From Roseinatronobacter sp. S2 (GTDB taxonomy: Bacteria > Pseudomonadota > Alphaproteobacteria > Rhodobacterales > Rhodobacteraceae): DNA of 64,000 nt. The stretch lies in assembly GCF_029581395.1 (NCBI RefSeq), contig NZ_CP121113.1:2848001-2912000 (forward strand), read 5' to 3'. Below are positions 1 to 64,000 of the stretch, one piece after another. The position numbers and the translations under genes were made by a program. Each line of letters opens with the position of its first letter. The stretch's first letter is position 1. The notes under the pieces were generated by a model. That model was not told where the DNA came from and made no database searches. It saw only the letters and a list, made by a program, of their open reading frames with translations.

Positions 1-314
1 AGGCCCCCGTCTGGCTAGGTGCGGAAGCCACCGTTCCGCTTGTCGTCGCCAAGGAAGCGAATATTCTGGTGCCTGCCATCGGCGCGCGTGATCTGGATGC
101 GCGCGTTGTCTATGACGGGCCGATCCCTGCACCTGTTGTGGCAGGAACGCAGCTTGGCGAGTTGCTTGTAGACATTCCCGACATGGCACAGATGCGTATT
201 CCGCTGGTCGCAGGCGCAGATGTGGCCGAAGGCGGGTTCACCGTGCGCGCGCAGGCTGCCGCATCACGGCTGTTCACCAAAATTCGCGGCGCCGGACAAG
301 AGGCCATGAACTAG
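1..314 (+). CDS. D-alanyl-D-alanine carboxypeptidase, C-terminal fragment
   Basis: This is the last ~104 residues of a protein that begins outside the window; the reading frame is open from base 3. The sequence (PVWLGAEATVPLV..., then a beta-rich tail ending VRAQAAASRLFTKIRG) resembles the C-terminal beta domain and membrane-proximal end of low-molecular-weight penicillin-binding proteins of the PBP5/DacF type. These trim the terminal D-Ala from peptidoglycan stem peptides in the periplasm. The catalytic SxxK domain is off the window. The stop is 2 bp before tmk, so the genes are probably co-transcribed. The family call rests on the C-terminal domain and the usual dac-tmk neighbourhood in Rhodobacterales. 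Confidence 0.75.
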   Translation, partial: APVWLGAEATVPLVVAKEANILVPAIGARDLDARVVYDGPIPAPVVAGTQLGELLVDIPDMAQMRIPLVAGADVAEGGFTVRAQAAASRLFTKIRGAGQEAMN

Positions 315-316
315 GC

Positions 317-961
317 ATGCTAAAGCGCCCCGATACCGGCATTTTCCTGACCTTCGAAGGTATTGACGGGTCGGGCAAATCCACGCAGGCCCGCGCTTTG
401 GCTGCGGCCTTGCAGGCGGGCGGGCGCGACACGGTGCTGACCCGCGAACCGGGCGGGTCAACCGGGGCCGAGGCCATCCGCGCCCTGCTGGTCGAAGGGG
501 CCGCAGACCGCTGGTCGCCCGAAACCGAAATCCTGCTGTTCAATGCCGCGCGCCGCGATCATCTGGAAAAAACCGTTCTGCCTGCACTGGCGCGCGGGGC
601 CGTTGTCATTTCGGACCGGTTTGCCGATTCAACCCGCGTGTATCAAGGCGCGGCGCGCGCCAGTCTGCGCCCTTTGGTGGACCAGTTGCATGATCTGGTC
701 ATAGGCATGGAGCCGGACCTGACCTTCGTGATCGACATGGATGCCAAGATCGCATTGTCACGCGGGCTTGCACGCAATTCCGGCGAGGACAGGTTTGAAG
801 ATATGGGCGCAACATTTCAGCAAACACTGCGCGCAGGTTTTCTGGAACTGGCCCGCATGTCCCCCGAACGTGTGCAGGTGGTTGACGGTGCCCGCGACAT
901 GGCCGCCATCAGCGCCGATGTGCTGGCCGCCACGCGGGCCTTCATGGACGCGCGCGCATGA
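317..961 (+). CDS. tmk: thymidylate kinase
   Basis: Phosphorylates dTMP to dTDP with ATP in the cytoplasm, for dTTP synthesis. The 214-residue product has a P-loop GIDGSGKST (15-23), the REPGGS substrate-binding segment (43-48), a DRF..STRVYQG motif and a lid-like arginine-rich segment (RGLARNSGEDRFE). Length is normal for bacterial Tmk. Its last four bases (ATGA) overlap the start of holB, so the two are translationally coupled; this tmk-holB pairing is common in alphaproteobacteria. Confidence 0.97.
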   Translation: MLKRPDTGIFLTFEGIDGSGKSTQARALAAALQAGGRDTVLTREPGGSTGAEAIRALLVEGAADRWSPETEILLFNAARRDHLEKTVLPALARGAVVISDRFADSTRVYQGAARASLRPLVDQLHDLVIGMEPDLTFVIDMDAKIALSRGLARNSGEDRFEDMGATFQQTLRAGFLELARMSPERVQVVDGARDMAAISADVLAATRAFMDARA

Positions 962-2058
962 GCGATGCCACCGACCTGCCGCTTCCCGACCAGCTGGAAG
1001 GTGCGCCGCACCCGCGCCAGACGCCCGTTCTGTTTGGCCAACAGGGGGCAGAAAGCGCTTTTTTGCAGGCTTGCAATTCCGGCAGGTTGCATCATGGCTG
1101 GCTGATATGTGGCCCGCGCGGGGTGGGCAAGGCGACGCTGGCGTGGAAAATCGCGCGGTTTCTGCTGGCCAGTTCACTGGACGGGGACAGTATGTCTGCC
1201 GCGCACACGCTGGACATGCCCGAAGATCACCCCACCGTCAGGCGGGTGCGCGCGGGCGCGGATGGCGGTCTTCTGGTCATCCGGCGTGGGCGCGATGACA
1301 AGGGCAATCTGCGCCGCGACATTACCGTGGATGTTATGCGCAAACTGCACGGCTTTTTCGGGCTGTCGGCCACCGACGGCGGGCGGCGCGTGGTGATTGT
1401 GGATGCCGCCGACGACATGAACGCCAACGCGGCCAATGCGCTGCTGAAGGCGCTGGAAGAACCGCCCGCGAATGCCACCCTGCTGCTGGTCGCGCATCAA
1501 CCCTCGCGCCTGCTGCCCACGATCCGGTCGCGCTGCCGCGAATTGCGGCTGCACCCGTTGCAGGGGCAGGACTTGCATTCAGCGCTGGAACAAGCTGGCA
1601 TTTCCGACGCGCCCCCCGCGCTTGCGGAACTGTCCGGCGGGTCGGTGGGGGCTGCAATGTCATTGGCGCAGGGCGGTGGTGCGGAGATATATCAACGGCT
1701 GGTCACGCTGTTTGCAGGACTGCCACGGCTGGACCGGCAAGCGGCCATCGCACTGGCCGAAATGACCGCAGGCAAGGGCAATGACGCACGGTTCGATCTG
1801 CTGCTGACCCTCTATGAGTTGTTTCTGACGCGGCTGGCGCGCGCAGGCATTCTGGGACCTGGGCCGGAAGCGGTGCCGGGCGAAGCGGCCCTTCTGGCCC
1901 GCCTCGCCCCCCATGATGGGGCCGCGCGCGCCTATGCCGGTCTGGCCCAGCGGCTGGGGGCGCGCGCACGGCACGGGCGCGCAGTCAACCTTGACCCTGC
2001 CGCGCTGGTGCTTGATATGGTCTTGCAGACCGAAGCAGAGGCACGCAAGTTCCTTTGA
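958..2058 (+). CDS. holB: DNA polymerase III subunit delta'
   Basis: Clamp-loader subunit of the DNA polymerase III holoenzyme; with delta, gamma/tau and ATP it loads the beta clamp. The 366-residue protein has an AAA+ fold with a Walker A-like GPRGVGKAT (52-60), a long RRGRDDKGNLRRDITVD segment typical of alphaproteobacterial delta', and sensor motifs around VVIVDAADDMNANAANALLKALEEPP. It overlaps tmk by 4 bp and is followed after 19 bp by tatD. Confidence 0.95.
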   Translation: MSDATDLPLPDQLEGAPHPRQTPVLFGQQGAESAFLQACNSGRLHHGWLICGPRGVGKATLAWKIARFLLASSLDGDSMSAAHTLDMPEDHPTVRRVRAGADGGLLVIRRGRDDKGNLRRDITVDVMRKLHGFFGLSATDGGRRVVIVDAADDMNANAANALLKALEEPPANATLLLVAHQPSRLLPTIRSRCRELRLHPLQGQDLHSALEQAGISDAPPALAELSGGSVGAAMSLAQGGGAEIYQRLVTLFAGLPRLDRQAAIALAEMTAGKGNDARFDLLLTLYELFLTRLARAGILGPGPEAVPGEAALLARLAPHDGAARAYAGLAQRLGARARHGRAVNLDPAALVLDMVLQTEAEARKFL

Positions 2059-2077
2059 TCACACGCGCGGAGTGTTC

Positions 2078-2863
2078 ATGCCCCAACCCCAGATCGTTGA
2101 CAGCCATTGCCATCTTGATTTCCCCGAACTCTCGGTAGAACTGGACGCTGTGATTGACCGCGCACATGCGGCCGGTGTCACGCGTATGGTCACCATCTGC
2201 ACCAAACTGCGTAACCTGCCGCAGGTTCAGGCCATTGCCGAAACCTATGACAGCGTGTTCTTTGCCGCAGGCACCCACCCGATGAGTGTGGCAGATGAAC
2301 CCATGGCAAGCGTTGCCGAACTGGTGAAACTGGCAGCGCATCCGAAAATGGTGGGCATTGGCGAAACAGGGCTGGATTATCACTACACTGCCGACAGCAA
2401 GGACGTGCAGCAAGAAAGCCTGCGTATCCATATCGAAGCCGCGCGCCAGACGCGCCTGCCGCTGATCATTCACGCCCGCGACGCTGATGACGATATGGCC
2501 CGCATTCTGCGTGATGAATACCGCGCAGACCCCTATGATTGCGTGATGCATTGCTTTTCATCCAGTGCGGAACTGGCGCGCGCGGCGCTGGATCTGGGGT
2601 TTTATCTGTCCATGTCGGGCATTGCGGCCTTTCCCAAAAGCGCCGCCTTGCGCGATATTTTCACGGCCGCCCCGCTGGACCGTATTCTGGTGGAAACCGA
2701 CGCCCCCTATCTGGCCCCGCCCCCCTTTCGCGGCAGGCGCAATGAACCGGCATACACGGTGCATACTGCGCAAATCGCAGCGCAGGCGTTCGGCATGGAG
2801 TATGCCGATTTTGCCGCAGCCACGTCGGCAAATTTTGACCGCCTGTTCTGGAAGGCCGCATAA
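2078..2863 (+). CDS. tatD: TatD family metal-dependent hydrolase
   Basis: A 261-residue TIM-barrel deoxyribonuclease/hydrolase of the TatD/YcfH type, linked in other bacteria to DNA repair and 3'-5' nuclease activity. Visible metal-site motifs are DSHCHLD (H10, H12), GETGLDYH, IHARDAD, MHCFSSS and VETDAPYLAP. I chose the ATG at 2078; an in-frame GTG lies 6 bp upstream, and a longer upstream extension would run through the end of holB. The stop TAA shares a base with the ATG of the next gene. Confidence 0.93.
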   Translation: MPQPQIVDSHCHLDFPELSVELDAVIDRAHAAGVTRMVTICTKLRNLPQVQAIAETYDSVFFAAGTHPMSVADEPMASVAELVKLAAHPKMVGIGETGLDYHYTADSKDVQQESLRIHIEAARQTRLPLIIHARDADDDMARILRDEYRADPYDCVMHCFSSSAELARAALDLGFYLSMSGIAAFPKSAALRDIFTAAPLDRILVETDAPYLAPPPFRGRRNEPAYTVHTAQIAAQAFGMEYADFAAATSANFDRLFWKAA

Positions 2864-3663
2864 TGGCGGAATTACGCGCCACCATTCTGGGCTGCGGATC
2901 GTCGGGCGGTGTGCCGCGTCTGGGTGGGCATTGGGGGGATTGCGACCCTGTAAACCCCCGCAACACGCGCCGCCGCTGTTCACTGCTGCTGGAACGTATC
3001 AACGATGCGGGGGGGCGTACGCAGGTTTTGATCGACACATCCCCCGACATGCGCGCGCAACTGCTGGATGCGGGTATCGGGCGGCTGGATGCGGTGGTGT
3101 TCACCCATGCGCATGCCGATCATGTGCATGGCATAGATGATTTGCGCCAATTGGTGTTCAACACAGGCCAGCGTCTGGCCGTCTGGGCCGATGGCGCGAC
3201 GCAGGATGCGCTTTATTCGCGCTTTGGCTATGCGTTCACCCAGCCGGTGGGGTCACCCTACCCGCCGATTCTGGACATGCACACGATTGACGGGGCCATC
3301 ACCATTGATGGCGCAGGCGGCGCGTTGGTGCTGCACCCGATGCGCCTAAACCACGGGTCCATCGATGCGCTTGGTTTTCGGGCAGGCGGGCTGGCCTATA
3401 CCCCTGATGTGGTGGAAATCTACGCTGAAAGCTGGACCCTGCTACAGGGGCTGGATATCTGGATTGTAGATGCCTTGCGCCGCAAACCACACCCGACTCA
3501 TGCACATCTGGACATGACGCTGGGCTGGATTACGCGCGCCACCCCGAAACAAGCGGTGCTGACGAACATGCATATCGATCTGGACTATGCCAGCGTAGAC
3601 ACGGAAACGCCTGAAAATGTGACCCCTGCCTATGACGGTATGGTGCTGCGGCTGGATATCTGA
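2863..3663 (+). CDS. MBL-fold metallohydrolase (PhnP-like)
   Basis: 266-residue metallo-beta-lactamase-fold hydrolase. The metal-binding HxHxDH motif is THAHADH (H82, H84, D86, H87), preceded by the GCGSSGGVPRLG N-terminus characteristic of the PhnP / cyclic phosphodiesterase-like branch. Start and stop are fused to its neighbours (TAATG upstream, TGATG downstream), so it is an integral member of the tmk operon. The natural substrate is unknown; the family hydrolyses phosphodiesters, but the specific reaction here is inference. Confidence 0.88.
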   Translation: MAELRATILGCGSSGGVPRLGGHWGDCDPVNPRNTRRRCSLLLERINDAGGRTQVLIDTSPDMRAQLLDAGIGRLDAVVFTHAHADHVHGIDDLRQLVFNTGQRLAVWADGATQDALYSRFGYAFTQPVGSPYPPILDMHTIDGAITIDGAGGALVLHPMRLNHGSIDALGFRAGGLAYTPDVVEIYAESWTLLQGLDIWIVDALRRKPHPTHAHLDMTLGWITRATPKQAVLTNMHIDLDYASVDTETPENVTPAYDGMVLRLDI

Positions 3664-4592
3664 TGCAGGCGCTGGCGAATGTCATTTTGCCGGTTTTCCT
3701 GATTATCGGCTTTGGCTATGTCGCGCGCTGGCGCAAGCTGATCACGGATGCCCATGTTGATGGCGTGGTGCTGTTTACCCAGAATTTCGCCATTCCCTGC
3801 TTGCTGTTCGTGGCCATCGCGCGGCTGGATCTGGGGCAGGAGTTTGATCTGCGGCTGCTGGCCAGCTTCTATGCGGGGGCAATCATCTGCTTCGCGCTTG
3901 GGTTTGCGGGGGCGCGCTGGCTTTTCCGCCGCGATTGGGAAGATTGCGTGGCCATCGGCTTTGTCGCGTTGTTTTCAAATTCGCTGCTGCTGGGGCTGCC
4001 GATCACCGAACGCGCCTACGGGTTCGATGCACTGGCCGCGAACTTTGCCATCATCGCGGTGCATTCGCCCATCTGCTACGGAATTGGCATTACCGCCATG
4101 GAACTGGTGCGCAACCGTGGCGGGCGGCTGCGCGATACCGGCGCGCGGGTGCTGAAGGCGATGTTCCGCAACGCGCTGGTGATTGGAATCGCCTTGGGGT
4201 TTATCGTCAACCTGTCGGGGCTGCCCATTCCCGGTGTCATGGATCAGGCGCTGGACATGATGGTGCGCGCGGCCCTGCCTGCGGCGCTGTTCGGGCTTGG
4301 CGGGGTGCTGTATCGCTACCGCCCCGAAGGCGATTTGCGCACCATCGGGTTTGTTGTTGGCTTGTCGCTGATCGTGCATCCGGCCATCACCTTCGGGCTG
4401 GCGCATCTGCTGGGGGTTGGCACGCAAGGCATGCGGTCCGCCGTGGTCACGGCCGCGATGGCACCGGGGGTGAACGCCTATGTCTTTGCCAATCTTTATG
4501 GCCGCGCAAAACGTGTGGCGGCGTCCTCGGTGCTGATCGGGACGGCGGGCGTGATTGTCACGGGCTGGGTCTGGTTGCAGATACTGCCCTGA
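3663..4592 (+). CDS. AEC family transporter (auxin efflux carrier-like permease)
   Basis: 309-residue integral inner-membrane protein with about ten hydrophobic segments arranged as two halves, as in the AEC/MdcF permease family, which exports or imports small organic acids. Recognisable family sequence includes QNFAIPCLLF in the first half and TAAMAPGVNAYVFANLY in the second. It is the last gene of the operon. The substrate cannot be predicted. Confidence 0.88.
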   Translation: MQALANVILPVFLIIGFGYVARWRKLITDAHVDGVVLFTQNFAIPCLLFVAIARLDLGQEFDLRLLASFYAGAIICFALGFAGARWLFRRDWEDCVAIGFVALFSNSLLLGLPITERAYGFDALAANFAIIAVHSPICYGIGITAMELVRNRGGRLRDTGARVLKAMFRNALVIGIALGFIVNLSGLPIPGVMDQALDMMVRAALPAALFGLGGVLYRYRPEGDLRTIGFVVGLSLIVHPAITFGLAHLLGVGTQGMRSAVVTAAMAPGVNAYVFANLYGRAKRVAASSVLIGTAGVIVTGWVWLQILP

Positions 4593-4623
4593 GTGCAGGG
4601 CGTGTGGTTGGTTTTTGACTGAA

Positions 4624-4822
4624 GGGGACGTTGGTGCTTGGATAAAGCCCGCGCCATCGGTGGGCCGGGGTCTGCCGGTCCGCCGCCAGTGAAGTTCACT
4701 TTATGCGGGCTGCATACTCCCATGATCAATAGCTTGGACTGCCATCAGAGTAATCGGCAGGCCGCGGGACGGCCCGCCGATGGCGCGGCGGCCTGCGGCC
4801 TTGATTCCGCGCCTTTGGGCAT
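4624..4822. repeat. Dispersed intergenic repeat, copy A
   Basis: Fills the gap between the AEC transporter and sodB, which converge on it. It shares a common layout with copies B, C and D: an outer hairpin built on ATCGG...CCGAT, a central near-palindrome GTGAA-G-TTCAC followed by a GCATACT-type segment, and a second ATCGG/CCGAT hairpin containing a CCGCGGGACGG-type core. Copies A and D are in one orientation, B and C in the other. No coding capacity is seen. Confidence 0.85.
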
Positions 4823-4879
4823 CTTCGCGCCATACAAGACAGCCTTGCAGGGCCATCACATATACCCCATGCACCCAAC

Positions 4880-4907
4880 AAAAAAGGGGCGCCCGAACGG
4901 GCACCCC
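4880..4907 (-). terminator. Rho-independent terminator of sodB
   Basis: On the minus strand a GC-rich hairpin (arms 4886-4895 and 4898-4907, one mismatch, AA/TT loop) is followed by a run of six T. It lies 25 bp downstream of the sodB stop. Confidence 0.85.
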
Positions 4908-4931
4908 TTTGGCATTGCACTGGCGCAGAAA

Positions 4932-5531
4932 TCACATGCGTGACGCCACATTTTCCCAGTTGACCAGCTTTTCAAGAAAGTTGCTCAGATAAGCAGGGCG
5001 CTTGTTGCGGAAGTCAATGTAATAGCTGTGCTCCCACACATCGCAGCCCAGCAGTGCGGTTTGACCAAAGCATAGCGGGTTCACGCCGTTTTCGGTCTTG
5101 GTGACCTTCAGCGACCCGTCCTTGTCCTTGACCAGCCAAGCCCAGCCCGACCCGAACTGACCGGCCCCTGCTGCGGAAAATTCTTCCTTGAACTTGTCCA
5201 CGGACCCGAAGCTTTCGGTCAGCGCACTCGCCAGCTCGCCCGGCATGCCACCAGTGCCCGGACCCATCATTTCCCAGAACTGCACATGGTTCCAGTGCTG
5301 GCTGGCATTGTTGAAAATACCGGTTTGTGCCACGGCACCGGACTGATAGGTGCCGGTGATGATGTCTTCCACCGATTTGCCTTCCCATTCGGTGCCGGCA
5401 ATCAGCTTGTTGCCATTGTCGACATAGGCCTTGTGGTGAATGTCATGGTGGAATTCCAGTGTTTCGCGGCTCATGCCCAGATCGGCCAGCGCATCATGCG
5501 AATACGGAAGGTCAGGAAGTTCGAAAGCCAT
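4932..5531 (-). CDS. sodB: superoxide dismutase (Fe type)
   Basis: Dismutates superoxide to O2 and H2O2. The 199-residue product has the four metal ligands of the Fe/Mn family: H28 (FHHDIHH), H82 (QHWNHVQFW), D164 and H168 (DVWEHSYYIDF). No signal peptide, so cytoplasmic. Fe rather than Mn is favoured by overall similarity to alphaproteobacterial SodB, but metal choice cannot be proven from sequence. It has its own terminator and stands alone, facing away from the tmk operon. Confidence 0.95.
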   Translation of the reverse strand: MAFELPDLPYSHDALADLGMSRETLEFHHDIHHKAYVDNGNKLIAGTEWEGKSVEDIITGTYQSGAVAQTGIFNNASQHWNHVQFWEMMGPGTGGMPGELASALTESFGSVDKFKEEFSAAGAGQFGSGWAWLVKDKDGSLKVTKTENGVNPLCFGQTALLGCDVWEHSYYIDFRNKRPAYLSNFLEKLVNWENVASRM

Positions 5532-5637
5532 GGTCTACCTCTTTTCGGTTATTGGTTCGCGACTGCCCTGAATAAGAGCCTTGAGGGCATGAACGTCAAG
5601 GGGCACAGCGCGGATTCCTGCCGACCGCCCTGATTTG

Positions 5638-6204
5638 TCAGGTATAAAGCGCGGGTTCAGAACCGGGTGCAGCCGCCGCAGACAACAGATCAAACATATA
5701 TTGTGCGACCGACCGGAAGCACACCACCGTCACCTGATCTGCGCCCGACATCCAGACCGCAGCCGCCACCTGTGCCGCGCGGGTGCGGCGTATCTCACCT
5801 TGGTCAAATTCGCTGAAATCCACGGGGCAGATTTTGGCCAGCGCATCAAGGGCGCCCGCCCCTTGCAGCGTGAATACTGCCCTTGCATCCGACACATTTG
5901 CCACGGTCGCAAATTCACCTGCCAGCGCCTGTGCCAGCGTGTCCGCCACGGCCCCCGCCTGATCATAGGGCAGCATCAGTAACAGCTCATCAGGTGACAT
6001 CCATGCCGCCGCCATGTCACCGGCACTGTTCACACAGCGCTGTGCGGGCATGTCCAGATCCATCACATCCTTCACCGCGCCCGCAATCGCGCCTGATGAT
6101 AAATCCCCGCGCAAGGTGATCATGCCGCGCAAGCCCGCCTCGGACACAGTGACGAAGCCTGCGAAATGCGCGCCCGGCAGCGCGCTGGTTTCCCTGTCAG
6201 ACAT
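5638..6204 (-). CDS. soxG: sarcosine oxidase, gamma subunit
   Basis: 188-residue small subunit of the heterotetrameric sarcosine oxidase, which oxidatively demethylates sarcosine to glycine, passing the methyl group to tetrahydrofolate. It has a folate-binding (GcvT-like) architecture, with VSEAGLRGMITLRGDLSS near the N-terminus and a GEIRRTRAAQ segment. It is the last gene of soxBDAG and overlaps soxA by 8 bp. No glyA or folate genes follow, unlike some sox clusters. Confidence 0.9.
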   Translation of the reverse strand: MSDRETSALPGAHFAGFVTVSEAGLRGMITLRGDLSSGAIAGAVKDVMDLDMPAQRCVNSAGDMAAAWMSPDELLLMLPYDQAGAVADTLAQALAGEFATVANVSDARAVFTLQGAGALDALAKICPVDFSEFDQGEIRRTRAAQVAAAVWMSGADQVTVVCFRSVAQYMFDLLSAAAAPGSEPALYT

Positions 6205-9200
6205 TTTGCTTCGCGCCTTCCTTGTCGATCAGCACGGGATCAATGATCCGCGCCTTGATGTCCTTGCCGCCGTCACCTGCAAATGTCAGCACATCGCCCA
6301 TGCGGTCCGGCCCGTTCCTGACCAGCGCCATGGCAATGCCACGCCCCAGATTGGCGGAATAATAGGTCGATGTGACGCGCCCTTCGGTTTGCGCCTGTCC
6401 ATTGGCGTTCTTGCCACCCGTCACGGCCAGCGCGGCATGCGGCAAAACCTGCCCGTCCAGCGTTTCAACGCCCACCAGTTTCCAGCGATCCGGGTTTACC
6501 ATGGCTTCGCGTTCCATACCCCGCTTGCCCAGAAAATCGGCCTTTTTCTTGCTGATGGCCCAATCAAGCCCCAGATCCTGCGGGATGACCGTGCCATCTG
6601 TTTCATCCCCGATCATGATAAAGCCTTTTTCCGCGCGCAGAATATGCAGCGCTTCGGTCCCGTAAGGCATAAGGCCCAGATCGGCCCCTTCGTCCACAAG
6701 GCGGTCCCAGAAGGCGCGCCCCTGCCCTGCGGGCACGGCAATTTCAAACGACAGCTCGCCTGAAAAACTGATGCGGAACACGCGCGCGTCAAACCCAGCC
6801 AGCGTGCCGTCGCGCCATTCCATGAAGGGCAGCGCATCGCGGCTGACATCCATCCCGCCAAGGCGGTCCAGCAACACGCGCGCTTTGGGGCCGACGACCG
6901 CGAATTGGGCGAATTGCTCGGTCAGGTTGACGGTGTGAACCCGCCAGTCCCACCATTCGCATTGCAGCCAGTCTTCCATCCATGCATGAATATGATCCGC
7001 CCCGCCGCTGGTGGTGTGCACAAGGAAACTGTCCGCGTCAAGCCGCGCGACAACGCCATCATCCATCAGGAACCCGTTTTCATTGCACATCAGCCCGTAG
7101 CGGCATTTGCCGGGCTTCAGCGTGCTGATCATGTTGGTATAAAGCATGTCCAGAAAACGGCCTGCATCCGGCCCGCGCACAAGTATCTTGCCAAGGGTGG
7201 ACGCATCCAGAAGGCCCACATTTTCGCGGGTGTTCTTCACCTCGCGGTTGACGGCATCATGACGCGTCTCCCCCCCGCGCACATAGGCGAATGGCCGCCG
7301 CCATTGGCCCACAGGTTCCCAATCCGCGCCATTGACAGTGTGCCAGTCATGCACAGGACTGCGCCGCAGGGGCTGGAAAATCGCGCCGCGCGCCTCTCCC
7401 GCGATGGCAGCAATGGAAATGGGCGTATAGGGCGGGCGGAAAGTGGTTGTGCCGGTTGCCGGAATGGGCTGGCCCAGCGCGTCGGACAGGATGGCCAGAC
7501 CATTGATATTACTAAGCTTCCCCTGATCTGTTGCCATGCCAAGGGTGGTGTAGCGCTTGGTATGTTCGACCGATTGATACCCTTCGCGCGCAGAAAGCTG
7601 CACGTCGGACACTTTCACATCATTCTGGTAATCCAGCCACATTTTCATGCGCAAATCATAGCTGGCCTGCGCGGGCATCATCCAGACAGGTTGCATCGGG
7701 GCCTCAGCCGGTGCGATGGCCTGCGGGGCCGCATCGGGCTGGCCGTTTGCCCCCACTGCCTGCGCGGCCATGCGCGCGCAGCGATGGGCATCGCTCAGGA
7801 CATCAAGCAATTCGCCATTGGCCGCCCCGCAGGCGCGCACAAACCCCGCCCCATCCGCGCCCAGTGGCGGGCGCGCAGGGTCGGGGCGGAAATAGCTGCC
7901 TGCCTCGTCCCAGATCAGCTTGCCGCCGCAATGCGACCACAGATGCACCACAGGCGACCAGCCGCCCGACATGGCGACCGCGTCGCAGTCTATGCTGCGT
8001 TCAACCGCGCCGCCGCTGCTGTCCTGACGGCAGATTTCCACGCCTGTCACGCGCTTGCCCCCCTTGACCTTGCGGATGGCGCGGCCTTCCAGAACCTCTA
8101 TCCCCAAAGCGCGCGCACACGCGGGCAGATCGCCCGACGCAACGGCGCGGGGGTCTATGATTGCGGCCACATCAAGCCCTGCGTCATGCGCGGCAATGGC
8201 ACTGCGATAGGCATCATCATTATTGGTGACAACAACAATACGCGCACCCGGTGCGACAGCATAATTCACAATATAGTCACGCAGCGCGCTGGCCAGCATC
8301 ACACCCGGCACATCATTGCCCGCGAATGACAGCGGGCGTTCAATCGCCCCTGTGGCAGTGATGATCTGGCGCGCGCGCATGCGCCACAGACGGTGGCGGG
8401 GCGTATCAGCGCCCGGCATATGGTCGGCCACACGTTCATAGCCCAGCACATAGCCATGATCATGCACCCCCGCCCCCATGCAACGGGTGCGCAGCTGCAC
8501 ATTGTCCATGGCGTGCAGCCGCGCAACAGTGGCATTGATCCAGTCCTGCGCGGGCTGGCCGTCGATCTGTGCGCCATCCACAGGCGCGCGCCCGCCCCAA
8601 TGGGCCGTCTGTTCCCACAACGTGACCTTGGCCCCGCTTTGCCCCGCAGCCAGTGCGGCCTGTAGCCCCGCAATGCCACCGCCAAGAACCAGAATATCAG
8701 TGAATGCATAAATCTGTTCATAACGATCAGGATCGCGCGCATCAGGCGCAGGCGCCTTGCCCAGACCGGCAGAACGGCGGATGAGGGGTTCATAGACATG
8801 TTTCCAGAACGCGCGCGGGCGCAGGAATGTCTTGTAATAAAACCCCGCCGTCAGAAATTGCGGCACCAGATTATTGACCGAGAGCAGGTCAAATTCCAGA
8901 GAGGGCCAGTGGTTCTGGCTGACAGCTTCCAGCCCGTCGAACAATTCGGTGGTCGTGGCACTTTGGTTCGGTTCATACCGGTTGCCCTGCCCAAGGCCCA
9001 GCAGGGCATTGGGTTCTTCCGCGCCCGCTGCCACAACCCCGCGCGGGCGGTGGTATTTGAACGACCGGCCCAGCAACATCTGGTCATTGGCCAGCAGGCT
9101 GGCCGCGACCGTGTCGCCCTGAAACCCGGCCATAGATTTGCCGTTGAAGGTGAAGTTCTGCGACTTGCTGCGGTCGATCAACCGCCCGCCCTTGGGCAAA

Positions 9201-9211
9201 CGATGGCTCAT
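6197..9211 (-). CDS. soxA: sarcosine oxidase, alpha subunit
   Basis: 1004-residue large subunit. The N-terminal part (MSHRLPKGGRLIDRSK...) is a 2Fe-2S-like/FAD-associated domain, the middle a pyridine-nucleotide disulfide oxidoreductase-like domain (ILVLGGGIAGLQAALAAGQSG), and the C-terminal ~370 residues a GcvT-type folate-binding domain. With beta, gamma and delta it converts sarcosine, O2 and THF to glycine, H2O2 and methylene-THF. The reading frame is open 129 bp further upstream, but the ATG at 9211 overlaps the soxD stop by the usual ATGA, which fixes the start. Confidence 0.95.
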   Translation of the reverse strand: MSHRLPKGGRLIDRSKSQNFTFNGKSMAGFQGDTVAASLLANDQMLLGRSFKYHRPRGVVAAGAEEPNALLGLGQGNRYEPNQSATTTELFDGLEAVSQNHWPSLEFDLLSVNNLVPQFLTAGFYYKTFLRPRAFWKHVYEPLIRRSAGLGKAPAPDARDPDRYEQIYAFTDILVLGGGIAGLQAALAAGQSGAKVTLWEQTAHWGGRAPVDGAQIDGQPAQDWINATVARLHAMDNVQLRTRCMGAGVHDHGYVLGYERVADHMPGADTPRHRLWRMRARQIITATGAIERPLSFAGNDVPGVMLASALRDYIVNYAVAPGARIVVVTNNDDAYRSAIAAHDAGLDVAAIIDPRAVASGDLPACARALGIEVLEGRAIRKVKGGKRVTGVEICRQDSSGGAVERSIDCDAVAMSGGWSPVVHLWSHCGGKLIWDEAGSYFRPDPARPPLGADGAGFVRACGAANGELLDVLSDAHRCARMAAQAVGANGQPDAAPQAIAPAEAPMQPVWMMPAQASYDLRMKMWLDYQNDVKVSDVQLSAREGYQSVEHTKRYTTLGMATDQGKLSNINGLAILSDALGQPIPATGTTTFRPPYTPISIAAIAGEARGAIFQPLRRSPVHDWHTVNGADWEPVGQWRRPFAYVRGGETRHDAVNREVKNTRENVGLLDASTLGKILVRGPDAGRFLDMLYTNMISTLKPGKCRYGLMCNENGFLMDDGVVARLDADSFLVHTTSGGADHIHAWMEDWLQCEWWDWRVHTVNLTEQFAQFAVVGPKARVLLDRLGGMDVSRDALPFMEWRDGTLAGFDARVFRISFSGELSFEIAVPAGQGRAFWDRLVDEGADLGLMPYGTEALHILRAEKGFIMIGDETDGTVIPQDLGLDWAISKKKADFLGKRGMEREAMVNPDRWKLVGVETLDGQVLPHAALAVTGGKNANGQAQTEGRVTSTYYSANLGRGIAMALVRNGPDRMGDVLTFAGDGGKDIKARIIDPVLIDKEGAKQNV

Positions 9212-9531
9212 GCAAAACCCTCCCATTCGGGGCGTCTGGCCTTGATCGCGGCTATGATATCGGCAGGGGGTTCGGTGGTCTGCGCGGGATAGGTCCCGAA
9301 CACTTCCAGTGTCATCGTGCAGCGCGCCGCCAGAAACCACTTGCCGCAGCCATAGGCATGACGCCAGCGTTCAAAATGCACCCCGCGCGGGTTCTTGCGG
9401 TTGAACATGTAGGATTCGTAATCGCGATCCGGCGATCCCGGACCATAGCGCTTCAGATGCGCCTCTCCGCCGGGGCTGAATTCGGTTTCCTCGGCGGTGA
9501 CGCCGCAGCAGGGGCAGGTCAGGATGAGCAT
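9208..9531 (-). CDS. soxD: sarcosine oxidase, delta subunit
   Basis: 107-residue zinc-binding small subunit of heterotetrameric sarcosine oxidase. Zinc ligands are visible as C-P-C-C near residue 6 and the HAYGCGKWF segment; the stretch FSPGGEAHLKRYGP and NPRGVHFERWRH are family signatures. The start at 9531 is preceded by a strong AAGGAGGAACA ribosome site. It lies between soxB and soxA in the standard B-D-A-G order. Confidence 0.95.
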   Translation of the reverse strand: MLILTCPCCGVTAEETEFSPGGEAHLKRYGPGSPDRDYESYMFNRKNPRGVHFERWRHAYGCGKWFLAARCTMTLEVFGTYPAQTTEPPADIIAAIKARRPEWEGFA

Positions 9532-9618
9532 TGTTCCTCCTTCGGGGAAGGCCGGGCGCTGCCCCGGACCCCGGGATATTTCCACCAGAATGAATGAGGC
9601 GTGAGGGGTGCTCCGGCA

Positions 9619-10866
9619 TCAATGCGCCACCCCCGCTGCCACGCTTTCATCAATAAAGCGCCCCTCGCGGAAGCGGGTCATGGAAAATTCGGCGGCCAGT
9701 GGTCCCGGCTCTCCCTTGGCGATCAGTTCGGCCATGGCCCAGCCCGACCCCGGCGTGGCCTTGAAGCCCCCTGTGCCCCAGCCGCAATTGATGAAGCAGT
9801 TCCCAAGCGGCGTTTTGGAAATGATGGGCGAGCGGTCGCCTGTCATATCGACAATGCCGCCCCATTGGCGCAGCATTTTCAGGCGTGAGATCATGGGGAA
9901 TGTTTCCACCAGCGCGCGCACGGTTTCTTCAATATGGTGCCATGATCCGCGTTGTGTGTAGTTGTTGAACCCGTCCGCGCCGCCGCCGATGACCATTTCG
10001 CCCTTGTCGGATTGCGACATGTAGCCATGCACCGTGTTGGCCATGACCACCACATCCATGCAGGGCTTGACCGGTTCGGACACCAGCGCCTGAAGCGCCA
10101 CGGATTCGACCGGCAGGCGAAAGCCCGCCATATCTGCCAGCGCGCCCGAATGCCCCGCAACCACGATGCCCAGCTTCTTGCAACTGATCGTGCCCTTGGT
10201 GGTGTTGACGGCGGTGACCTGCCCGCCCGCGGCCTCGACACCGGTGACCGCGCATTGCTCGATAATATGCATGCCCATGTCGGAACACGCCCGCGCAAAC
10301 CCCCACGCCACCGCATCATGACGCGCCGTGCCGCCGCGCGCCTGCCACAGCGCACCCAGCACAGGATAGCGCGGCCCGTCCAGATTGATGATCGGCACCA
10401 GTTTCTTGACCTCGGCGGGCTGGATGAAGCGCGTTTGCACCCCTTGCAAGGCATTCGCGCGTTCGGTGCGCAGATAGCCGCGTTTTTCATGTTCGGTCTG
10501 GGCCAGCATCATCACCCCGCGCGGGCTGAACATGACGTTATAGTTCAGATTCTGCGACAGGGTTTCAAACAGCGCGCGTGATTTCTCATACAATGCCGCT
10601 GACGGGTCTTGCAGGTAATTCGAGCGGATGATGGTGGTATTGCGTCCGGTATTGCCACCGCCAAGCCAGCCTTTGTCAATGACGGCCACATTGGTGATGC
10701 CGAAATTGCGGCCCAGATAATAGGCCGTAGCCAGACCATGCCCACCCGCGCCCACAATGACCACATCATAGGAACTGCCCGGTTCGGGACTGGCCCAGGC
10801 GTGGGACCAGCCCTTGTGCTGGCGAAGCGCCTCTCTGGCGATGGCGAAGGCGGAGTAGCGTTTCAT
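9619..10866 (-). CDS. soxB: sarcosine oxidase, beta subunit
   Basis: 415-residue FAD subunit (DAO fold) that carries out the oxidation of sarcosine at its covalently bound flavin. The dinucleotide-binding motif VVIVGAGGHGLATAYYLG begins near residue 36 and the C-terminal GTGGFKATPGSGWAMAELIA closes the FAD site. First gene of soxBDAG; length is typical. The operon suggests use of choline/betaine-derived sarcosine as C, N and C1 source, with H2O2 as by-product; sodB nearby is independent. Confidence 0.96.
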   Translation of the reverse strand: MKRYSAFAIAREALRQHKGWSHAWASPEPGSSYDVVIVGAGGHGLATAYYLGRNFGITNVAVIDKGWLGGGNTGRNTTIIRSNYLQDPSAALYEKSRALFETLSQNLNYNVMFSPRGVMMLAQTEHEKRGYLRTERANALQGVQTRFIQPAEVKKLVPIINLDGPRYPVLGALWQARGGTARHDAVAWGFARACSDMGMHIIEQCAVTGVEAAGGQVTAVNTTKGTISCKKLGIVVAGHSGALADMAGFRLPVESVALQALVSEPVKPCMDVVVMANTVHGYMSQSDKGEMVIGGGADGFNNYTQRGSWHHIEETVRALVETFPMISRLKMLRQWGGIVDMTGDRSPIISKTPLGNCFINCGWGTGGFKATPGSGWAMAELIAKGEPGPLAAEFSMTRFREGRFIDESVAAGVAH

Positions 10867-10993
10867 GCGCGGATGCTCCTGAGGGTGGTCGGTGCGCTGA
10901 CCTGCCTTGTGACCTAACGCAGATTACCTTGGTGATCCAGAAGCGTCATTATTCGGGCGAAAACCGAAATCAAGCTGCGACTGTTTGTCATTT

Positions 10994-11045
10994 CTTGCGG
11001 GCTGGTCTTGCGGGCTGGTCTTGCGGGCTGGTCTTGCGGGTTGGC
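10994..11045. repeat. 13-bp tandem repeat, four copies
   Basis: Unit CTTGCGGGCTGGT is repeated head to tail: three exact copies and a fourth with two changes. It lies in the 327-bp gap between soxB and the MFS gene, 130-180 bp upstream of the soxB start. No gene or other feature is seen in the rest of that gap. Confidence 0.9.
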
Positions 11046-11193
11046 CCTACAGGCCGGCGTGCATGGGGCGAAATGATGACGGTCTGGATCGGCCCTGTAA
11101 GCGCGCCCGCACTGCAGGGTGCGTTCTGTCGCGGGAATGGTCTGTTTGATGCCCGCTTCCGCCCCTTGTTCTTTCCGAACCCCGCGATGCGCG

Positions 11194-12375
11194 TTAGACA
11201 TCGCCTTCGTCACTGCGGCGTGTCCTGTCCACCATCAAGGTGGCAACAACTGCGCCAAATGCGCAAAGCGACGCAGTGAAGATGAAAACATAGCCGCTGC
11301 CGATCGGATAAAGCTGCGCGCCCGCCAGAATGGCCAGCGCTGTAATCAGTCCTGCGGCGGCATAATAGACGCCCGTTGCACTTGAAAGAAACTGTGGCGC
11401 AATGTTGTGCCGCATATAGGACGCGACGCCGACTTGCCCGAGGCCAAGCGTGGCACCTTGCAGGACCTGAACAACAAGCGTCGGCGCAAGTTCTGCCGAC
11501 AGGCCGAAAATGCCCCAGCGCAGAATGCCCGCAATACAGGCGATAAGAATGATCTTCCCCGGTGCAAGGCGCGCGGTGATGCGTTTGCCGAATGCGAAGG
11601 CAACAATCTCGACCCCGACGCCCAGGCCCCAGAAAATGCCGATGACTGAAGTTGAATGTCCTGCCTCCAGCCAGCGGAAAGTGCTGAATGCATAAAAGAC
11701 GCCATGGCATGCCTGGGAAATCGCAGCACTTCCAAGCAGCAATAGGAAGCCACGATTGCGCAGGGCACGCAGGATTACGGTGGTCGTGATTGCAGGCTGG
11801 GCACCGCGCGCCCGGGCCGGGAGGGTGTTTGATGTAACAATCTTCGCCAGCAGGATCACAAGGAGCAGATAAAGGATCACCCTTGTGTCGAACCAGTCAA
11901 CAAGGACCCCGCAAAGCAGGGTCGTGGCGACAACGGATGCGGAACCCCAGGCCCGCACCTGACCGAAATCCAGCCTGTAAGCGGACAGATTCGCAATCAG
12001 GATCGATTCAGCCAATGGCACGAGCGGTGAAATAAGCGCCCGATACATCAGGAATACCATGACAACCGCGAGCGCGCCGCTGCTTGCAGTCAAAGCAAGC
12101 GTCGCAAATGTCGCGCCGATGACAAGCGCGACAAGGATCGCCTTGTTCAGGCGCGTGCGGTCAGCGAACGTGCCGACCAACGGGTTGATGACAACGGCAA
12201 TGATTGCTGCCGCTGCCATGCACATTCCGACGGTCGCCTCGCTAAGCCCCTGGGCCTTCAGCCAGAGGGGCATGAAGGTGATCCCGACAGCAATCTGTGC
12301 ATAAAGCGCAACATAGAATGCGTAAAATGCCATGCGCGCTTTTCCCGCCAACCGATTGCTGCCGTTTAAGATCAA
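11194..12375 (-). CDS. MFS transporter (HcaT/LacY-like)
   Basis: 393-residue, 12-helix inner-membrane carrier. The loop after helix 2 carries a GTFADRTRLNKA motif and the N-terminal MPLWLKAQGLSEATVG is typical of the MFS_1-like/HcaT (phenylpropionate) group. The long frame starts with TTG at 12375; an ATG at 12333 (MAFYAF) is the alternative and would trim 14 residues from the cytoplasmic end. It stands alone between the sox operon and a decayed transposase. Substrate unknown. Confidence 0.82.
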   Translation of the reverse strand: MILNGSNRLAGKARMAFYAFYVALYAQIAVGITFMPLWLKAQGLSEATVGMCMAAAAIIAVVINPLVGTFADRTRLNKAILVALVIGATFATLALTASSGALAVVMVFLMYRALISPLVPLAESILIANLSAYRLDFGQVRAWGSASVVATTLLCGVLVDWFDTRVILYLLLVILLAKIVTSNTLPARARGAQPAITTTVILRALRNRGFLLLLGSAAISQACHGVFYAFSTFRWLEAGHSTSVIGIFWGLGVGVEIVAFAFGKRITARLAPGKIILIACIAGILRWGIFGLSAELAPTLVVQVLQGATLGLGQVGVASYMRHNIAPQFLSSATGVYYAAAGLITALAILAGAQLYPIGSGYVFIFTASLCAFGAVVATLMVDRTRRSDEGDV

Positions 12376-12489
12376 CTATCTGAAGCCGGAAGTGAAGAGG
12401 GCTTTGACCTCGGCGCAGCGGGCCACGCCGAAGCGGGCCACACGGATCGTCCGGTCTTGATGGAGTCACGCCCGGCATGGGCCGATATG

Positions 12490-12760
12490 TCTAACCTTTC
12501 GCGCCCAGAATCGGTTGGTGCTGTGACGGTTCAGGAAGCGGTGTTCTGGCATGTCTGGGTTCATACACCCGGCCAAGCAGACAAATATCGCTACGCGCCC
12601 CGGCCTGCGGCTGAAGGCAATAGCGTTTAGATAACCGCTTCGGCAGAATTGACGGATCGTATGCGCGCCGCCCGATCCGGGCATGTCCCGCGCGCGAAGC
12701 CAAGGTCCGCCAGATCAGGTTGACCGACAAACAGATCCACCACCCGAACCAGATGATCCT
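12490..12760 (-). pseudogene. Remnant of an IS1182-type transposase, N-terminal part
   Basis: Inside a 516-bp gap (12376-12891) the minus strand, read with frame changes, matches the start of IS1182-like transposases in order. First VVDLFVGQPDLADLGFAR, then GRRAYDPSILPK, then after a frame shift SGYLNAIAFSRRPGR, then CMNPDMPEHRF. These correspond to the family's LDL..LGFar, GRPaYdP..LLK, YGYLN..SSRRLER and PD..TiadFR blocks. There are at least two frame breaks and no intact ends, so this is a dead fragment. The remainder of the gap shows nothing recognisable. Confidence 0.6.
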
Positions 12761-12891
12761 TGGCATTTCACCCCTCAGGCTTGTCGCGAAAACGGCATGG
12801 TCTGGTCGTCATCCACCCCGTCAATGAATCCCTACTTAAATGCACACTCCTATCGCGGGAAACATATCATAATTGGGTGTTTCACGCCGCC

Positions 12892-13317
12892 TCAGCCAAA
12901 AGAAGGACCGCAACGCAAGTGATAGCGCAGCGCCCTGCAAAGGCAAAACCTTACAGCGTTTTCCGGCAATGGCCGTTCATGGGGGATGATGACAGCACGG
13001 TTCTTGTCAAAGCGAAATTCATCTGCAAACTGCATCCGAAACTCCCCGACCAGCGATGTCTGGCAGTTGAAAAAGATGGCGGCATCCTGCGGCGCTGATC
13101 TTGTGCGACCCAGACGAATTGTCGTGCCACTTTTGCTGGTTTGCGTCAGATAGGCGGGCTCGCCCCATCGGAGTGTTTCGGTCAGCGGGCCAATCGTTTC
13201 CATCCTGTCAGAGAGTTGGAAAATCAAACATCGAATATCGAGGAGGCGTGCCTTTACCGGCACGGGAAGGCGCGCAAACGCATCAGCAACATTGTGCGGC
13301 ATCCGGGGCGGGGTCAT
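12892..13317 (-). CDS. DUF1801 domain protein
   Basis: 141-residue soluble protein with a YdhG/DUF1801-like fold (SHS2-like domain), including TLRWGEPAYL and the aromatic/charged core that follows. Its ATG overlaps the stop of the AraC-type regulator by 4 bp, so the two form one operon. DUF1801 proteins often accompany GyrI-like regulators, but no reaction is known. The protein extends ~20 residues past the domain with an unremarkable tail. Confidence 0.75.
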   Translation of the reverse strand: MTPPRMPHNVADAFARLPVPVKARLLDIRCLIFQLSDRMETIGPLTETLRWGEPAYLTQTSKSGTTIRLGRTRSAPQDAAIFFNCQTSLVGEFRMQFADEFRFDKNRAVIIPHERPLPENAVRFCLCRALRYHLRCGPSFG

Positions 13318-14174
13318 TGCGGGGCTTTCAGCGGCAAATGGATGTCAGTGCGCAATTCGCTTTGGGGAACCTGGCCGGGGTCATTGAGATACACCTCGAA
13401 AACCGGCGCATCGCCAGGCTCATATCCCGAAGCGGGCAGCCATGTGCCAAGCAGCCAGCGATAGGCATCGCGCATGGCGGCGTAGGGGCCGGTATAGTTC
13501 AGCTTCGCATAAAGCCCGCCCTTCAGCATTGTCGCGGCCAGCGGCGTGTTAATTGCAACATCATTGCCAACGGGCATGCAAGCCCGCGAGCGCAGCGCCG
13601 CTTCCTCGCCCAGATCGGGGTCGTCGAAGAACACACCGATCATTGACGGAACTTCCGGCAGGGTGCCTTGCTTCGAAAGCGCGGTAAACAGTCGGCCCAT
13701 GGCATGGTCTATCCGCATATATGAGCCGATATGATCAACGCCAGCGCAGCGTTGGTCAGGCAATGTCACGACTGAAACCGGAAAGCACCTTGCATCACAT
13801 GTGCTGATAGCCTGCTTGAAGGCGGCGTGTTTCCCCAACGCCCGATACTGTGCGGGGGGTTCGCCAAACGCATCACGAAAGGCGCGCCCGAACGTATCTG
13901 TGGAGCTGTATCCGGCCAGTTCCGAAATTCTGTCCAATGCAATGTCGGTGTTGGCCAGACGGTCCGCCGCGCGTTGTAACCTTAGCCGACGGATGCGCAC
14001 CGCAACAGTTTCCCCACGCATCGCGGCGTAAATTCTGCTCCAGTGATATGGTGACAGACACGCGACCTCGGCCAATCGCTCAATCGAAAGATCAGCGTCA
14101 AGATGGGCGTGAATATAGTCATCGACGCGGTTCAAACGCTCCAGGTAGCTTTGGCGGGTGGTATATTTCGGCAT
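13314..14174 (-). CDS. AraC family transcriptional regulator with GyrI-like effector domain
   Basis: 286 residues. Residues ~10-110 form two helix-turn-helix motifs (LSIERLAEVACLSPYHWSRIY and ALDRISELAGYSSTDTFGRAF); residues ~130-286 form a GyrI/SOUL-like small-molecule-binding domain (VVTLPDQRCAGVDHIGSY at its start). This layout matches Rob/SbmC-type regulators sensing hydrophobic cations or drugs. It is co-transcribed with the DUF1801 gene. The 297 bp upstream (14175-14471) hold no gene or clear operator that I can name. Confidence 0.88.
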   Translation of the reverse strand: MPKYTTRQSYLERLNRVDDYIHAHLDADLSIERLAEVACLSPYHWSRIYAAMRGETVAVRIRRLRLQRAADRLANTDIALDRISELAGYSSTDTFGRAFRDAFGEPPAQYRALGKHAAFKQAISTCDARCFPVSVVTLPDQRCAGVDHIGSYMRIDHAMGRLFTALSKQGTLPEVPSMIGVFFDDPDLGEEAALRSRACMPVGNDVAINTPLAATMLKGGLYAKLNYTGPYAAMRDAYRWLLGTWLPASGYEPGDAPVFEVYLNDPGQVPQSELRTDIHLPLKAPQ

Positions 14175-14471
14175 GGGGTCACTTTCATCGGCAGCATTAC
14201 CCTGTCAAGCTGACACAAAGCGAACCGGCAAATCCTGCGGATTTGTCTGAAAGACCGTGGAACCCGGGCGAATGGGGACGATTGACCGGAAATGTCCTGC
14301 TGTGCCGGTCACTGGAATACTTCGCAGATCGCCGCATTTGCGCATCAGGTCAGGTTCGACCGGCGGCCATGCGTTCGCGTTCCAAGCTTTGGCCCGGATA
14401 TGGGGCGGGGCCATCTATGCAGCCGTGATCATGCTAAAACCGGCCCCGCCCCATTCACAATTCCGGACATT

Positions 14472-15644
14472 TTAGCGATTGCTGTAATAGCAGCGCGCTG
14501 ACAGCCCCGATATTGTCGAATAACGTTCCAACCTGGACAGTCGTTGATGCATCGGGCTTGGCGGCAGGCGAACGCCAAATTCCCGCGCGGCGATCGCATA
14601 AAGGTTAAGGGCATATTGATGCACAAAATCAAGTCTGTCCGCAGGGTCAGTGCTGAAACTGGAGCCACGGTTTCCAACTGCCCGAAAGGCCGCATGGTCG
14701 CGAATTCCCAGCTCTGTTTTCTGAACAGCAGCCGCAAGGCGCGGGCCGAGTCTGGGATCGGTGAAGTAATTGACGCCCCATTCGCGGGCAACAAGCGCAT
14801 AAGACAGTGCCGGATCAAGCCCATAGGTGTGATACCAGAAACCGCGCACCCCCCTGTAGGAGTTTTCGCTGATATACCCCGAAGCCTCTATATGTTTCAG
14901 AAAATCATTGCGGCGGGCAGACAATTCCCGTTGTGCAAGGCCCATGTCTTTCTTCAGGGCTGCATAAGCAAGCCGCGTCAGACCCATATTTGCGAAATCA
15001 TAAACACCGCCCGGATCTGCCGCCAGTTCCGGTGCGACAAATTTTCGATAGCCCTGATCAAACCATGGGATCAATACCTGACGGTCATCATCTGACATAA
15101 ACGACTCTAGAACCGCAGCAGATATCAGAAGATTGGCATACATCCGTGCGACAAACCGTGGGGTATGGGCCGGACAAGGTGTATTCGCCCCTTGCGAATA
15201 GCACGGCGGTCCCTGCATTGCCTGGGCGCGCGTCAGCAACCCCGGCTCGTTCAGATAGCGCTGGTTGCGTGCCAGTTGCTTCAGGCCATCAATGATTGTG
15301 CGGGCAAGGGGTGCATCTGCGGTGGCTGCCGCGGCATAACTGTTGAAAAGCACGGGCTGCCAGTTTGCGCTATATGCTTCGTGATTTACCGTCAGCGACG
15401 TAGAGCGCCGAAGATCCGCGACATAGCGCGCGCTGTTCGTGTTGAGACGGGCAAGTGCTGCCGCTGCCGCCGACTGGCTGCGCCCATTGCCGCGCTCATC
15501 AACTGCGCAGGATGGTCCAAGTGTCTGTGCGATGAAGAACTTGGGCGGGGCCGCCGAACTTCTGGACGCAACATCGCCCGGTGTTCCCTCCATGCATGCA
15601 GACAGCGCCAAAAATGCGGTTAAAGCCAATACTGCACGGCGCAT
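14472..15644 (-). CDS. Predicted lipoprotein, possibly alginate-lyase-like helical toroid
   Basis: 390 residues. The N-terminus MRRAVLALTAFLALSAC is a lipoprotein signal with lipobox LSAC (Cys17), so the mature protein is probably membrane-anchored in the periplasm or outer membrane. The rest is helix-rich with paired aromatic segments (NHEAYSANWQPVLFNS, RGVRGFWYHTYGLDPAL) reminiscent of the alpha/alpha toroid of polysaccharide lyases. I cannot assign catalytic residues with confidence. Start supported by AAAGG 8 bp upstream. No operon partners. Confidence 0.65.
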   Translation of the reverse strand: MRRAVLALTAFLALSACMEGTPGDVASRSSAAPPKFFIAQTLGPSCAVDERGNGRSQSAAAAALARLNTNSARYVADLRRSTSLTVNHEAYSANWQPVLFNSYAAAATADAPLARTIIDGLKQLARNQRYLNEPGLLTRAQAMQGPPCYSQGANTPCPAHTPRFVARMYANLLISAAVLESFMSDDDRQVLIPWFDQGYRKFVAPELAADPGGVYDFANMGLTRLAYAALKKDMGLAQRELSARRNDFLKHIEASGYISENSYRGVRGFWYHTYGLDPALSYALVAREWGVNYFTDPRLGPRLAAAVQKTELGIRDHAAFRAVGNRGSSFSTDPADRLDFVHQYALNLYAIAAREFGVRLPPSPMHQRLSRLERYSTISGLSARCYYSNR

Positions 15645-15723
15645 TGCTTGACCTTTCGGTTTGCGAATATCAGCAAATGTAGTTTCAAGTTCACATTTAT
15701 GTCAACAAGAATGGACGTCATCC

Positions 15724-16356
15724 TTACCATCTTAGCAGGCGCGGACCAAGAAGCGCACCTATGACCGCGACGGATGCAATGGCGGCACAATAGGCAGGGA
15801 CCACAAACAGGATCATGTCCTTGTCGCAGTAGATCGAATAGACTGATGCCGCCAATCCGCCCGCAATCGACCCGGCCACGGCACCCGTCAGCCTGGGGCG
15901 CAACGCTGCGCCTGATGACAACGCCCAGAACACCGCGACAAGAACAGGCAACGCCAGAACCGGGATCGATATCAGACATGTCAGAAGGCTGGGCGTGGAA
16001 AGCGCCGCAATCAGCCCTGCGAAGCCCGCGTTCAGCAGGGCCGTTGCAAAGGCACCAATCACCAGAATGGCGAACAGGCCAAGCGCTGCGGCGCGAATGT
16101 CCTGCCGCGCGCCCGGATGCGTCAGCGCAAGCGCCAAGGCTGCGGCCATGACCACAAAGCCCAGCGGCAGGAGTGTTTTCAGCACTGCCGCCGACCCTAA
16201 TGCGTCCCAGATATCGGGCCTTGGCCCCCAGAATACAAGAAACGCGGCGATGGATATCAGGGTCGCGACCGGCATTGCACGGGCAAGTTGCTGTGCCACG
16301 GATTTCTGTGGCAAGGTGTCCGCCGATAGCGCCAGAATAAGATCTTCGGTTTTCAT
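15724..16356 (-). CDS. nrsF: NrsF-type anti-sigma factor (DUF1109)
   Basis: 210-residue integral membrane protein with about six hydrophobic helices after a short cytoplasmic N-terminus. Sequence and position match DUF1109/NrsF, the membrane anti-sigma of Caulobacter SigF, which releases the sigma factor under heavy-metal stress. NrsF signalling relies on cysteines; here Cys occurs in LTCLISIPVL and in SIYCDKD / AYCAAIAS. Its ATG overlaps the sigma-factor stop by 4 bp. Symbol assigned by family and context. Confidence 0.87.
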   Translation of the reverse strand: MKTEDLILALSADTLPQKSVAQQLARAMPVATLISIAAFLVFWGPRPDIWDALGSAAVLKTLLPLGFVVMAAALALALTHPGARQDIRAAALGLFAILVIGAFATALLNAGFAGLIAALSTPSLLTCLISIPVLALPVLVAVFWALSSGAALRPRLTGAVAGSIAGGLAASVYSIYCDKDMILFVVPAYCAAIASVAVIGALLGPRLLRW

Positions 16357-16925
16357 TCGATCATCCTTTCACGCAGCCGCGCGATGGCTTTTAGCGCCCG
16401 GTGCAGGGCCACGCGGACAGCGCCTTCGGACATGTCCAGCCGCGCCGCCGTCTCTGCGGTCGTCTCTCCGTTCAGGCCGAAAGCGCGCACGATCTCGGCG
16501 GCGCGCGGATCCAACTGTCCAAGCACCTTGTCCATGTCGCGCCCATCCGTCGGGTCAGGCCCGGCCGCCGCAGGCAGCCCTTCGGCAAATTCATCAATCG
16601 ACAATTCGATATGTCTGCCACGCGCCCGAAACGCATCGATCACCTTGTGCCGCGCAATCGCATACAGCCACGGTCGCAAGGGGGCGTCCTCGCGCCATGT
16701 ATGACGCTTGCTGTGGATCGCCAGCAGCGCATCTTGCAACACATCCTCGCATCCCGCGTGCCCCAGTGCCGCGCCACGGGCGCGCACGACCTTGCGCAAA
16801 ACCGGTGTGATCGCGGTAAACAAGCGGAGATATGCGGCGGAATCGCCGCGATTTGCCGCGCGCATAAGGTCCTCCAGGGCATCAAGATCAGCCACGCTGT
16901 TCAGTCCTCTTTTCGGTTTGCGCAT
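16353..16925 (-). CDS. sigF: ECF RNA polymerase sigma factor (SigF-like)
   Basis: 190 residues with sigma region 2 (residues ~30-100, including RPWLYAIARHKVIDAFRARGR) and region 4 (~130-185, ETAARLDMSEGAVRVALHRALKAIA). It pairs with the downstream DUF1109 gene, the SigF-NrsF arrangement. It is divergent from the bufferin operon at 17081, which is the known SigF target set in Caulobacter, so regulation of that operon is a strong inference. Confidence 0.9.
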   Translation of the reverse strand: MRKPKRGLNSVADLDALEDLMRAANRGDSAAYLRLFTAITPVLRKVVRARGAALGHAGCEDVLQDALLAIHSKRHTWREDAPLRPWLYAIARHKVIDAFRARGRHIELSIDEFAEGLPAAAGPDPTDGRDMDKVLGQLDPRAAEIVRAFGLNGETTAETAARLDMSEGAVRVALHRALKAIARLRERMIE

Positions 16926-17005
16926 CAGGCTTGTTACATAGAACGGCCTTCGGATTTTCAGAAACGCTTATTTCCAGCCCACGGGATCACGACCGCGTGA
17001 TTGGC

Positions 17006-17033
17006 GTAACGGGCGCACATCCTGCCGCGTAAC
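17006..17033 (+). promoter_or_regulatory. Candidate ECF (SigF-type) promoter of the bufferin operon
   Basis: GTAACG at 17006-17011 and CGTAAC at 17028-17033 are separated by 16 bp, as -35 and -10 elements. The spacing and GTAAC-type -35 fit ECF promoters, and I recall a GTAAC-type -35 for Caulobacter SigF. The -10 element lies about 48 bp upstream of the bufA1 ATG. Confidence 0.5.
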
Positions 17034-17080
17034 GCCGTTTGGGACTGCACTGGTGCACCCACCAACAGGAGTTTGAATTC

Positions 17081-17392
17081 ATGACAACCAAATCACTGGC
17101 CCTTCCGCTCGCGGCGTCTCTGGCCACCGCACTGACACTTGCAGGCGGGCACGCGACTGCACAATCCGCCACCATGGAAAAATGCTTTGGCATCTCGCTT
17201 GCAGGTGCGAATGACTGCGCCGCAGGCCCCGGCACCACCTGCTCGGGCACATCAACTGTGGATTATCAGGGCAACGCCTGGACACTGGTTGCAGCAGGCA
17301 CCTGCACCGAGATCGAATTGCCAGCAATGGCCGACGGGACAGCCCGCATGGGATCGCTGGAAGAACTGGATCGCGACCTGCCGCCCGCGTGA
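17081..17392 (+). CDS. bufA1: Bufferin precursor BufA1 (DUF2282)
   Basis: 103 residues: signal peptide 1-~28 (ending ATAQSA) and a small core with four cysteines (C35, C46, C54, C75) in the pattern EKCFG...[13 protein letters not shown]...GTC. This is the DUF2282 bufferin pattern; these exported RiPPs have Cys converted to copper-binding heterocycles by the DUF692 enzyme encoded next door and protect against copper. An in-frame upstream ATG at 17039 exists, but only the 17081 start puts the signal peptide at the N-terminus and follows an AGGAG site. Confidence 0.9.
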
Positions 17393-17450
17393 CCCGTGTT
17401 CGGGGTGCGGGGCCTGATCCCGCCCCCCTGTCTTCTTTCAGGAGTGCCGC

Positions 17451-18302
17451 ATGTCACAGCTTCCCCACACAACCGGGCTTGGCTTCAAGCCGGAACATTT
17501 TCACGCGATTATGGCCCAGCCGGGCGCAGTCGGCTTCTTTGAAGTCCATGCCGAGAATTACATGGGCGATGGTGGGGCACCCCATGCAATGCTGACCGCC
17601 CTGCGCGCGGATCATGCGCTGTCACTTCACGGCGTCGGGCTGTCGATTGGTGGTGCGCAGGGGCTGAACCCTGCCCATCTTGACCGTTTGCGGCAGCTGA
17701 TAGACCGCTATCAGCCAGAGAGTTTTTCCGAGCATCTTGCATGGTCCAGCCACGGGGCTGCGTGGCTTAATGACCTGCTGCCCTTGCCCTACACGCAGGA
17801 AACACTGACCACGATCTGCACCCATATTGATCAGGTGCAGGACCGCCTTGGCTGCCGGATGTTGTTGGAAAATCCGGCCACATATGTCACATTCGAGCAG
17901 TCCACATGGTCCGAGACGGATTTTCTGACTGAAATTACTCGGCGCACCGGCTGCGGGCTGCTGCTGGACATTAACAATGTCTTTGTCTCGGCCACCAACC
18001 ACCGCTTCGACGCGCGGGCCTATCTGGCGGCGTTCCCGTTGACCGCCGTGGGCGAAATTCATCTGGCCGGGCATGATACCGAAGATTTGCCGTCAGGCCC
18101 GCTGTTGATCGACAGCCACGGCGCGCCGGTCGCAGACCCCGTCTGGGCACTTTACGCGCTTGTTCTGGAACAGACCGGCCCACTGCCCACGCTGATCGAA
18201 TGGGATACCGATGTGCCGGATTTCGCAACGCTGTTGACCGAAGCCGCCCGCGCCAAAGCGGCGCTTGCGCGGGCCAAGGGCAGGCAGTCCCGTGCTGCGT
18301 GA
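17451..18302 (+). CDS. bufB: MNIO (DUF692) bufferin maturase BufB
   Basis: 283-residue TIM-barrel multinuclear non-haem iron oxygenase. Family sequence includes [47 protein letters not shown] and EIHLAGH, carrying the His/Asp/Glu iron ligands. It modifies precursor cysteines with the aid of the downstream DUF2063 partner. It overlaps the GTG start of bufC by 11 bp. Confidence 0.93.
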
Positions 18303-19047
18303 TCCGTCCCATTCCAAGACAGAGGCCGCTTTTAACGCGGCCCTTTGGGGGCCAGCGCCGCCTGCCGGGATCACTGCGCCTGACCCAAACGAGATTGCGC
18401 AGCGCTTCAAGGTCTATCGCAACAATGTCCAGCACAGCCTGACCCGCGCCCTTGCCGCGCGGTTTCCGGTGATCGAACAGCTTGTCGGGGCCGCGTTCTT
18501 CACCGCGATGGCGCGCGTCTATATCGCGCAATTCCCGCCCAAAGACCCTGTCATGTTGCGCTGGGGGGCAAGCTTTGCGGGTTTTCTGGATGGGTTCCCG
18601 CCGGTCGCGCACCTGCCCTTTCTGGGCGATGTGGCGCGGCTTGAATATGCCCGTGGCCGCGCCTGTCATGCGGCGGATGCTGATCCGGTCGCACCGGACG
18701 CACTGGATGTTGCGCATCTGGAATCGCTGCGACTGGCCCTGCACCCGTCCGCCCTGTTGTTCACCTCGTCTTTGCCGGCCGTGCAAATATGGCAATCCCA
18801 TCAGACCGGCGCTGCGCGCGCGCCGCTGGTGCCCGGCCCGGATCACGCGCTGATCGCGCGGACGCCGGATTTCACCGTGATCGTTGAACGCATTGAGCCG
18901 GACACATTTGCAGTGCTCTCGGCGCTGTTTGACGGCGAAACACTCGGCCTGGCCGCTGGCAACGCCGACCCGACCCCCGCCCTGACCCTGTTGCTGCGTC
19001 ACGGGCTGATCATAGACACAGATACAGATACAGGAGCGCAAAGATGA
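18292..19047 (+). CDS. bufC: DUF2063 bufferin partner protein BufC
   Basis: 251 residues. N-terminal DUF2063 ([28 protein letters not shown] and the [15 protein letters not shown] helix) supplies the precursor-recognition role for the MNIO enzyme; the C-terminal part is a small alpha/beta extension. I placed the start at GTG 18292, inside the end of bufB, because the family begins a few residues before the conserved F-x-AAL segment. An ATG at 18265 is also in frame. Confidence 0.87.
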
Positions 19048-19535
19048 CCCATTCTGCACGGACGACGCCCCACCAGACCATCACCGCCCACAGCCGTGAT
19101 CTGGTCCGCCGGATAAACGCGCTGGGGGGCTATATGCCGCACGATCTGGTCGCCTTCGCCGCGCGGGTCTTTCCCGCAATGGTATTCTGGCAATCCGCGC
19201 GCACCAAGGTTGATGGGTTTTCGATCAAGGACTCGACCTATTTCCTGTTCGAGCATGTCTATGCGCTGCCCTTGATCCCGCATGCGCCTGCCGCAGTGCT
19301 TGCCACGCTCGCAGAACACATCTTGCCGATCCTGCTGATATTGGGGGTGTTTGCGCGGTTTTCGGCGCTGGGGTTGCTGATCATGACTGCCGTCATCCAG
19401 ATTTTTGTCTTTCCGGACGCATGGGTGACACACGGGCTTTGGGCGGCGGCCCTGTTGGTCACGGTGGCACAGGGACCGGGGCGGCTGTCGCTGGATTACC
19501 TGCTGAAACTTGACAGCGGCAAGGCAAAACCATAG
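19044..19535 (+). CDS. DoxX family membrane protein of the bufferin operon
   Basis: 163-residue inner-membrane protein with four hydrophobic helices and DoxX features ([43 protein letters not shown]). Overlaps bufC by the ATGA motif. DoxX members regularly close bufferin and related metal-stress operons; their role there, perhaps electron or thiol chemistry at the membrane, is not settled. Confidence 0.88.
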
Positions 19536-19684
19536 GCGCCCCACGCAAGGACGACTCAAGACCAAATGCCGCTTTTGTTGCCATGCACGGACACCGCCCT
19601 GATCGCAGCGCCCACCCTTTCCACCTTGCACCCCGCGCCGCAAGCTGATCATTTACCTGCAAAGCAAATTTCCGGGGCAGCAGC

Positions 19685-21133
19685 ATGTATGACGGCGCAT
19701 TCAACAGAATCGAGCGTGAGCTTCGCAATGAAGAAGGCGTGGCCAATGAGCTTGACTATGTTGAACAGACATCATGGGTTTTGTTCCTGAAATACCTGCA
19801 TGATCTGGAAGCCGAACGCCGCGACCGCGCTGAACTGGACAGCAAGGACTACGCCCCCATCATCACCGGCCGCTACACATGGGACCAATGGGCCGCGCCC
19901 AAGACCGATGGCAAGTTCGACCACAACCGCGCGCTGATCGGCGATGATCTGATCCGCTTCGTCAATGACCACCTTTTCCCCTACCTTGCCAGCTTCCGCG
20001 AAAGTGCAACCGGCCCGCGCACCATCGAATACAAGATCGGCGAGGTGTTTACCGAACTGCGCAACAAGTTCCGTTCGGGCTATATCCTGCGCGATGTGCT
20101 GGAAACCATTGATGAACTGGCCTTCAACACGCAAGCCCAGCGTCATGAGCTGTCCCAGCTTTACGAATCCCGCATCCGGCGCATGGGCAATGCGGGCCGC
20201 AATGGGGGTGAATACTACACCCCGCGCCCCCTGATCCGCGCCATGATCCGCGTGATCGCCCCCCGGATCGGCGAGAGCATCTATGACGGCGCCGTAGGGT
20301 CTGCGGGCTTTCTGTGCGAGGCTTATGACTACATGCGCCCCCGCGCCAGCAGCGCCAGTGAATGGCAGACCCTGCAAACAAGCACCTTTTTCGGGCAGGA
20401 AAAAAAGGGGCTGGCCTATATCATCGGGATCATGAACATGATCCTGCACGGGATCGAGACACCGAACCTGATCCATTCCAACACGCTGAATGAAAACGTG
20501 ATGGACATTCAGGAAAAGGACCGCTTTGACATCATCCTTGCCAATCCCCCCTTCGGCGGCGGAGAGCGGCGCGAGGTGCAGCAGAACTTCCCCATCCGCA
20601 CGGGCGAAACGGCTTACCTGTTCTTGCAGCATTTCATCCGCAAGCTGCGCGCGGGCGGGCGCGCGGCGGTGGTGATCAAGAACACGTTTTTATCCAACAC
20701 CGACAATGCCAGCGTTGCCCTGCGGCGCGAATTGCTGGACGCGGCGGAATTGCACACGATCCTTGATTGCCCGCAGGGCACGTTTCAGGGGGCGGGGGTG
20801 AAAACCGTGGTGCTGTTTTTCACCAAGGGGGCGGCGACGCGCAATATCTGGTTCTACCAGCTTGATCCGGGGCGCTCGCTTGGCAAGACCAACCCGCTGA
20901 ATGATGACGATCTGGCGGAATTTGTGGACCTGCAACGCAGCCACGCGCAGGGGCCGAAAAGCTGGATCGTGAACAGGGCCGATCTGGAAGATGCCACCTG
21001 CGATCTGTCGGTGAAAAACCCCAACGCGCCCGAAGCCGCAGCCCTGCGCGCGCCAGAGGCAATTATAGATGACATGCTGGCCCGCGATGCGGAGACAGCG
21101 GCGATCTTGCAGAACATTCGGGGGAGGCTGTGA
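19685..21133 (+). CDS. hsdM: Type I restriction-modification system, DNA methyltransferase subunit
   Basis: 482 residues. N-terminal HsdM helical domain, then a SAM-dependent N6-adenine methyltransferase: motif I is YDGAVGSAGFL near residue 199 (slightly unlike the usual DP.aGTGGFL) and the catalytic NPPFGG is near residue 288. With HsdS it methylates adenine in the bipartite target. First gene of a four-gene operon whose members overlap by 4 bp. Confidence 0.95.
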   Translation: MYDGAFNRIERELRNEEGVANELDYVEQTSWVLFLKYLHDLEAERRDRAELDSKDYAPIITGRYTWDQWAAPKTDGKFDHNRALIGDDLIRFVNDHLFPYLASFRESATGPRTIEYKIGEVFTELRNKFRSGYILRDVLETIDELAFNTQAQRHELSQLYESRIRRMGNAGRNGGEYYTPRPLIRAMIRVIAPRIGESIYDGAVGSAGFLCEAYDYMRPRASSASEWQTLQTSTFFGQEKKGLAYIIGIMNMILHGIETPNLIHSNTLNENVMDIQEKDRFDIILANPPFGGGERREVQQNFPIRTGETAYLFLQHFIRKLRAGGRAAVVIKNTFLSNTDNASVALRRELLDAAELHTILDCPQGTFQGAGVKTVVLFFTKGAATRNIWFYQLDPGRSLGKTNPLNDDDLAEFVDLQRSHAQGPKSWIVNRADLEDATCDLSVKNPNAPEAAALRAPEAIIDDMLARDAETAAILQNIRGRL

Positions 21134-22281
21134 GGGACTCTTGGCAGCGGGTCACGATCAAAGATATCGCTGTTGTAGATTGGGGGAACACCAGTCTGAC
21201 AAAAAAAGCATACGTCTCTAGCGGCCCTTTTTTGGGAGTTTCTGCCGCTGGATGCGATGGACGGATGGAGCATGCAGAGCACAAAAAAGACACTCCTGTC
21301 CTTTCCGCAATTGGTGCGCAATGTGGCCGGATGTTTCTCCCACAGGAAGACTTCACCGCAATTAAGAATACGATTACTTTAACGCCCATAGACGGCGTGA
21401 GTGATCCGGTGTTTCTTTACTATCTGCTGACCTTCGTAGAATTACCCCAGCGCGGCGCTGGACAACCTTTCATCTCAAAGGGCGATATTCAAAAATTCTC
21501 TGTCCCCCTCCCGCCGCTCGAAGAACAACGGCGGATTGTTGCGGTTCTGGATGAGGCGTTCGAAGGTCTGGCCCGCGCCCGCGCCCACACCGAAGCCAAC
21601 CTTAAGAACGCGCGGGAGTTGTTTGAGCGTCAGCTTGCCCATTATTTTGGCGATCCGCCGCGCGACTGGATCAGGCGCAAGCTTGGCAAGATCACAAGCA
21701 AAGTTGGTAGCGGCGCCACCCCAAAAGGCGGCGCAGGAGCGTATAAGGCAGACGGGATTTCGTTAATCCGCAGTTTGAATGTGCATGACAGGTGGTTCAG
21801 GCCAAAGGACCTCGCATTTATTGATGATGACCAAGCTGCAAAGCTGTCCAATGTGGTGGTCGAAGAACGCGATGTCCTTCTGAACATTACTGGGGCTTCG
21901 GTGGCGCGGTGCTGTGTCGCCCCTAGCGACTACCTGCCGGCGCGTGTCAATCAGCACGTTTCGATCATCAGACCAGATCAATCCGTGCTTTTGCCAGAGT
22001 TCTTGGCTTTCATGCTTACATCCCAACCCTACAAGGATGGCCTTCTGAAAACGGGCGCAGATAACGGGTCCACGCGGCAGGCACTGACAAAAGCACTGAT
22101 CCTTGATCTGGAAGTTTCCTTCCCTGCTGATATCTCTCAACAGATCCAGGCTGTTGACACCTTGCGCAAAGCCGAGGGTAAATCCCGCGAGCTTGCGCAA
22201 GCATATACTGCAAAACTCCAGGACCTCGACGACCTGCGCCAATCGCTCTTGCAGAAAGCCTTTGCGGGGGAATTGACATGA
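21130..22281 (+). CDS. hsdS: Type I restriction-modification system, specificity subunit
   Basis: 383 residues with two target-recognition domains (~1-130 and ~185-320) separated by conserved coiled-coil helices (PLPPLEEQRRIVAVLDEAFEGLARARAHTEANLKNA and the related C-terminal QAVDTLRKAEGKSRELAQAYTAKLQDLDDLRQSLLQKAF). Start is GTG overlapping the hsdM stop. Base composition of the TRDs is visibly more AT-rich than hsdM, as usual for swapped specificity domains. The target sequence cannot be read from the protein. Confidence 0.94.
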   Translation: MRDSWQRVTIKDIAVVDWGNTSLTKKAYVSSGPFLGVSAAGCDGRMEHAEHKKDTPVLSAIGAQCGRMFLPQEDFTAIKNTITLTPIDGVSDPVFLYYLLTFVELPQRGAGQPFISKGDIQKFSVPLPPLEEQRRIVAVLDEAFEGLARARAHTEANLKNARELFERQLAHYFGDPPRDWIRRKLGKITSKVGSGATPKGGAGAYKADGISLIRSLNVHDRWFRPKDLAFIDDDQAAKLSNVVVEERDVLLNITGASVARCCVAPSDYLPARVNQHVSIIRPDQSVLLPEFLAFMLTSQPYKDGLLKTGADNGSTRQALTKALILDLEVSFPADISQQIQAVDTLRKAEGKSRELAQAYTAKLQDLDDLRQSLLQKAFAGELT

Positions 22282-23021
22282 TTGATGAGAACTCCAAGCA
22301 TTTCATCTTTTTCAAAGAAAGCCTGAAGTATGAACTGCGCCCCAATGATCCCGGCGGAAAGCCTTGGAGCACGTTTACCAATGGACTGAGTGGTCTAGGG
22401 GATACAGTTCCCCGGTTCGATCCACCAAATAGGCGTATTGGTCGGGATGAAATCTTTCAGATCGCGCAAGAGCAGAATGTAGGCACTTTGGATGTCGCCG
22501 CTGCTGCCCTCTGCTGGGGCGGTATGCACATGCGCTATCATAAAGGCTTTTTCGAAGCAGCGGATTGTGGCTGGAAAACTATTGCACAGGGCATTCGTGA
22601 CGGCGAGTTGAGCAGAGACAAAGCTTACGAAGGTTTTCGAAAACTCCGTGAAAATGGGCATATGCCGGGTGTTGGCCCTGCGTTCTTTACGAAGTTGATA
22701 TATTTTCTGGGCCGGGAGAATGGGTCTGCCGACCATCTACAAGGTTATATCGTCGACCAGTGGACGGCTAGTTCAATAAACCTGTTGACCGGCAAACCGA
22801 TCATTCACCTCAATGTTTTGATGACACCCGGAAAGCAAGGAAATCCATCTCGTTACGTGTTTGGTGTTTCTGACGCCAATAGCGCAGCGGCATATGAAAA
22901 ATTTTGCTTTATTTTCGACAAGCTAATCTCAATGTGCAACCATAGTGCAGATGAGATTGATCATGCCTTGCAACGCCCGGGAACGTGGCGAAATTATGTG
23001 AGTAAGCACAGAAAACCATGA
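22278..23021 (+). CDS. OGG-fold DNA glycosylase-like protein embedded in the RM operon
   Basis: 247 residues. A helix-hairpin-helix element GVGPAFFTK (131-139) is followed by an acidic residue in YIVDQW (D160), the spatial logic of the HhH-GPD glycosylase site (Lys plus Asp). The sequence resembles the small '8-oxoguanine DNA glycosylase OGG fold' family. It overlaps both hsdS and hsdR by ATGA, so it is co-translated with the RM subunits. GC content is clearly lower than in hsdM and hsdR. Function in restriction is unknown: a nick-generating glycosylase, a modified-base sensor, or a passenger are all possible. Confidence 0.6.
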   Translation: MIDENSKHFIFFKESLKYELRPNDPGGKPWSTFTNGLSGLGDTVPRFDPPNRRIGRDEIFQIAQEQNVGTLDVAAAALCWGGMHMRYHKGFFEAADCGWKTIAQGIRDGELSRDKAYEGFRKLRENGHMPGVGPAFFTKLIYFLGRENGSADHLQGYIVDQWTASSINLLTGKPIIHLNVLMTPGKQGNPSRYVFGVSDANSAAAYEKFCFIFDKLISMCNHSADEIDHALQRPGTWRNYVSKHRKP

Positions 23022-25336
23022 CCCTGAGCACAGAAACCGAAGCCGACACCCGCGCCACCCGCATCGATCCTGTGCTGGCGCAGGCGGGCTGGGGCGCAGG
23101 GACTGTCCGGCGAGAGGTGATCTGCCCCGGCCGCATCCAGTCCTCTGGCACACGCGGGCGCGGGCTGACGGCGGATTATGTGCTGGTCCACAAAGGCCAG
23201 AAGCTTGGCGTGGTCGAAGCCAAGCGCGCGGGCCTGTCCCACCGCGAAGGCGTCGCGCAGGCCAAGGATTATGCCCAACGCCTTGGCGCGCGCTTCGCCT
23301 ATGCAACAAACGGGCTGGCATGGTATCAGATCGACATGGTGACAGGTGCCGAAGGCGAGATGGCCTTGCCCTTTCCCACCCCCCAGGCGCTGTGGGACCG
23401 CACCTTCGCCGACCGGAACGACTGGCGCGCGCGGTTCGGCGCTGTGCCTTTCGAAATTGACAGCGGCAAATGGGAGCCGCGCTATTACCAGCACAACGCC
23501 ATCACCGCCGCGCTGGATGCCGTGGCCAGGGGCAACCGCCGCATTCTGCTGACACTGGCCACGGGCACCGGCAAGACCTCGATTGCATTCCAGACGGCAT
23601 GGAAGCTGTTTCAGGCCAAGTGGAACCTGACGGGCAAGCCTGTGCGCCGCCCGCGCATCCTGTTTCTGGCAGATCGCAACATTCTGGCCAATCAGGCATA
23701 TAATTCGTTCAGCGCCTTCCCGTCCGATGCCATCACCCGCATTGATCCGGCCACGATCCGCAAGAATGACGGCAAGGTGCCCAAGAATGCCAGCCTGTTC
23801 TTCACCATCTTCCAGACGTTCATGACGGGTGAAGGCGAACCGGTCTTTCAGCAATATGACCCGGATTTTTTCGATTTCATCATCATCGACGAATGCCATC
23901 GCGGCGGTGCCAGGGATGAAAGTGAATGGCGCAGGCTGCTGGAATATTTCGAACCGGCCTGCCAGCTTGGCCTGACCGCCACGCCAAGGCGCAAACACAA
24001 CGCCGATACCTATGCCTATTTCGGCGAACCGGTTTATACCTACGCCCTGCGCGACGGAATCGAGGATGGCTTCCTGACACCCTTCAAGGTGCGCCAGATG
24101 GCCAGCACGATTGATGACTATGTTTTTGATGGCAGCGACACGCTGATCGAGGGCGAAGTCGAAGACGGCGAAAGCTTCACCGAATCCGATTTCAACACCC
24201 GCATCATTATTGATGAACGTGAACTAAGCCGCGTGCGCGAGTTCATGGGACAGATTGACCAGCGGCACAAAACGCTGGTCTTCTGCGCGACGCAGGATCA
24301 TGCCGCCCTGGTGCGTGATCTGATCAATCAGGTTAAGGACAGCGCCCATCCCGCCTATTGCGTGCGTGTAACCTCAGATGACGGAACCATAGGTGAGCAG
24401 CACCTGCGTGACTTTCAGGATAACGACAAGACCATTCCGACGGTTCTTACCACCTCGCAAAAGCTATCTACCGGTGTTGATGCGCGCAATGCGCGCAACA
24501 TCGTCCTGATGCGCCCGATCCGGTCAATGATCGAATTCAAGCAGATTATCGGGCGGGGCACGCGGGTCTATGAAGGCAAGGATTTCTTCACGATCTGGGA
24601 TTTCGTGAAGGCGCATGAAAACTTCAGCGATCCCGAATGGGATGGCGATCCCATCGATCCGGTGCCCCCATGTCCAGCGCCGAACGCGCCGCCAGACACA
24701 CCCGAACCGACTGATGATGATCCGCAGGGTGGTGATGGCGATGATGTGCCCAAACAGAAAATCCGAATCAAGCTTGGTGATGGCAAGATCAGATCCATCC
24801 GGTACCTTGCGACGACCACTTATTGGAGTCCGGAAGGGAAACCGATTTCAGCAAAAGAGTTCTTGGAACGGCTGCTGGGTGATCTTTCCGGGTTGATTGC
24901 AGATGAGGACCAGTTGCGTCAGGTCTGGAGCGACCCTGACAGTCGCGCAAAGTTCCTGCAACAGCTTGCAGATCGCGGCTATGATGATGACCGCTTTGAA
25001 GATATCCGGTGCCTGGTAGACGCGGCCGACAGTGATTTATTTGATGTTCTCGCCTATGTGCTTTTTACCCTTGAGCCGAAAACCCGTCATGACCGTGCTG
25101 ACGCAGTTCGCCAGCAAGACACACAGGCGGATGCACGCGAGGATATCAAGGCGCTGCTTATCACCATCCTCAACGCATATGAGGCCCATGGCGAGAAAGA
25201 GCTGGCAAGCGACAAGCTGGGCCAATTCCTGACGGCGCGATTTGGGAGTGTTGGAGAAGCCAAGGCGCAGCTGGGCGATCTGCCTCAGATCAAGAACGCG
25301 TTCAGAGCCATGCAAGAGAGGCTGTATTCGAACTGA
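23018..25336 (+). CDS. hsdR: Type I restriction-modification system, restriction/translocase subunit
   Basis: 772 residues of the EcoEI-like class. N-terminal PD-(D/E)xK nuclease (TADYVLVHKGQKLGVVEAK), superfamily 2 helicase with Walker A LATGTGKTS near residue 179 and DECHRGG near 290, helicase C-terminal motifs IGRGTRVYEGKDF, and a C-terminal EcoEI_R-like domain. It translocates and cuts DNA unmodified at the HsdS target. Last gene of the operon, ending 113 bp before the disrupted tRNA-Thr. Confidence 0.95.
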   Translation: MTLSTETEADTRATRIDPVLAQAGWGAGTVRREVICPGRIQSSGTRGRGLTADYVLVHKGQKLGVVEAKRAGLSHREGVAQAKDYAQRLGARFAYATNGLAWYQIDMVTGAEGEMALPFPTPQALWDRTFADRNDWRARFGAVPFEIDSGKWEPRYYQHNAITAALDAVARGNRRILLTLATGTGKTSIAFQTAWKLFQAKWNLTGKPVRRPRILFLADRNILANQAYNSFSAFPSDAITRIDPATIRKNDGKVPKNASLFFTIFQTFMTGEGEPVFQQYDPDFFDFIIIDECHRGGARDESEWRRLLEYFEPACQLGLTATPRRKHNADTYAYFGEPVYTYALRDGIEDGFLTPFKVRQMASTIDDYVFDGSDTLIEGEVEDGESFTESDFNTRIIIDERELSRVREFMGQIDQRHKTLVFCATQDHAALVRDLINQVKDSAHPAYCVRVTSDDGTIGEQHLRDFQDNDKTIPTVLTTSQKLSTGVDARNARNIVLMRPIRSMIEFKQIIGRGTRVYEGKDFFTIWDFVKAHENFSDPEWDGDPIDPVPPCPAPNAPPDTPEPTDDDPQGGDGDDVPKQKIRIKLGDGKIRSIRYLATTTYWSPEGKPISAKEFLERLLGDLSGLIADEDQLRQVWSDPDSRAKFLQQLADRGYDDDRFEDIRCLVDAADSDLFDVLAYVLFTLEPKTRHDRADAVRQQDTQADAREDIKALLITILNAYEAHGEKELASDKLGQFLTARFGSVGEAKAQLGDLPQIKNAFRAMQERLYSN

Positions 25337-25449
25337 GTCTCTCTTCACCAGCTCCACCTGGTGAGCGTCAAAGAGTGTATATTCACAGAGATGCGTTTAA
25401 TCTCAAAACGTGTTTATCTTATTCTTTTCAATTTATTAGAATAAAATAC

Positions 25450-25497
25450 TGGTGCCGCTGAAGGGACTCGAACCCCCGACCCCATCATTACGAATGA
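25450..25497 (-). tRNA. tRNA-Thr(CGT), 3' half, separated from its 5' half
   Basis: Minus strand: the end of the anticodon loop and stem, variable loop, T arm (GGGGG-TTCGAGT-CCCTT), acceptor strand CAGCGGC, discriminator A and encoded CCA. Its acceptor pairs with GCCGCTG at 39118-39124, 13.6 kb away. What lies upstream here (25498 onward) is element DNA with no D arm, so this half cannot fold into a tRNA by itself. Confidence 0.9.
25486..25497. other. Attachment site, hsdR side (att core)
   Basis: CATTACGAATGA is shared exactly with 39085-39096. On the minus strand it reads TCATTCGTAATG, spanning the anticodon stem-loop of tRNA-Thr(CGT). Crossover must lie within these 12 bp. Confidence 0.85.
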
Positions 25498-25556
25498 TCA
25501 GGACTGGCAGCTAAACCCATTGTAAAATAACGATTTTCTGTCGGCTCGACTGTGCG

Positions 25557-25574
25557 TTGCAAGAATGTTGCAAG
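25557..25574. promoter_or_regulatory. Paired TTGCAAG sites near the left attachment site
   Basis: TTGCAAG at 25557-25563 and 25568-25574, 11 bp apart (one helical turn), 60-77 bp inside the att core. The same word occurs in inverted orientation beside the other att site at 38952-38976. Candidates for integrase arm-type or excisionase binding sites. Confidence 0.45.
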
Positions 25575-25590
25575 GCCGAACGGCGCGCCA

Positions 25591-25851
25591 TCACTCTTGG
25601 ACTGGTGCGTGAGGGATACAGGTTGCGACGTTCTGCATACCGATCCGGCGCGTCATGAACGGTTCGCTCTCTGGGTAGCCGGATTGCTCTGAATTTGCCG
25701 CTGCCCAGTCACGCCAGCGGTTGAACGCTTCCGCGATCTCGCCCCTTGCCGCATCCTCGGCGTCAAGACAGTCTTGCAACGTGTCGAAGGTGAGCCCTGT
25801 CTTTACGGGTGCGCCACCCATAACCAAGATCACCAACATCCACTTCATCAA
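25591..25851 (-). CDS. Small hypothetical protein, hydrophobic N-terminus
   Basis: 86 residues starting MMKWMLVILVMGG, a short hydrophobic leader that could be a signal or anchor, followed by a charged helical body with two cysteines (LQDCLDAEDA, NVATCIPH). The pattern DTLQDCLDAEDAAR recalls small phage/host secreted proteins. It is not recognised. It lies between the left att site and the unknown partner of the Panacea gene and may be the end of that transcript. Confidence 0.5.
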   Translation of the reverse strand: MMKWMLVILVMGGAPVKTGLTFDTLQDCLDAEDAARGEIAEAFNRWRDWAAANSEQSGYPESEPFMTRRIGMQNVATCIPHAPVQE

Positions 25852-25869
25852 AACCGCCAGCCTTCAAGT

Positions 25870-26616
25870 TTACGGGTGATCGAAAAGGGGGCCGTCGGTG
25901 CCCGTCGGGCGGCGGCGCGCATCCCGCTCGCGTTCTTCACAGACGTCCCGCCACATCTCATAGGTTTCAGCGACCATCTGTTCCAATTCGTCGAGTGTGT
26001 AGAGGGTCACGCCATTGTCGGTGTAGAGTCGCGCCGCGCGCCGGTCTGCGTTCGGTTCATCGAACCGAACGATTGCGAGGCCAACTTCGGCAAAGTCTTC
26101 GTCGGCCGCCCGGATGCGCTCGTGCATCATCGAAAAAGCGAAACGCCGACCCTCCGCGCCCAAGCCTTTGCTCCGGCGCGGTTCAATGAAGATCGCATGA
26201 GGTTCATCGTCGATTGCAATAACCATCGACTGCCAGAACGTCACCTTACGGCCTGCGCCCATCGCAAGCGGGAAGAACTCATGTTTGCGTCCGATCACTC
26301 GCCCAGAGGTCGCGAAGTCATGTAGGCCGCGAGCAACGCGCTTGTTGTGGAAGCGCTCAACCTCGCTGCTACCTCGCTTGTCAATCAACGCCTCAATCGT
26401 CGCCCACGGCGTCGGCTCGGCTGAGCCGAAGTCGAGATCGGGTTGAATGTTGAATATGTCATCAAAACAGGATCGGAGCGGCTTGTAGGAGAATGGCGGG
26501 CGACCACCGCGCATTTGCTCTAGGCTTCTGCGCTTCATGTCTTTTGGCTGCGGGGCGATCCGCGCCAGGTCAATGTCAGGCAAAGGGCGTATCGTCACTA
26601 GGCGGTTCTCCGGCAC
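25870..26616 (-). CDS. Unknown protein overlapping a Panacea antitoxin; candidate toxin
   Basis: 248 residues, not recognised as a known toxin. It begins inside the antitoxin-like gene with a 41-bp overlap, so the pair is translationally linked, antitoxin first. The body mixes a basic N-terminal third (RGGRPPFSYKPLRS), a beta-rich centre (KVTFWQSMVIAIDDEPHAIFIEPRRSKG) and an acidic-helical C-terminus (LYTLDELEQMVAETYEMWRDVCEERERDARR). Position next to a Panacea protein is the only reason for proposing a toxin or phage-defence effector. Confidence 0.55.
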   Translation of the reverse strand: MPENRLVTIRPLPDIDLARIAPQPKDMKRRSLEQMRGGRPPFSYKPLRSCFDDIFNIQPDLDFGSAEPTPWATIEALIDKRGSSEVERFHNKRVARGLHDFATSGRVIGRKHEFFPLAMGAGRKVTFWQSMVIAIDDEPHAIFIEPRRSKGLGAEGRRFAFSMMHERIRAADEDFAEVGLAIVRFDEPNADRRAARLYTDNGVTLYTLDELEQMVAETYEMWRDVCEERERDARRRPTGTDGPLFDHP

Positions 26617-27124
26617 GAGGGGTAGCGTCCACGGACACCTTGTGGTGTCGGAATCGCTCCGAGATCACAGTATCCGGTATTCGCATCCCAAAAGCAACCT
26701 CTGTTCTTGCTTTGTTTACCACCGCATCCCACGGAGAGCCTTTCGCGTGGGACAGGTCAACAAGGCGTCCAGGTGACAACCTGCCGTAGCGCAAGACCAC
26801 CTCGGCAATCAGGCCCCTTACATCTTTGTCTGTCGGCAATGGCAGGTCGCGCGCCTTTCCCGTCAACGGGTCCTTCGCGACGGCGCGCATTGCAATGGAA
26901 TCTGATCCCGCCCCCTTGAAGGCTCGATAGACAGCCGGGTGGACAGGACCATACTGCCAAGCCTCAAAGTAGCCTGATACAAGCGGGCGCTTGTTCTGAG
27001 TCAAATAGATGCCATGAGCGAAGTAGAGCAGCTTTTGCAGGGCAAGGTTCGATATCCTGATGCCGTGCCGCTCAGCCTCATCAAGCATCAGGTTCGCGAT
27101 TGCCCTTGGATCATACGCACTCAT
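26576..27124 (-). CDS. Panacea (DUF4065/SocA-like) domain protein, probable antitoxin
   Basis: 182 residues. Family features: ANLMLDEAERHGIRISNLALQKLLYFAHGIYL at the N-terminus, FEAWQYGPVHPAVYRAFK in the middle and a C-terminal helix ending LSHAKGSPWDAVV. Panacea domains neutralise diverse toxins, several of which act on translation or tRNA. First gene of a two-gene unit whose second gene overlaps by 41 bp. A complete tRNA-Thr lies 85 bp upstream on the same strand. Confidence 0.85.
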   Translation of the reverse strand: MSAYDPRAIANLMLDEAERHGIRISNLALQKLLYFAHGIYLTQNKRPLVSGYFEAWQYGPVHPAVYRAFKGAGSDSIAMRAVAKDPLTGKARDLPLPTDKDVRGLIAEVVLRYGRLSPGRLVDLSHAKGSPWDAVVNKARTEVAFGMRIPDTVISERFRHHKVSVDATPRAGEPPSDDTPFA

Positions 27125-27208
27125 CGCCTCATGCCTGCCGCCTTCGCGTTCCGCTTTTGTTCGTCACAATGCCTCATCCCAAGGTGATTTGGCAATGGGT
27201 GATTTTGG

Positions 27209-27284
27209 TGGTGCCCCAAGACGGACTCGAACCGCCGACCACCTATTTACGAAACAGGTGCTCTACCAACTGAGCTATTGGGGC
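27209..27284 (-). tRNA. tRNA-Thr(CGT), complete copy carried by the element
   Basis: Folds fully: acceptor GCCCCAA/TTGGGGC, D arm GCTC..GAGC, anticodon arm CCTGT-TTCGTAA-ATAGG (anticodon CGT), T arm with TTCGAGT loop, discriminator A and encoded CCA; 76 nt. It has the same anticodon as the split chromosomal tRNA but a different acceptor stem, anticodon stem and T stem, so it is not a recent duplicate. A GTTTAAAC palindrome lies 11-18 bp upstream of its 5' end. Confidence 0.95.
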
Positions 27285-27348
27285 CCGCAACGTCGTTTAA
27301 ACAACGACCGCGCGAAGCGCAAGACCTGACACGACGCGCCCGAAGCCG

Positions 27349-27687
27349 AGTTGCGAGCGAGTCGCAACTGCTCGATGATGTTGCATGATCTTGGACGACC
27401 TCATCCTGACCGGCTTGACGGTCTGGGTCCTCTGGCTTGCGTTGTCGGATTGATACGCGGCCCAGGGCCTCGGTTTCCCGAGAGTGCCCGCCCTGGGCCG
27501 CGCTGCGCGTTCGAGAACGTACTGCCCTCATGGAGGCGAGACAGTAGGTTTCTACTGCTCGCATAATGCGCGACGGGGCTGCTTGGGATCAACTCATGAT
27601 TGAGGAGGAGCGCCACCGGAGGACCCTGGGATGGGCTGAATCCCCCGGTGGCTATAGGCGCAGGAAATCCACTTCTCACGCCTGCGC
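27349..27687. other. Non-coding stretch rich in perfect stem-loops
   Basis: No credible gene between the tRNA and 27868. Five perfect inverted repeats lie in series: arms 27349-27356/27362-27369 (8 bp), 27456-27467/27491-27502 (12 bp, with an inner CTCGG/CCGAG stem), 27542-27547/27552-27557 (6 bp, 4-nt loop), 27612-27619/27645-27652 (8 bp) and 27658-27664/27681-27687 (7 bp). Could be a structured RNA, packaging site or origin. Confidence 0.5.
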
Positions 27688-27816
27688 AACATGGGCGACC
27701 ATCTGCCTTGAATCAAGCGCCCGCCAAGGTCTCGCTCCAGCTAAGACACTGGGATCAGAAAGTTTTTTCGACCTTCCCACGCATCCCCGGTTGAGCAGAT
27801 CAGGAACGGATGCAAG

Positions 27817-27855
27817 TGTTGCGACATGGCAACACATCGTTGCCACCTAGCAACG
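27817..27855. promoter_or_regulatory. Two tandem palindromic operators
   Basis: TGTTGC-N6-GCAACA at 27817-27834 and CGTTGC-N6-GCAACG at 27838-27855. Both are perfect 6-6-6 dyads with centres 21 bp apart, so they lie on the same helix face. They sit 13-51 bp before the ATG of the first plus-strand gene, as expected for a repressor covering promoter and leader. Confidence 0.75.
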
Positions 27856-27867
27856 GAGTGACACGAC

Positions 27868-28125
27868 ATGACGACCACCTACACCATTCACCGCGCCTAC
27901 GACCACGGCGTCGCTGCAACCGCTTCGGGCGTCACCTTGCAATCGCGCGCCCAAGCGCTGGCCGAGGATGCCGAGAACCACGGGCGTCGGTTCTACGTCC
28001 ACAACGGCTCGGGCGTCTGCGCTGCTTTCCTCGTCAAGCCGCAAGGCGCCTTTGACCTGCTGCACGCCGACTACCGCCAGTTTGATCAGGCCGCGCGCGA
28101 ACGTCGCGAAGCCATCAACCTCTGA
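27868..28125 (+). CDS. Small hypothetical protein, first gene of plus-strand operon
   Basis: 85 residues, not recognised. Sequence MTTTYTIHRAYDHGVAAT... suggests a compact alpha/beta fold with a GRRFYVHNGSGVCAAF strand pair. Begins 12 bp after the tandem operators, so it is the gene they most directly control. Next gene starts 26 bp downstream, after a GAACAGGAGA ribosome site. Confidence 0.6.
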   Translation: MTTTYTIHRAYDHGVAATASGVTLQSRAQALAEDAENHGRRFYVHNGSGVCAAFLVKPQGAFDLLHADYRQFDQAARERREAINL

Positions 28126-28151
28126 GCGCACCCCGAACAGGAGAAACGACC

Positions 28152-28601
28152 ATGACGAAGACCCAGATCGCTGCCGAACTCGCCACCCTCGGGATCGTCC
28201 TCACCGCATCGCAGATCAAGAAGGCGTCGCTCGCGGACCTCCAAGCCCAACTCGACGCCGCCCGCAAGCCGAAAGCCGCCCGCAAGCCGCGCGCCCTGGG
28301 CCCGCACGTCTTCTGCAAGCCGTCGGGCGACCCGAAAGCCGTCCGCGCAGGTTCCAAGAAGCACATCCTGCTCGCCGCACTCGAGAAGGGCGCGAGCTTG
28401 GACGACCTGATGACTGCGACGGGCTGGCAGAAAGGCGTCGTGCAGTCAGCCTTCCAGTACGACGTGAAGATGACCGGGTTCGGCGTCGAGCGTCGCGCGG
28501 ACGGCCTCTACTACCTCATCTTCCCCAAGAACCTGAAAACCATCCCGGTCGCGACTCCCGACGTGTCGCGCACGGATGCGCTTGTCGCGGCTTGTCGCTG
28601 A
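28152..28601 (+). CDS. DUF3489-like small protein
   Basis: 149 residues. N-terminal helix (TKTQIAAELATLGIVLTASQIKKAS), a basic Ala/Lys-rich linker (ARKPKAARKPRA), then a winged-helix-like DUF3489 region (RAGSKKHILLAALEKGASLDDLMTATGWQKGVVQSAFQYDVK). Similar proteins occur on plasmids and phages of Rhodobacterales and are probably small DNA-binding proteins. It is second in the plus-strand operon. Confidence 0.65.
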   Translation: MTKTQIAAELATLGIVLTASQIKKASLADLQAQLDAARKPKAARKPRALGPHVFCKPSGDPKAVRAGSKKHILLAALEKGASLDDLMTATGWQKGVVQSAFQYDVKMTGFGVERRADGLYYLIFPKNLKTIPVATPDVSRTDALVAACR

Positions 28602-28625
28602 ACCCCCACCAACGGAGTACCTACC

Positions 28626-28892
28626 ATGACCCTTTCCGAATTGATCGCCACCCTCCAGGACCTCGCGAACGACTGCGACGGACACGACCCCGAGGTGCGC
28701 ATCGCGCAGCAACCGTCCTGGCCGTTCGAGTACCGTCTTTCTGAGGCGGTCCTCGTTGACCTTGACGCGGACGACCATGAACCCCCGCACCCCACGACGA
28801 CCTACGGCGAGCCTCGCCTCTTCGTCTACCTCGGTGAGGGTGGGCAAATTGGCTACCTGCCAGGCGCGGCGAAAGACGCGCTCGGCTGGTGA
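28626..28892 (+). CDS. Small acidic hypothetical protein
   Basis: 88 residues, rich in Asp/Glu and Pro, not recognised as a functional family. The pattern ELIATLQDLANDCDGHDPEVRIAQQPSWPFEYRLSEAVLVD resembles small phage/plasmid proteins annotated only as hypothetical. Preceded by an AACGGAGTACCTACC leader like those of its neighbours, and followed by a terminator at 28921, so it ends the operon. Confidence 0.6.
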   Translation: MTLSELIATLQDLANDCDGHDPEVRIAQQPSWPFEYRLSEAVLVDLDADDHEPPHPTTTYGEPRLFVYLGEGGQIGYLPGAAKDALGW

Positions 28893-28920
28893 TGTAGCCA
28901 CCCACGACGACCCGAAGACA

Positions 28921-28946
28921 GGGCCCGGCACTTGCCGGGCCCTTTC
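28921..28946 (+). terminator. Rho-independent terminator
   Basis: Hairpin with 8-bp arms GGGCCCGG/CCGGGCCC around CACTTG, then TTTC. It separates the three-gene unit from the gene at 28979. Confidence 0.75.
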
Positions 28947-28978
28947 GATTCCAGACCCCATCAACGGAGAACCACGCG

Positions 28979-29269
28979 ATGCTTGACGACTCAGACAACC
29001 TTTTCCTGAAATCCGACTTCCACTTCGCCGCGCGCATTGCGCAAAGCAGGATCGACGCAATCGACGCGAGCCCTCGGTTACACTGGGCCGTGACTGTCCA
29101 GGGCCTCGACGCGCCCTTGACGTTCGACACCCACCCCGATCATGCGCAGATCATCGCTGCCGCGCGTGACGCAGGCGTCTATGGCTTCGTGCGCGTGTTG
29201 CGTGTCGGGGTCGGTCAGAAGCGGCCCCGGCCTCTGCTGCTCATGCCGTGGCAGCGGGTCAGGTCCTGA
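28979..29269 (+). CDS. Hypothetical protein
   Basis: 96 residues, not recognised. A helical N-terminal half (MLDDSDNLFLKSDFHFAARIAQSRIDAIDA) is followed by two short beta segments (LHWAVTVQGLDAPLTF, YGFVRVLRVGVGQ). Leader CAACGGAGAACCACGCG matches the other plus-strand genes of the element. It is followed by a hairpin terminator shared with the convergent gene at 29328. Confidence 0.55.
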   Translation: MLDDSDNLFLKSDFHFAARIAQSRIDAIDASPRLHWAVTVQGLDAPLTFDTHPDHAQIIAAARDAGVYGFVRVLRVGVGQKRPRPLLLMPWQRVRS

Positions 29270-29296
29270 CGCGACCGAGAATTTGGACAACGTAGC

Positions 29297-29319
29297 GAGG
29301 CGGCCCTCGGGGCCGCCTC
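29297..29319. terminator. Bidirectional hairpin between convergent small genes
   Basis: GAGGCGGCCC/GGGGCCGCCTC stem with a 2-nt loop between the stop codons of the genes ending at 29269 (plus) and 29328 (minus). T tract is weak on both sides. Confidence 0.55.
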
Positions 29320-29327
29320 ATGTCGTT

Positions 29328-29567
29328 TCAGGACCTGATCTGCGCTTTGCGGTAGAAGTCGATAAGAGCGGAAAGGACGCTGTTGACCATTCGCAGGTCC
29401 TCAGGTTTGTTCAGCTCCGCCCAGCCCCACCCAGTCGCGTCCGTCACATCCGAGCCGTTACAGAACTCCCAGTTGCCTTCCGGGGTCTCGTCGAGGTAAT
29501 AGGTGGCGCCGTTGCAGATGTCAGTCAGAACGTCGACCGCGTCCTGTTCGATGACCAGTCTTCCCAT
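29328..29567 (-). CDS. Small hypothetical protein
   Basis: 79 residues, acidic and aromatic (EFCNGSDVTDATGWGWAELNKPED), not recognised. The start at 29567 is preceded by AAGGAGAACTACC, a strong ribosome site; a longer frame to 29600 lacks one. Upstream, 29568-29892 (325 bp) contains no gene; its only clear structure is the palindrome GCGTTTAAACGC at 29708-29719. Confidence 0.6.
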   Translation of the reverse strand: MGRLVIEQDAVDVLTDICNGATYYLDETPEGNWEFCNGSDVTDATGWGWAELNKPEDLRMVNSVLSALIDFYRKAQIRS

Positions 29568-29892
29568 GGTAGTTCTCCTTTGTTGCCGACCGCGCGCCAT
29601 TGCGCGGCGGCTAGGAGGAGAGAAAGGATGGCCGGGTGCTGTTTCATGAGCACCTTCTACCCCAGGGAATCACCGCGAGTCAAGGGCTAAGTATCTGTTA
29701 CCGCTCAGCGTTTAAACGCACGAGGTCCGCATCGCAGCAGCGCGTCGCTCGCTGGGGTGTCGTGCGCTGCCCCATCATGGAAGGCGCGACCAGGTGCTCC
29801 CCCAGCGCTCGCGCAGCTCTCTTGGGGCTCTTGGCGTCGGCTCGTGTTGTCATGCGTGGAACCGCTGAACGCTTACCAGCGATCTGCGGTTC

Positions 29893-30624
29893 TTACCCCC
29901 AATATCCCGCAAGCTGGGCGGTCTCGAACCGCGCGGGCTGGAAGTGCGTCTCGCCGATCAGGGCCAGGGTGAGCGCCGAGAACCTGTCTGCGTGATGCCC
30001 ACGCCCCCCAGCCTTGAGGGTCAGGTTGCCCGCCGACGTTTCTGCGTACTCGACCGACTGGATTTCCGACATAAGGGCCTGCTTTTCACGTTCGGGCAGA
30101 CCGCCTGCGATGCGCAGTGTTCCGTTCTGGAGGCAGACGGCTGCGTTCTCGAACAGGACCTGCTTGCTGACGCGCGCGAGGTTCCCCTTCCTGCTGAACG
30201 TCGCGCCCGCAGTGATCGACACGGACAGGGCCGGTATCTTGGCCGCATGGAACATGGAGGTCAGGGGCGCGCCGAGGCCCGTCGCGTCAAAGGTAAGGTG
30301 CCAGTTCTTGAGCTTTTGCAGCTTCTGGCCGACCCATTCGACCACGTCGGTGGCCTCGTCCAGCCGCGCCGTCTCGCTGTAGACGACGACGTAGTCAGGC
30401 GGCGTCAGGGCCTGCTGCCACCCGCGACCCGTCATGTAGGGCCTCGACTCCGCCCGGATGATCACGAGCGCCGACGGGTCATCCCCACGGCCCCCAACGT
30501 CGAGGCCGACGGCGAGCCGCCTGAACCCGATCTTCTGGTGCCCAGCGCCTGCGGGGTCTGCGTTGGTAGGCAGGACGAGTCGCCCGCCGTCGAGTTCAAC
30601 AAGTTCGCCTGGAATCACAGACAC
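29893..30624 (-). CDS. Phage terminase large subunit, nuclease cistron
   Basis: 243 residues corresponding to the C-terminal RNase H-like nuclease of TerL: GLDVGGRGDDPSALVII (first acidic residue D42) and a late acidic segment GGRGHHADRFSA. The start is GTG at 30624, preceded by GGAGGA with 6-nt spacing, inside the last codons of the ATPase cistron. So nuclease and ATPase are made as separate chains. It would cut packaged DNA at headful or cos sites. Confidence 0.85.
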   Translation of the reverse strand: MSVIPGELVELDGGRLVLPTNADPAGAGHQKIGFRRLAVGLDVGGRGDDPSALVIIRAESRPYMTGRGWQQALTPPDYVVVYSETARLDEATDVVEWVGQKLQKLKNWHLTFDATGLGAPLTSMFHAAKIPALSVSITAGATFSRKGNLARVSKQVLFENAAVCLQNGTLRIAGGLPEREKQALMSEIQSVEYAETSAGNLTLKAGGRGHHADRFSALTLALIGETHFQPARFETAQLAGYWG

Positions 30625-31400
30625 AGCGCTTCCTCCGTGTTGTTCATGCTCTGCTCCAGGACTTTCCAGGACAGAAGCGACTCGCCCGAACCGACCCACT
30701 CGCACAGGTGCTCGCGGCGGAATTTCATGTCAGGCATGGTGCGGCGGTCGAACTCGATCTGTTCCAGCCGTTCGGGCCTGTTCGTTTCCATCGAGACGGC
30801 CTTGATCCGTCGCACGTCGGCCTGGGATTCCCAGGTCTCATAGAAGTAGCCTGTTCGCGTCCCGTTCGGGGTGGACAGGAGCAGGATGCGCCCCGTGCTC
30901 TTGCGCATCGGAAAGAATGCAAGCAGGGCCTCGTCAGGGGTGATGAAACATGCCTCGTCCCCGAGGATCGTGTCCGCCGTCATACCCCGCGCCTGATCCG
31001 TAGCCGGGACCACGACGATTCTGCCCCCATGTCGCGGGTGTGCTTCCAGTTCGGTCTGTGTCTGGCGCACGATGGGCGGACAGAACGGGTCCGCGTGCTT
31101 GAAGGCAAGGATGCGACGGAAAAGCTCCGTCGATTGGCGCAGTGACGGCGCGGTCAGAACGACCGTCTTGCCCTTTGAGAAATCATCATAGGCTAGGCAG
31201 CCGCAGGTCGTGCTCTTTCCCGACTGCCGCCCGACGAGGGTCAGGACGAGCTTGTCCGTCTCGTTCTGGATAGGGTCTGTGCGCAGCAGGCGCTCTTGCC
31301 ACGGGTCAGGTTCCCCGATGACCGACCGAAACCGCTGGACAGGGTCCAGTGCGACCGTGATGCCGCTCAGAAAGTCGCGAACGTCGGGGGAGAAGCTCAC
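30615..31400 (-). CDS. Phage terminase large subunit, ATPase cistron
   Basis: 261 residues ending in a normal stop. Walker A GRQSGKST (57-64), Walker B ILGDEA (D148, E149) and the coupling motif LLLSTPNGTRTGYFYE identify the packaging motor ATPase. Usual TerL proteins are 450-600 residues with the nuclease on the same chain; here the nuclease follows as a separate overlapping cistron. Its ATG overlaps the TerS stop by 4 bp. Confidence 0.9.
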   Translation of the reverse strand: MSFSPDVRDFLSGITVALDPVQRFRSVIGEPDPWQERLLRTDPIQNETDKLVLTLVGRQSGKSTTCGCLAYDDFSKGKTVVLTAPSLRQSTELFRRILAFKHADPFCPPIVRQTQTELEAHPRHGGRIVVVPATDQARGMTADTILGDEACFITPDEALLAFFPMRKSTGRILLLSTPNGTRTGYFYETWESQADVRRIKAVSMETNRPERLEQIEFDRRTMPDMKFRREHLCEWVGSGESLLSWKVLEQSMNNTEEALCL

Positions 31401-31975
31401 CGCGCAAGGCTCCTCGGTTCGATCACCTTGAGGTGCCCCATGCGCTCCAGGAAGTCGGCTTTCGCCTCGGGGTGGCGGTCGAGCACCTCGATCATGACGC
31501 GACGCAGTTCCAGGAAGGCGGGGCTCTCGTGCAAGGCGAAGTGCACCTCCACCTTGCGCGACAGCTTGCCTTGGAGGTCAGCCAGCGCCAGGAGCGATTG
31601 CCGCAGTTCCTTGAGGGTCCCGAGTTGCAAGACCCGGTCTTCGTCGCCCTTCGCGTCGGACAGTAGGGTCTTGAGTTCGCGCAGCAGCCATTTCACGTCC
31701 TGCTGCACGTCGTCACCGAGTTCGTTGACGACCTCGGCGTTCTGGATCGCGGCTTTGACTTTGGCCTCGTGGTAGTGCTTCGCCAGGATTTCCAGGCGTT
31801 CTTCTTCCGTGACCCGCGACATGTAGCGACCGACCGTTGTCTCGGAAATCTTCAACTCCCGCGCGACCCCGGTCATTGTCATCCGGCCGAGGACGACCGC
31901 CGCGACCAACTTGTCGCGGCGGGCCTTCGGAAGCTGGTCGATGACCGTCTTCCCGGCTGGGGTGTTCGGGGCCAT
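31397..31975 (-). CDS. Phage terminase small subunit-like protein
   Basis: 192 residues. N-terminal helix-turn-helix (LVAAVVLGRMTMTGVARELKISETTVGRYMSRV) would recognise the packaging site, followed by long helices for oligomerisation and motor contact. Position directly before the TerL ATPase with ATGA overlap supports the call. The stop of the preceding gene shares a base with its ATG (TGATG). Confidence 0.75.
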   Translation of the reverse strand: MAPNTPAGKTVIDQLPKARRDKLVAAVVLGRMTMTGVARELKISETTVGRYMSRVTEEERLEILAKHYHEAKVKAAIQNAEVVNELGDDVQQDVKWLLRELKTLLSDAKGDEDRVLQLGTLKELRQSLLALADLQGKLSRKVEVHFALHESPAFLELRRVMIEVLDRHPEAKADFLERMGHLKVIEPRSLAR

Positions 31976-32361
31976 CAGTCAGCGATGATTTCGAGGGGGA
32001 TGCCCAGGCGCTCGGCCTCAGCTTTCGCCGCCCGATACGACTGCACGTCGCGCGCGTCGGATTTCTTCAAGCGGACAGACGTCGGCCCGCCCGACTTGGG
32101 CTGGAAGGTCCCGTCCTTGTCGAGCCGGGCGCGCTGCTGGCTGTCTGCTGCCGCGACCAGGCGGTCGAGGGCGTCGAGTTCGCGGGTCTTCGCCAGCTTG
32201 TCCAGCAACTCGTCGTTCTTCTTGAGGACGCCGCCAATCTGCTCTTCGACCTGTTTTTGAAGGGCAGGCAGGATGGCCTCGGCCACTTTCGGGCCCAGGG
32301 CAGCGATCAGGGCGGCTGCTTGCTTGTCGTTGTCGTTCTCGGTGGTCATGCGTGTCTCCAT
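31975..32361 (-). CDS. Hypothetical coiled-coil protein upstream of TerS
   Basis: 128 residues, highly charged and helical (AILPALQKQVEEQIGGVLKKNDELLDKLAKTRELDALDRLVAAAD), then a short basic segment KSGGPTSVRLKKSDARDVQSYRAAKAEAERLG. Not recognised; could be a scaffold or packaging accessory by position. TGATG coupling to TerS. Two ATGs lie close together at the start (METRMTTE). Confidence 0.6.
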   Translation of the reverse strand: METRMTTENDNDKQAAALIAALGPKVAEAILPALQKQVEEQIGGVLKKNDELLDKLAKTRELDALDRLVAAADSQQRARLDKDGTFQPKSGGPTSVRLKKSDARDVQSYRAAKAEAERLGIPLEIIAD

Positions 32362-32369
32362 CGTGACAG

Positions 32370-32395
32370 AAAAGAGCGGGCCCTTTCAGGCCCGC
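32370..32395 (-). terminator. Terminator between wHTH gene and packaging genes
   Basis: On the minus strand GCGGGCC-TGAAAG-GGCCCGC is followed by TCTTTTCTG. It separates the upstream wHTH/portal transcript from the coiled-coil/TerS/TerL unit, which would then need its own promoter. Confidence 0.6.
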
Positions 32396-32468
32396 CCTTG
32401 GTTGCGTTTTCCATCACACAAAGGAGCAAAGGCCTAACCCCGCGACGTGATCATGGACGCCTGCCGCG

Positions 32469-33185
32469 TCACGCCGCAACGCTGGATTGAGGTACTTTAA
32501 GCCTCCACCTCGTGTCGTCGCGTTCGATCATACGCCGCGCTTCGAGCGACCGCAGGAGGTTCAGGATTCGGTCCTGGCCGACGTCCCCATCTAGGGCGAA
32601 GACGAGCTCCCGGACGGTGAGCGCGTCGGCATGCAACGCGTCCAGGAGCCGCTTTTCTGCGGACGGTGGGGCGGGCGGTTTCTTTGGCTTTGGGGCGGGT
32701 GGCGGCCCGAGAAGATCGACACCTGCGCGACACCACTCGCCCCGTCGCACGCGACGGACGAGGCCCTTGTCTTTCAGGTGGTGCAGTCGGGCGTTGACCA
32801 CGCAAGACGACAGCTTGAGGTGGCGCGCGAGTTGCATGGACGTTGTCACGTCGTCATGGGGCATCGCGTCCAGGATAGCGAGCCAAGAGGACCCGCTCGC
32901 CTCGTCGCGTTTAAACGGGCGCTCCGGGGCAGGATTGCGGAACCGCGGCCTCAGTCGGGTGAGTACGGCTTCCTCGTCGAGCCCCAGAGCGTCCAGGAGA
33001 TCACGGCGGGACTGCGCCCACGGCCCCCGAGGCTGCAAGAAGAACTCGTGCGCCTCGAACGCGACCACGTCGTCTGGGTCGCCCAGATCGTCGATTGCGC
33101 GCTGCAACACGGCGACGAGGAGGCCCACTTCTTTGCTCGTGATCTCGGGTCGGAAACAGGTCGGGTCTGTTCCGGGTCTTGCCAT
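32469..33185 (-). CDS. Protein with two winged-helix-like regions
   Basis: 238 residues. A wHTH-like segment (TTSMQLARHLKLSSCVVNARLHHLKDKGLVRRVRRGEW) lies around residues 115-150; after a Pro-rich linker (LLGPPPAPKPKKPPAPPS) a second one (LTVRELVFALDGDVGQDRILNLLRSLEARRMIERDDTRWRL) closes the protein. N-terminal third is helical and unassigned. Stop codon region adjoins the portal gene (3-bp gap). Likely a DNA-binding regulator or packaging factor; not a known family to me. It contains one of three GTTTAAAC palindromes in the element. Confidence 0.6.
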   Translation of the reverse strand: MARPGTDPTCFRPEITSKEVGLLVAVLQRAIDDLGDPDDVVAFEAHEFFLQPRGPWAQSRRDLLDALGLDEEAVLTRLRPRFRNPAPERPFKRDEASGSSWLAILDAMPHDDVTTSMQLARHLKLSSCVVNARLHHLKDKGLVRRVRRGEWCRAGVDLLGPPPAPKPKKPPAPPSAEKRLLDALHADALTVRELVFALDGDVGQDRILNLLRSLEARRMIERDDTRWRLKVPQSSVAA

Positions 33186-33188
33186 CGT

Positions 33189-34562
33189 CTACCTCGTCGC
33201 GTTTTGGAACAACTGCTGGACGACGCCCATCTCGCCGCCTTCCTCCTCGATCAGGGCCATTTCTTCCTCGACTGGGCGGTCGATCACCTCGCCCTTGCGC
33301 AGCTTCTCGATGAAGGACTCCCGCGACATTGCGCCCGCGTTGACAGCGGCCAGGAGTGCCGTGACAAGCTGGGGCGTGATGGTCGTGGAAACCAGGTCCT
33401 TGTTGAACTCGACGATGACCTCGCCAGGCTGGACCCAATCCGCGGCCCAGGTCAGAAGCGTCCGGACACCGGCCTCCATCGTGTTGATCGACGATTGCAG
33501 GGTGGCCGTGTCGTTTGCCATGCGCAGCGAGGCGGTTTCCGCCGCCTCGCTGCGACGGACGCCAGACAGGATCATGGTCGCGCCCAGGGAGTTCATGCGC
33601 GACTCTTTGTCCTGCATCGCACGACGCAGGCTCTCGTGGGCGTCCGACGGGGCGGACAGGAAGAACGCCGTCGTACCTTCGGGCAGCATCCAGAGCGACG
33701 CGGGCCCGATGGCTTGCGGCCTCTGGTCCTCGTTGAGGGAACCCGTGATCACGGGAGTCGGCATCGCGGACAGCCAGAGGGCGTGCTCGAGGTTCGCGCT
33801 GTTCTCCCAATGCGCGACGTTGACGTCCACGAGGTCGAGCATGGGCGGTTTCTCTGTGTCAGGCTCCAGGTTGTAGGGCCCGAAGATCACAGCCGGGATG
33901 TAGAACAGGGGCCCGCCACGGACGGTCGGGATGATCTCCTCGTCCACCTGGGATTCTTGCGCGTCCCCGTCGCGCCCGATTGCGACGTGGTACCGACGGA
34001 TGGTCAGGGCCGGTTCCAGTGTCATGACCAGGTGTTGTTCGTAGCCGGTGTCTTCCAGGTCCTCGTTGTCTTCATGCAAGCGCAGGTAGGTCAGTCGGCG
34101 AACCCCGTTGACGAGCCCCATGCTCCAATCCAGGATCGACTCCGCGTTGAAGTAGGACAGGTGCGGCGTGCTCGTGGGCGTCGTGCCTGTCACGGGGAAG
34201 TCGAGGACGGCGGCGCAGCGCCCAACGGACAGAATCTCGCGCAGGATGTCCGTAGACAGAACTTCCATCGAGCGCCCGTCGAACGAGGCATTCTGGAGCA
34301 TCGGTTCGAGCCGGGGCGGGACCTTGAACTTCGGGTCCTTGCGGAAGGCGAGGCCGAGCATGGTGCGGAGTGTCGTGTCGGCGACGGGGAAGAAGTGCGC
34401 GCCTTTCAGGTACTGGAGCCACTCGTCGGTGGTCAGGCCCTTCGGTCGGCGCAGGTAGAGCGACGCGTTCGCGCGCATCGCGTCCTGGCCGTCGAGGGCG
34501 TGCCGGATGCGGTCGTACTGAGCGCGGCGGCGCTGGTAGGTGCGGTGGTGGATTCGAGTCAA
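33189..34562 (-). CDS. Phage portal protein (DUF4055)
   Basis: 457 residues resembling the DUF4055 portal family: RRAQYDRIRHALDGQDAMRANASLYLRRPKG at the N-terminus, AVLDFPVTG and YFNAESILDWS in the middle, and LAAVNAGAMSRESFIEKLRKGEVI near the end. The portal ring is the DNA gate of the capsid and docking site of terminase. Start is TTG at 34562 after a strong CAGGAGGCAAACC site; a longer ATG frame to 34643 has none. Gene order portal-before-terminase is the reverse of the common one. Confidence 0.85.
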   Translation of the reverse strand: MTRIHHRTYQRRRAQYDRIRHALDGQDAMRANASLYLRRPKGLTTDEWLQYLKGAHFFPVADTTLRTMLGLAFRKDPKFKVPPRLEPMLQNASFDGRSMEVLSTDILREILSVGRCAAVLDFPVTGTTPTSTPHLSYFNAESILDWSMGLVNGVRRLTYLRLHEDNEDLEDTGYEQHLVMTLEPALTIRRYHVAIGRDGDAQESQVDEEIIPTVRGGPLFYIPAVIFGPYNLEPDTEKPPMLDLVDVNVAHWENSANLEHALWLSAMPTPVITGSLNEDQRPQAIGPASLWMLPEGTTAFFLSAPSDAHESLRRAMQDKESRMNSLGATMILSGVRRSEAAETASLRMANDTATLQSSINTMEAGVRTLLTWAADWVQPGEVIVEFNKDLVSTTITPQLVTALLAAVNAGAMSRESFIEKLRKGEVIDRPVEEEMALIEEEGGEMGVVQQLFQNATR

Positions 34563-34581
34563 GGTTTGCCTCCTGGGTGTT

Positions 34582-34627
34582 GACGGCCTCGGGGTCTTGA
34601 GGAGGAAGGCGCGCCCCCGAGGCCGTC
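34582..34627. repeat. Long inverted repeat before the portal gene
   Basis: Perfect 13-bp arms GACGGCCTCGGGG (34582-34594) and its complement (34615-34627) around 20 nt. It lies between the HNH gene and the portal start, so it could be a terminator/attenuator; no T run follows. Confidence 0.6.
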
Positions 34628-34653
34628 GGTGCCCAGCGCGCATGATATGCGTA

Positions 34654-35688
34654 TCAGGGCACGGGAGGGCTTCCGACCGGCATAATCAGGTGGCGGTCGG
34701 AAAGTGAGGTAGCGTATTCCGCCGCCATCCACTCAGCGACGAGTTCGAGTTCCCACGGCGTCGCGTTCCGTTTGAGGCGGTTTGCTAACCATGAGACAAC
34801 TAGCACGTTGTCGCGAACGTAACCTCGGCGGGAGTCGATCCGGTCAGGGGAAGGAGTTGCGTCATGGTTTTCTTTGAATGAGTAGTCGAACTTCAAGCCC
34901 AAGATCGGGCAGCGATCCGGCCACGCGATATCCGCAGGAACGAAGGTGTCTACTTCGTGGACCTTTGCAGCTTTTGCGGCTCCGAACCGTCTGTGCATGA
35001 GAAAGCGGCGGGGGTCGCAGCCGTAATAGCCTTCTCCTAGCCCGTCGATCCAATTAGGCATTGGGTGGCGCTTCTCGTTCGCGCGAGCGTCTTCCAAGAT
35101 TGCGCGAAGGGGCCGCGCATAGAAGTCGGCTATCTTCCCGAAGACCTCAGGATCTGTGCAGTTGCTTTTCAACGTGTTGCAGCGTTTGCAGATGACCCGC
35201 GCGGTGTCCGGCGTCAGGTCGCAGTTGAGACCGAAAAGATGATCGAGGTTGGGCGGACGATCTCCGCCAATCTTCATTGTCGAGTAGCAACACGGACAGG
35301 AGTGCCCAGTTGCTTCATACGCGCTGACCACCCACTCGGGAGTAATCGTGACCTTGCCCTGCGTTCGATTCTGTGCGCTTTCTATGGCCCTCTCGGCCCA
35401 GCCCATTGAAGGAAACGCCAGATGCGTGGCGGCTCTGAAGCCGTTGCCGGTGTGCGTCCTACTGAAGCTAGCGTCTGCTTTCTCGCGACTTAACTCGAGA
35501 GTGCACGCGGGGCAATTTTTGGGTCCACTAGCGGCGATACCGCGCGGGACCCAGTGTCCTCGACTACAGGGGAAGTTTGACACGCATGTGGTTTGACCGC
35601 GTGCGACGGCTTCCTTTGCTGAAATGGGTGTTCCTATGCGAAACTTCGGAACAGGGCGCACGACGCGCCGGACGTAGTTGGTGCTCAT
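34654..35688 (-). CDS. HNH-type endonuclease-like protein
   Basis: About 344 residues. A zinc-rich HNH-like core lies in the middle (CPCCYSTMKIGGDRPPNLDHLF...ARVICKRCNTLKSN) and a second nuclease-like segment near the C-terminus (CPILGLKFDYSF...SPDRIDSRRGYVRDNVLVVS). N-terminal CSRGHWVPR...NCPAC adds another zinc knuckle. HNH genes next to terminase often serve packaging, but free-standing homing enzymes look similar. Start uncertain (ATG 35688 or 35724, neither with a good ribosome site). Composition is more AT-rich than its neighbours. Confidence 0.7.
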   Translation of the reverse strand: MSTNYVRRVVRPVPKFRIGTPISAKEAVARGQTTCVSNFPCSRGHWVPRGIAASGPKNCPACTLELSREKADASFSRTHTGNGFRAATHLAFPSMGWAERAIESAQNRTQGKVTITPEWVVSAYEATGHSCPCCYSTMKIGGDRPPNLDHLFGLNCDLTPDTARVICKRCNTLKSNCTDPEVFGKIADFYARPLRAILEDARANEKRHPMPNWIDGLGEGYYGCDPRRFLMHRRFGAAKAAKVHEVDTFVPADIAWPDRCPILGLKFDYSFKENHDATPSPDRIDSRRGYVRDNVLVVSWLANRLKRNATPWELELVAEWMAAEYATSLSDRHLIMPVGSPPVP

Positions 35689-35724
35689 GTTCAAGTTGCT
35701 CGCTTCGTGTGCTTGCTCGATCAT

Positions 35725-36482
35725 GCACGCGGCGACGCGGGGACGACAACCGGAACATCGGGTGGCGTGAAAGCGCGTCAGAGAGGCGCGTAGCGGGCTG
35801 GCGGGTATGTCGAGTCCCAGCGATGAGACTTGCCCAGCGAGCGCCTAGCTCTCTGCGGCGCTTGCGCGATTGCGTGGGACAGCGAGGGCGCGTTGTCAGG
35901 AGCGCGGCGCAGGACCTCGGGCGCGAGGGGTAGTTGCGAATGAGTCGCAGGACCTCGTGTGACCCCTGTCTCGCTTGCAATCCGACGCGGTTTGCAAGGA
36001 TTCCGACCAGGATTGTGCTTTGTTCGCAAGTGGTTGACCAGCTTCCCCCGATCATTGCGCATGATGCGCCGGGAAAGTATGTCAGCAATGTTGACGTATC
36101 TTGCAGAGACAGCGGGGGCGGCAGGGTCGCCCAGGATCACGACGACGCAGGACCCAGAATCCGTCTATCGCGCGCACGCGCGTAGAGCTCTATAAAATGC
36201 CTATTAGATCATAGGGTTGCGCGCACCCTGTCAGAACACCAGCCATCTGGGCCATCTGACCGACTTCCTGTAACCCGATGAAAAGAAACAAGAACCAGGA
36301 CCAGTGCTGCAAATGATGTGGGTTCGCTGCCGAATGAAGCCGTCCAAATTCTTCATCTCTCGCGCGCTATGCAGCACCAACCCAAGGGGCCCCAGGGTCT
36401 CCTCCTGAGGGCGTGGTCGATCTACCGATGTCTGGGAATACCGCGACATTAGCAACCGACCACGACCCTCGCAAGAAGAAAC
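35725..36482. other. 758-bp stretch without a supportable gene
   Basis: No frame here has a convincing start and composition. An AT-rich patch (36187-36215, with TATAAAAT and ATTAGATCATAG) stands out from the GC-rich surroundings and could hold a promoter or an origin. A 74-codon minus frame (36231-36455) lacks a ribosome site. Confidence 0.4.
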
Positions 36483-36986
36483 TTAGGTAGCGTTCTCACG
36501 CCGCTCCCGAACAACCCAGCGCCCCCGCTGATGGACGACGACATGCAGACGACCCGTCCTCTCTGATCGCCGCCCCGCTTCCTCGCAAGCCGCCCGCGCC
36601 CCCGCAGGATCGACGACAACATCCGTCTTGCGGATGACCTTGTTGAGACCCATGCGATGCAGACGCCCCGTGCTCTCGATCAGATCGGCCATGCGCGCGA
36701 AGCGATGCGCGACGGTCAGTGTCTCGGGCTTGTGCCTCCGCACAAAGCCGTCCTTGCATGACAGGCACCTGTCCGTCACCGTCTCACGCGGTGAGTACCT
36801 GGAACACTGCGGGCACTTGCGCCCCGTGAAGTACTGGTCCCGCTTCATCATGCGCGCCATGCGCCGTGTCTCAGGAAGCTTCGCCCATTCCTCGTGCCCG
36901 CACTTCTTGGCTGCGGCCATGCGGGCCGCACGCCTTTCTTTCTCTGCCTGCTCGTTCCAGGCGCGACGCTGCTCAGGAGTTGCCAC
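36483..36986 (-). CDS. Zinc-ribbon protein
   Basis: 167 residues beginning at GTG 36986 after GGAGGGTGGGC. Helical basic N-terminus (TPEQRRAWNEQAEKERRAARMAAAKKCGHEEW), then a four-Cys ribbon CPQCSRYSPRETVTDRCLSC, then a basic helical C-terminus. Family not recognised; likely nucleic-acid binding. It overlaps the stop of the next upstream gene by 14 bp. Confidence 0.65.
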   Translation of the reverse strand: MATPEQRRAWNEQAEKERRAARMAAAKKCGHEEWAKLPETRRMARMMKRDQYFTGRKCPQCSRYSPRETVTDRCLSCKDGFVRRHKPETLTVAHRFARMADLIESTGRLHRMGLNKVIRKTDVVVDPAGARAACEEAGRRSERTGRLHVVVHQRGRWVVRERRENAT

Positions 36987-37320
36987 GCCCACCCTCCAGA
37001 CATATCGGCTCAATCGTCGGGTCGTCGTCGAGCCCATCTCCCTGACCATCGCGGACAGGCATCAGCCACCAGTCGCCCTCGAGGTCTTGCCAGGGGACGT
37101 GCAAGTAGCCTGAGTGCAGCGTCTTGGTATAAGCCGCCTCGAACGCCGCGCGCATCCGTCGCGTGTACTCAGGCGACCGATCCATGGGCTGACAGACGGT
37201 GCAGCGCTTCGAGATGGCCCAGCGAGGCGCGTCGTGTCCGCAGGAGTTGATCCGCCCCGTGTAATACGACGCGATGCCGAGCGCCTTTGCCTCACTTGCG
37301 GTTTTCGGAAGGTTGTTCAT
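36973..37320 (-). CDS. Small Cys-rich hypothetical protein
   Basis: 115 residues. A ribbon-like pair CGHDAPRWAISKRCTVCQ lies near residue 27; the rest is WW-rich and acidic (DLEGDWWLMPVRDGQGDGLDDDP). Overlaps the HTH gene stop by 4 bp (ATGA) and the next gene by 14 bp, so HTH, this gene and the Zn-ribbon gene form one unit downstream of the integrase. Not recognised. Confidence 0.6.
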   Translation of the reverse strand: MNNLPKTASEAKALGIASYYTGRINSCGHDAPRWAISKRCTVCQPMDRSPEYTRRMRAAFEAAYTKTLHSGYLHVPWQDLEGDWWLMPVRDGQGDGLDDDPTIEPICLEGGRGNS

Positions 37321-37553
37321 CCCTGCTTCTCCCGCAGGAACGCGACCAGGTCGTCGCGCAGATAGCGCACGATGCGCGCATTGACCTGCGAGTACTTCGG
37401 GCCCCAGGCGTCTTTGCGCCAGCGATAAAGGGTTTCCGTCGTGACGCCGAGGAACTCGGCGGCCTCTCCTGGGGTCATCACTTCGGGGGCGTTCGCGCGC
37501 AACACGACGGAACGCAGATCGGCCATTTCCTGGCCAAGTTTCTCAAGAGTCAT
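37317..37553 (-). CDS. AlpA/MerR-like HTH protein, probable excisionase or regulator
   Basis: 78 residues with a winged helix of the excisionase type: MTPGEAAEFLGVTTETLYRWRKDAWGPKYSQVNARIVRYLRDDLVAFL. Such proteins bend att DNA and set recombination direction, or activate element genes. Encoded 145 bp downstream of the integrase on the same strand and coupled to two small genes. Confidence 0.85.
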   Translation of the reverse strand: MTLEKLGQEMADLRSVVLRANAPEVMTPGEAAEFLGVTTETLYRWRKDAWGPKYSQVNARIVRYLRDDLVAFLREKQG

Positions 37554-37697
37554 TGGTCATTGCTCCACTAGGGTGTGAAGCCAGATGACCGTGACGCATC
37601 CCGATCCATGGGCGCGCGCAATGCGCGCCGCTCTCGCGTCTACGGCCTCGCGCCTGGTCGGGTCACTATCCCCAGGCGCGGAGGCTGTGATCAAAAG

Positions 37698-38942
37698 TTA
37701 GGCGCGTTTCGATCCCATTTCAACAACATTACTAGGTGATGCTTCGCACCGGATGTCGATCACCCGAGAAATCGCGTTCGCAACGCGGCGCTGACGTTCG
37801 ACAGGCACCTTCCCGTAGTGCCCGAGTGCCTGTGTGTCCCCGTCGGTCAGCCGCTGCCCGCAGAGCCAGCGCAGCACCATTTCGCGCGTATCAACGTCCT
37901 GGGTTGCCTCCGACCACAGGTGGCGCAGGTCGCCCTCGTTCAGATGGACGCCTTCTCGGATCATCAGCCGGTCCAAGGCGTCGAGCGGCCCGCGCTCGCG
38001 CCCCACGATGCGACGCGACGGAAAAACCCAGTCGCTATCGTCGAACCTGATTTCTGACAGCCGCCTGACCATCGCCCATGCACGGTCAGACAGCGCTATA
38101 ACTCGCTTATCCGTTCCCGCGTGTTTGAGGCCATGCCTCACGACAACCGTGCCTGCATCGAGATCAACGTCTGACCATGTCAGGCCGCGCAGCATCGCGC
38201 CGCGCATCCCGGTATGCCAGCGAAGCATCCAGCAGAGGCGGATGTGCTCGTTCTCGACCTGCTCGATGCACGCCCAGCGCTCTTTCCAGGTGACGTCCTC
38301 GGCCATCGCGCGCTTCTGCATCTTCGGGTTGCGGTCAAGCTTGGGGACCAGGTAGGGGAGGCGCCCGTTGATCATGCGCTCCGCGCGCCGCAGCGAGAAG
38401 CCGACGACCAGGTTGAGCTTGTGCGCAGCGAACGGTGCGCGGTCGGCCAAGTCGTCGAGCAGCCTCTGCACCGCCGCATGATCGAGCGCGTCCACCTTGA
38501 GGTCAGCCCAGGTGCTGAGGTACTTGTCGAACGTCGCGCGGTAGCCTTGGGTCGTCTTGTTGTGGATCGGCCCGCCGTATGCCGCGCCGCGCGTCGTGCG
38601 TGTCGTAAGATCGCGCTCGAACGCCTCGCGCAACGTGGGCACCCCTGCACGTTCCTCCGCGCGCTCTGACCGCGTGCGCGCGCGTCCGTCGGTGATGTCC
38701 AGGACGATCTTGCCGATCTGGTTCTTCGCCCAGACGGTGTGGGTGCCCTTCGCGGCCCAGGGGCCGAGTTTGACCTGGCGCGTCTTTTGGGCCGTCGCGT
38801 CCCACCTGACCACATACCAGGTCTTGACCCCTCCAGGGGTGACGCAGAGGCGCAGGCCTTTGACCGAAGGGTCTGAAAACCAGGTCGTCTTGTCGGCCTT
38901 GAGCTTGGCAATTGCCGTGTCGGTGAACTTGATCTGGGGCAT
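37698..38942 (-). CDS. int: Tyrosine recombinase (integrase)
   Basis: 414 residues. Arm-binding DUF4102-like N-terminus (MPQIKFTDTAIAKLKADK...GLRLCVTPGGVKTWYVVRW), core-binding domain ~100-215, catalytic domain from ~220. Catalytic Arg is R247 (TGMRG) and R340 (GDLRH). The usual first His is G337, the usual LGH His aligns with Q363, and the only Tyr available as nucleophile is Y376 (ALGHY), so the active site is atypical. It lies next to the right att site, preceded by AAGGA and a large palindrome. Confidence 0.9.
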   Translation of the reverse strand: MPQIKFTDTAIAKLKADKTTWFSDPSVKGLRLCVTPGGVKTWYVVRWDATAQKTRQVKLGPWAAKGTHTVWAKNQIGKIVLDITDGRARTRSERAEERAGVPTLREAFERDLTTRTTRGAAYGGPIHNKTTQGYRATFDKYLSTWADLKVDALDHAAVQRLLDDLADRAPFAAHKLNLVVGFSLRRAERMINGRLPYLVPKLDRNPKMQKRAMAEDVTWKERWACIEQVENEHIRLCWMLRWHTGMRGAMLRGLTWSDVDLDAGTVVVRHGLKHAGTDKRVIALSDRAWAMVRRLSEIRFDDSDWVFPSRRIVGRERGPLDALDRLMIREGVHLNEGDLRHLWSEATQDVDTREMVLRWLCGQRLTDGDTQALGHYGKVPVERQRRVANAISRVIDIRCEASPSNVVEMGSKRA

Positions 38943-38944
38943 CT

Positions 38945-38982
38945 GTCAGTCCTTGCAATGAGCGTGCTGTTGCAAGACTGAC
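38945..38982. promoter_or_regulatory. Palindrome directly upstream of the integrase
   Basis: GTCAGT-c-CTTGCAA (38945-38958) is mirrored by TTGCAAG-ACTGAC (38970-38982) around 11 bp. It touches the integrase start codon (38940-38942) and contains the same TTGCAAG word as the left end. It could be an operator for int or recombination arm sites. Confidence 0.6.
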
Positions 38983-39057
38983 GATACGATCCAACACCGG
39001 TTAAACCCAACCGAGAATTGTGCAAGCGCCTGATTTTGTTTGGGTTTTTTGGTGAAA

Positions 39058-39077
39058 CCCGCCCGAGTGTTGGCGGG
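39058..39077 (-). terminator. Hairpin between the tRNA-Thr 5' half and int
   Basis: CCCGCC (39058-39063) and GGCGGG (39072-39077) pair around an 8-nt loop. On the minus strand the stem is followed only by GTTTC, so it is a weak terminator candidate. It would stop read-through from the tRNA promoter into int. Confidence 0.4.
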
Positions 39078-39084
39078 ATTCTCG

Positions 39085-39096
39085 CATTACGAATGA
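39085..39096. other. Attachment site, hemY side (att core)
   Basis: Second copy of CATTACGAATGA, identical to 25486-25497, within the 5' half of tRNA-Thr(CGT). Confidence 0.85.
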
Positions 39097-39124
39097 CGTG
39101 CTCTACCAGCTGAGCTACAGCGGC
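39085..39124 (-). tRNA. tRNA-Thr(CGT), 5' half, interrupted
   Basis: Minus strand: acceptor GCCGCTG, TA, D arm GCTCAGCTGGTAGAGC, anticodon stem and loop with CGT. After the anticodon loop the sequence departs from tRNA and becomes element DNA without any T arm or matching acceptor strand. Joined to 25450-25497 through the shared 12 bp it gives a perfect 76-nt tRNA-Thr. Confidence 0.9.
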
Positions 39125-39282
39125 ACCGTGGCGCAGTCTTTAGCACCGGATATTCATGCAGACCAGCCCCAAATTTGTGCATTCATGGCAAAAAATACGG
39201 CTGAAAACATGTTCGACAACCACCCGACTGGTATTTTCCCAATTGCACCCCGGGCGATGGCAGGTTCTGTATTCGTCCGGTA

Positions 39283-40752
39283 TCAGGCAGATTTATGATC
39301 AACAGGCGCGTCGCCTTCGTCATCAATGACAACTTCGCCGGCGACCACAGAATCGCCGTCTTCTGGCGGGCGCGGCAGGCTGCCCACGATCAGCGGCAAC
39401 AGTTCGGTCTGGGTGGCGGATGGGCCAGCGCTGTCGGGCGCATCGCGCCATTCCAGCGTATCGAATGCACCGCAATTGTCGCAAATGGCCTGCCAGCTTG
39501 CATGCACATGCTGGCATTTGGTGCACACCCATTGCGGCCCGCGATTGGCGGTCAGCGCACGCGCCAGCCAGCCGCGCACCACCGCATCATCCGCCCCTTC
39601 GCCACGTTCGACCGCGGCCATGATGGTCAGGGCGCGCAATGTCGGCGCGGTGGTCACCAGATCGCCCAGCGCGCGGCGCGCGGCGGGGAAATCTTCGGCG
39701 GCAATCAGCAATTCGGCTTTCAGCATGCGGGTTTCCGCATGGTCGGGATGCAGGGCCAGCAATTTGCGGAAGCGCTGCACACGCTGAAGCGGTGTTTCAT
39801 CCTTTTCAATCGCGGCAAATGCCGACGCGAGTTCAGGATGCGGCTGCACTTTCCACGCTTTCTTGATGACCTTGGCCGCATAGCTGCCCTTGCCCTGCGC
39901 CACAAGGGCGCGGGCGCCCGCGACAGCGGCGGGAATAAGGTCGGGCGACAGGCGGTTGGCCTCGATCGCGGCTTCGCGGGCGCGCGCCATGTTGTCGCTC
40001 GCGGCCAGTGCATCGGCATTTTGCAAGGCCAGAATGGCATCACGCCTGCGGTAAACATCGCGCGGCAGGTGGCCACTGGATTTCTTGATTTGCAGCGTCT
40101 TGCGCGCGCCTTGCCAGTCTTCGGCATCGGTTTGCAGCTTCAGCAGCGTGTTCTGGGTGGCTTCATGGGCGGGCTGCATGTCCAGCGCCTTTTGTGCCAG
40201 CATGCGCGCCTTTTCGGTGTCGCCTTCGTCCAGTTTCGCGCGGATCAACCCCTGAACCCCGACAAACCGGCTGCGCGTATCCCCCAGAAGGCGTTTGTAA
40301 TGATCTTCGGCAAGGGCGCGGTTTCCCTTCAGCTCTGCGGATTGTGCAATAAGCAGGCTTGTAATGACGGGACGGTTCAGCAGCGCATGCGCTTTTTCCG
40401 CTTTCGCAACGGCGGTTTTGCCATCACCCGACGCCTGCGCCAGAAGGGCCGCCAGCAGCGCATCCAGCCCGCGTTTTTCGCGGTTATGGGCAAGGAAACG
40501 GCGCACGGCGGTTTCATCGCCATTCATAAAGCGCAGCACCGACACCAGAAGGCCCACGAGTTTCAGCCCCAGCCACACCGCCAGCACAAGAAGGGCAAGG
40601 GCAATCACGGCCTGAACCGGACCAAGTTCAAATTCCATATCTACAATACGCAGGCCAACGGTCTGTCCGCTGTCCATCAACTGCCCTGCCCCAAAAGCAA
40701 GGCCGATGACCACGGCCACGAAGGCAAGGATTTTAAAAAGCGTCCAAAACAT
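39283..40752 (-). CDS. hemY: HemY domain / TPR membrane protein
   Basis: 489 residues (alphaproteobacterial 'HemY', not protoporphyrinogen oxidase). Two N-terminal transmembrane helices (~1-60), then tetratricopeptide-like helical repeats (e.g. AEDHYKRLLGDTRSRFVGVQGLIRAKLDEGDTEKARMLAQKAL), and a C-terminal zinc-ribbon-like CTKCQHVHASWQAICDNCG. Follows mic60 and hemD in the standard order, ending the operon. Exact biochemical role in haem or membrane organisation is unknown. Confidence 0.9.
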   Translation of the reverse strand: MFWTLFKILAFVAVVIGLAFGAGQLMDSGQTVGLRIVDMEFELGPVQAVIALALLVLAVWLGLKLVGLLVSVLRFMNGDETAVRRFLAHNREKRGLDALLAALLAQASGDGKTAVAKAEKAHALLNRPVITSLLIAQSAELKGNRALAEDHYKRLLGDTRSRFVGVQGLIRAKLDEGDTEKARMLAQKALDMQPAHEATQNTLLKLQTDAEDWQGARKTLQIKKSSGHLPRDVYRRRDAILALQNADALAASDNMARAREAAIEANRLSPDLIPAAVAGARALVAQGKGSYAAKVIKKAWKVQPHPELASAFAAIEKDETPLQRVQRFRKLLALHPDHAETRMLKAELLIAAEDFPAARRALGDLVTTAPTLRALTIMAAVERGEGADDAVVRGWLARALTANRGPQWVCTKCQHVHASWQAICDNCGAFDTLEWRDAPDSAGPSATQTELLPLIVGSLPRPPEDGDSVVAGEVVIDDEGDAPVDHKSA

Positions 40753-40762
40753 CTTTACGTCC

Positions 40763-42157
40763 TTATTCCTTCGTAATCATCTGGGACAATACATCGGTTT
40801 GCTCAACAGCCTGCACCCGCGCGGTCGCGGCGGAGTGCCAGTCTGACACCGCCGCGCGGCCTGCATCGGGCAATTCGTCCAGCAGCGACAATGCCGCGTC
40901 CAGATCACCGGCGTCCACCGCAACGGCGGCGCGCGACATGATGGCATCAGGGTCGTCGCCCTGCCGCGCCACTGTAGACCGTGCGCCGGTTTGTGCGCGC
41001 AGGAAATTGACCACCCGTTCCCCCGCGCTGTCGACGGGGGCTGCGCCAAGGCTTTCGCGGATGGCCGCGCGCGCAACGTCGGGGAAGCGGTCTTGCAACT
41101 GCTCCAGTGTTGCAATGCCGGTTGCTGCGTTATCCCGCAACACATCGGGGACGTCAAAACCTGCCTGTGCAATGCGGTCTGTCGCATCCGCAAAAGGCTG
41201 GCCTGTTTGCAATGCCGCGCGCAGGCTGTCCAGCCCCGAACGCGCCAGCGCCGCATCGACCGCGTCTTCGGCAGTGGCGACACGGTTTTCCGCCAGATCG
41301 CGCAGATCGGCGAGTTCGGCCTGCATTTGTGCCAGATCCGCTTCCATCTGGTTCTGCGCGTCGCGCAGGGTATCAGTCAGCGCATCAACGCGCCCTTCCA
41401 GTGACGAAAAATCACCGGCTGCCACATCGGGGCGGTCCAGCGCGGCAATGTCTTCGCGCAAATCCGCCAGTTCCGCCTCCAGCGGCGCAAGGTCCGGCGC
41501 GGTTGGCATATCCTGACGCAGTGCGGCAAGATCGGCCTGAAGGGCGGCAAATTCGGCCTGATCAACACCTTGATCCGCCGTAAAAAAATGCATGGTATAC
41601 CCTATGGCGCCAGCAACGATCCCCCCCAGAAGGAACGGAAAGAAACCGATGCCAGCACCTGCCTGCCTGACCGGGGCGGCATCGGGTGTCGTCGCAGTCG
41701 CAGCGACGGGCGCTTCATGTCCTGCGGGCGGTGGCGCAGCATCATCGGGCTGCACGTCTGTGCCCCCCGGCTGAACTTTGGTGTCGGCGTCATCTGTCAC
41801 CGGCGCGGCGGCGTTTTCCGGCAGCGCTTGTGTTTCCGATGTGTCCGTGGTCGCGTCTGGGGCTCCATCGGTGGGCGGTGGGGCATCGGCCAATGCCCCC
41901 TCGACGGGTTTGGATTGTGCGGGGGCGGCGCTGTCATCGGGTTTCGCAGGCGCGGCGCCGTCCGGCTTGGCACGACCTGACGCGGGCTTTGATTGCGCGC
42001 CAGCATCTGGCGTGGCCTTGGCTTTCGGGTCAGGGGCGGCGGTGGCATCAGTGGCTTGGGGCGTTAGGTCATCGCTGGCTGGCTTGGGTTTCCGTGTCCG
42101 GGATGACGTTCCCTTGCTGGTCGTGTTACGCGCCAAAATCCAACCCCCACCTGTCAC
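40763..42157 (-). CDS. Mitofilin/Mic60-like inner membrane protein
   Basis: 464 residues. A ~180-residue Ala/Pro/acidic disordered N-terminal region, one transmembrane helix (IGFFPFLLGGIVAGAIGYTMHFF), a long coiled coil (ADLAALRQDMPTAPDLAPLEAELADLREDI...), and a C-terminal helical mitofilin signature domain. Bacterial Mic60 shapes intracytoplasmic membrane and is found between hemD and hemY in alphaproteobacteria, as here. Start uncertain: GTG at 42157, or TTG at 42136 (LARNTTSKG). Confidence 0.85.
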   Translation of the reverse strand: MTGGGWILARNTTSKGTSSRTRKPKPASDDLTPQATDATAAPDPKAKATPDAGAQSKPASGRAKPDGAAPAKPDDSAAPAQSKPVEGALADAPPPTDGAPDATTDTSETQALPENAAAPVTDDADTKVQPGGTDVQPDDAAPPPAGHEAPVAATATTPDAAPVRQAGAGIGFFPFLLGGIVAGAIGYTMHFFTADQGVDQAEFAALQADLAALRQDMPTAPDLAPLEAELADLREDIAALDRPDVAAGDFSSLEGRVDALTDTLRDAQNQMEADLAQMQAELADLRDLAENRVATAEDAVDAALARSGLDSLRAALQTGQPFADATDRIAQAGFDVPDVLRDNAATGIATLEQLQDRFPDVARAAIRESLGAAPVDSAGERVVNFLRAQTGARSTVARQGDDPDAIMSRAAVAVDAGDLDAALSLLDELPDAGRAAVSDWHSAATARVQAVEQTDVLSQMITKE

Positions 42158-42193
42158 GCAGCCAATGCTGCAACTGCAATTACCATTCTCACC

Positions 42194-42934
42194 TTATCGC
42201 GGCTTTTCACTATCCTCAAGTTCGGCCTGCACCTGCAACACGGCATTCAGCATTGCATCGCCGTCGGGGCGGGTCACGGTCAACACACTGCTGCATTTAC
42301 TGGCATCCACAGCCGCCGCGCAGGCCCGCGAGATGGCGATTACACGCAGCTTGGCAACAATATAGGGCATTTTCTCGAGTTCCACAGAAAACAAATGCGC
42401 CGACCGCGGCGAAAACAGCGGGACAACCACCGTCACAGGGCGCAACAAAAGCGCGCGCGCGGGCGCTGACAATGCGCACGCCTGCTGATGATAGATCACC
42501 AATTCTTGTGCGGGCACGCCCGCCTTGTTCAGCCCCGCAGCCAGCGCCATTGCGGCATGCGCGCCGCGCAGATGCAAGACCGGCGGCACCGGCCCTGCCG
42601 CCAGAATTGCGGCGCGCAACGACACGGCATCGCCCCCCGGTGCCTGCCGGATTTGCGCAAACCCCGCATCCTTTGCGGCCTGCGCCGTGCGTGGACCCAC
42701 GCACCAGACCGGCAAGTCACACCTGCCCCCCAGCGCCCGCCATGCCCCAACCCCGTGACGGGACGTAAACACCAGCGTGCCCGCCCCTGCCACGGCCGAC
42801 ATATCGGGCGTGCAATGGCCGATCTGCATTAACGGGGCGACAACCACAGGCCCCCACCAGCCCGCCCCGGTTGCGGCTTGCGCAAATTCCTGCGCCGCCA
42901 GTTCAGGCCGGGTGAGTAAAAGCGTGGCAGTCAT
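42194..42934 (-). CDS. hemD: Uroporphyrinogen-III synthase
   Basis: 246 residues. Cyclises hydroxymethylbilane to uroporphyrinogen III with ring-D inversion. The family is poorly conserved; supporting sequence is [14 protein letters not shown] at the N-terminus, [44 protein letters not shown] and [14 protein letters not shown]. The gene starts the hemD-mic60-hemY operon; hemC is not next to it. Divergent from tsaD with 92 bp between start codons. Confidence 0.9.
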
Positions 42935-43026
42935 CGCGACATATGTCCTTGAAACTGGCTGCGGGATTGTGCGCATCTGCACCAAGTGGTAGCGGGAAAG
43001 CATGCCCCATGGCAACCGGAGCGACA

Positions 43027-44130
43027 ATGACCCCTGACATGCCCTTGACGGTTCTGGGACTTGAAAGCAGTTGCGACGACACCGCCGCAGCGGTAATTCG
43101 CCATGCACCGCCTGCGCGCGCAGAAATCCTGTCCAATGTCGTTCTGGACCAGACAGACCTGCATGCGGCCTTTGGCGGTGTGGTGCCGGAACTGGCCGCG
43201 CGCGCGCATGCCGAAAAACTGGATCTGGCCGTAGAGGCCGCGCTGGAACAGGCGGCGGTCACACTGGAGGGCGTGGATGCCATCGCGGTCACCGCAGGGC
43301 CGGGGCTGATTGGCGGGGTGCTGTCGGGCGTGATGCTGGCCAAGGGGCTGGCAGCCGCCACCGGCCTGCCGATGATCGGCGTGAACCACCTTGCAGGCCA
43401 CGCGCTGACCCCGCGCCTGACCGACGGGGTGGAATTTCCCTATCTTATGCTGCTGGTATCTGGCGGGCATTGCCAGTTCCTGATCGCACATGCCCCCGAC
43501 CGCTTCACCCGCCTTGGCGGCACCATCGACGACGCCCCGGGAGAGGCATTTGACAAAACCGCCAAATTGCTGGCCCTGCCCCAACCGGGCGGGCCGTCCG
43601 TGCAGGCGCATGCCGCACGCGGCAATCCGGCACGATTTGCCCTGCCCCGCCCGCTGATGGACCGCGATGATTGCAACATGTCGTTTTCGGGCCTGAAGAC
43701 CGCTGTGCTGCGCACCCGTGACACTTTGATTGCCGAACATGGGGGCTTGCGCGCCACTGACCGCGCCGACCTGTGCGCGGGCTTTCAGCAGGCGGTGGCC
43801 GATGTGCTGGTGTCCAAGTCCCGCCGTGCACTGGCGGAATATATGACGCTGCGCCCCGCGATGCCGGTTTTTGCGGTTGCAGGCGGGGTTGCAGCCAATA
43901 CACTGCTGCGCGCAGGGCTGGAAGGGCTGGCGCGGGACATGAGGGTGCAGTTCATCGCGCCGCCACTGGCGCTGTGCACCGATAACGCCGCGATGATCGC
44001 TTGGGCGGGGCTGGAGCGGCTGCGCATGGGCGCACGCGACGACATGACGCTGGCCGCGCGCCCGCGCTGGCCGCTGGACCAAACCGCCGCCCCCATGCTG
44101 GGGTCCGGCAAGAAAGGGGCAAAGGCATGA
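43027..44130 (+). CDS. tsaD: tRNA N6-adenosine threonylcarbamoyltransferase
   Basis: 367 residues, ASKHA fold. Transfers the threonylcarbamoyl group to A37 of ANN-decoding tRNAs with TsaB and TsaE. Signatures: [15 protein letters not shown] at the start, metal-binding [15 protein letters not shown], and [16 protein letters not shown] took the ATG at 43027 ([11 protein letters not shown]) preceded by CCGGAG; earlier in-frame starts would add an unconserved tail. tRNA-Thr is among its substrates. Confidence 0.95.
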
Positions 44131-45092
44131 GCGTTGCAATCTTGGGCGCGGGTGCATTCGGCACCGCACTGGCCTGTGCACTGGGACAGGATGCAGCGGG
44201 TCGGGCCACGCTATGGACCCGCGATGCCAACCACGCGCGCGACATGGCGCGCCTGCGCGAAAACACCCGCCGCCTGCCCGGCATTCCCCTACCTGACGGC
44301 GTGCAGATCACCCATGATCTGGCCAGTATCGACGCACAAACCCTGTTGCTGGCCATGCCCATGCAGGCCATGCGCGGGTTCTTGCAAGACCATGAAACAT
44401 TCCTGAAGGACCGCGTTCTGGTGGCCTGTTCCAAAGGAATTGATCTGGATCTGTTGCTGGGACCTGTCGGCGTCATTACCCAAACCCTGCCCGATGCGCG
44501 CGCCGCCCTGCTGACAGGCCCAAGTTTTGCCCATGACATTGCGCGCGGCCTGCCGACCGCGCTGACACTGGCCTGCGAAGACGCGGGATTGGGCAAGGCG
44601 CTGCAACTGGAATTGTCCACAAACGCCTTGCGGCTGTATCGCAACACCGATGTGACGGGCGCGGAACTGGGCGGCGCGCTGAAAAATGTGATCGCCATTG
44701 CCGCAGGCATGGTGATCGGTGCGGAAATGGGCGAATCCGCGCGCGCGGCATTGATGGCGCGGGGATATGCGGAAATGCAGCGCCTTGCCCTGTCGCTTGG
44801 GGCGCAGCCCGACACATTGGCAGGGCTGTCTGGCTTGGGTGATCTTATTCTGACCTGCGGGTCGGACAAATCGCGCAATTTCCGCTACGGGTTTGCATTG
44901 GGGTCAGGGGCGGAATTCGACACCACAACCACTGTCGAAGGGGCCGCGACCGCGCGCGCCGTCGCGCGCCTTGCGCAATCGCGCGGCATGGATATGCCCA
45001 TCACCCGCATGGTTGCCGCCATGATCGAAGGTTACCTGACCGTGACAGAGGCCCGCGACGCCCTGCTGGCCCGCCCCCTGATTGAAGAATAA
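44127..45092 (+). CDS. gpsA: Glycerol-3-phosphate dehydrogenase [NAD(P)+]
   Basis: 321 residues. Reduces DHAP to sn-glycerol-3-phosphate for phospholipid synthesis. Rossmann motif [14 protein letters not shown] at residue 3, [28 protein letters not shown], catalytic lysine in [14 protein letters not shown], and GLGDLILTC with the SRN-like SRNFRYG. The ATG overlaps tsaD by 4 bp, a usual pairing. Confidence 0.95.
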
Positions 45093-45116
45093 ACCCAAAC
45101 GAAGGAGGAGGAAAAT

Positions 45117-45392
45117 ATGCCGCTATACATGATGGTCTGCACCGACAAAGCGGGCGCACTGGACATTCGCAAGGCCAACCGGAAAGCGCATCTGGATTAC
45201 ATCGCACAAACCGGCTGCGTGCAGATGGCAGGCCCGTTGCTGGATGATGCGGGCGAAATGGCAGGGTCGCTGATTGTGCTGGACCTGCCCGACATGGCCG
45301 CCGCCACCAGTTGGGGCGCGCAAGACCCTTATGCGAAAGCCGGGCTGTTTGACAACGTGCGCGTGCAGGAATGGAAAAAGGTTATCGGCTGA
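45117..45392 (+). CDS. YciI-like protein
   Basis: 91 residues of the YCII/DUF1330-like ferredoxin fold, with YMMVCTDKAGALDIRKANRKAHLDYI and a final LFDNVRVQEWKKV. Strong AAGGAGGAGG site just upstream. The stop shares a base with the ATG of the EVE gene. Function of YciI proteins in such clusters is unknown; the conserved His of the active pocket corresponds to H24 or so. Confidence 0.88.
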   Translation: MPLYMMVCTDKAGALDIRKANRKAHLDYIAQTGCVQMAGPLLDDAGEMAGSLIVLDLPDMAAATSWGAQDPYAKAGLFDNVRVQEWKKVIG

Positions 45393-45817
45393 TGCGCTAT
45401 TGGTTGATGAAATCCGAACCCGACGCCTTTGGCTGGGATGATCTGGTGGCCAAAGGTGCGGCGGGCGAGGAATGGGACGGTGTGCGCAACTATCAGGCGC
45501 GCAACAACATGCGCGCGATGGAGCTTGGCGATCTGGCGTTTTTCTATCACTCGCAATCCGACAAGGCGGTGGTGGGGATATGCGAAGTGATCGCCGCCGC
45601 CCATCCCGACAGCACCACCGACGATCCGCGCTGGGAATGTGTGGATGTGCGCGCAGTCAAGCCGTTGAAACACCCGGTCACGCTGGCCATGGTCAAGGAT
45701 GACCCCCGATTGCAGGAAATGGCATTGGTGAAGACATCACGCCTGTCGGTGCAGCCGGTCAGCCCGCAAGAATGGCAGATCATCTGCGAGATGGGCGGGA
45801 CAGACCCGCAGGATTGA
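45392..45817 (+). CDS. EVE domain protein
   Basis: 141 residues of the EVE (PUA-like) fold, which reads modified bases in DNA or RNA. Diagnostic sequence: MRYWLMKSEPDAFGWDDL, WDGVRNYQARNNMRAMELGDLAFFYHS and VKPLKHPVTLAMVKDDPRL. TGATG coupled to the YciI gene, making it the last gene of the tsaD-gpsA run. Binding target unknown. Confidence 0.92.
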   Translation: MRYWLMKSEPDAFGWDDLVAKGAAGEEWDGVRNYQARNNMRAMELGDLAFFYHSQSDKAVVGICEVIAAAHPDSTTDDPRWECVDVRAVKPLKHPVTLAMVKDDPRLQEMALVKTSRLSVQPVSPQEWQIICEMGGTDPQD

Positions 45818-45841
45818 GTATTTTTGGCAAGATGAAATCCC

Positions 45842-47269
45842 CTATGTCCCGCAATATGTCACCAGTTCGGGGGTGCCGCGCGGGGCGGGCTGCGCATAGT
45901 CATCTGCCCCGGCAACGGGCGTAAAGGGGGCCTGCACACGCGCCAGAAGCGCCAGAAACGGGGCCATGTCGCCCGCATTGGCTGCGTTCAGCGACGCGTC
46001 GACCAGATGGTTGCGCGGAATATAGACCGGATTGGCCGCCGCCACGCGGTCTGGCGTGTCCGCGTCCGACAGCGCCTGATAGGATGCAAGCCATGCATCC
46101 AGCCCGCGATCATCATCAAACAGGGCGCGCAAGCTGCCCGCATTGCCGCGCAACGCATCAGGCAGGGCGCGGAAGAAGCTGGTGAAATCCACACCCTGCC
46201 CTGTCCAAAGCTGATGCATATCGTCAATCAACGCCGCGTCAGGGGCGGCAAGCCCCAGCTTGCGCGCGAATACGCCCAGCCATGCGGCGCGATACTCCTC
46301 TTGCGCCTGTGCGATCACGTCGGAGGCGCGGGCGATGGCGCGGTCCTCATCCGCATCAATCAGGGGCAAAAGCGATTCGCACAGCCGCGCAAGGTTCCAG
46401 AAAATGATTGCGGGCTGGTTGCCATAGGCATAGCGCCCCTGATGGTCGATGGAACTGAACACAGTGGCTGGGTCATAGCGGTCCATGAAGGCGCAGGGGC
46501 CATAATCAATGGTTTCGCCCGAAATCGTGGTGTTGTCGGTGTTCATCACCCCATGCACAAACCCAAGCCCCATCCATTGCGCCACGGTCTGCGCCTGACG
46601 CGCGGCCACGCGGTGCAGAAACTGGATGTAGCGGTCGGGGGTGTCACTCAGGTCGGGATCATGGCGGGCAATGGCGTAATCGGCCAGTTGGCGCAGTTTG
46701 TCCCCCTCGCCACGGGTGGCGAAAAACTGGAATGTGCCGACGCGTAAATGGCTGGCCGCGACACGCGCCAGCACTGCGCCCGGTTCAAGCCCGTTCTGGC
46801 GCAGCACGCGGTCGCCGGTGGTGCAGGCGGCCAGTGCGCGGGTGGTGGGCACACCCAGCGCGGCCATGGCTTCCGATATCAGGTATTCGCGCAGCACCGG
46901 ACCCAGCACCGCGCGCCCGTCGCCGCCGCGCGCGAATGGCGTGCGCCCCGACCCTTTCAGGTGGATATCCCAGCGCGCGCCGTCACTGTCCACAACCTCG
47001 CCCAGCAAGATCGCGCGCCCGTCGCCCAGTTGCGGGGAAAACCCGCCGAACTGGTGGCCCGCATAGGCCATGGCCAGCGGGCGCGCGGTGGCGGGCAAGG
47101 CATGGCCGGTCAGCAGCCCTGCATCCAGCGCGGCCACGTCCAGCCCCAGACGACGCGCCAAGGCATCATTGCGCAGCACGATTTGCGGGTCGGGCCAGTC
47201 CTGCCCCTGCCACGGGACATAAAGGCCCTTCAGGTCGCGGGCATAGCTGTGATCAAGGGTCAGGGGCAT
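45842..47269 (-). CDS. selO: Protein adenylyltransferase SelO (YdiU/UPF0061)
   Basis: 475 residues of the pseudokinase-fold SelO family, which transfers AMP to Ser/Thr/Tyr of redox proteins. Seen: NDALARRLGLD, GHQFGGFSPQLGDGRAILLGEV, GSGRTPFARGGDGRAVLGPVLREYL, HGVMNTDNTTISGETIDYGPCAFMD and the C-terminal TYCGT, with Cys as the usual penultimate position. Alone on the minus strand; repeat copy B lies upstream of it. Confidence 0.93.
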   Translation of the reverse strand: MPLTLDHSYARDLKGLYVPWQGQDWPDPQIVLRNDALARRLGLDVAALDAGLLTGHALPATARPLAMAYAGHQFGGFSPQLGDGRAILLGEVVDSDGARWDIHLKGSGRTPFARGGDGRAVLGPVLREYLISEAMAALGVPTTRALAACTTGDRVLRQNGLEPGAVLARVAASHLRVGTFQFFATRGEGDKLRQLADYAIARHDPDLSDTPDRYIQFLHRVAARQAQTVAQWMGLGFVHGVMNTDNTTISGETIDYGPCAFMDRYDPATVFSSIDHQGRYAYGNQPAIIFWNLARLCESLLPLIDADEDRAIARASDVIAQAQEEYRAAWLGVFARKLGLAAPDAALIDDMHQLWTGQGVDFTSFFRALPDALRGNAGSLRALFDDDRGLDAWLASYQALSDADTPDRVAAANPVYIPRNHLVDASLNAANAGDMAPFLALLARVQAPFTPVAGADDYAQPAPRGTPELVTYCGT

Positions 47270-47400
47270 GGCGGCATCCGTGTTTCATTGCGTATCTATG
47301 GTGTGACCTAAGCCCTTGGGCGGGGGCAATCCAGTCCCTTTGGGGTTGGGGTGCGTCAGGCGCGCTTCGGGCGGGGCTGGATTTGGCCTGAAGGGGAAAC

Positions 47401-47590
47401 GCAAGGCGCGGAGCAAAGGGCGAAGCCCGCCGCGCCATAGGTCTGGCCGTCCCGCGGCCTGCCGATTTGGCTGATGACACGCCAAGCTAATGATCTTGGG
47501 AGTATGCAGCCGGCATAAAGTGAACTTCACTTGCGTCGGATCGGCAGGCCCCGGCCCACCGATAGCGCGGGCGTTGTCCAAGCGCGAAGG
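47401..47590. repeat. Dispersed intergenic repeat, copy B
   Basis: In the 357-bp gap between selO and msrB, in inverse orientation to copies A and D. Same hairpin-spacer-hairpin design with central GTGAA-C-TTCAC and ATCGGCAGG...CCACCGAT. The rest of the gap shows no gene. Confidence 0.85.
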
Positions 47591-47626
47591 GCAGCAAAAG
47601 GCCAGACCACCCGCAAACCGCCGGCT

Positions 47627-48070
47627 TCAACCCTCGACCTGATCAAGGAATTCGCCATATCCTTCGGCGTCCATCTCCTCTTTGGGGATGAAGCGCAGTG
47701 ATGCGGAATTGATGCAGTAGCGCAAGCCACCACGATCGGCAGGCCCATCAGGGAACACATGCCCAAGATGGCTGTCCCCATGGCTGGACCGCACTTCGAT
47801 ACGGGTCATACCATGACTGGTATCGTGCAGTTCGGCCACATGGGCGGGAACAAGGGGCTTGGTGAAACTGGGCCATCCGCAGCCTGATTCGAACTTGTCG
47901 CTGGATGCAAACAGCGGTTCTCCGGATACGATATCAACATATATACCCGCGCGTTTGTTATCATTATAGATGCCCGACCATGGCCGTTCGGTGCCGTTTT
48001 GCTGGGTCACATGGTATTGCTCGGGCGTCAGGGCATCGATGATTTCGGGGCGGCGTTCATAGCGGGGCAT
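47627..48070 (-). CDS. msrB: Peptide-methionine (R)-S-oxide reductase
   Basis: 147 residues. Reduces Met-R-sulfoxide in proteins. Signatures: [24 protein letters not shown] and the catalytic Cys in [14 protein letters not shown]. The zinc CxxC pairs of some MsrB are absent, so this is the metal-free form. The ATG at 48070 follows AGGAGGTGCAG; an in-frame start 30 bp upstream is less likely. Confidence 0.95.
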
Positions 48071-48241
48071 CTGCACCTCCTGTTGCGGAATTCTACGCAT
48101 GATATAGGCACCGGTGGCGCGGTTTCCATGCTGCGCGCGCAGGCCGGGCGATCGCGCAACATACGACGCTTGGCTCTGGATTTCCCTGCATCACTGGTGC
48201 ATAAGGGCGCAACGCCATGCGGCAACTGATTAGGGTGCACA

Positions 48242-48616
48242 ATGAAATTCCTGCTTCGCTTCGTGACCTGGTGGAACTACTCAACCCTGAACACGGCCTT
48301 TTTCACCTGGCGCAACGGGGAAAAGGTTGGCGAGGATGATCAGGGGAACATCTTTTACCGGTCCCATGACAGCAAGAAACGCTGGGTTATCTATAATGGC
48401 GAATCTGAAGCCAGCCGCGTGTCCCCTGACTGGCACGGATGGCTGCATCACACATGGGACGAATTGCCCAGCGAGCGCCCGCTGCTGCGCAAGGAATGGG
48501 AAAAACCGCATCAGGAAAACCTGACCGGCACAGCGCTTGCCTACGCCCCCAAAGGGTCGATCCGGCGGCAAAACCCGAAAACCCGCACGGATTACGAGGC
48601 CTGGACGCCCGAATGA
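48242..48616 (+). CDS. NADH:ubiquinone oxidoreductase subunit NDUFA12-like
   Basis: 124 residues, homologue of the mitochondrial complex I accessory subunit (17.2 kDa) kept in alphaproteobacteria. Seen: [51 protein letters not shown] and a basic C-terminus. It is followed by DUF2155, the usual neighbour in Rhodobacterales. Peripheral, attached to complex I on the cytoplasmic side. Confidence 0.93.
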
Positions 48617-48708
48617 ACGGGACGCGGGTCATCGCACTGGTGTTTCGCATCCTGCGCATGGCGCAGCGCGTGCAACGACAGCGCACGCGCCGCCGCCCGC
48701 CCCGCTGA
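48613..48708 (+). CDS. Possible 31-residue coupled ORF
   Basis: [31 protein letters not shown] starts with an ATGA overlap on the NDUFA12 stop and ends in a very basic tail. The hydrophobic-then-basic layout could be a small membrane peptide, but its Arg-rich end is also what random GC-rich DNA gives. Confidence 0.2.
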
Positions 48709-48813
48709 CGGCCCTGCGCCCCGATCAAGCAAAGATGATGGCGCAGTGCTGGCCTTTGGGGGCAGCTTCGTTCATAAGTCGGCGTCAACAGTTAGTTTTG
48801 GACAGGGCGCTTC

Positions 48814-49206
48814 ATGATGCTTCGTGCAATGGCCGTTTTTCTGGCCTCCGTTCCTACCCTTCCCGCAGCCTTGGCACAAGGCATTGCCTTGCCCGGCGCA
48901 AGCGAGCATTTCATGCGTTCGGATGGCGCGGTCATTCGGGGGCTGGACCGTGTGGCCGGAACCAGTGTCGATTTCGACGTTGACCAGAATCAGGATGCAC
49001 AGATCGGGCATCTGGTCGCCATGCTGAAGGAATGCCGCTATCCCGCCGACAACCCCGCAGGCGAGGCCTATGCATGGATAGATGTGTATGACTCCCGCGC
49101 CGATGAAATGCTGTTTTCCGGCTGGATGGTTGCGTCAAGCCCCGCGCTGAATGCGCTGGATCATGCGCGCTATGATCTATGGGTTCTTAGCTGCAAGACA
49201 TCATAA
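48814..49206 (+). CDS. DUF2155 exported protein
   Basis: 130 residues with an N-terminal signal peptide (MMLRAMAVFLASVPTLPAALA). The mature part matches DUF2155: GAVIRGLDRVAGTSVDFDV, AMLKECRYPADNPAGEAYAWIDVYD and FSGWMVASSPALNALDHARYDLWVLSC. Cys pair probably forms a disulfide. Function unknown, constant partner of NDUFA12. Its 3' end overlaps the convergent aat gene by 37 bp. Confidence 0.88.
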   Translation: MMLRAMAVFLASVPTLPAALAQGIALPGASEHFMRSDGAVIRGLDRVAGTSVDFDVDQNQDAQIGHLVAMLKECRYPADNPAGEAYAWIDVYDSRADEMLFSGWMVASSPALNALDHARYDLWVLSCKTS

Positions 49207-49808
49207 GCATCAGGCAACGGCACGCGCGCGATATCGGCATCTTTGCCCAACGCATCAGCCAGGCGCCGACGATAGGCCGCGCGCGGAATCTCATGCCCGC
49301 CCAGACTGGCAAGATGGTCTGTCAGATATTGCGTGTCAAACAGCACAAAGCCGCAATTGCGCAGATGCGTGACCAGATAGGCCAGCGCAATTTTTGAGGC
49401 ATCCTTGCGGCGCGAAAACATGCTTTCGCCGCAAAACGCCCCCCCGATTGCCACGCCATACACACCGCCGACCAGATCGCGCCCGTCCCATATTTCCAAT
49501 GAATGGGCATGGCCCGTTGCGTGCAAATCATTGAACAGGCGCGTGATTTCAGAATTTATCCATGTGGTTTCACGCGCGGCACAGCCGGACATGACGCCTG
49601 CAAAATCATGATCAACCGTTACCTGAAACGGCATTGTCCGTATACGCCGCGCCAGTGACCGCGACAGGTAGAACCCGTCCAGTGGCAAGACCCCGCGCAA
49701 CACGGGGTCGAACCAGTACAGCCGGTCATCATTGCGGTCCTCGGCCATGGGAAAGACACCCTGCCGGTAGGCCTGAAGCAACATTTCTGCTGTCAGTCGC
49801 GGGTGCAT
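49170..49808 (-). CDS. aat: Leucyl/phenylalanyl-tRNA--protein transferase
   Basis: 212 residues. Attaches Leu/Phe to N-terminal Arg/Lys of proteins for ClpAP degradation (N-degron path). Signatures: AYRQGVFPMAED, LYWFDPVLRGVLPLDGF, WINSEITRLFNDLHATGHAHSLE and FDTQYLTDHLASLGGHEIPR. Start at 49808; the frame is open 57 bp farther upstream, but that part is not conserved and overlaps the nusB gap. Convergent with DUF2155. Confidence 0.95.
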   Translation of the reverse strand: MHPRLTAEMLLQAYRQGVFPMAEDRNDDRLYWFDPVLRGVLPLDGFYLSRSLARRIRTMPFQVTVDHDFAGVMSGCAARETTWINSEITRLFNDLHATGHAHSLEIWDGRDLVGGVYGVAIGGAFCGESMFSRRKDASKIALAYLVTHLRNCGFVLFDTQYLTDHLASLGGHEIPRAAYRRRLADALGKDADIARVPLPDAYDVLQLRTHRS

Positions 49809-49815
49809 GGGCGTA

Positions 49816-50298
49816 TCAGAATTCGGCTGCGCGGGCCTCGTGGGCCATATGGTCAAGAACGGCATTCACGAATTTCTGCTCGCGGCTTTCGGGAAAGAAT
49901 GCGCCTGCCAAGGCCACGAATTCGCTGATCACCACCCGCACCGGCGTTTGCGCAGTCAGGAATTCAGCACCTGCGGCGCGAAAGACTGCACGCAATGTGG
50001 GATCAATACGGGCGATGGGCCATTTGGCCACAAGCGCGCGGTCGGTCATCTGGTCAATCGCGCCCTGCCGGTCCACAGCCGCATCGACCAGACGGCGAAA
50101 GAAGTTGATGTCAGCCTCGGCCCAGGTTTCATCTTCGGTTTCGGCACCGATGCGGTGGGCCTCGAACTCGCGCAGGGTTTCTTCGACGCCGCGATCCGAT
50201 GCCTCCATCTGGAACAGGGCCTGCACCGCATAAAACCGCGCCGCACCGCGCAGGGCGCGCTTTTCTTCGACTGTCGGGGATTTCTTGTTATCTGCCAT
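49816..50298 (-). CDS. nusB: Transcription antitermination factor NusB
   Basis: 160 residues, all helical. Binds boxA with S10 in rRNA antitermination. Seen: RGAARFYAVQALFQMEAS near the N-terminus, FFRRLVDAAVDRQGAIDQMTD, and VVISEFVALAGAF...KFVNAVLDHMA at the C-terminus. Sits immediately after ribH (2 bp apart), the common rib-nusB cluster. Confidence 0.94.
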   Translation of the reverse strand: MADNKKSPTVEEKRALRGAARFYAVQALFQMEASDRGVEETLREFEAHRIGAETEDETWAEADINFFRRLVDAAVDRQGAIDQMTDRALVAKWPIARIDPTLRAVFRAAGAEFLTAQTPVRVVISEFVALAGAFFPESREQKFVNAVLDHMAHEARAAEF

Positions 50299-50300
50299 GA

Positions 50301-50849
50301 TCACGCCACCGGATTACCGTTACCGCCCGCAATGTCGAATTCCGTGCGTTCGGGCAGGAACCCCACGGACCGTTTCGCCCCACCCCAGCGCCGTGCAAGC
50401 GCGATCAGGTGCAGCGCCGCCGCAGCAGCACCGCCGCCCTTGTTCTGGCCGGACGCATCAGCGCGGACCACCGCTTGCGCGCGGTTTTCCACGGTCAGGA
50501 TGCCATTGCCAATGCACGCCCCCTGCAACCCCAGCAGCGTAATCGCGCGCGAGCTGTCGTTGCACACAGTGTCATAATGCGTGGTTTCCCCGCGAATGAC
50601 ACAGCCCAACGCGACAAAGCCGTCGAAATTCGACATGCGAAACGCCTGCCCGATGGCCGTGGGCACTTCCAGCGCGCCCGGCACCTCGATGGTGTCATGG
50701 CTGCCGCCTGCGGCCTCAATCTCGGCGCGGGCACCGGCCAGCAACTGGTCGGTGATGTCCTTGTAATAGGGCGCCACGACAATCAGCAGTTTCGGCGCAT
50801 GCGCGAACTCGGGGCGCGGCGGGGTGTAATGGGTTTCATGTCCGGCCAT
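50301..50849 (-). CDS. ribH: 6,7-dimethyl-8-ribityllumazine synthase
   Basis: 182 residues. Condenses the ribB product with the pyrimidine diamine to form the riboflavin precursor lumazine. Seen: LLIVVAPYYKDITDQLLAGARAEIEA, VPGALEVPTAIGQAF, DGFVALGCVIRGETTHYD and IGNGILTVENRAQAVVRA. Start 50849 lies 1 bp after the ribB stop; a longer frame is open but unconserved. Confidence 0.95.
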   Translation of the reverse strand: MAGHETHYTPPRPEFAHAPKLLIVVAPYYKDITDQLLAGARAEIEAAGGSHDTIEVPGALEVPTAIGQAFRMSNFDGFVALGCVIRGETTHYDTVCNDSSRAITLLGLQGACIGNGILTVENRAQAVVRADASGQNKGGGAAAAALHLIALARRWGGAKRSVGFLPERTEFDIAGGNGNPVA

Positions 50850-50850
50850 G

Positions 50851-51978
50851 TCAGGCACCTTTCGCGGTGGAAATCTTGCGGGTGCCTGCAATGGACAGGC
50901 CATAGCCATCCAGCCCCACCACGCGCGGCGTTGCCGAATTTGTCAGCAAAATCAGATCATGCAACCCAAGCGACGACAGGATCTGCGCGCCAAGCCCATA
51001 TTGGCGCAGCGTATGGGGCGAACTGTCGGCGCTGGACATTTTCATATGCGTATCACGCAGCAGCACGACAACGCCCCGCCCTTCTTGCGCAATCAGGCGC
51101 ATGGCTTCGGAAAATTCATCTGCACGGCCTGCGCCGCCCGTCCCCACCATGTCCAGCAGCGGATCAAACGCATGCATCCGCACCAGAACCGGATCGGGCG
51201 TTGTGATGTCGCCCTTGATCAACACGACATGTTCGGCCCCTTGGGTTGTGTCGGAATAGACCCGCATAACCCATTCGCCGCCGAATTCCGACGTAACGGT
51301 GTCTTCTTGCATGACCCGCACAAGGTTGTCATGCCTGCGACGATAGGCAATCAGATCAGATATCGTGCCAATTTTCAGGCCATGTTTTTGCGCAAACCCC
51401 ACAAGGTCCGGCAGGCGGGCCATGTCGCCATCTTCCTTCATCACCTCGCAGATCACACCTGACGGGTTCAGCCCGGCAAGGCGCGAAATATCAACGGCGG
51501 CTTCGGTATGGCCCGCACGCACCAGCACGCCGCCATCGCGCGCGCGCAGTGGAAACACATGGCCGGGGGTGGCAATATCGGCTGCGCCCTTGGCGGGATC
51601 AATCGCCACGGCAACTGTGCGCGCACGGTCATGGGCGGAAATGCCGGTGGATACACCTTCGCGCGCTTCAATCGATACGGTAAAAGCCGTTTCATGCCGC
51701 GATGAATTGCTGGATGCCATCAGCGGCAGGCCCAGCTGGTCAATGCGTTCGCCCGGCAATGTTAGGCAGATCAGCCCCTTCCCATGGGTCGCCATGAAAT
51801 TGATCACCTCTGGTGTGGCCATCTGCGCGGGGATCACCAGATCCCCTTCATTCTCGCGGTCCTCGTGGTCCACAAGGATGAACATGCGGCCATTGCGGGC
51901 CTCATCAATGATCTCTTCGATGGTCGAGATGGCGTCGCGCCAGTTCTGCTCGACCTCGCCGGGGGTTTCATAGGTCAT
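50851..51978 (-). CDS. ribB: 3,4-dihydroxy-2-butanone 4-phosphate synthase with degenerate GTP cyclohydrolase II domain
   Basis: 375 residues. The N-terminal ~210 residues are a complete RibB domain (FILVDHEDRENEGDLVIPA, ISAHDRARTVAVAIDP, HVFPLRARDGGVLVRAGHTEAAVD). The C-terminal half has the RibA fold (LRQYGLGAQILSSLGLHDLILLTN) but lacks the zinc cysteines: the HSECLTGD..CDCG region reads RMHAFDPLLDMVGTGG. So GTP cyclohydrolase II activity is unlikely and a separate RibA must exist. First gene of ribB-ribH-nusB. Confidence 0.92.
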   Translation of the reverse strand: MTYETPGEVEQNWRDAISTIEEIIDEARNGRMFILVDHEDRENEGDLVIPAQMATPEVINFMATHGKGLICLTLPGERIDQLGLPLMASSNSSRHETAFTVSIEAREGVSTGISAHDRARTVAVAIDPAKGAADIATPGHVFPLRARDGGVLVRAGHTEAAVDISRLAGLNPSGVICEVMKEDGDMARLPDLVGFAQKHGLKIGTISDLIAYRRRHDNLVRVMQEDTVTSEFGGEWVMRVYSDTTQGAEHVVLIKGDITTPDPVLVRMHAFDPLLDMVGTGGAGRADEFSEAMRLIAQEGRGVVVLLRDTHMKMSSADSSPHTLRQYGLGAQILSSLGLHDLILLTNSATPRVVGLDGYGLSIAGTRKISTAKGA

Positions 51979-52144
51979 GGCGGGCTATCCTTCATTCTAC
52001 ATCTGGCCAGATAGACCAAAGCAGGCGGCGGGAAAAGGGGCAAAGGGTCACGGGTATGCCACGCAACGCGCGCCGTGGTAGCCGGATATTTGCCCCCTGC
52101 TGGCAGATTTGCACATCCCACGGATTTGCAACAGGTGCGCCCCC

Positions 52145-52744
52145 ATGAAAACCGTCCAGACCCTTGCTGCGGAAATTGTCGCCCGCGAAGGCGGCTTCGT
52201 CAACGACCCCGATGATCCCGGCGGGGCCACAAATTTCGGGGTCACCATCCACACACTGCGCCGCCTGCGCCCCGGTGCCCGCGTGGGCGTGCAGGACGTG
52301 CGCGCCCTGACCCGCGAACAGGCGATCGAGATATATGTGGAGCATTATTTCACCCGCCCCCGCATTGCCGCGTTGCCCGACCCCCTTTGGCCAACGGTGT
52401 TTGATATGTATGTTAATGCAGGCGCGAATGCGGTGCGCATATTGCAGCGGTTGTTGGTGCAAATGGGGCTGGATGTCGCCACGGACGGCGTGATCGGCCC
52501 GCAAACCATTGCGGCGGCGCATCGCGCCTATGACATGGCCCCGTCGCATCTGGTCGATGCCTACGGGATTGCGCGGCGCGATTATTACTACCGCCTTGCC
52601 GACCAGCGCCCCGCCAGCCGCAAATTTGCCCGCAGGCGTGATGGCGGCAAGGGCGGCTGGATCACCCGCGCCGAAGAATTCATCAGCGCGCGCTTTCATC
52701 TGTCGGACGCGCAACACCGTGACCGTGTGCGGGGGTGGGGGTAG
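52145..52744 (+). CDS. GH108 family endolysin (GTA lysis type)
   Basis: 199 residues. N-terminal GH108 domain with catalytic Glu in AREGGFVNDPDDPGGATNFGVT, then a C-terminal peptidoglycan-binding region (LPDPLWPTVFDMYVNAGANAVRILQRLLVQMG...DGVIGPQT). In Rhodobacter, a protein of this type with a holin next door releases gene transfer agent particles; the same pair is found here. No signal peptide, so it needs the holin. Repeat copy C separates the two genes. Confidence 0.88.
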   Translation: MKTVQTLAAEIVAREGGFVNDPDDPGGATNFGVTIHTLRRLRPGARVGVQDVRALTREQAIEIYVEHYFTRPRIAALPDPLWPTVFDMYVNAGANAVRILQRLLVQMGLDVATDGVIGPQTIAAAHRAYDMAPSHLVDAYGIARRDYYYRLADQRPASRKFARRRDGGKGGWITRAEEFISARFHLSDAQHRDRVRGWG

Positions 52745-52770
52745 GGTCAGGGATGGCCTGAGGCTGACAC

Positions 52771-52960
52771 CCCAAGGCGCGGAGCAAAGGCCGCAGGCCG
52801 CCGCGCCATCGGTGGGCCGTCCCGCGGCCTGCCGATTTGGCTGATGTCATGCCAAGCCTATGATCTTGGGAAGATGCAGCCGGCATAAAGTGAACTTCAC
52901 CAACGCCGGATCGGCAGACCCCGGCCCACCGATAGCGCGGGCTTAGTCCCCGCGCGAATG
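52771..52960. repeat. Dispersed intergenic repeat, copy C
   Basis: Occupies most of the 302-bp gap between endolysin and holin genes. Same orientation as copy B and closest to it in sequence (ACCGATAGCGCGGGC; GCCGATTTGGCTGATG). No other feature in the gap. Confidence 0.85.
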
Positions 52961-53046
52961 ACCGATTCAGGTCAATCCCTTCGCCTTATCCCCCATCTCC
53001 ACCCGACCATCTTTTGAACCCGACCCCACTGTAAAGGACCAATCCC

Positions 53047-53565
53047 ATGATCCGTTCCCTGTTCGGCCTGTTGTTTGGCGGCGCCCGCGAAGCGCGCGCG
53101 CTGGGTCAAACCGTCACATCGGTCGCAGAAGTGTTCCGCCCCAATGCAACCCGCGCCATGGAGCTGGGCCATGATGCCTATAAGGCCGCCCATGCCAGCC
53201 ACACGGCGGAATTCCAGTTCGGGCGCGGGGGCTGGTTCGATTCGGCGGTAAACGGGCTGAACCGCCTGCCCCGCCCGCTGCTGGCGCTTGGCACATTGGC
53301 GCTGTTTGTCTATGCCATGGCGGACCCTGACGGCTTCGCGCGGCGCATGCTGGCCTTGTCTGCTGTGCCTGAACCGCTGTGGTGGTTGCTGGGGGCGGTT
53401 GTGGCGTTCTATTTCGGCGCACGCGAAGCGCATCATCTGCGCTGCACCCGACCAACAGCCCCAGCCGCCACCGTCACACCGCGCCAGTCAACCGAGATTG
53501 CGCCGCAAAACCATGACAGCGCAGACAACCCCGCGCTGGCAGAATGGCAAAAATCCGGCACCTGA
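53047..53565 (+). CDS. Holin of the GTA three-TM type
   Basis: 172 residues. Amphipathic N-terminus (IRSLFGLLFGGAREARALGQTVTSVAEVFRPNATRAMELGHDAY), two to three hydrophobic helices (PLLALGTLALFVYAMAD, PLWWLLGAVVAFYFGAREAHHL) and a hydrophilic tail. Matches the 'holin of 3TMs for gene-transfer release' family. It would permeabilise the inner membrane to let the endolysin reach the wall. No GTA structural genes are in this window. Confidence 0.85.
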   Translation: MIRSLFGLLFGGAREARALGQTVTSVAEVFRPNATRAMELGHDAYKAAHASHTAEFQFGRGGWFDSAVNGLNRLPRPLLALGTLALFVYAMADPDGFARRMLALSAVPEPLWWLLGAVVAFYFGAREAHHLRCTRPTAPAATVTPRQSTEIAPQNHDSADNPALAEWQKSGT

Positions 53566-53581
53566 GATGCAGCGCGGCGGG

Positions 53582-53911
53582 CTACGATCCCTGTTTCAGG
53601 AAATCCTCTTCCTCGCCGGTCACGTCAATGCCAAGTTCTTCCAACCCGTTTTCAAGGTTTTCCGCAAGATGCGGCATGCCCATCAGGTAATCAGCGGTTG
53701 GCGTGGTGGCTTCGGTCGTGGCCGTTGCCACGGCTTCTGCGTAATCTTCCGGCTCGAACGCGCCGCGCCCCACCCATGCAACAGCCGTCAGGCTGGCCTT
53801 TTCATCATCATTCAGGGCGTCGATGAACGCATGCACCTGTGCTTCGCCCACAGCGCCTTCGCGGGCCAGATAGATGATGTGAACAACCTTGCGCGGGCTG
53901 ATAGCAAGCAT
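53582..53911 (-). CDS. DUF3775 domain protein
   Basis: 109 residues, helical and acidic: MLAISPRKVVHIIYLAREG...FIDALNDDEKASLTAVAWVGRGAFEPEDYAEAVATA...TADYLMGMPHLAENLENGL. This is the DUF3775 signature, of unknown function, common in alphaproteobacteria. It converges on the holin gene with 16 bp between stops. Confidence 0.85.
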   Translation of the reverse strand: MLAISPRKVVHIIYLAREGAVGEAQVHAFIDALNDDEKASLTAVAWVGRGAFEPEDYAEAVATATTEATTPTADYLMGMPHLAENLENGLEELGIDVTGEEEDFLKQGS

Positions 53912-54026
53912 GGCGGCCTCCTGTAGGTCAGGTCACAAGTGTCGCGCAAAGGGCGCCATGTTGCAACAGCTATCGCTTGTGGTGTCATCGCGGATCAGCC
54001 ACGAGGCCGGGCGATTCCGGCCTGAA

Positions 54027-54224
54027 CGGGACGTTGGACTTTCGATAAAGCCCGCGCCAGCAGTGGGCCGGGGTCTGCCGATCCGACGTTATAGGAATGC
54101 AGTTTATGCGGGCTGCATACTCCTGCATCAAGGGACTGAACTAAAATCGGGTCATCGGCTGGCCGCGGGACGGCCAGACCTATGGCGCGGCGGGCTTCGC
54201 CCTTTGCTCCGTGCCTTGGGGCAT
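54027..54224. repeat. Dispersed intergenic repeat, copy D
   Basis: In the 364-bp gap between DUF3775 and the SDR gene. Shares with copy A the outer GGGACGTTGG and GATAAAGCCCGCGCC. The GTGAA-G-TTCAC centre is degraded here (ATGCAGTTTATGCGG). Same orientation as copy A. Confidence 0.82.
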
Positions 54225-54275
54225 TCCCGATGACCCCAACAGGCAGGAAACGCCTACTATCCTGATCAGTTCACG

Positions 54276-55019
54276 CTATCCGGGCTTGCCCCCGAACAGC
54301 CGGTAATAGGCCCAATCGGGCAGAAAATTCGCACCCCGAAACAGCCGCGAAAACAGGCGCGGAAAAGCGCGCTGGAACCTATGGCCGCGCATCAATGTCA
54401 TGATTTCCGCCGCCGCTTGTTCAGGCTGCATCAAGAATGGCATTTTGAAGTCATTCTTGTCGGTAAGTCTGGTGCGGATGAAACCGGGATTGGCAAGCTG
54501 CACATCCACGCCGGACCCGCGCAGATCGGCATGCATCGATTCGGCCAGATGCATCAACCCCGCCTTGCTGGAACTGTAGCCAATGGAACCGGGCAGCCCG
54601 CGATACCCCGACAGCGACCCCACAAGCACGATATGCCCCTGCCCGCGCGCCACCATCTGCGGCACCACCTGCCCCAGCACCCGCGCGGCCCCTGTCAGGT
54701 TCACATCAAACATCGCCTCGGTCTTTTCGGCGTCCCATTTTTGCGCTGCAAACGGCCAATACACCCCCGCCAGCCAGATCAGCCCGTCCACCGGCCCAGC
54801 ATCGCGCGCAGCGGCCAGAACCGACACCCTGTCGGACACGTCGCATGTGACAATCCGCGCCGGATTTGGCAGTTCTGCGGCAAGGGTTTGCAACTTGTCG
54901 GCAGAACGCGCGGACAGAACCAGTGAACACCCCGCCAGCGACATTTGCTGCGCCAGTGCGCGCCCCAACCCTTCGGATGCGCCGACCAGCCAATAGGTCT
55001 TTCCCGAAAGCCCCCTCAT
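54276..55019 (-). CDS. SDR family NAD(P)-dependent oxidoreductase
   Basis: 247 residues. Cofactor motif LVGASEGLGRALAQ (TGxxxGxG variant) near residue 12, WLAGVYWP for the NAG-like strand, catalytic Ser...YSSSKAG (Tyr and Lys). Last gene of the five-gene operon behind the RpoE-type promoter at 58947-58976. The same gene order is known next to rpoE in Rhodobacter sphaeroides, where it belongs to the singlet-oxygen response. Substrate unknown. Confidence 0.88.
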   Translation of the reverse strand: MRGLSGKTYWLVGASEGLGRALAQQMSLAGCSLVLSARSADKLQTLAAELPNPARIVTCDVSDRVSVLAAARDAGPVDGLIWLAGVYWPFAAQKWDAEKTEAMFDVNLTGAARVLGQVVPQMVARGQGHIVLVGSLSGYRGLPGSIGYSSSKAGLMHLAESMHADLRGSGVDVQLANPGFIRTRLTDKNDFKMPFLMQPEQAAAEIMTLMRGHRFQRAFPRLFSRLFRGANFLPDWAYYRLFGGKPG

Positions 55020-55582
55020 GCGTCAAGCCTGCGCATGGTGGCGACCAGTTCGGCAACCTTGAAGCCGAATTTGCGAAACTGGCTGCGGTTTATGATGGTT
55101 TTTTCGTCCACCAGATACATCCAGTCTGTAACTTGCAGGGCATGTCCGCCTGCGCTTTCGGGCAGGCGTATGGTGTAGTTCAGGCACACGGCCGACCCTT
55201 CCTGCTGGCCATTGCCCGCGCATGTCAGATCATCTGCTTCTGCCCTGATCGCACCGTCATTGCCCAGTGTCAGCCGCCATTCGCGGTCCTGTTTGGTGCC
55301 GCTGTCATAGGTGAAATGTTCGGACAGAACGCCACGATTTCCGTCCCAGCGCCCGTTCATATGTGCCGTGAAACGTGATGTCACGCGCCCCAGCGGGCCA
55401 TAGATGACGCCTTCGCAACGGATCGGGCCGGACAGGTGCTGGCGGATGTCAATGCGCGGTTCCAACGCCGCATAATCCGACGGCTTTTGCGCCGCAAAGC
55501 CGCGCACCCGCTGCATCAACGCAAATAATGCCAGCATCAGGACCATGCCTGTCAGAACACTTAGCAAGGTGGTCATGGTCAT
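55016..55582 (-). CDS. DUF3833 family protein
   Basis: 188 residues. One N-terminal membrane helix (TLLSVLTGMVLMLALFALMQ) and a lipocalin-like beta domain: EPRIDIRQHLSGPIRCEGVIYGPLGRVTSRFTAHMNGRWDGNRGVL...WRLTLGNDGAIRAEADDL. DUF3833 has no known reaction. ATGA overlaps at both ends with the MFS and SDR genes. Confidence 0.85.
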   Translation of the reverse strand: MTMTTLLSVLTGMVLMLALFALMQRVRGFAAQKPSDYAALEPRIDIRQHLSGPIRCEGVIYGPLGRVTSRFTAHMNGRWDGNRGVLSEHFTYDSGTKQDREWRLTLGNDGAIRAEADDLTCAGNGQQEGSAVCLNYTIRLPESAGGHALQVTDWMYLVDEKTIINRSQFRKFGFKVAELVATMRRLDA

Positions 55583-56844
55583 TTCTCCGTCAGGGGGGTC
55601 AGCGCCAGAAGCACAAGCGCCAGAAGTTTCAAAACCGATGGAAGCGCGGCATATAGCAAGACCAGCGCAAGGATCGCGCTGTCGGGATTTTCGGGACCGG
55701 CGACAAAGCCGCTCATGTCCAGAACGGGAAAGACAACGACGGCGGCAATCGCCAATGTGGCCTTGGTGACAAAAGCCCACACCCCGAACCCCTGCGCGGC
55801 CTCGGGCGAAAGTTCGGCCATACGGCGCGCGAAAATCGCAGGCAGCAGGGTAAGATCGGCCCCGATACCGGCGCCCGACACCACACAGATCAGCGCGAAT
55901 AGCACAATGTCACCGGGGCCAAGCGCCAGCACGAACACAAAGCTGGTTGCCGCCAGTGCCATGCCCGCAATCAGCGCGGCCTTCGCGCCCACCCGCCGCG
56001 CCAGCCGCGCCCAAAGCGGCGCAGACGCGGCTGCCGACAAAAACAGCAAGATCAGAAGCGGCCCTTCCCATCCGTCCGCCTGCAACACTGTTTCGGCATA
56101 AAACAGAAACAAGGTGGATGTGATCGCCACAGGCAAGGCATTGACCAGCGCAATCAGCAACAGCCGCCGCGCAGTAGAATCCGCTGCAATCTCGCGCAGG
56201 CGCAGCGCCGGCATATCGGGGGCGTGCGGCACTGCAAGGCGCGCCCATTCCGCGCGCATGGCCCATAATGCCAATACCGCCACCATGGCAAATCCAAGCG
56301 CGAACCCCGCGAAAGGGTGCGCCAATGCGCCTGCAAGTGCGACAGGTGCTGCGGCGGCCAGACACACCCCCAACAACGCGCCGGTTTCGCGCCATCCTGC
56401 AAGCCGGACATGCCCCCCGGCCCCAAGTTCCACACCGCGCGCGGTGCCTGTGGCATAAAAGCAGATTGTCAGAAACGAATACGCTGAAAACAGCACCGTC
56501 AGGGACAGCGCGAACCACAACAGCGGCGCAAAGACCGGCGGGATGGCAAACAGCGCCAGCATGGCCACCGCCATCAGCACACCGGCGATGGCCACGGCCT
56601 GTGCGCGGGCGCCGCGCAACCGTGCCGCCAGCCAGCCCAATGCGGGGTCTTGCACGAAATCAAGGCCCCGCAGCACAAACAGAACTGTCCCCAAAGCTGC
56701 CAGCGACACGGCATATTCATCAACATAGAACTTGGGCGCGTGAATATAGATCGGCAGCCCCGCCATGGCCAGCAACCCGCCAAACACCGCATAGCCCCAA
56801 AGGGCGGGCTGGGCCGACGGTAGGGTGGTGGCGGTCAGTGTCAT
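55579..56844 (-). CDS. MFS transporter of the RpoE-linked operon
   Basis: 421 residues, 12 predicted helices, MFS_2 (GPH-like) character: YAVFGGLLAMAGLPIYIHAPKFYVDEYAVSLAALGTVLFVLRGLDFVQDPALGWLAARLRG. Start at 56844 overlaps DUF1365 by ATGA; 78 bp of open frame upstream are ignored. Substrate unknown; a lipid or lipid precursor is conceivable from operon context. Confidence 0.87.
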   Translation of the reverse strand: MTLTATTLPSAQPALWGYAVFGGLLAMAGLPIYIHAPKFYVDEYAVSLAALGTVLFVLRGLDFVQDPALGWLAARLRGARAQAVAIAGVLMAVAMLALFAIPPVFAPLLWFALSLTVLFSAYSFLTICFYATGTARGVELGAGGHVRLAGWRETGALLGVCLAAAAPVALAGALAHPFAGFALGFAMVAVLALWAMRAEWARLAVPHAPDMPALRLREIAADSTARRLLLIALVNALPVAITSTLFLFYAETVLQADGWEGPLLILLFLSAAASAPLWARLARRVGAKAALIAGMALAATSFVFVLALGPGDIVLFALICVVSGAGIGADLTLLPAIFARRMAELSPEAAQGFGVWAFVTKATLAIAAVVVFPVLDMSGFVAGPENPDSAILALVLLYAALPSVLKLLALVLLALTPLTEK

Positions 56845-57617
56845 TGGCTGACCTCTTGCGTGGGCGGTTCTGGACGGGCGCGAAACGGCGCACCGCGCCA
56901 CCACAGTTTCACCGCCTGCCAATGAATCAGCGCCAGCACCCTGCGCGACCCGAACGGGCGGCGCAGCATGGCCACCAGCAAGCGGCGGGTGGTCAGCGTG
57001 GTGCGCGGCCCTGCCAGCGTGGCGACAAGCCCGCCGCCCTGCGCTTCGTCATTCTGGATATAGGAAATGCGGATATTGACCTTGTCAGGCGCAATATCGA
57101 AGCGAAAGGAATAATGCCCCGCCACCGGCTGAAACGGCGAGACATGAAAGATTTTCTGCGTGCCCAGTTCATCGCGTGCGCTGATCACCGAATGGTCGGG
57201 CTTGGCACACAGATAGGAATGGCGGTCGCCATAGGTGTTGTTGACTTCGGCAATGACGGCGCGCAGCCCGCCCGCGCTGTCATGGCACAGCCAGAAGCTG
57301 ACGGGGTTGAACAGATGGCCCAGAATGCGCGGCTGCGTCAGCAGCAGCACGGCACCATTACGGGTGACATCCGCAAGCCCCTGCGTGTGTAGAACCTGCC
57401 GCACCCATGCAGCGCCTGTGCCCTGCCCCGGCGCACCGCCATGATCACGGTCGCGCAGGGACACAATGCCCGCGCGGTTTCGCACCAAAGGACGCGGCAG
57501 GCGCAGCGGTTTTTCCGCATCAAACAGCACATAATCCACACCATAGGTAAAGCGGTTGCCCACTGCCCCGCGCCGCCCGTGAAAGGTCCGGCCCGCGATA
57601 TGGTCAATCCCGTTCAT
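56841..57617 (-). CDS. DUF1365 domain protein
   Basis: 258 residues, DUF1365: HGRRGAVGNRFTYGVDYVLFD, RNRAGIVSLRDRDHGG, LLTQPRILGHLFNPVSFWLCHD and YLCAKPDHSVI, KIFHVSPFQPVAGHYSFRFD. Regularly found beside an amine-oxidase-like FAD protein and a cyclopropane-type synthase; in R. sphaeroides the pair is tied to unusual (furan) fatty acids under RpoE. The link is recalled from that genus and not shown here. ATGA overlap with both neighbours. Confidence 0.88.
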   Translation of the reverse strand: MNGIDHIAGRTFHGRRGAVGNRFTYGVDYVLFDAEKPLRLPRPLVRNRAGIVSLRDRDHGGAPGQGTGAAWVRQVLHTQGLADVTRNGAVLLLTQPRILGHLFNPVSFWLCHDSAGGLRAVIAEVNNTYGDRHSYLCAKPDHSVISARDELGTQKIFHVSPFQPVAGHYSFRFDIAPDKVNIRISYIQNDEAQGGGLVATLAGPRTTLTTRRLLVAMLRRPFGSRRVLALIHWQAVKLWWRGAPFRARPEPPTQEVSQ

Positions 57618-58912
57618 TCAGCGGCCACTTTCTGCGCGGTCCCGTTCATGGCGCGGGCCACATCAACTGCGCTGGCAAAGCCGTCTTCATGAAAACCGTT
57701 GCGCATCCAGGCACCGCAAAACCATGTGCGGTTTGTGCCGTTGAAGCCGCGAATATCACTTTGTGCCTGCAATGCGCCCGCATCATAGACCGGATGATCA
57801 AAGCTGTAGGTGTCATAAATGCAGTCCTCGCGTACGGGATGGTTTGCATTCAGTGTTACAAACATCGGGTCCTCTTGCGGTATGGGTTGCAGGGAATTCA
57901 TCCAGTAACTTAGCGAAATGCGGTCAAGATCGGCGGGGCCGCGTTCGGTATAGACCCAACTGGACCAGCATTTCCGGCGCTTGGGCATAACATCGGTGTC
58001 ACAATGCAGGACCGCGTCATTGGTCTGGTAGCGCACGGCACCAAGGGCGGCGGCTTCACGCGGCGACGGGTCGGACAACAAGCGCAGGGTTACATCCGAA
58101 TGCGTGGCAAAGACAATCTCGTCAAACTCCTCCGCGTCCATGCCATGCGCCTTGACATGCACGCCAAGCGGGCCGCGCGACACTGATTGCACAGCCGTTG
58201 CGGGCCGCAGCCGGACGCCCACACGTTCCAGATGGCCACTTAGCCTGCGCACATATTCAACAGACCCGCCCTTGACGGTATACCATTGGTGCTGCCCCTC
58301 ATAGCCCAGCAGGGCATGATTTCGGAAAAACGACATCATGGCCTGCGCGGGAAAATCCAGAATTTTGCGCGTGGGTGTGGACCAGATCGCGCCCGAAAAC
58401 GGCAGCAGATACCTGTCCCTGAACCAGTCCCCCATGCGCAGCCGCGCCAGCAACCCGCCTATGCTTAGGGTTGGGTCGGACTGCGCCACATCTGCGGCAT
58501 GCTTGTTGAAATAGAAGATGTCGCGGATCATGCGCCAGTAACGCGGGTCTGCAATATTGCGCCGCGTTGCGAATACTTCATCCAGACCTGACAGGCTGTA
58601 TTCAAACCTGCCCGCATCAAAGGACACCCCAAAACTCATATTCGACGAGGCGACAGGCACATCCAGCCGCTCGAACATCTGGGTCATGTTGGGGTAATTG
58701 GTGTAGTTGAACACGATAAAGCCGGTATCGACAGGCTGGTCGCCATGCTTGCCAGCCAGAACCGTGCGTGCATGCCCCCCCAGACGCGGTTCAGCCTCGA
58801 ACAGGGTCACGCGGTGGCGCTGTGCCAGCATATAGGCAGCAGCCAGCCCGGAGACGCCCCCCCCAATGACGGCGACGCGGCGGGCAGGGGTGTCCAACAT
58901 CTCGAATGGCAT
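57614..58912 (-). CDS. FAD-dependent oxidoreductase (amine oxidase family)
   Basis: 432 residues. Rossmann FAD motif VAVIGGGVSGLAAAYMLAQRHRVTLFEAEPRLGGHA near residue 13, and a C-terminal NGFHEDGFASAVDVARAMNG. First gene of the operon, 35 bp from its -10. Homologue of the R. sphaeroides gene divergent from rpoE, linked there to fatty-acid modification during singlet-oxygen stress. Likely acts on membrane lipids. Confidence 0.88.
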   Translation of the reverse strand: MPFEMLDTPARRVAVIGGGVSGLAAAYMLAQRHRVTLFEAEPRLGGHARTVLAGKHGDQPVDTGFIVFNYTNYPNMTQMFERLDVPVASSNMSFGVSFDAGRFEYSLSGLDEVFATRRNIADPRYWRMIRDIFYFNKHAADVAQSDPTLSIGGLLARLRMGDWFRDRYLLPFSGAIWSTPTRKILDFPAQAMMSFFRNHALLGYEGQHQWYTVKGGSVEYVRRLSGHLERVGVRLRPATAVQSVSRGPLGVHVKAHGMDAEEFDEIVFATHSDVTLRLLSDPSPREAAALGAVRYQTNDAVLHCDTDVMPKRRKCWSSWVYTERGPADLDRISLSYWMNSLQPIPQEDPMFVTLNANHPVREDCIYDTYSFDHPVYDAGALQAQSDIRGFNGTNRTWFCGAWMRNGFHEDGFASAVDVARAMNGTAQKVAAE

Positions 58913-58946
58913 ACAGCATCGCTCCGGTAAATCTTTTCGGTTTTAT

Positions 58947-58976
58947 ATTCTACGTCATGACTGCGGCGGCAGATCA
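58947..58976 (-). promoter_or_regulatory. RpoE-type promoter of the FAD oxidoreductase operon
   Basis: Minus strand: TGATCT (58976-58971), 18 bp, TAGAAT (58952-58947). This matches the Rhodobacter RpoE pattern TGATC(C/T)-N18-TA, and mirrors the rpoE promoter across the divergent gap. Confidence 0.7.
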
Positions 58977-59011
58977 CTGCTAAAAACATCTTACGCCGTT
59001 ACAGGTCTTTT

Positions 59012-59040
59012 TGATCCGCCGCCCCCTTGCAGCCGTAACT
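59012..59040 (+). promoter_or_regulatory. RpoE-type promoter of rpoE-chrR (autoregulation)
   Basis: TGATCC (59012-59017), exactly 18 bp, TAACT (59036-59040). Matches the RpoE pattern; the -10 lies 84 bp before the chosen rpoE start. Confidence 0.75.
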
Positions 59041-59123
59041 CAGTCATGTTTGATCACACCTGTGGCGATACAATCACGCAACATTCGCAAGGCGCGTCGG
59101 CCCAAAAGGACGCGAATTGTGTA

Positions 59124-59696
59124 ATGTTGGGCAGGATGGCGGGACAGGCACTATTGGACAAGACCGATAAAATCGTTTGGGCAGAACTGGTTATGCGCGT
59201 GGCCAATGGGCAGGATGCGCAGGCGTTTACAGTTTTGTTCGAACATTTCGCGCCGCGTGTGAAGGCGTTTTTGATGAAGTCGGGTGCAGATCCGACAACC
59301 GCGGAGGAATGTGCACAGGACGTTATGGCGACTGTATGGCACAAGGCCGCACAATTCGACCCGTCGCGCGCCAGCGCGGCAACATGGATATTCACGATCG
59401 CGCGAAACCGGCGCATCGACATGCTAAGACGCGACCGCCGACCCGAACCCGAAGAGCTGACATGGGGACCAGACGCCGAACCGGACCAGTTTGATACGCT
59501 GGCCTTGCAACAGGAAACAGAAAAACTGGCGCAGGCGATGAATGCCCTGCCCGACAAGCAAAGGAAGATGATCGAAAGCGCCTATTTCGGGGACCTGTCG
59601 CATAACGAAATTGCAGATGAAACAGGACTACCCCTTGGCACGATCAAATCCCGCATCAGATTGGCACTGGAACGGCTGCGCCATTCCATGACTTGA
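59124..59696 (+). CDS. rpoE: ECF sigma factor RpoE (singlet-oxygen type)
   Basis: 190 residues. Region 2: AFTVLFEHFAPRVKAFLMKSGADPTTAEECAQDVMATVWHKAAQFDPSRASAATWIFTIARNRRID; region 4: LPDKQRKMIESAYFGDLSHNEIADETGLPLGTIKSRIRLALERLR. Very close in pattern to R. sphaeroides RpoE. Starts at 59124 (MLGRM) or 59136 (MAGQ); earlier in-frame ATGs precede or hug the promoter. Held by ChrR, released by singlet oxygen. Confidence 0.93.
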   Translation: MLGRMAGQALLDKTDKIVWAELVMRVANGQDAQAFTVLFEHFAPRVKAFLMKSGADPTTAEECAQDVMATVWHKAAQFDPSRASAATWIFTIARNRRIDMLRRDRRPEPEELTWGPDAEPDQFDTLALQQETEKLAQAMNALPDKQRKMIESAYFGDLSHNEIADETGLPLGTIKSRIRLALERLRHSMT

Positions 59697-59714
59697 CAAA
59701 GAAACGGCACGACG

Positions 59715-60374
59715 ATGATTAAACACCACATAAGCGACAAGTTGTTGATGGCCTATTCGGCAGGCACCCTGCCAGAGGCGTTCAATCTGGTTGTCGCCAC
59801 GCATATTTCGCTTTGCGACGAATGCCGTGCCCGTCTGGCGGGGTTTGATTGCGTAGGCGGCGCGGTTCTGGACCAACGCATAGCCCCTGCCGCGCTGTCA
59901 TCGGGGGCGCTGTCTGCGACGCTGGAAAAGATCAAGCGCGGCGACGGCGGCGGCACAGCACCGGACGCGCCCGTGACTGCCGCGCACGGCGACACTGTGC
60001 TTCCAGGTCCGTTGCGCAGCTATGTCGGCGGCGGTCTGGAACAGGTTCAATGGCGCAGTATCGGCGGCGGGGTCAGGCAGGCGATTTTGCCAACCTCGCG
60101 CAATGCCAGTGCAAGATTGCTGCATATTCCGGCCGGAACGGCAGTGCCTGATCATGGGCATCGCGGGTTGGAACTGACGCTGGTGCTGCAAGGTGCATTT
60201 GTGGACGAAACCGACCGCTTCGCACGCGGTGATGTTGAAATCGCGGATGAAGACATGGAACACACGCCCGTTGCCGAAGCGGGTGCAGATTGCATCTGCC
60301 TGGCGGCCACGGATGCGCCGTTGAAATTCCGCGCGCTTCTGCCGCGTTTGGCGCAGCCGTTTTTCAGAATATGA
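59715..60374 (+). CDS. chrR: Anti-sigma factor ChrR
   Basis: 219 residues. N-terminal zinc anti-sigma domain with H-x3-C-x2-C (THISLCDEC) and an upstream His, then a cupin-like C-terminal domain (VDETDRFARGDVEIADEDMEHTPVAE) needed for singlet-oxygen response in R. sphaeroides. Begins 18 bp after rpoE, in the same operon. Sequesters RpoE until oxidative signal. Confidence 0.92.
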   Translation: MIKHHISDKLLMAYSAGTLPEAFNLVVATHISLCDECRARLAGFDCVGGAVLDQRIAPAALSSGALSATLEKIKRGDGGGTAPDAPVTAAHGDTVLPGPLRSYVGGGLEQVQWRSIGGGVRQAILPTSRNASARLLHIPAGTAVPDHGHRGLELTLVLQGAFVDETDRFARGDVEIADEDMEHTPVAEAGADCICLAATDAPLKFRALLPRLAQPFFRI

Positions 60375-60425
60375 TACGCCGCGCGCGGTGCTTGATCTGT
60401 AACGGCGCTTAATCTCTATCGGGGC

Positions 60426-60439
60426 TTGATCTGTATCAA
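60426..60439. promoter_or_regulatory. FNR/FnrL-type binding site
   Basis: Perfect TTGAT-CTGT-ATCAA dyad. A second, half-degenerate site TTGAT-CTGT-AACGG lies at 60392-60405. A TTCATA (-10-like) at 60465-60470 puts the dyad near -42, a class II activation geometry for the downstream AhpD-like gene. Confidence 0.7.
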
Positions 60440-60497
60440 CGCAGGCCCTGCACGCTTGGGGCACTTCATATGCGCAACATGACATATGAGGTTTGAT

Positions 60498-60833
60498 ATG
60501 GATTACCCTGCGTTTATTGCTGAAACACGCGACAAATCCCGCACATTGGCCAAGGCGATCCCCGACACGATGAAGGGGTTTGGCGCGCTGTCGATGGCGG
60601 CCAAGACAAGTGGCGTTCTGGGCGTGAAGGAAAAGGAATTCGTGGCTTTGGGCATTGCCGTTGCCGTGCGCTGCGAGCCGTGCATCGCCTTTCATGTGGA
60701 AGCGCTGATGAAAGCCGGGGCCAGCCGCGAAGAACTGGCCGATGTGCTGGGTATGTGCATCCAGATGGGCGGTGGCCCCGCCGTGATGTATGCGGGCAAA
60801 GCCATGGAATGCTGGGACCAGCTGGCGGGCTGA
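60498..60833 (+). CDS. Carboxymuconolactone decarboxylase/AhpD-like protein
   Basis: 111 residues, AhpD fold with the CxxCxxxH redox motif (RCEPCIAFH) and AGASREELADVLGMCIQMGGGPAVMYAGKAMEC. Probably a disulfide or peroxide-reducing protein. The ATG at 60498 follows GAGG with 6-nt spacing; ATG 60486 is alternative. Anaerobic or low-oxygen control through the FNR site just upstream. The 124 bp before it hold only those sites. Confidence 0.88.
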   Translation: MDYPAFIAETRDKSRTLAKAIPDTMKGFGALSMAAKTSGVLGVKEKEFVALGIAVAVRCEPCIAFHVEALMKAGASREELADVLGMCIQMGGGPAVMYAGKAMECWDQLAG

Positions 60834-60985
60834 GTTTGTCTGAGTTGCGTGACCTGATTGTGCGGCTGCGCCGCAAGCGCATATGTCACCCCCTGCCCGT
60901 CGGGCAGGGGGATCCGTGTTTGAGTATTTGGAGCAAAATGAAGTTGGTGCGGGAGCCTGATACAGCCCGGAATTTCTGACAGGGA

Positions 60986-62560
60986 TCAATACCCGATTGC
61001 GCAGCCATCCTTGCGCGGATCGGATGCGCCAGTCAGAACGCCGTCACTGTTCAGGTGGATGGCCTGTGCGCCCCCGATGGGACTGTCCGAGCACACGACC
61101 TTATGGCCAATACCGGCAAGCGCACGCAATGTCGCGTCAGGATAGGGGCGTTCCAGTGTCAGGGTGCCGTTTTCGGCAAAAGCGCGCGGCGCGTCGATGG
61201 CGCTTTGCAGCGCCATCCCGAAATCGGTCAGGTTTGACACCAGCCGCGCGTGACCAACCGGCTGGTATGCGCCGCCCATCACCCCGAACGGCAGGGTGAC
61301 GCGCCCGTTTTCGCGCAGCATGCCGGGAATGATGGTGTGCATGGGCCGTTTGCCACCCTGCAATTCATTCGGGTGCCCCGCTTGCAGCGTGAAGCCTGCA
61401 CCACGGTTCTGGAACAGAATTCCGTATTTTTCCGAGGCCAGCCCCGACCCGAAGGGATGGAAGATCGAATAGATCAGCGACACGGCCATACGGTCGCGGT
61501 CCACGACGGTCAGATAGACAGTGTCGCGGTGGATGGCTTCGGTCAGGGGGGCGGGATCGGCGATAATGCGGTCGGGCGCAATCAGGGCAGCAAGGGCGGC
61601 GGCTGTTTCAGGGGCCAGCATATGGGCCAGTCTGGATGTATGGTCGGGATCTGCAATAATGCGGTTGCGCGCGTCATAGGCCAGTTTCGTGGCCTCTGCT
61701 TCCAGATGGGCGCGCGGTGCGCCCAAGGGGTCAAGGCCCGCAATATCGAAATGCGACAGGATATTGAGGATCAGGTTTGCCGTGGCCCCCTGCCCGTTGG
61801 GGGCATGTTCCACCAACTCGACACCCTGATATGTGCCGGAAATGGGGTCTGCATAATCGCAACGCGTCGCGGCCAGATCATCCAGCGTATGTGTGCCGCC
61901 CAGCGCGCGCAGGCTGTCAATGATGTCCTGCGCCACCGCACCTTCGTAAAAGCCGGCGCGGCCCTGCTCTGCGATCTGGCGCAAGGCGCGGGCCTGCGCG
62001 GGGGCGCGGAATATCTGGCCTGCGCGCAAAGGCTGGCCGCCGGTCAGGAAATAATCGCGCGCGCGCCCTTGCAGGTTTTGCGCACGCGCCCAGTCGAATG
62101 CCGTGCGCGGGGCGACCGGCACGCCCGCATCGGCATAGGTGATCGCAGGCGCCAGAATATCGGCCAGCGCCATGCGCCCCCAATCGGCATTCAGACGGCA
62201 GAAGGCATCCACAGCGCCCGGCAGGGTCACGGCATCCACGCCGAATAATGACACGGTGTCATGCCCGCGCGCGCGCAGGGCGGCGGCATTTTGTGCCGCA
62301 GGCGCGCGCCCCGACCCGTTCAGCGCGACAATGCGATCTTCGCCTGCGGGTTTCAGCAGCACGAAACAATCGCCCCCGATCCCTGTCATCTGCGGTTCGC
62401 ATATGCCCAGCAGGACCGCAGCGGCAATGGCGGCATCGGCGGCGTTGCCGCCTGCTTGCAAGATATCGACCGCCGTTTTCGCCGCCAGCGGGTGCGAGGT
62501 GGCACATATGCCGTTGCTCGCATAGACCGCCGACCGGCCCGGATATTGAAAATCGCGCAT
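60986..62560 (-). CDS. Gamma-glutamyltransferase family protein
   Basis: 524 residues (531 from an upstream ATG at 62581). Ntn-hydrolase; conserved N-terminal SHPLAAKTAVDILQAGGNAADAAIA and GIGGDCFVLL, and the autoproteolytic Thr in DTVYLTVVDRDRMAVSLIYSIF. No signal peptide, so cytoplasmic; such members in Rhodobacterales act on small gamma-glutamyl compounds. Start at MRDFQYPGRS fits the family. No operon partner. Confidence 0.88.
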   Translation of the reverse strand: MRDFQYPGRSAVYASNGICATSHPLAAKTAVDILQAGGNAADAAIAAAVLLGICEPQMTGIGGDCFVLLKPAGEDRIVALNGSGRAPAAQNAAALRARGHDTVSLFGVDAVTLPGAVDAFCRLNADWGRMALADILAPAITYADAGVPVAPRTAFDWARAQNLQGRARDYFLTGGQPLRAGQIFRAPAQARALRQIAEQGRAGFYEGAVAQDIIDSLRALGGTHTLDDLAATRCDYADPISGTYQGVELVEHAPNGQGATANLILNILSHFDIAGLDPLGAPRAHLEAEATKLAYDARNRIIADPDHTSRLAHMLAPETAAALAALIAPDRIIADPAPLTEAIHRDTVYLTVVDRDRMAVSLIYSIFHPFGSGLASEKYGILFQNRGAGFTLQAGHPNELQGGKRPMHTIIPGMLRENGRVTLPFGVMGGAYQPVGHARLVSNLTDFGMALQSAIDAPRAFAENGTLTLERPYPDATLRALAGIGHKVVCSDSPIGGAQAIHLNSDGVLTGASDPRKDGCAIGY

Positions 62561-62626
62561 CTGGCCCCCGCTTTGAATCATTTCACGCGTTCAGTATAGG
62601 CCACGCGCCATGCGGGTCCAGCGCAT

Positions 62627-62653
62627 AAAAAAACCCCGCCAATTCAGGCGGGG
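62627..62653 (-). terminator. Rho-independent terminator of ccrM
   Basis: Minus strand: CCCCGCC-TGAATT-GGCGGGG followed by seven T. Located 57 bp after the ccrM stop. Confidence 0.88.
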
Positions 62654-62709
62654 TCAGTGGGTGTCCCGGCGGGAACCAAGGACACCGGCGGTAACTGTAA
62701 TACGAAAGG

Positions 62710-63918
<1,209 letters not shown>

Positions 63919-63959
63919 TCATGTAAGCTATGGACACAAGATTTTGCGTATGGGGGCGA

Positions 63960-64000
63960 ATGAACGTCTATGCTCTGGGGTTAGCCCCAAATCTGCTATG
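63960..64000 (+). CDS. Possible start of a plus-strand gene, cut by the window end
   Basis: ATG at 63960 after GGGGGCGA opens MNVYALGLAPNLL and remains open to the window end. Too short to identify. Confidence 0.3.
   Translation, partial: MNVYALGLAPNLL

Follow-up and report, generated by a model that had tools for sequence, protein, structure and literature searches.

In canonical tRNA-gene islands (Islander, PMC4383910), a tyrosine integrase takes a tRNA gene as its target and restoration of this gene is the norm. Another solution, in which a whole incoming tRNA replaces the broken one, is already published for phages as tRNA-dependent lysogeny, which was defined with tests in mycobacteriophages (PMC10865867); according to that report, it is not clear how restoring and tRNA-dependent modes of integration are related in evolution. 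The same source describes the actinobacteriophages Fionnbharth, LeBron, Mollymur and Gaia, whose near relatives instead restore their tRNA, as well as the Lactobacillus johnsonii prophage Lj965, where the tRNA is not rebuilt and a cognate tRNA is found on the prophage. The podophages vTRX32-1 and kin from Rhizobium leguminosarum (PMC8631192) have a 12 bp core inside tRNA-Leu and carry a complete, core-less tRNA-Leu, which is said there to replace the broken gene and to prevent super-integration. In Sinorhizobium meliloti, phage-related sequences substitute a host tRNA gene by an incoming one, a case likened in the corresponding reports to tRNA-dependent lysogeny (PMC11476347, PMC12429752).

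We analyzed an element of this kind in a 64,000-nucleotide stretch of the chromosome of Roseinatronobacter sp. S2, termed here the window. It has in common with the canonical islands a tyrosine integrase and a tRNA target; whereas restoration is the norm for the latter, no restoring tRNA half is carried by its attP. With the Rhizobium podophages it shares the length of the core and a complete tRNA lacking this core, although these are phages of 42-45 kb inserted in another tRNA, and with the Sinorhizobium sequences the incoming tRNA that substitutes a host gene and the class Alphaproteobacteria, though not the host. The likeness with the actinobacteriophages lies in the existence of close kin restoring their target. 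The latter are phages of Actinobacteria and were deletion-tested, whereas the elements described below belong to Rhodobacteraceae, are known from sequence alone, measure 13.6-15.4 kb, possess a portal and a terminase with capsid and tail undetected, cut their target in the anticodon arm and, for some of them, carry SocAB. We propose that the element works like a tRNA-dependent lysogeny system; lysogeny itself is not claimed for a unit in which portal and terminase were found and capsid and tail were not detected.

The split tRNA gene and its probable replacement

The features of the locus are collected in Table 1. The host tRNA-Thr(CGT) gene, which lies on the minus strand, is broken in its anticodon arm, as read directly from the sequence. 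The 12 bp core CATTACGAATGA has two matches in the window, one at each junction, and no third one with up to one mismatch (in 100 shuffles the mean number of matches was 0.26 and none of the 100 had two); it delimits a core-to-core unit of 13,599 bp. Beyond the core, the tRNA sequence continues on neither side of the element, and a functional tRNA is rebuilt at neither junction of the window. When the two flanks alone were joined, ARAGORN recognized a tRNA-Thr(CGT). Relatives with an empty site, a comparison that the first-pass annotation had recommended, exist in the same genus: of 29 loci, 23 have an intact tRNA-Thr(CGT) next to the upstream gene seen in the window. It was not found nearby in the six others (L060, L062, L068, L069, L071, L074), which have the upstream gene and where contig ends or other insertions are possible. 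The description given in the first-pass annotation, a split gene whose missing half is restored at neither end, is thus borne out by the halves, the core and the rejoined flanks.

Table 1. Features of the element and of its integration site (window positions).
Feature	Position	Strand	Evidence
5' half of split host tRNA-Thr(CGT)	39085..39124	-	Ends in core; integrase-side junction; sequence and flank rejoining
3' half of split host tRNA-Thr(CGT)	25450..25497	-	Begins with core; far junction; sequence and flank rejoining
att core copy, 12 bp, TCATTCGTAATG on tRNA strand	39085..39096	.	
att core copy, 12 bp	25486..25497	.	
Complete tRNA-Thr(CGT) of the element	27209..27284	-	ARAGORN, Rfam; sole intact CGT copy found in genome
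60 nt upstream of element tRNA with TTGCGC and GTTTAAAC	27285..27344	-	Promoter-like pair kept in relatives
Tyrosine integrase, 414 aa	37698..38942	-	Pfam PF00589 2.3e-11; phrog_1; alignment
Small HTH protein, candidate excisionase	37317..37553	-	Pfam HTH_17; phrog_66 excisionase 1.7e-8; beside integrase in relatives too
Endonuclease VII / HNH-like protein	34654..35724	-	phrog_3322 6e-26
Portal protein	33189..34643	-	phrog_145 3.9e-103; Pfam DUF4055
HTH protein, putative small terminase subunit by position	31397..31975	-	Kept in relatives; PHROGs match function-unknown only
Large terminase, ATPase part	30615..31400	-	phrog_7579 3.2e-36
Large terminase, C-terminal part, other frame	29893..30705	-	phrog_2 weakly 5.7e-4, phrog_27743; second ORF in relatives too
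SocA antitoxin	26576..27124	-	NF047745 268.5 bits, cut-off 190
SocB toxin	25870..26616	-	NF047746 316.1 bits, cut-off 210

The only tRNA detected by ARAGORN on the window is the tRNA-Thr(CGT) of the element, which scores 70 bits with Rfam against a gathering score of 29. It has 59 of its 76 positions in common with the native gene reconstituted from the flanks, in agreement with the different stems noted at first pass for a tRNA of the same anticodon. We then considered the whole genome G000 (4.45 Mb, 6 contigs, completeness 100), in which the tRNA-model search gave 42 matches. ARAGORN, applied at all 42 loci, found the Thr anticodons GGT and TGT plus one CGT, that of the element. A second intact copy of native type, the observation which the first-pass annotation had named against its own reading, was absent among these 42 loci.

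The sequence GTTTAAAC occurs at most 60 nt upstream of nine of the ten element tRNAs visible in the window and its relatives, with GTTTAGAC in its place in genome G150, and its chance occurrence is 0.0001 per shuffled 60-mer. Its spacing is constant in eight of them (TTTAAA at -20, against -17 in the window), with TTGC(A/G) further upstream, and we read the two motifs together as a conserved, promoter-like pair.

Gene content of the element

From the 5' half of the host gene, the element (25498-39084) presents the integrase, the HTH/excisionase-like gene, the endonuclease-like gene, the portal, the small HTH gene, the large terminase in two ORFs, the tRNA, SocA and SocB, up to the 3' half. The PF00589 match of the integrase and the fact that all ten relatives of the genome_contigs scan have their junctions at the tRNA are consistent with a tyrosine integrase acting at the host tRNA gene. 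The adjacent socA and socB homologues, both above curated cut-offs, correspond to a type VI SocAB toxin-antitoxin system. No capsid or tail family was matched by the 20 element ORFs scanned against PHROGs, a scan that covers the window element, the gene content of the relatives having been compared by tblastn. On the basis of this gene content, the element is possibly a satellite packaging into the capsids of a helper.

The two-frame large terminase (29893-31400) is found as the same two pieces in eight related loci (L126, L127, L131, L132, L133, L164, L165, L166), and the annotation of plasmid pSC52_1 also gives two terminase genes, with a 4-base overlap, so that the split looks ancestral rather than the mark of a broken gene. 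In the C-terminal ORF, homology begins near residue 31. A small ORF of the plus strand (28152-28601) matches phrog_7790, of unknown function, and has homologues in L126, L131, L132, L163 and L166.

Relatives with the same integrase and architecture

The scan of genome_contigs provided ten integrase relatives with 42-62% identity; each is preceded, at a distance of about 150 bp, by a tRNA 5' half that has TTCGTAA and is not restored. In the sample of 394 genomes of the family, seven have an integrase match at E ≤ 1e-60, the window included (judging from contig number and coordinates, G082 is G154 and G221 is G150). Altogether, 13 elements were found at tRNA-Thr(CGT), again with the window included (G000, G147-G156, G180, G224). 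For eight of them (G000, G147, G148, G153, G154, G155, G180, G224), a single contig contains the two junctions, and all eight display two broken halves, a separate complete tRNA-Thr(CGT) and no remnant half at either junction. They are 13.6-15.4 kb long, share a core of 11-16 bp and carry their own tRNA-Thr(CGT) 89-1712 bp from the far junction. The same architecture is spread over two contigs in G149. The 5' half and the element tRNA, but not the far junction, are visible in G150, and G152 has both broken halves on two contigs, the far one ending inside socB before the expected place of the tRNA. G151 shows the 5' half alone, with no CGT-pattern match, and the degenerate G156 is ambiguous: its integrase is truncated, and its complete tRNA has the acceptor stem of its 5' half. 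From these sequences, a broken host tRNA accompanied by its own replacement looks like a repeated integration strategy among the relatives of the element.

Outside this sample, the phage collection has one integrase-related record (21.5% identity), the plasmid collection four, the best being SC52 pSC52_1 at 46.6%, and the viral contigs one related locus, L163. In the same-genus genomes searched, only the integrase of the window itself was found, which led us to reject a genus-wide spread; 3 of 147 relatives have a match at E ≤ 1e-30.

The ten visible element tRNAs correspond to five sequences, all with anticodon CGT: type A (window, G149), type B (G150, G153, G154, G180), type C (G147, G224), type D (G155) and type E (G148). 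Over 74-76 compared positions, they show between 6 and 17 differences with the broken gene. The integrases of G149, G150 and G154 have end branches of 0.012-0.016, yet their tRNAs are of types A, B and B, which indicates a modular swapping of the tRNA. The core is absent from the type A tRNA, whereas the four other types keep an 11 bp core; the idea that the element tRNA would always be immune as an att site was rejected, the core being absent only in the type of the window and G149.

SocAB homologues lie next to the tRNA in 6 of the 11 elements whose tRNA-side end is visible, namely the window, G149, G150, G154, G155 and G152, the last with socB only at a contig end. They were not found in the five others (G147, G148, G153, G180, G224), and SocAB was rejected as a constant part of the element. 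In G148, a DUF4365 gene (L127 15020-15991) stands in the stretch that separates the tRNA of the element from the far junction, which is the SocAB slot of other elements.

An integrase of the same family adjoins an intact tRNA-Thr(TGT) in G085, in G316 and in plasmid pSC52_1 (L164, CP049029.1). In G316, a displaced 3' half lies at the other end, and this locus with its restored tRNA represents the ordinary restoring mode. The other end of the element was not found in G085 and SC52; on the 391 kb plasmid of the latter, no far junction appears within 37 kb. No further complete tRNA is present in the stretches seen at G085, G316 and SC52. At L163, a 3' half of tRNA-Thr(TGT) lies beside the integrase and no intact tRNA was found, for which reason this locus was rejected as an example of a restored gene. 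In the integrase tree (25 rows, 8 of them outgroup rows, with long branches for G180 and P0093 and a fragment for G156), these four loci form one clade (95/95) inside the rows of the CGT mode. This nesting in a tree whose midpoint root serves for drawing only suggests that, within this integrase family, the restoring mode arose after the non-restoring one.

Proposed mechanism and alternative explanations

According to the sequence comparisons, the host gene is split around a short core, its junctions are unrestored, the sole intact CGT tRNA found lies on the element and this arrangement recurs in relatives. The most probable explanation, in which we have high confidence, is that the element splits the single tRNA-Thr(CGT) of its host and brings its own. 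A small SocAB-carrying element of phage origin would in this way follow the same logic as tRNA-dependent lysogeny. The tyrosine integrase would recombine the 12 bp attP core with the anticodon arm of the host gene, and this gene would be broken at both ends because attP carries no tRNA half. As long as the element stays integrated, its tRNA-Thr(CGT), transcribed from the promoter-like motif, could take over the decoding of ACG, and precise excision would rebuild the host gene. Under this scheme, the element tRNA would have to be both expressed and charged, the host would have to need it, and the integrase and the HTH protein would have to act at this very element. As regards the need of the host, tRNA-Thr(TGT) could read ACG as well. 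CmoB modification broadens the wobble of U34, and CmoB has no match over the cut-off in G000, as against one of 14 control genomes with a match over it; this is an indirect indication that such reading would be limited. The knock-out of a host tRNA and the supply of a substitute, as put forward in the first-pass annotation, hold up well in the light of the sole split CGT gene and of the recurrence in relatives. Its second proposal, a tRNA-based maintenance mechanism, stands in part. Indeed, the joined flanks indicate that clean excision would rebuild the host gene, so that the element tRNA can penalize only imprecise loss or mutation of the interior. It is more likely that the first role of this tRNA is to make integration survivable, while SocAB would guard against loss by clean excision.

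One could assume instead that the element tRNA is cargo, present by chance or serving codon supply during phage-like expression or against tRNA-cutting defences, and that the host gene is dispensable since tRNA-Thr(TGT) reads ACG. A tRNA-Thr(TGT) is present in the genome, and ACG makes up 28 of the 64 Thr codons when the three element ORFs that reach 300 aa or more are taken together, compared with 127 of 459 for the chromosome, as counted on 20 of its ORFs in the window, so that a role in supply is possible in addition. On the other hand, wherever an element tRNA is visible, its anticodon is the one of the broken gene (ten of ten elements, five tRNA sequences), which would hardly be expected of cargo of this sort, and the sister loci G085, G316 and SC52, where tRNA-Thr(TGT) is intact, have no other complete tRNA in the stretch seen. 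We regard this explanation by cargo as improbable.

It could also be imagined that we are dealing with a decayed canonical element, whose attP formerly had a restoring tRNA half and whose restored copy was lost or moved. The sister clade does carry a 3' half, and G316 combines a restored tRNA with a displaced 3' half. Such a decay is nevertheless very hard to reconcile with the lack of a remnant half at both junctions of all eight elements, with the differences between the element tRNAs and the broken gene, and with an arrangement that is stable across diverged integrases; we give it very little credit. An artefact of assembly or binning deserves even less, to the point of being negligible. 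Several relatives are fragmented MAGs, but the contig of the window measures 3.48 Mb, a single contig contains the two junctions in eight elements, and other genomes present the same architecture. An assembly error at the junctions of the window, which the first-pass annotation had raised against itself, is hence very unlikely.

A second set of islands and the possible serial replacement of tRNA-Thr(CGT)

A junction pattern derived from a second set of islands, which by construction selects the split 5' half, is present in 15 of the 394 family genomes (loci L188-L202). A complete tRNA-Thr(CGT) begins 109-120 bp beyond the junction in 14 of them, and the contig ends in the fifteenth. Both ends were examined in G231, G439 and G102, as well as in G376, which has another integrase. 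Their cores measure 8, 8, 8 and 9 bp in G231, G439, G102 and G376 (the 8 bp cores being those of L177, L176 and L182, respectively), and the outer halves pair at 7 of 7 acceptor positions in all four. The acceptor of the inner tRNA differs in three of the four and is the same in G231, and the tRNAs of this set keep the host-type anticodon stem. Two of their integrases match PF00589 and PF13356 and have slight similarity, 22-28% over part of the sequence, with that of the window. As regards cargo, matches were obtained to type I restriction-modification in G231, to a cytosine methylase in G102 and to DndC and PbeC/DndD-like genes in G376. In the latter (L178, G376:C1:60500-79500), the sequence of the broken gene is type B, as carried by elements of the window family; a type B tRNA split by a Dnd-like island that itself brings a tRNA-Thr(CGT) points to a possible serial replacement.

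A broader hypothesis, somewhat less probable than its negation in our judgment, would be that tRNA-Thr(CGT) of Rhodobacteraceae is replaced time after time and is in effect a mobile gene. Elements of several integrase lineages, whose cargo comprises satellite-like modules, SocAB, type I restriction or genes of the Dnd kind, would break the copy already in place and put in a tRNA of their own, sometimes at a gene of the type that another element carries, as in G376, and the half-tRNA restoring mode would derive from the whole-tRNA mode in one integrase family. Our literature search, whose coverage leaves many journals outside, returned no description of islands with their own replacement tRNA or of a case in Rhodobacteraceae. 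What appears new here are the small portal/terminase elements without detected capsid, some of them with SocAB, the defence islands, and the presence of both modes in one integrase family. Whole-tRNA replacement, known from phages, would thus also exist in small elements of phage origin and in defence islands, and the relation between restoring and tRNA-dependent integration becomes testable within a single family. The joint presence of the tRNA and SocAB suggests that the two share the work, the tRNA penalizing imprecise loss and the toxin-antitoxin clean loss.

The only copy of a tRNA in a cell can apparently sit on a mobile element. Matches to the CGT pattern occur in 346 of the 394 genomes, among the matches listed, and mix tRNAs with chance matches, so they are not copy numbers. 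The type A tRNA is 100% identical over 76 bases in G002 and G009, two genomes of the same genus, outside any detected element of the integrase family of the window, and element and chromosome may on this ground exchange tRNA. In G009 these copies lie at contig ends (L168, L169), and in G002 the copy is near tRNA-Leu(CAG) (L167).
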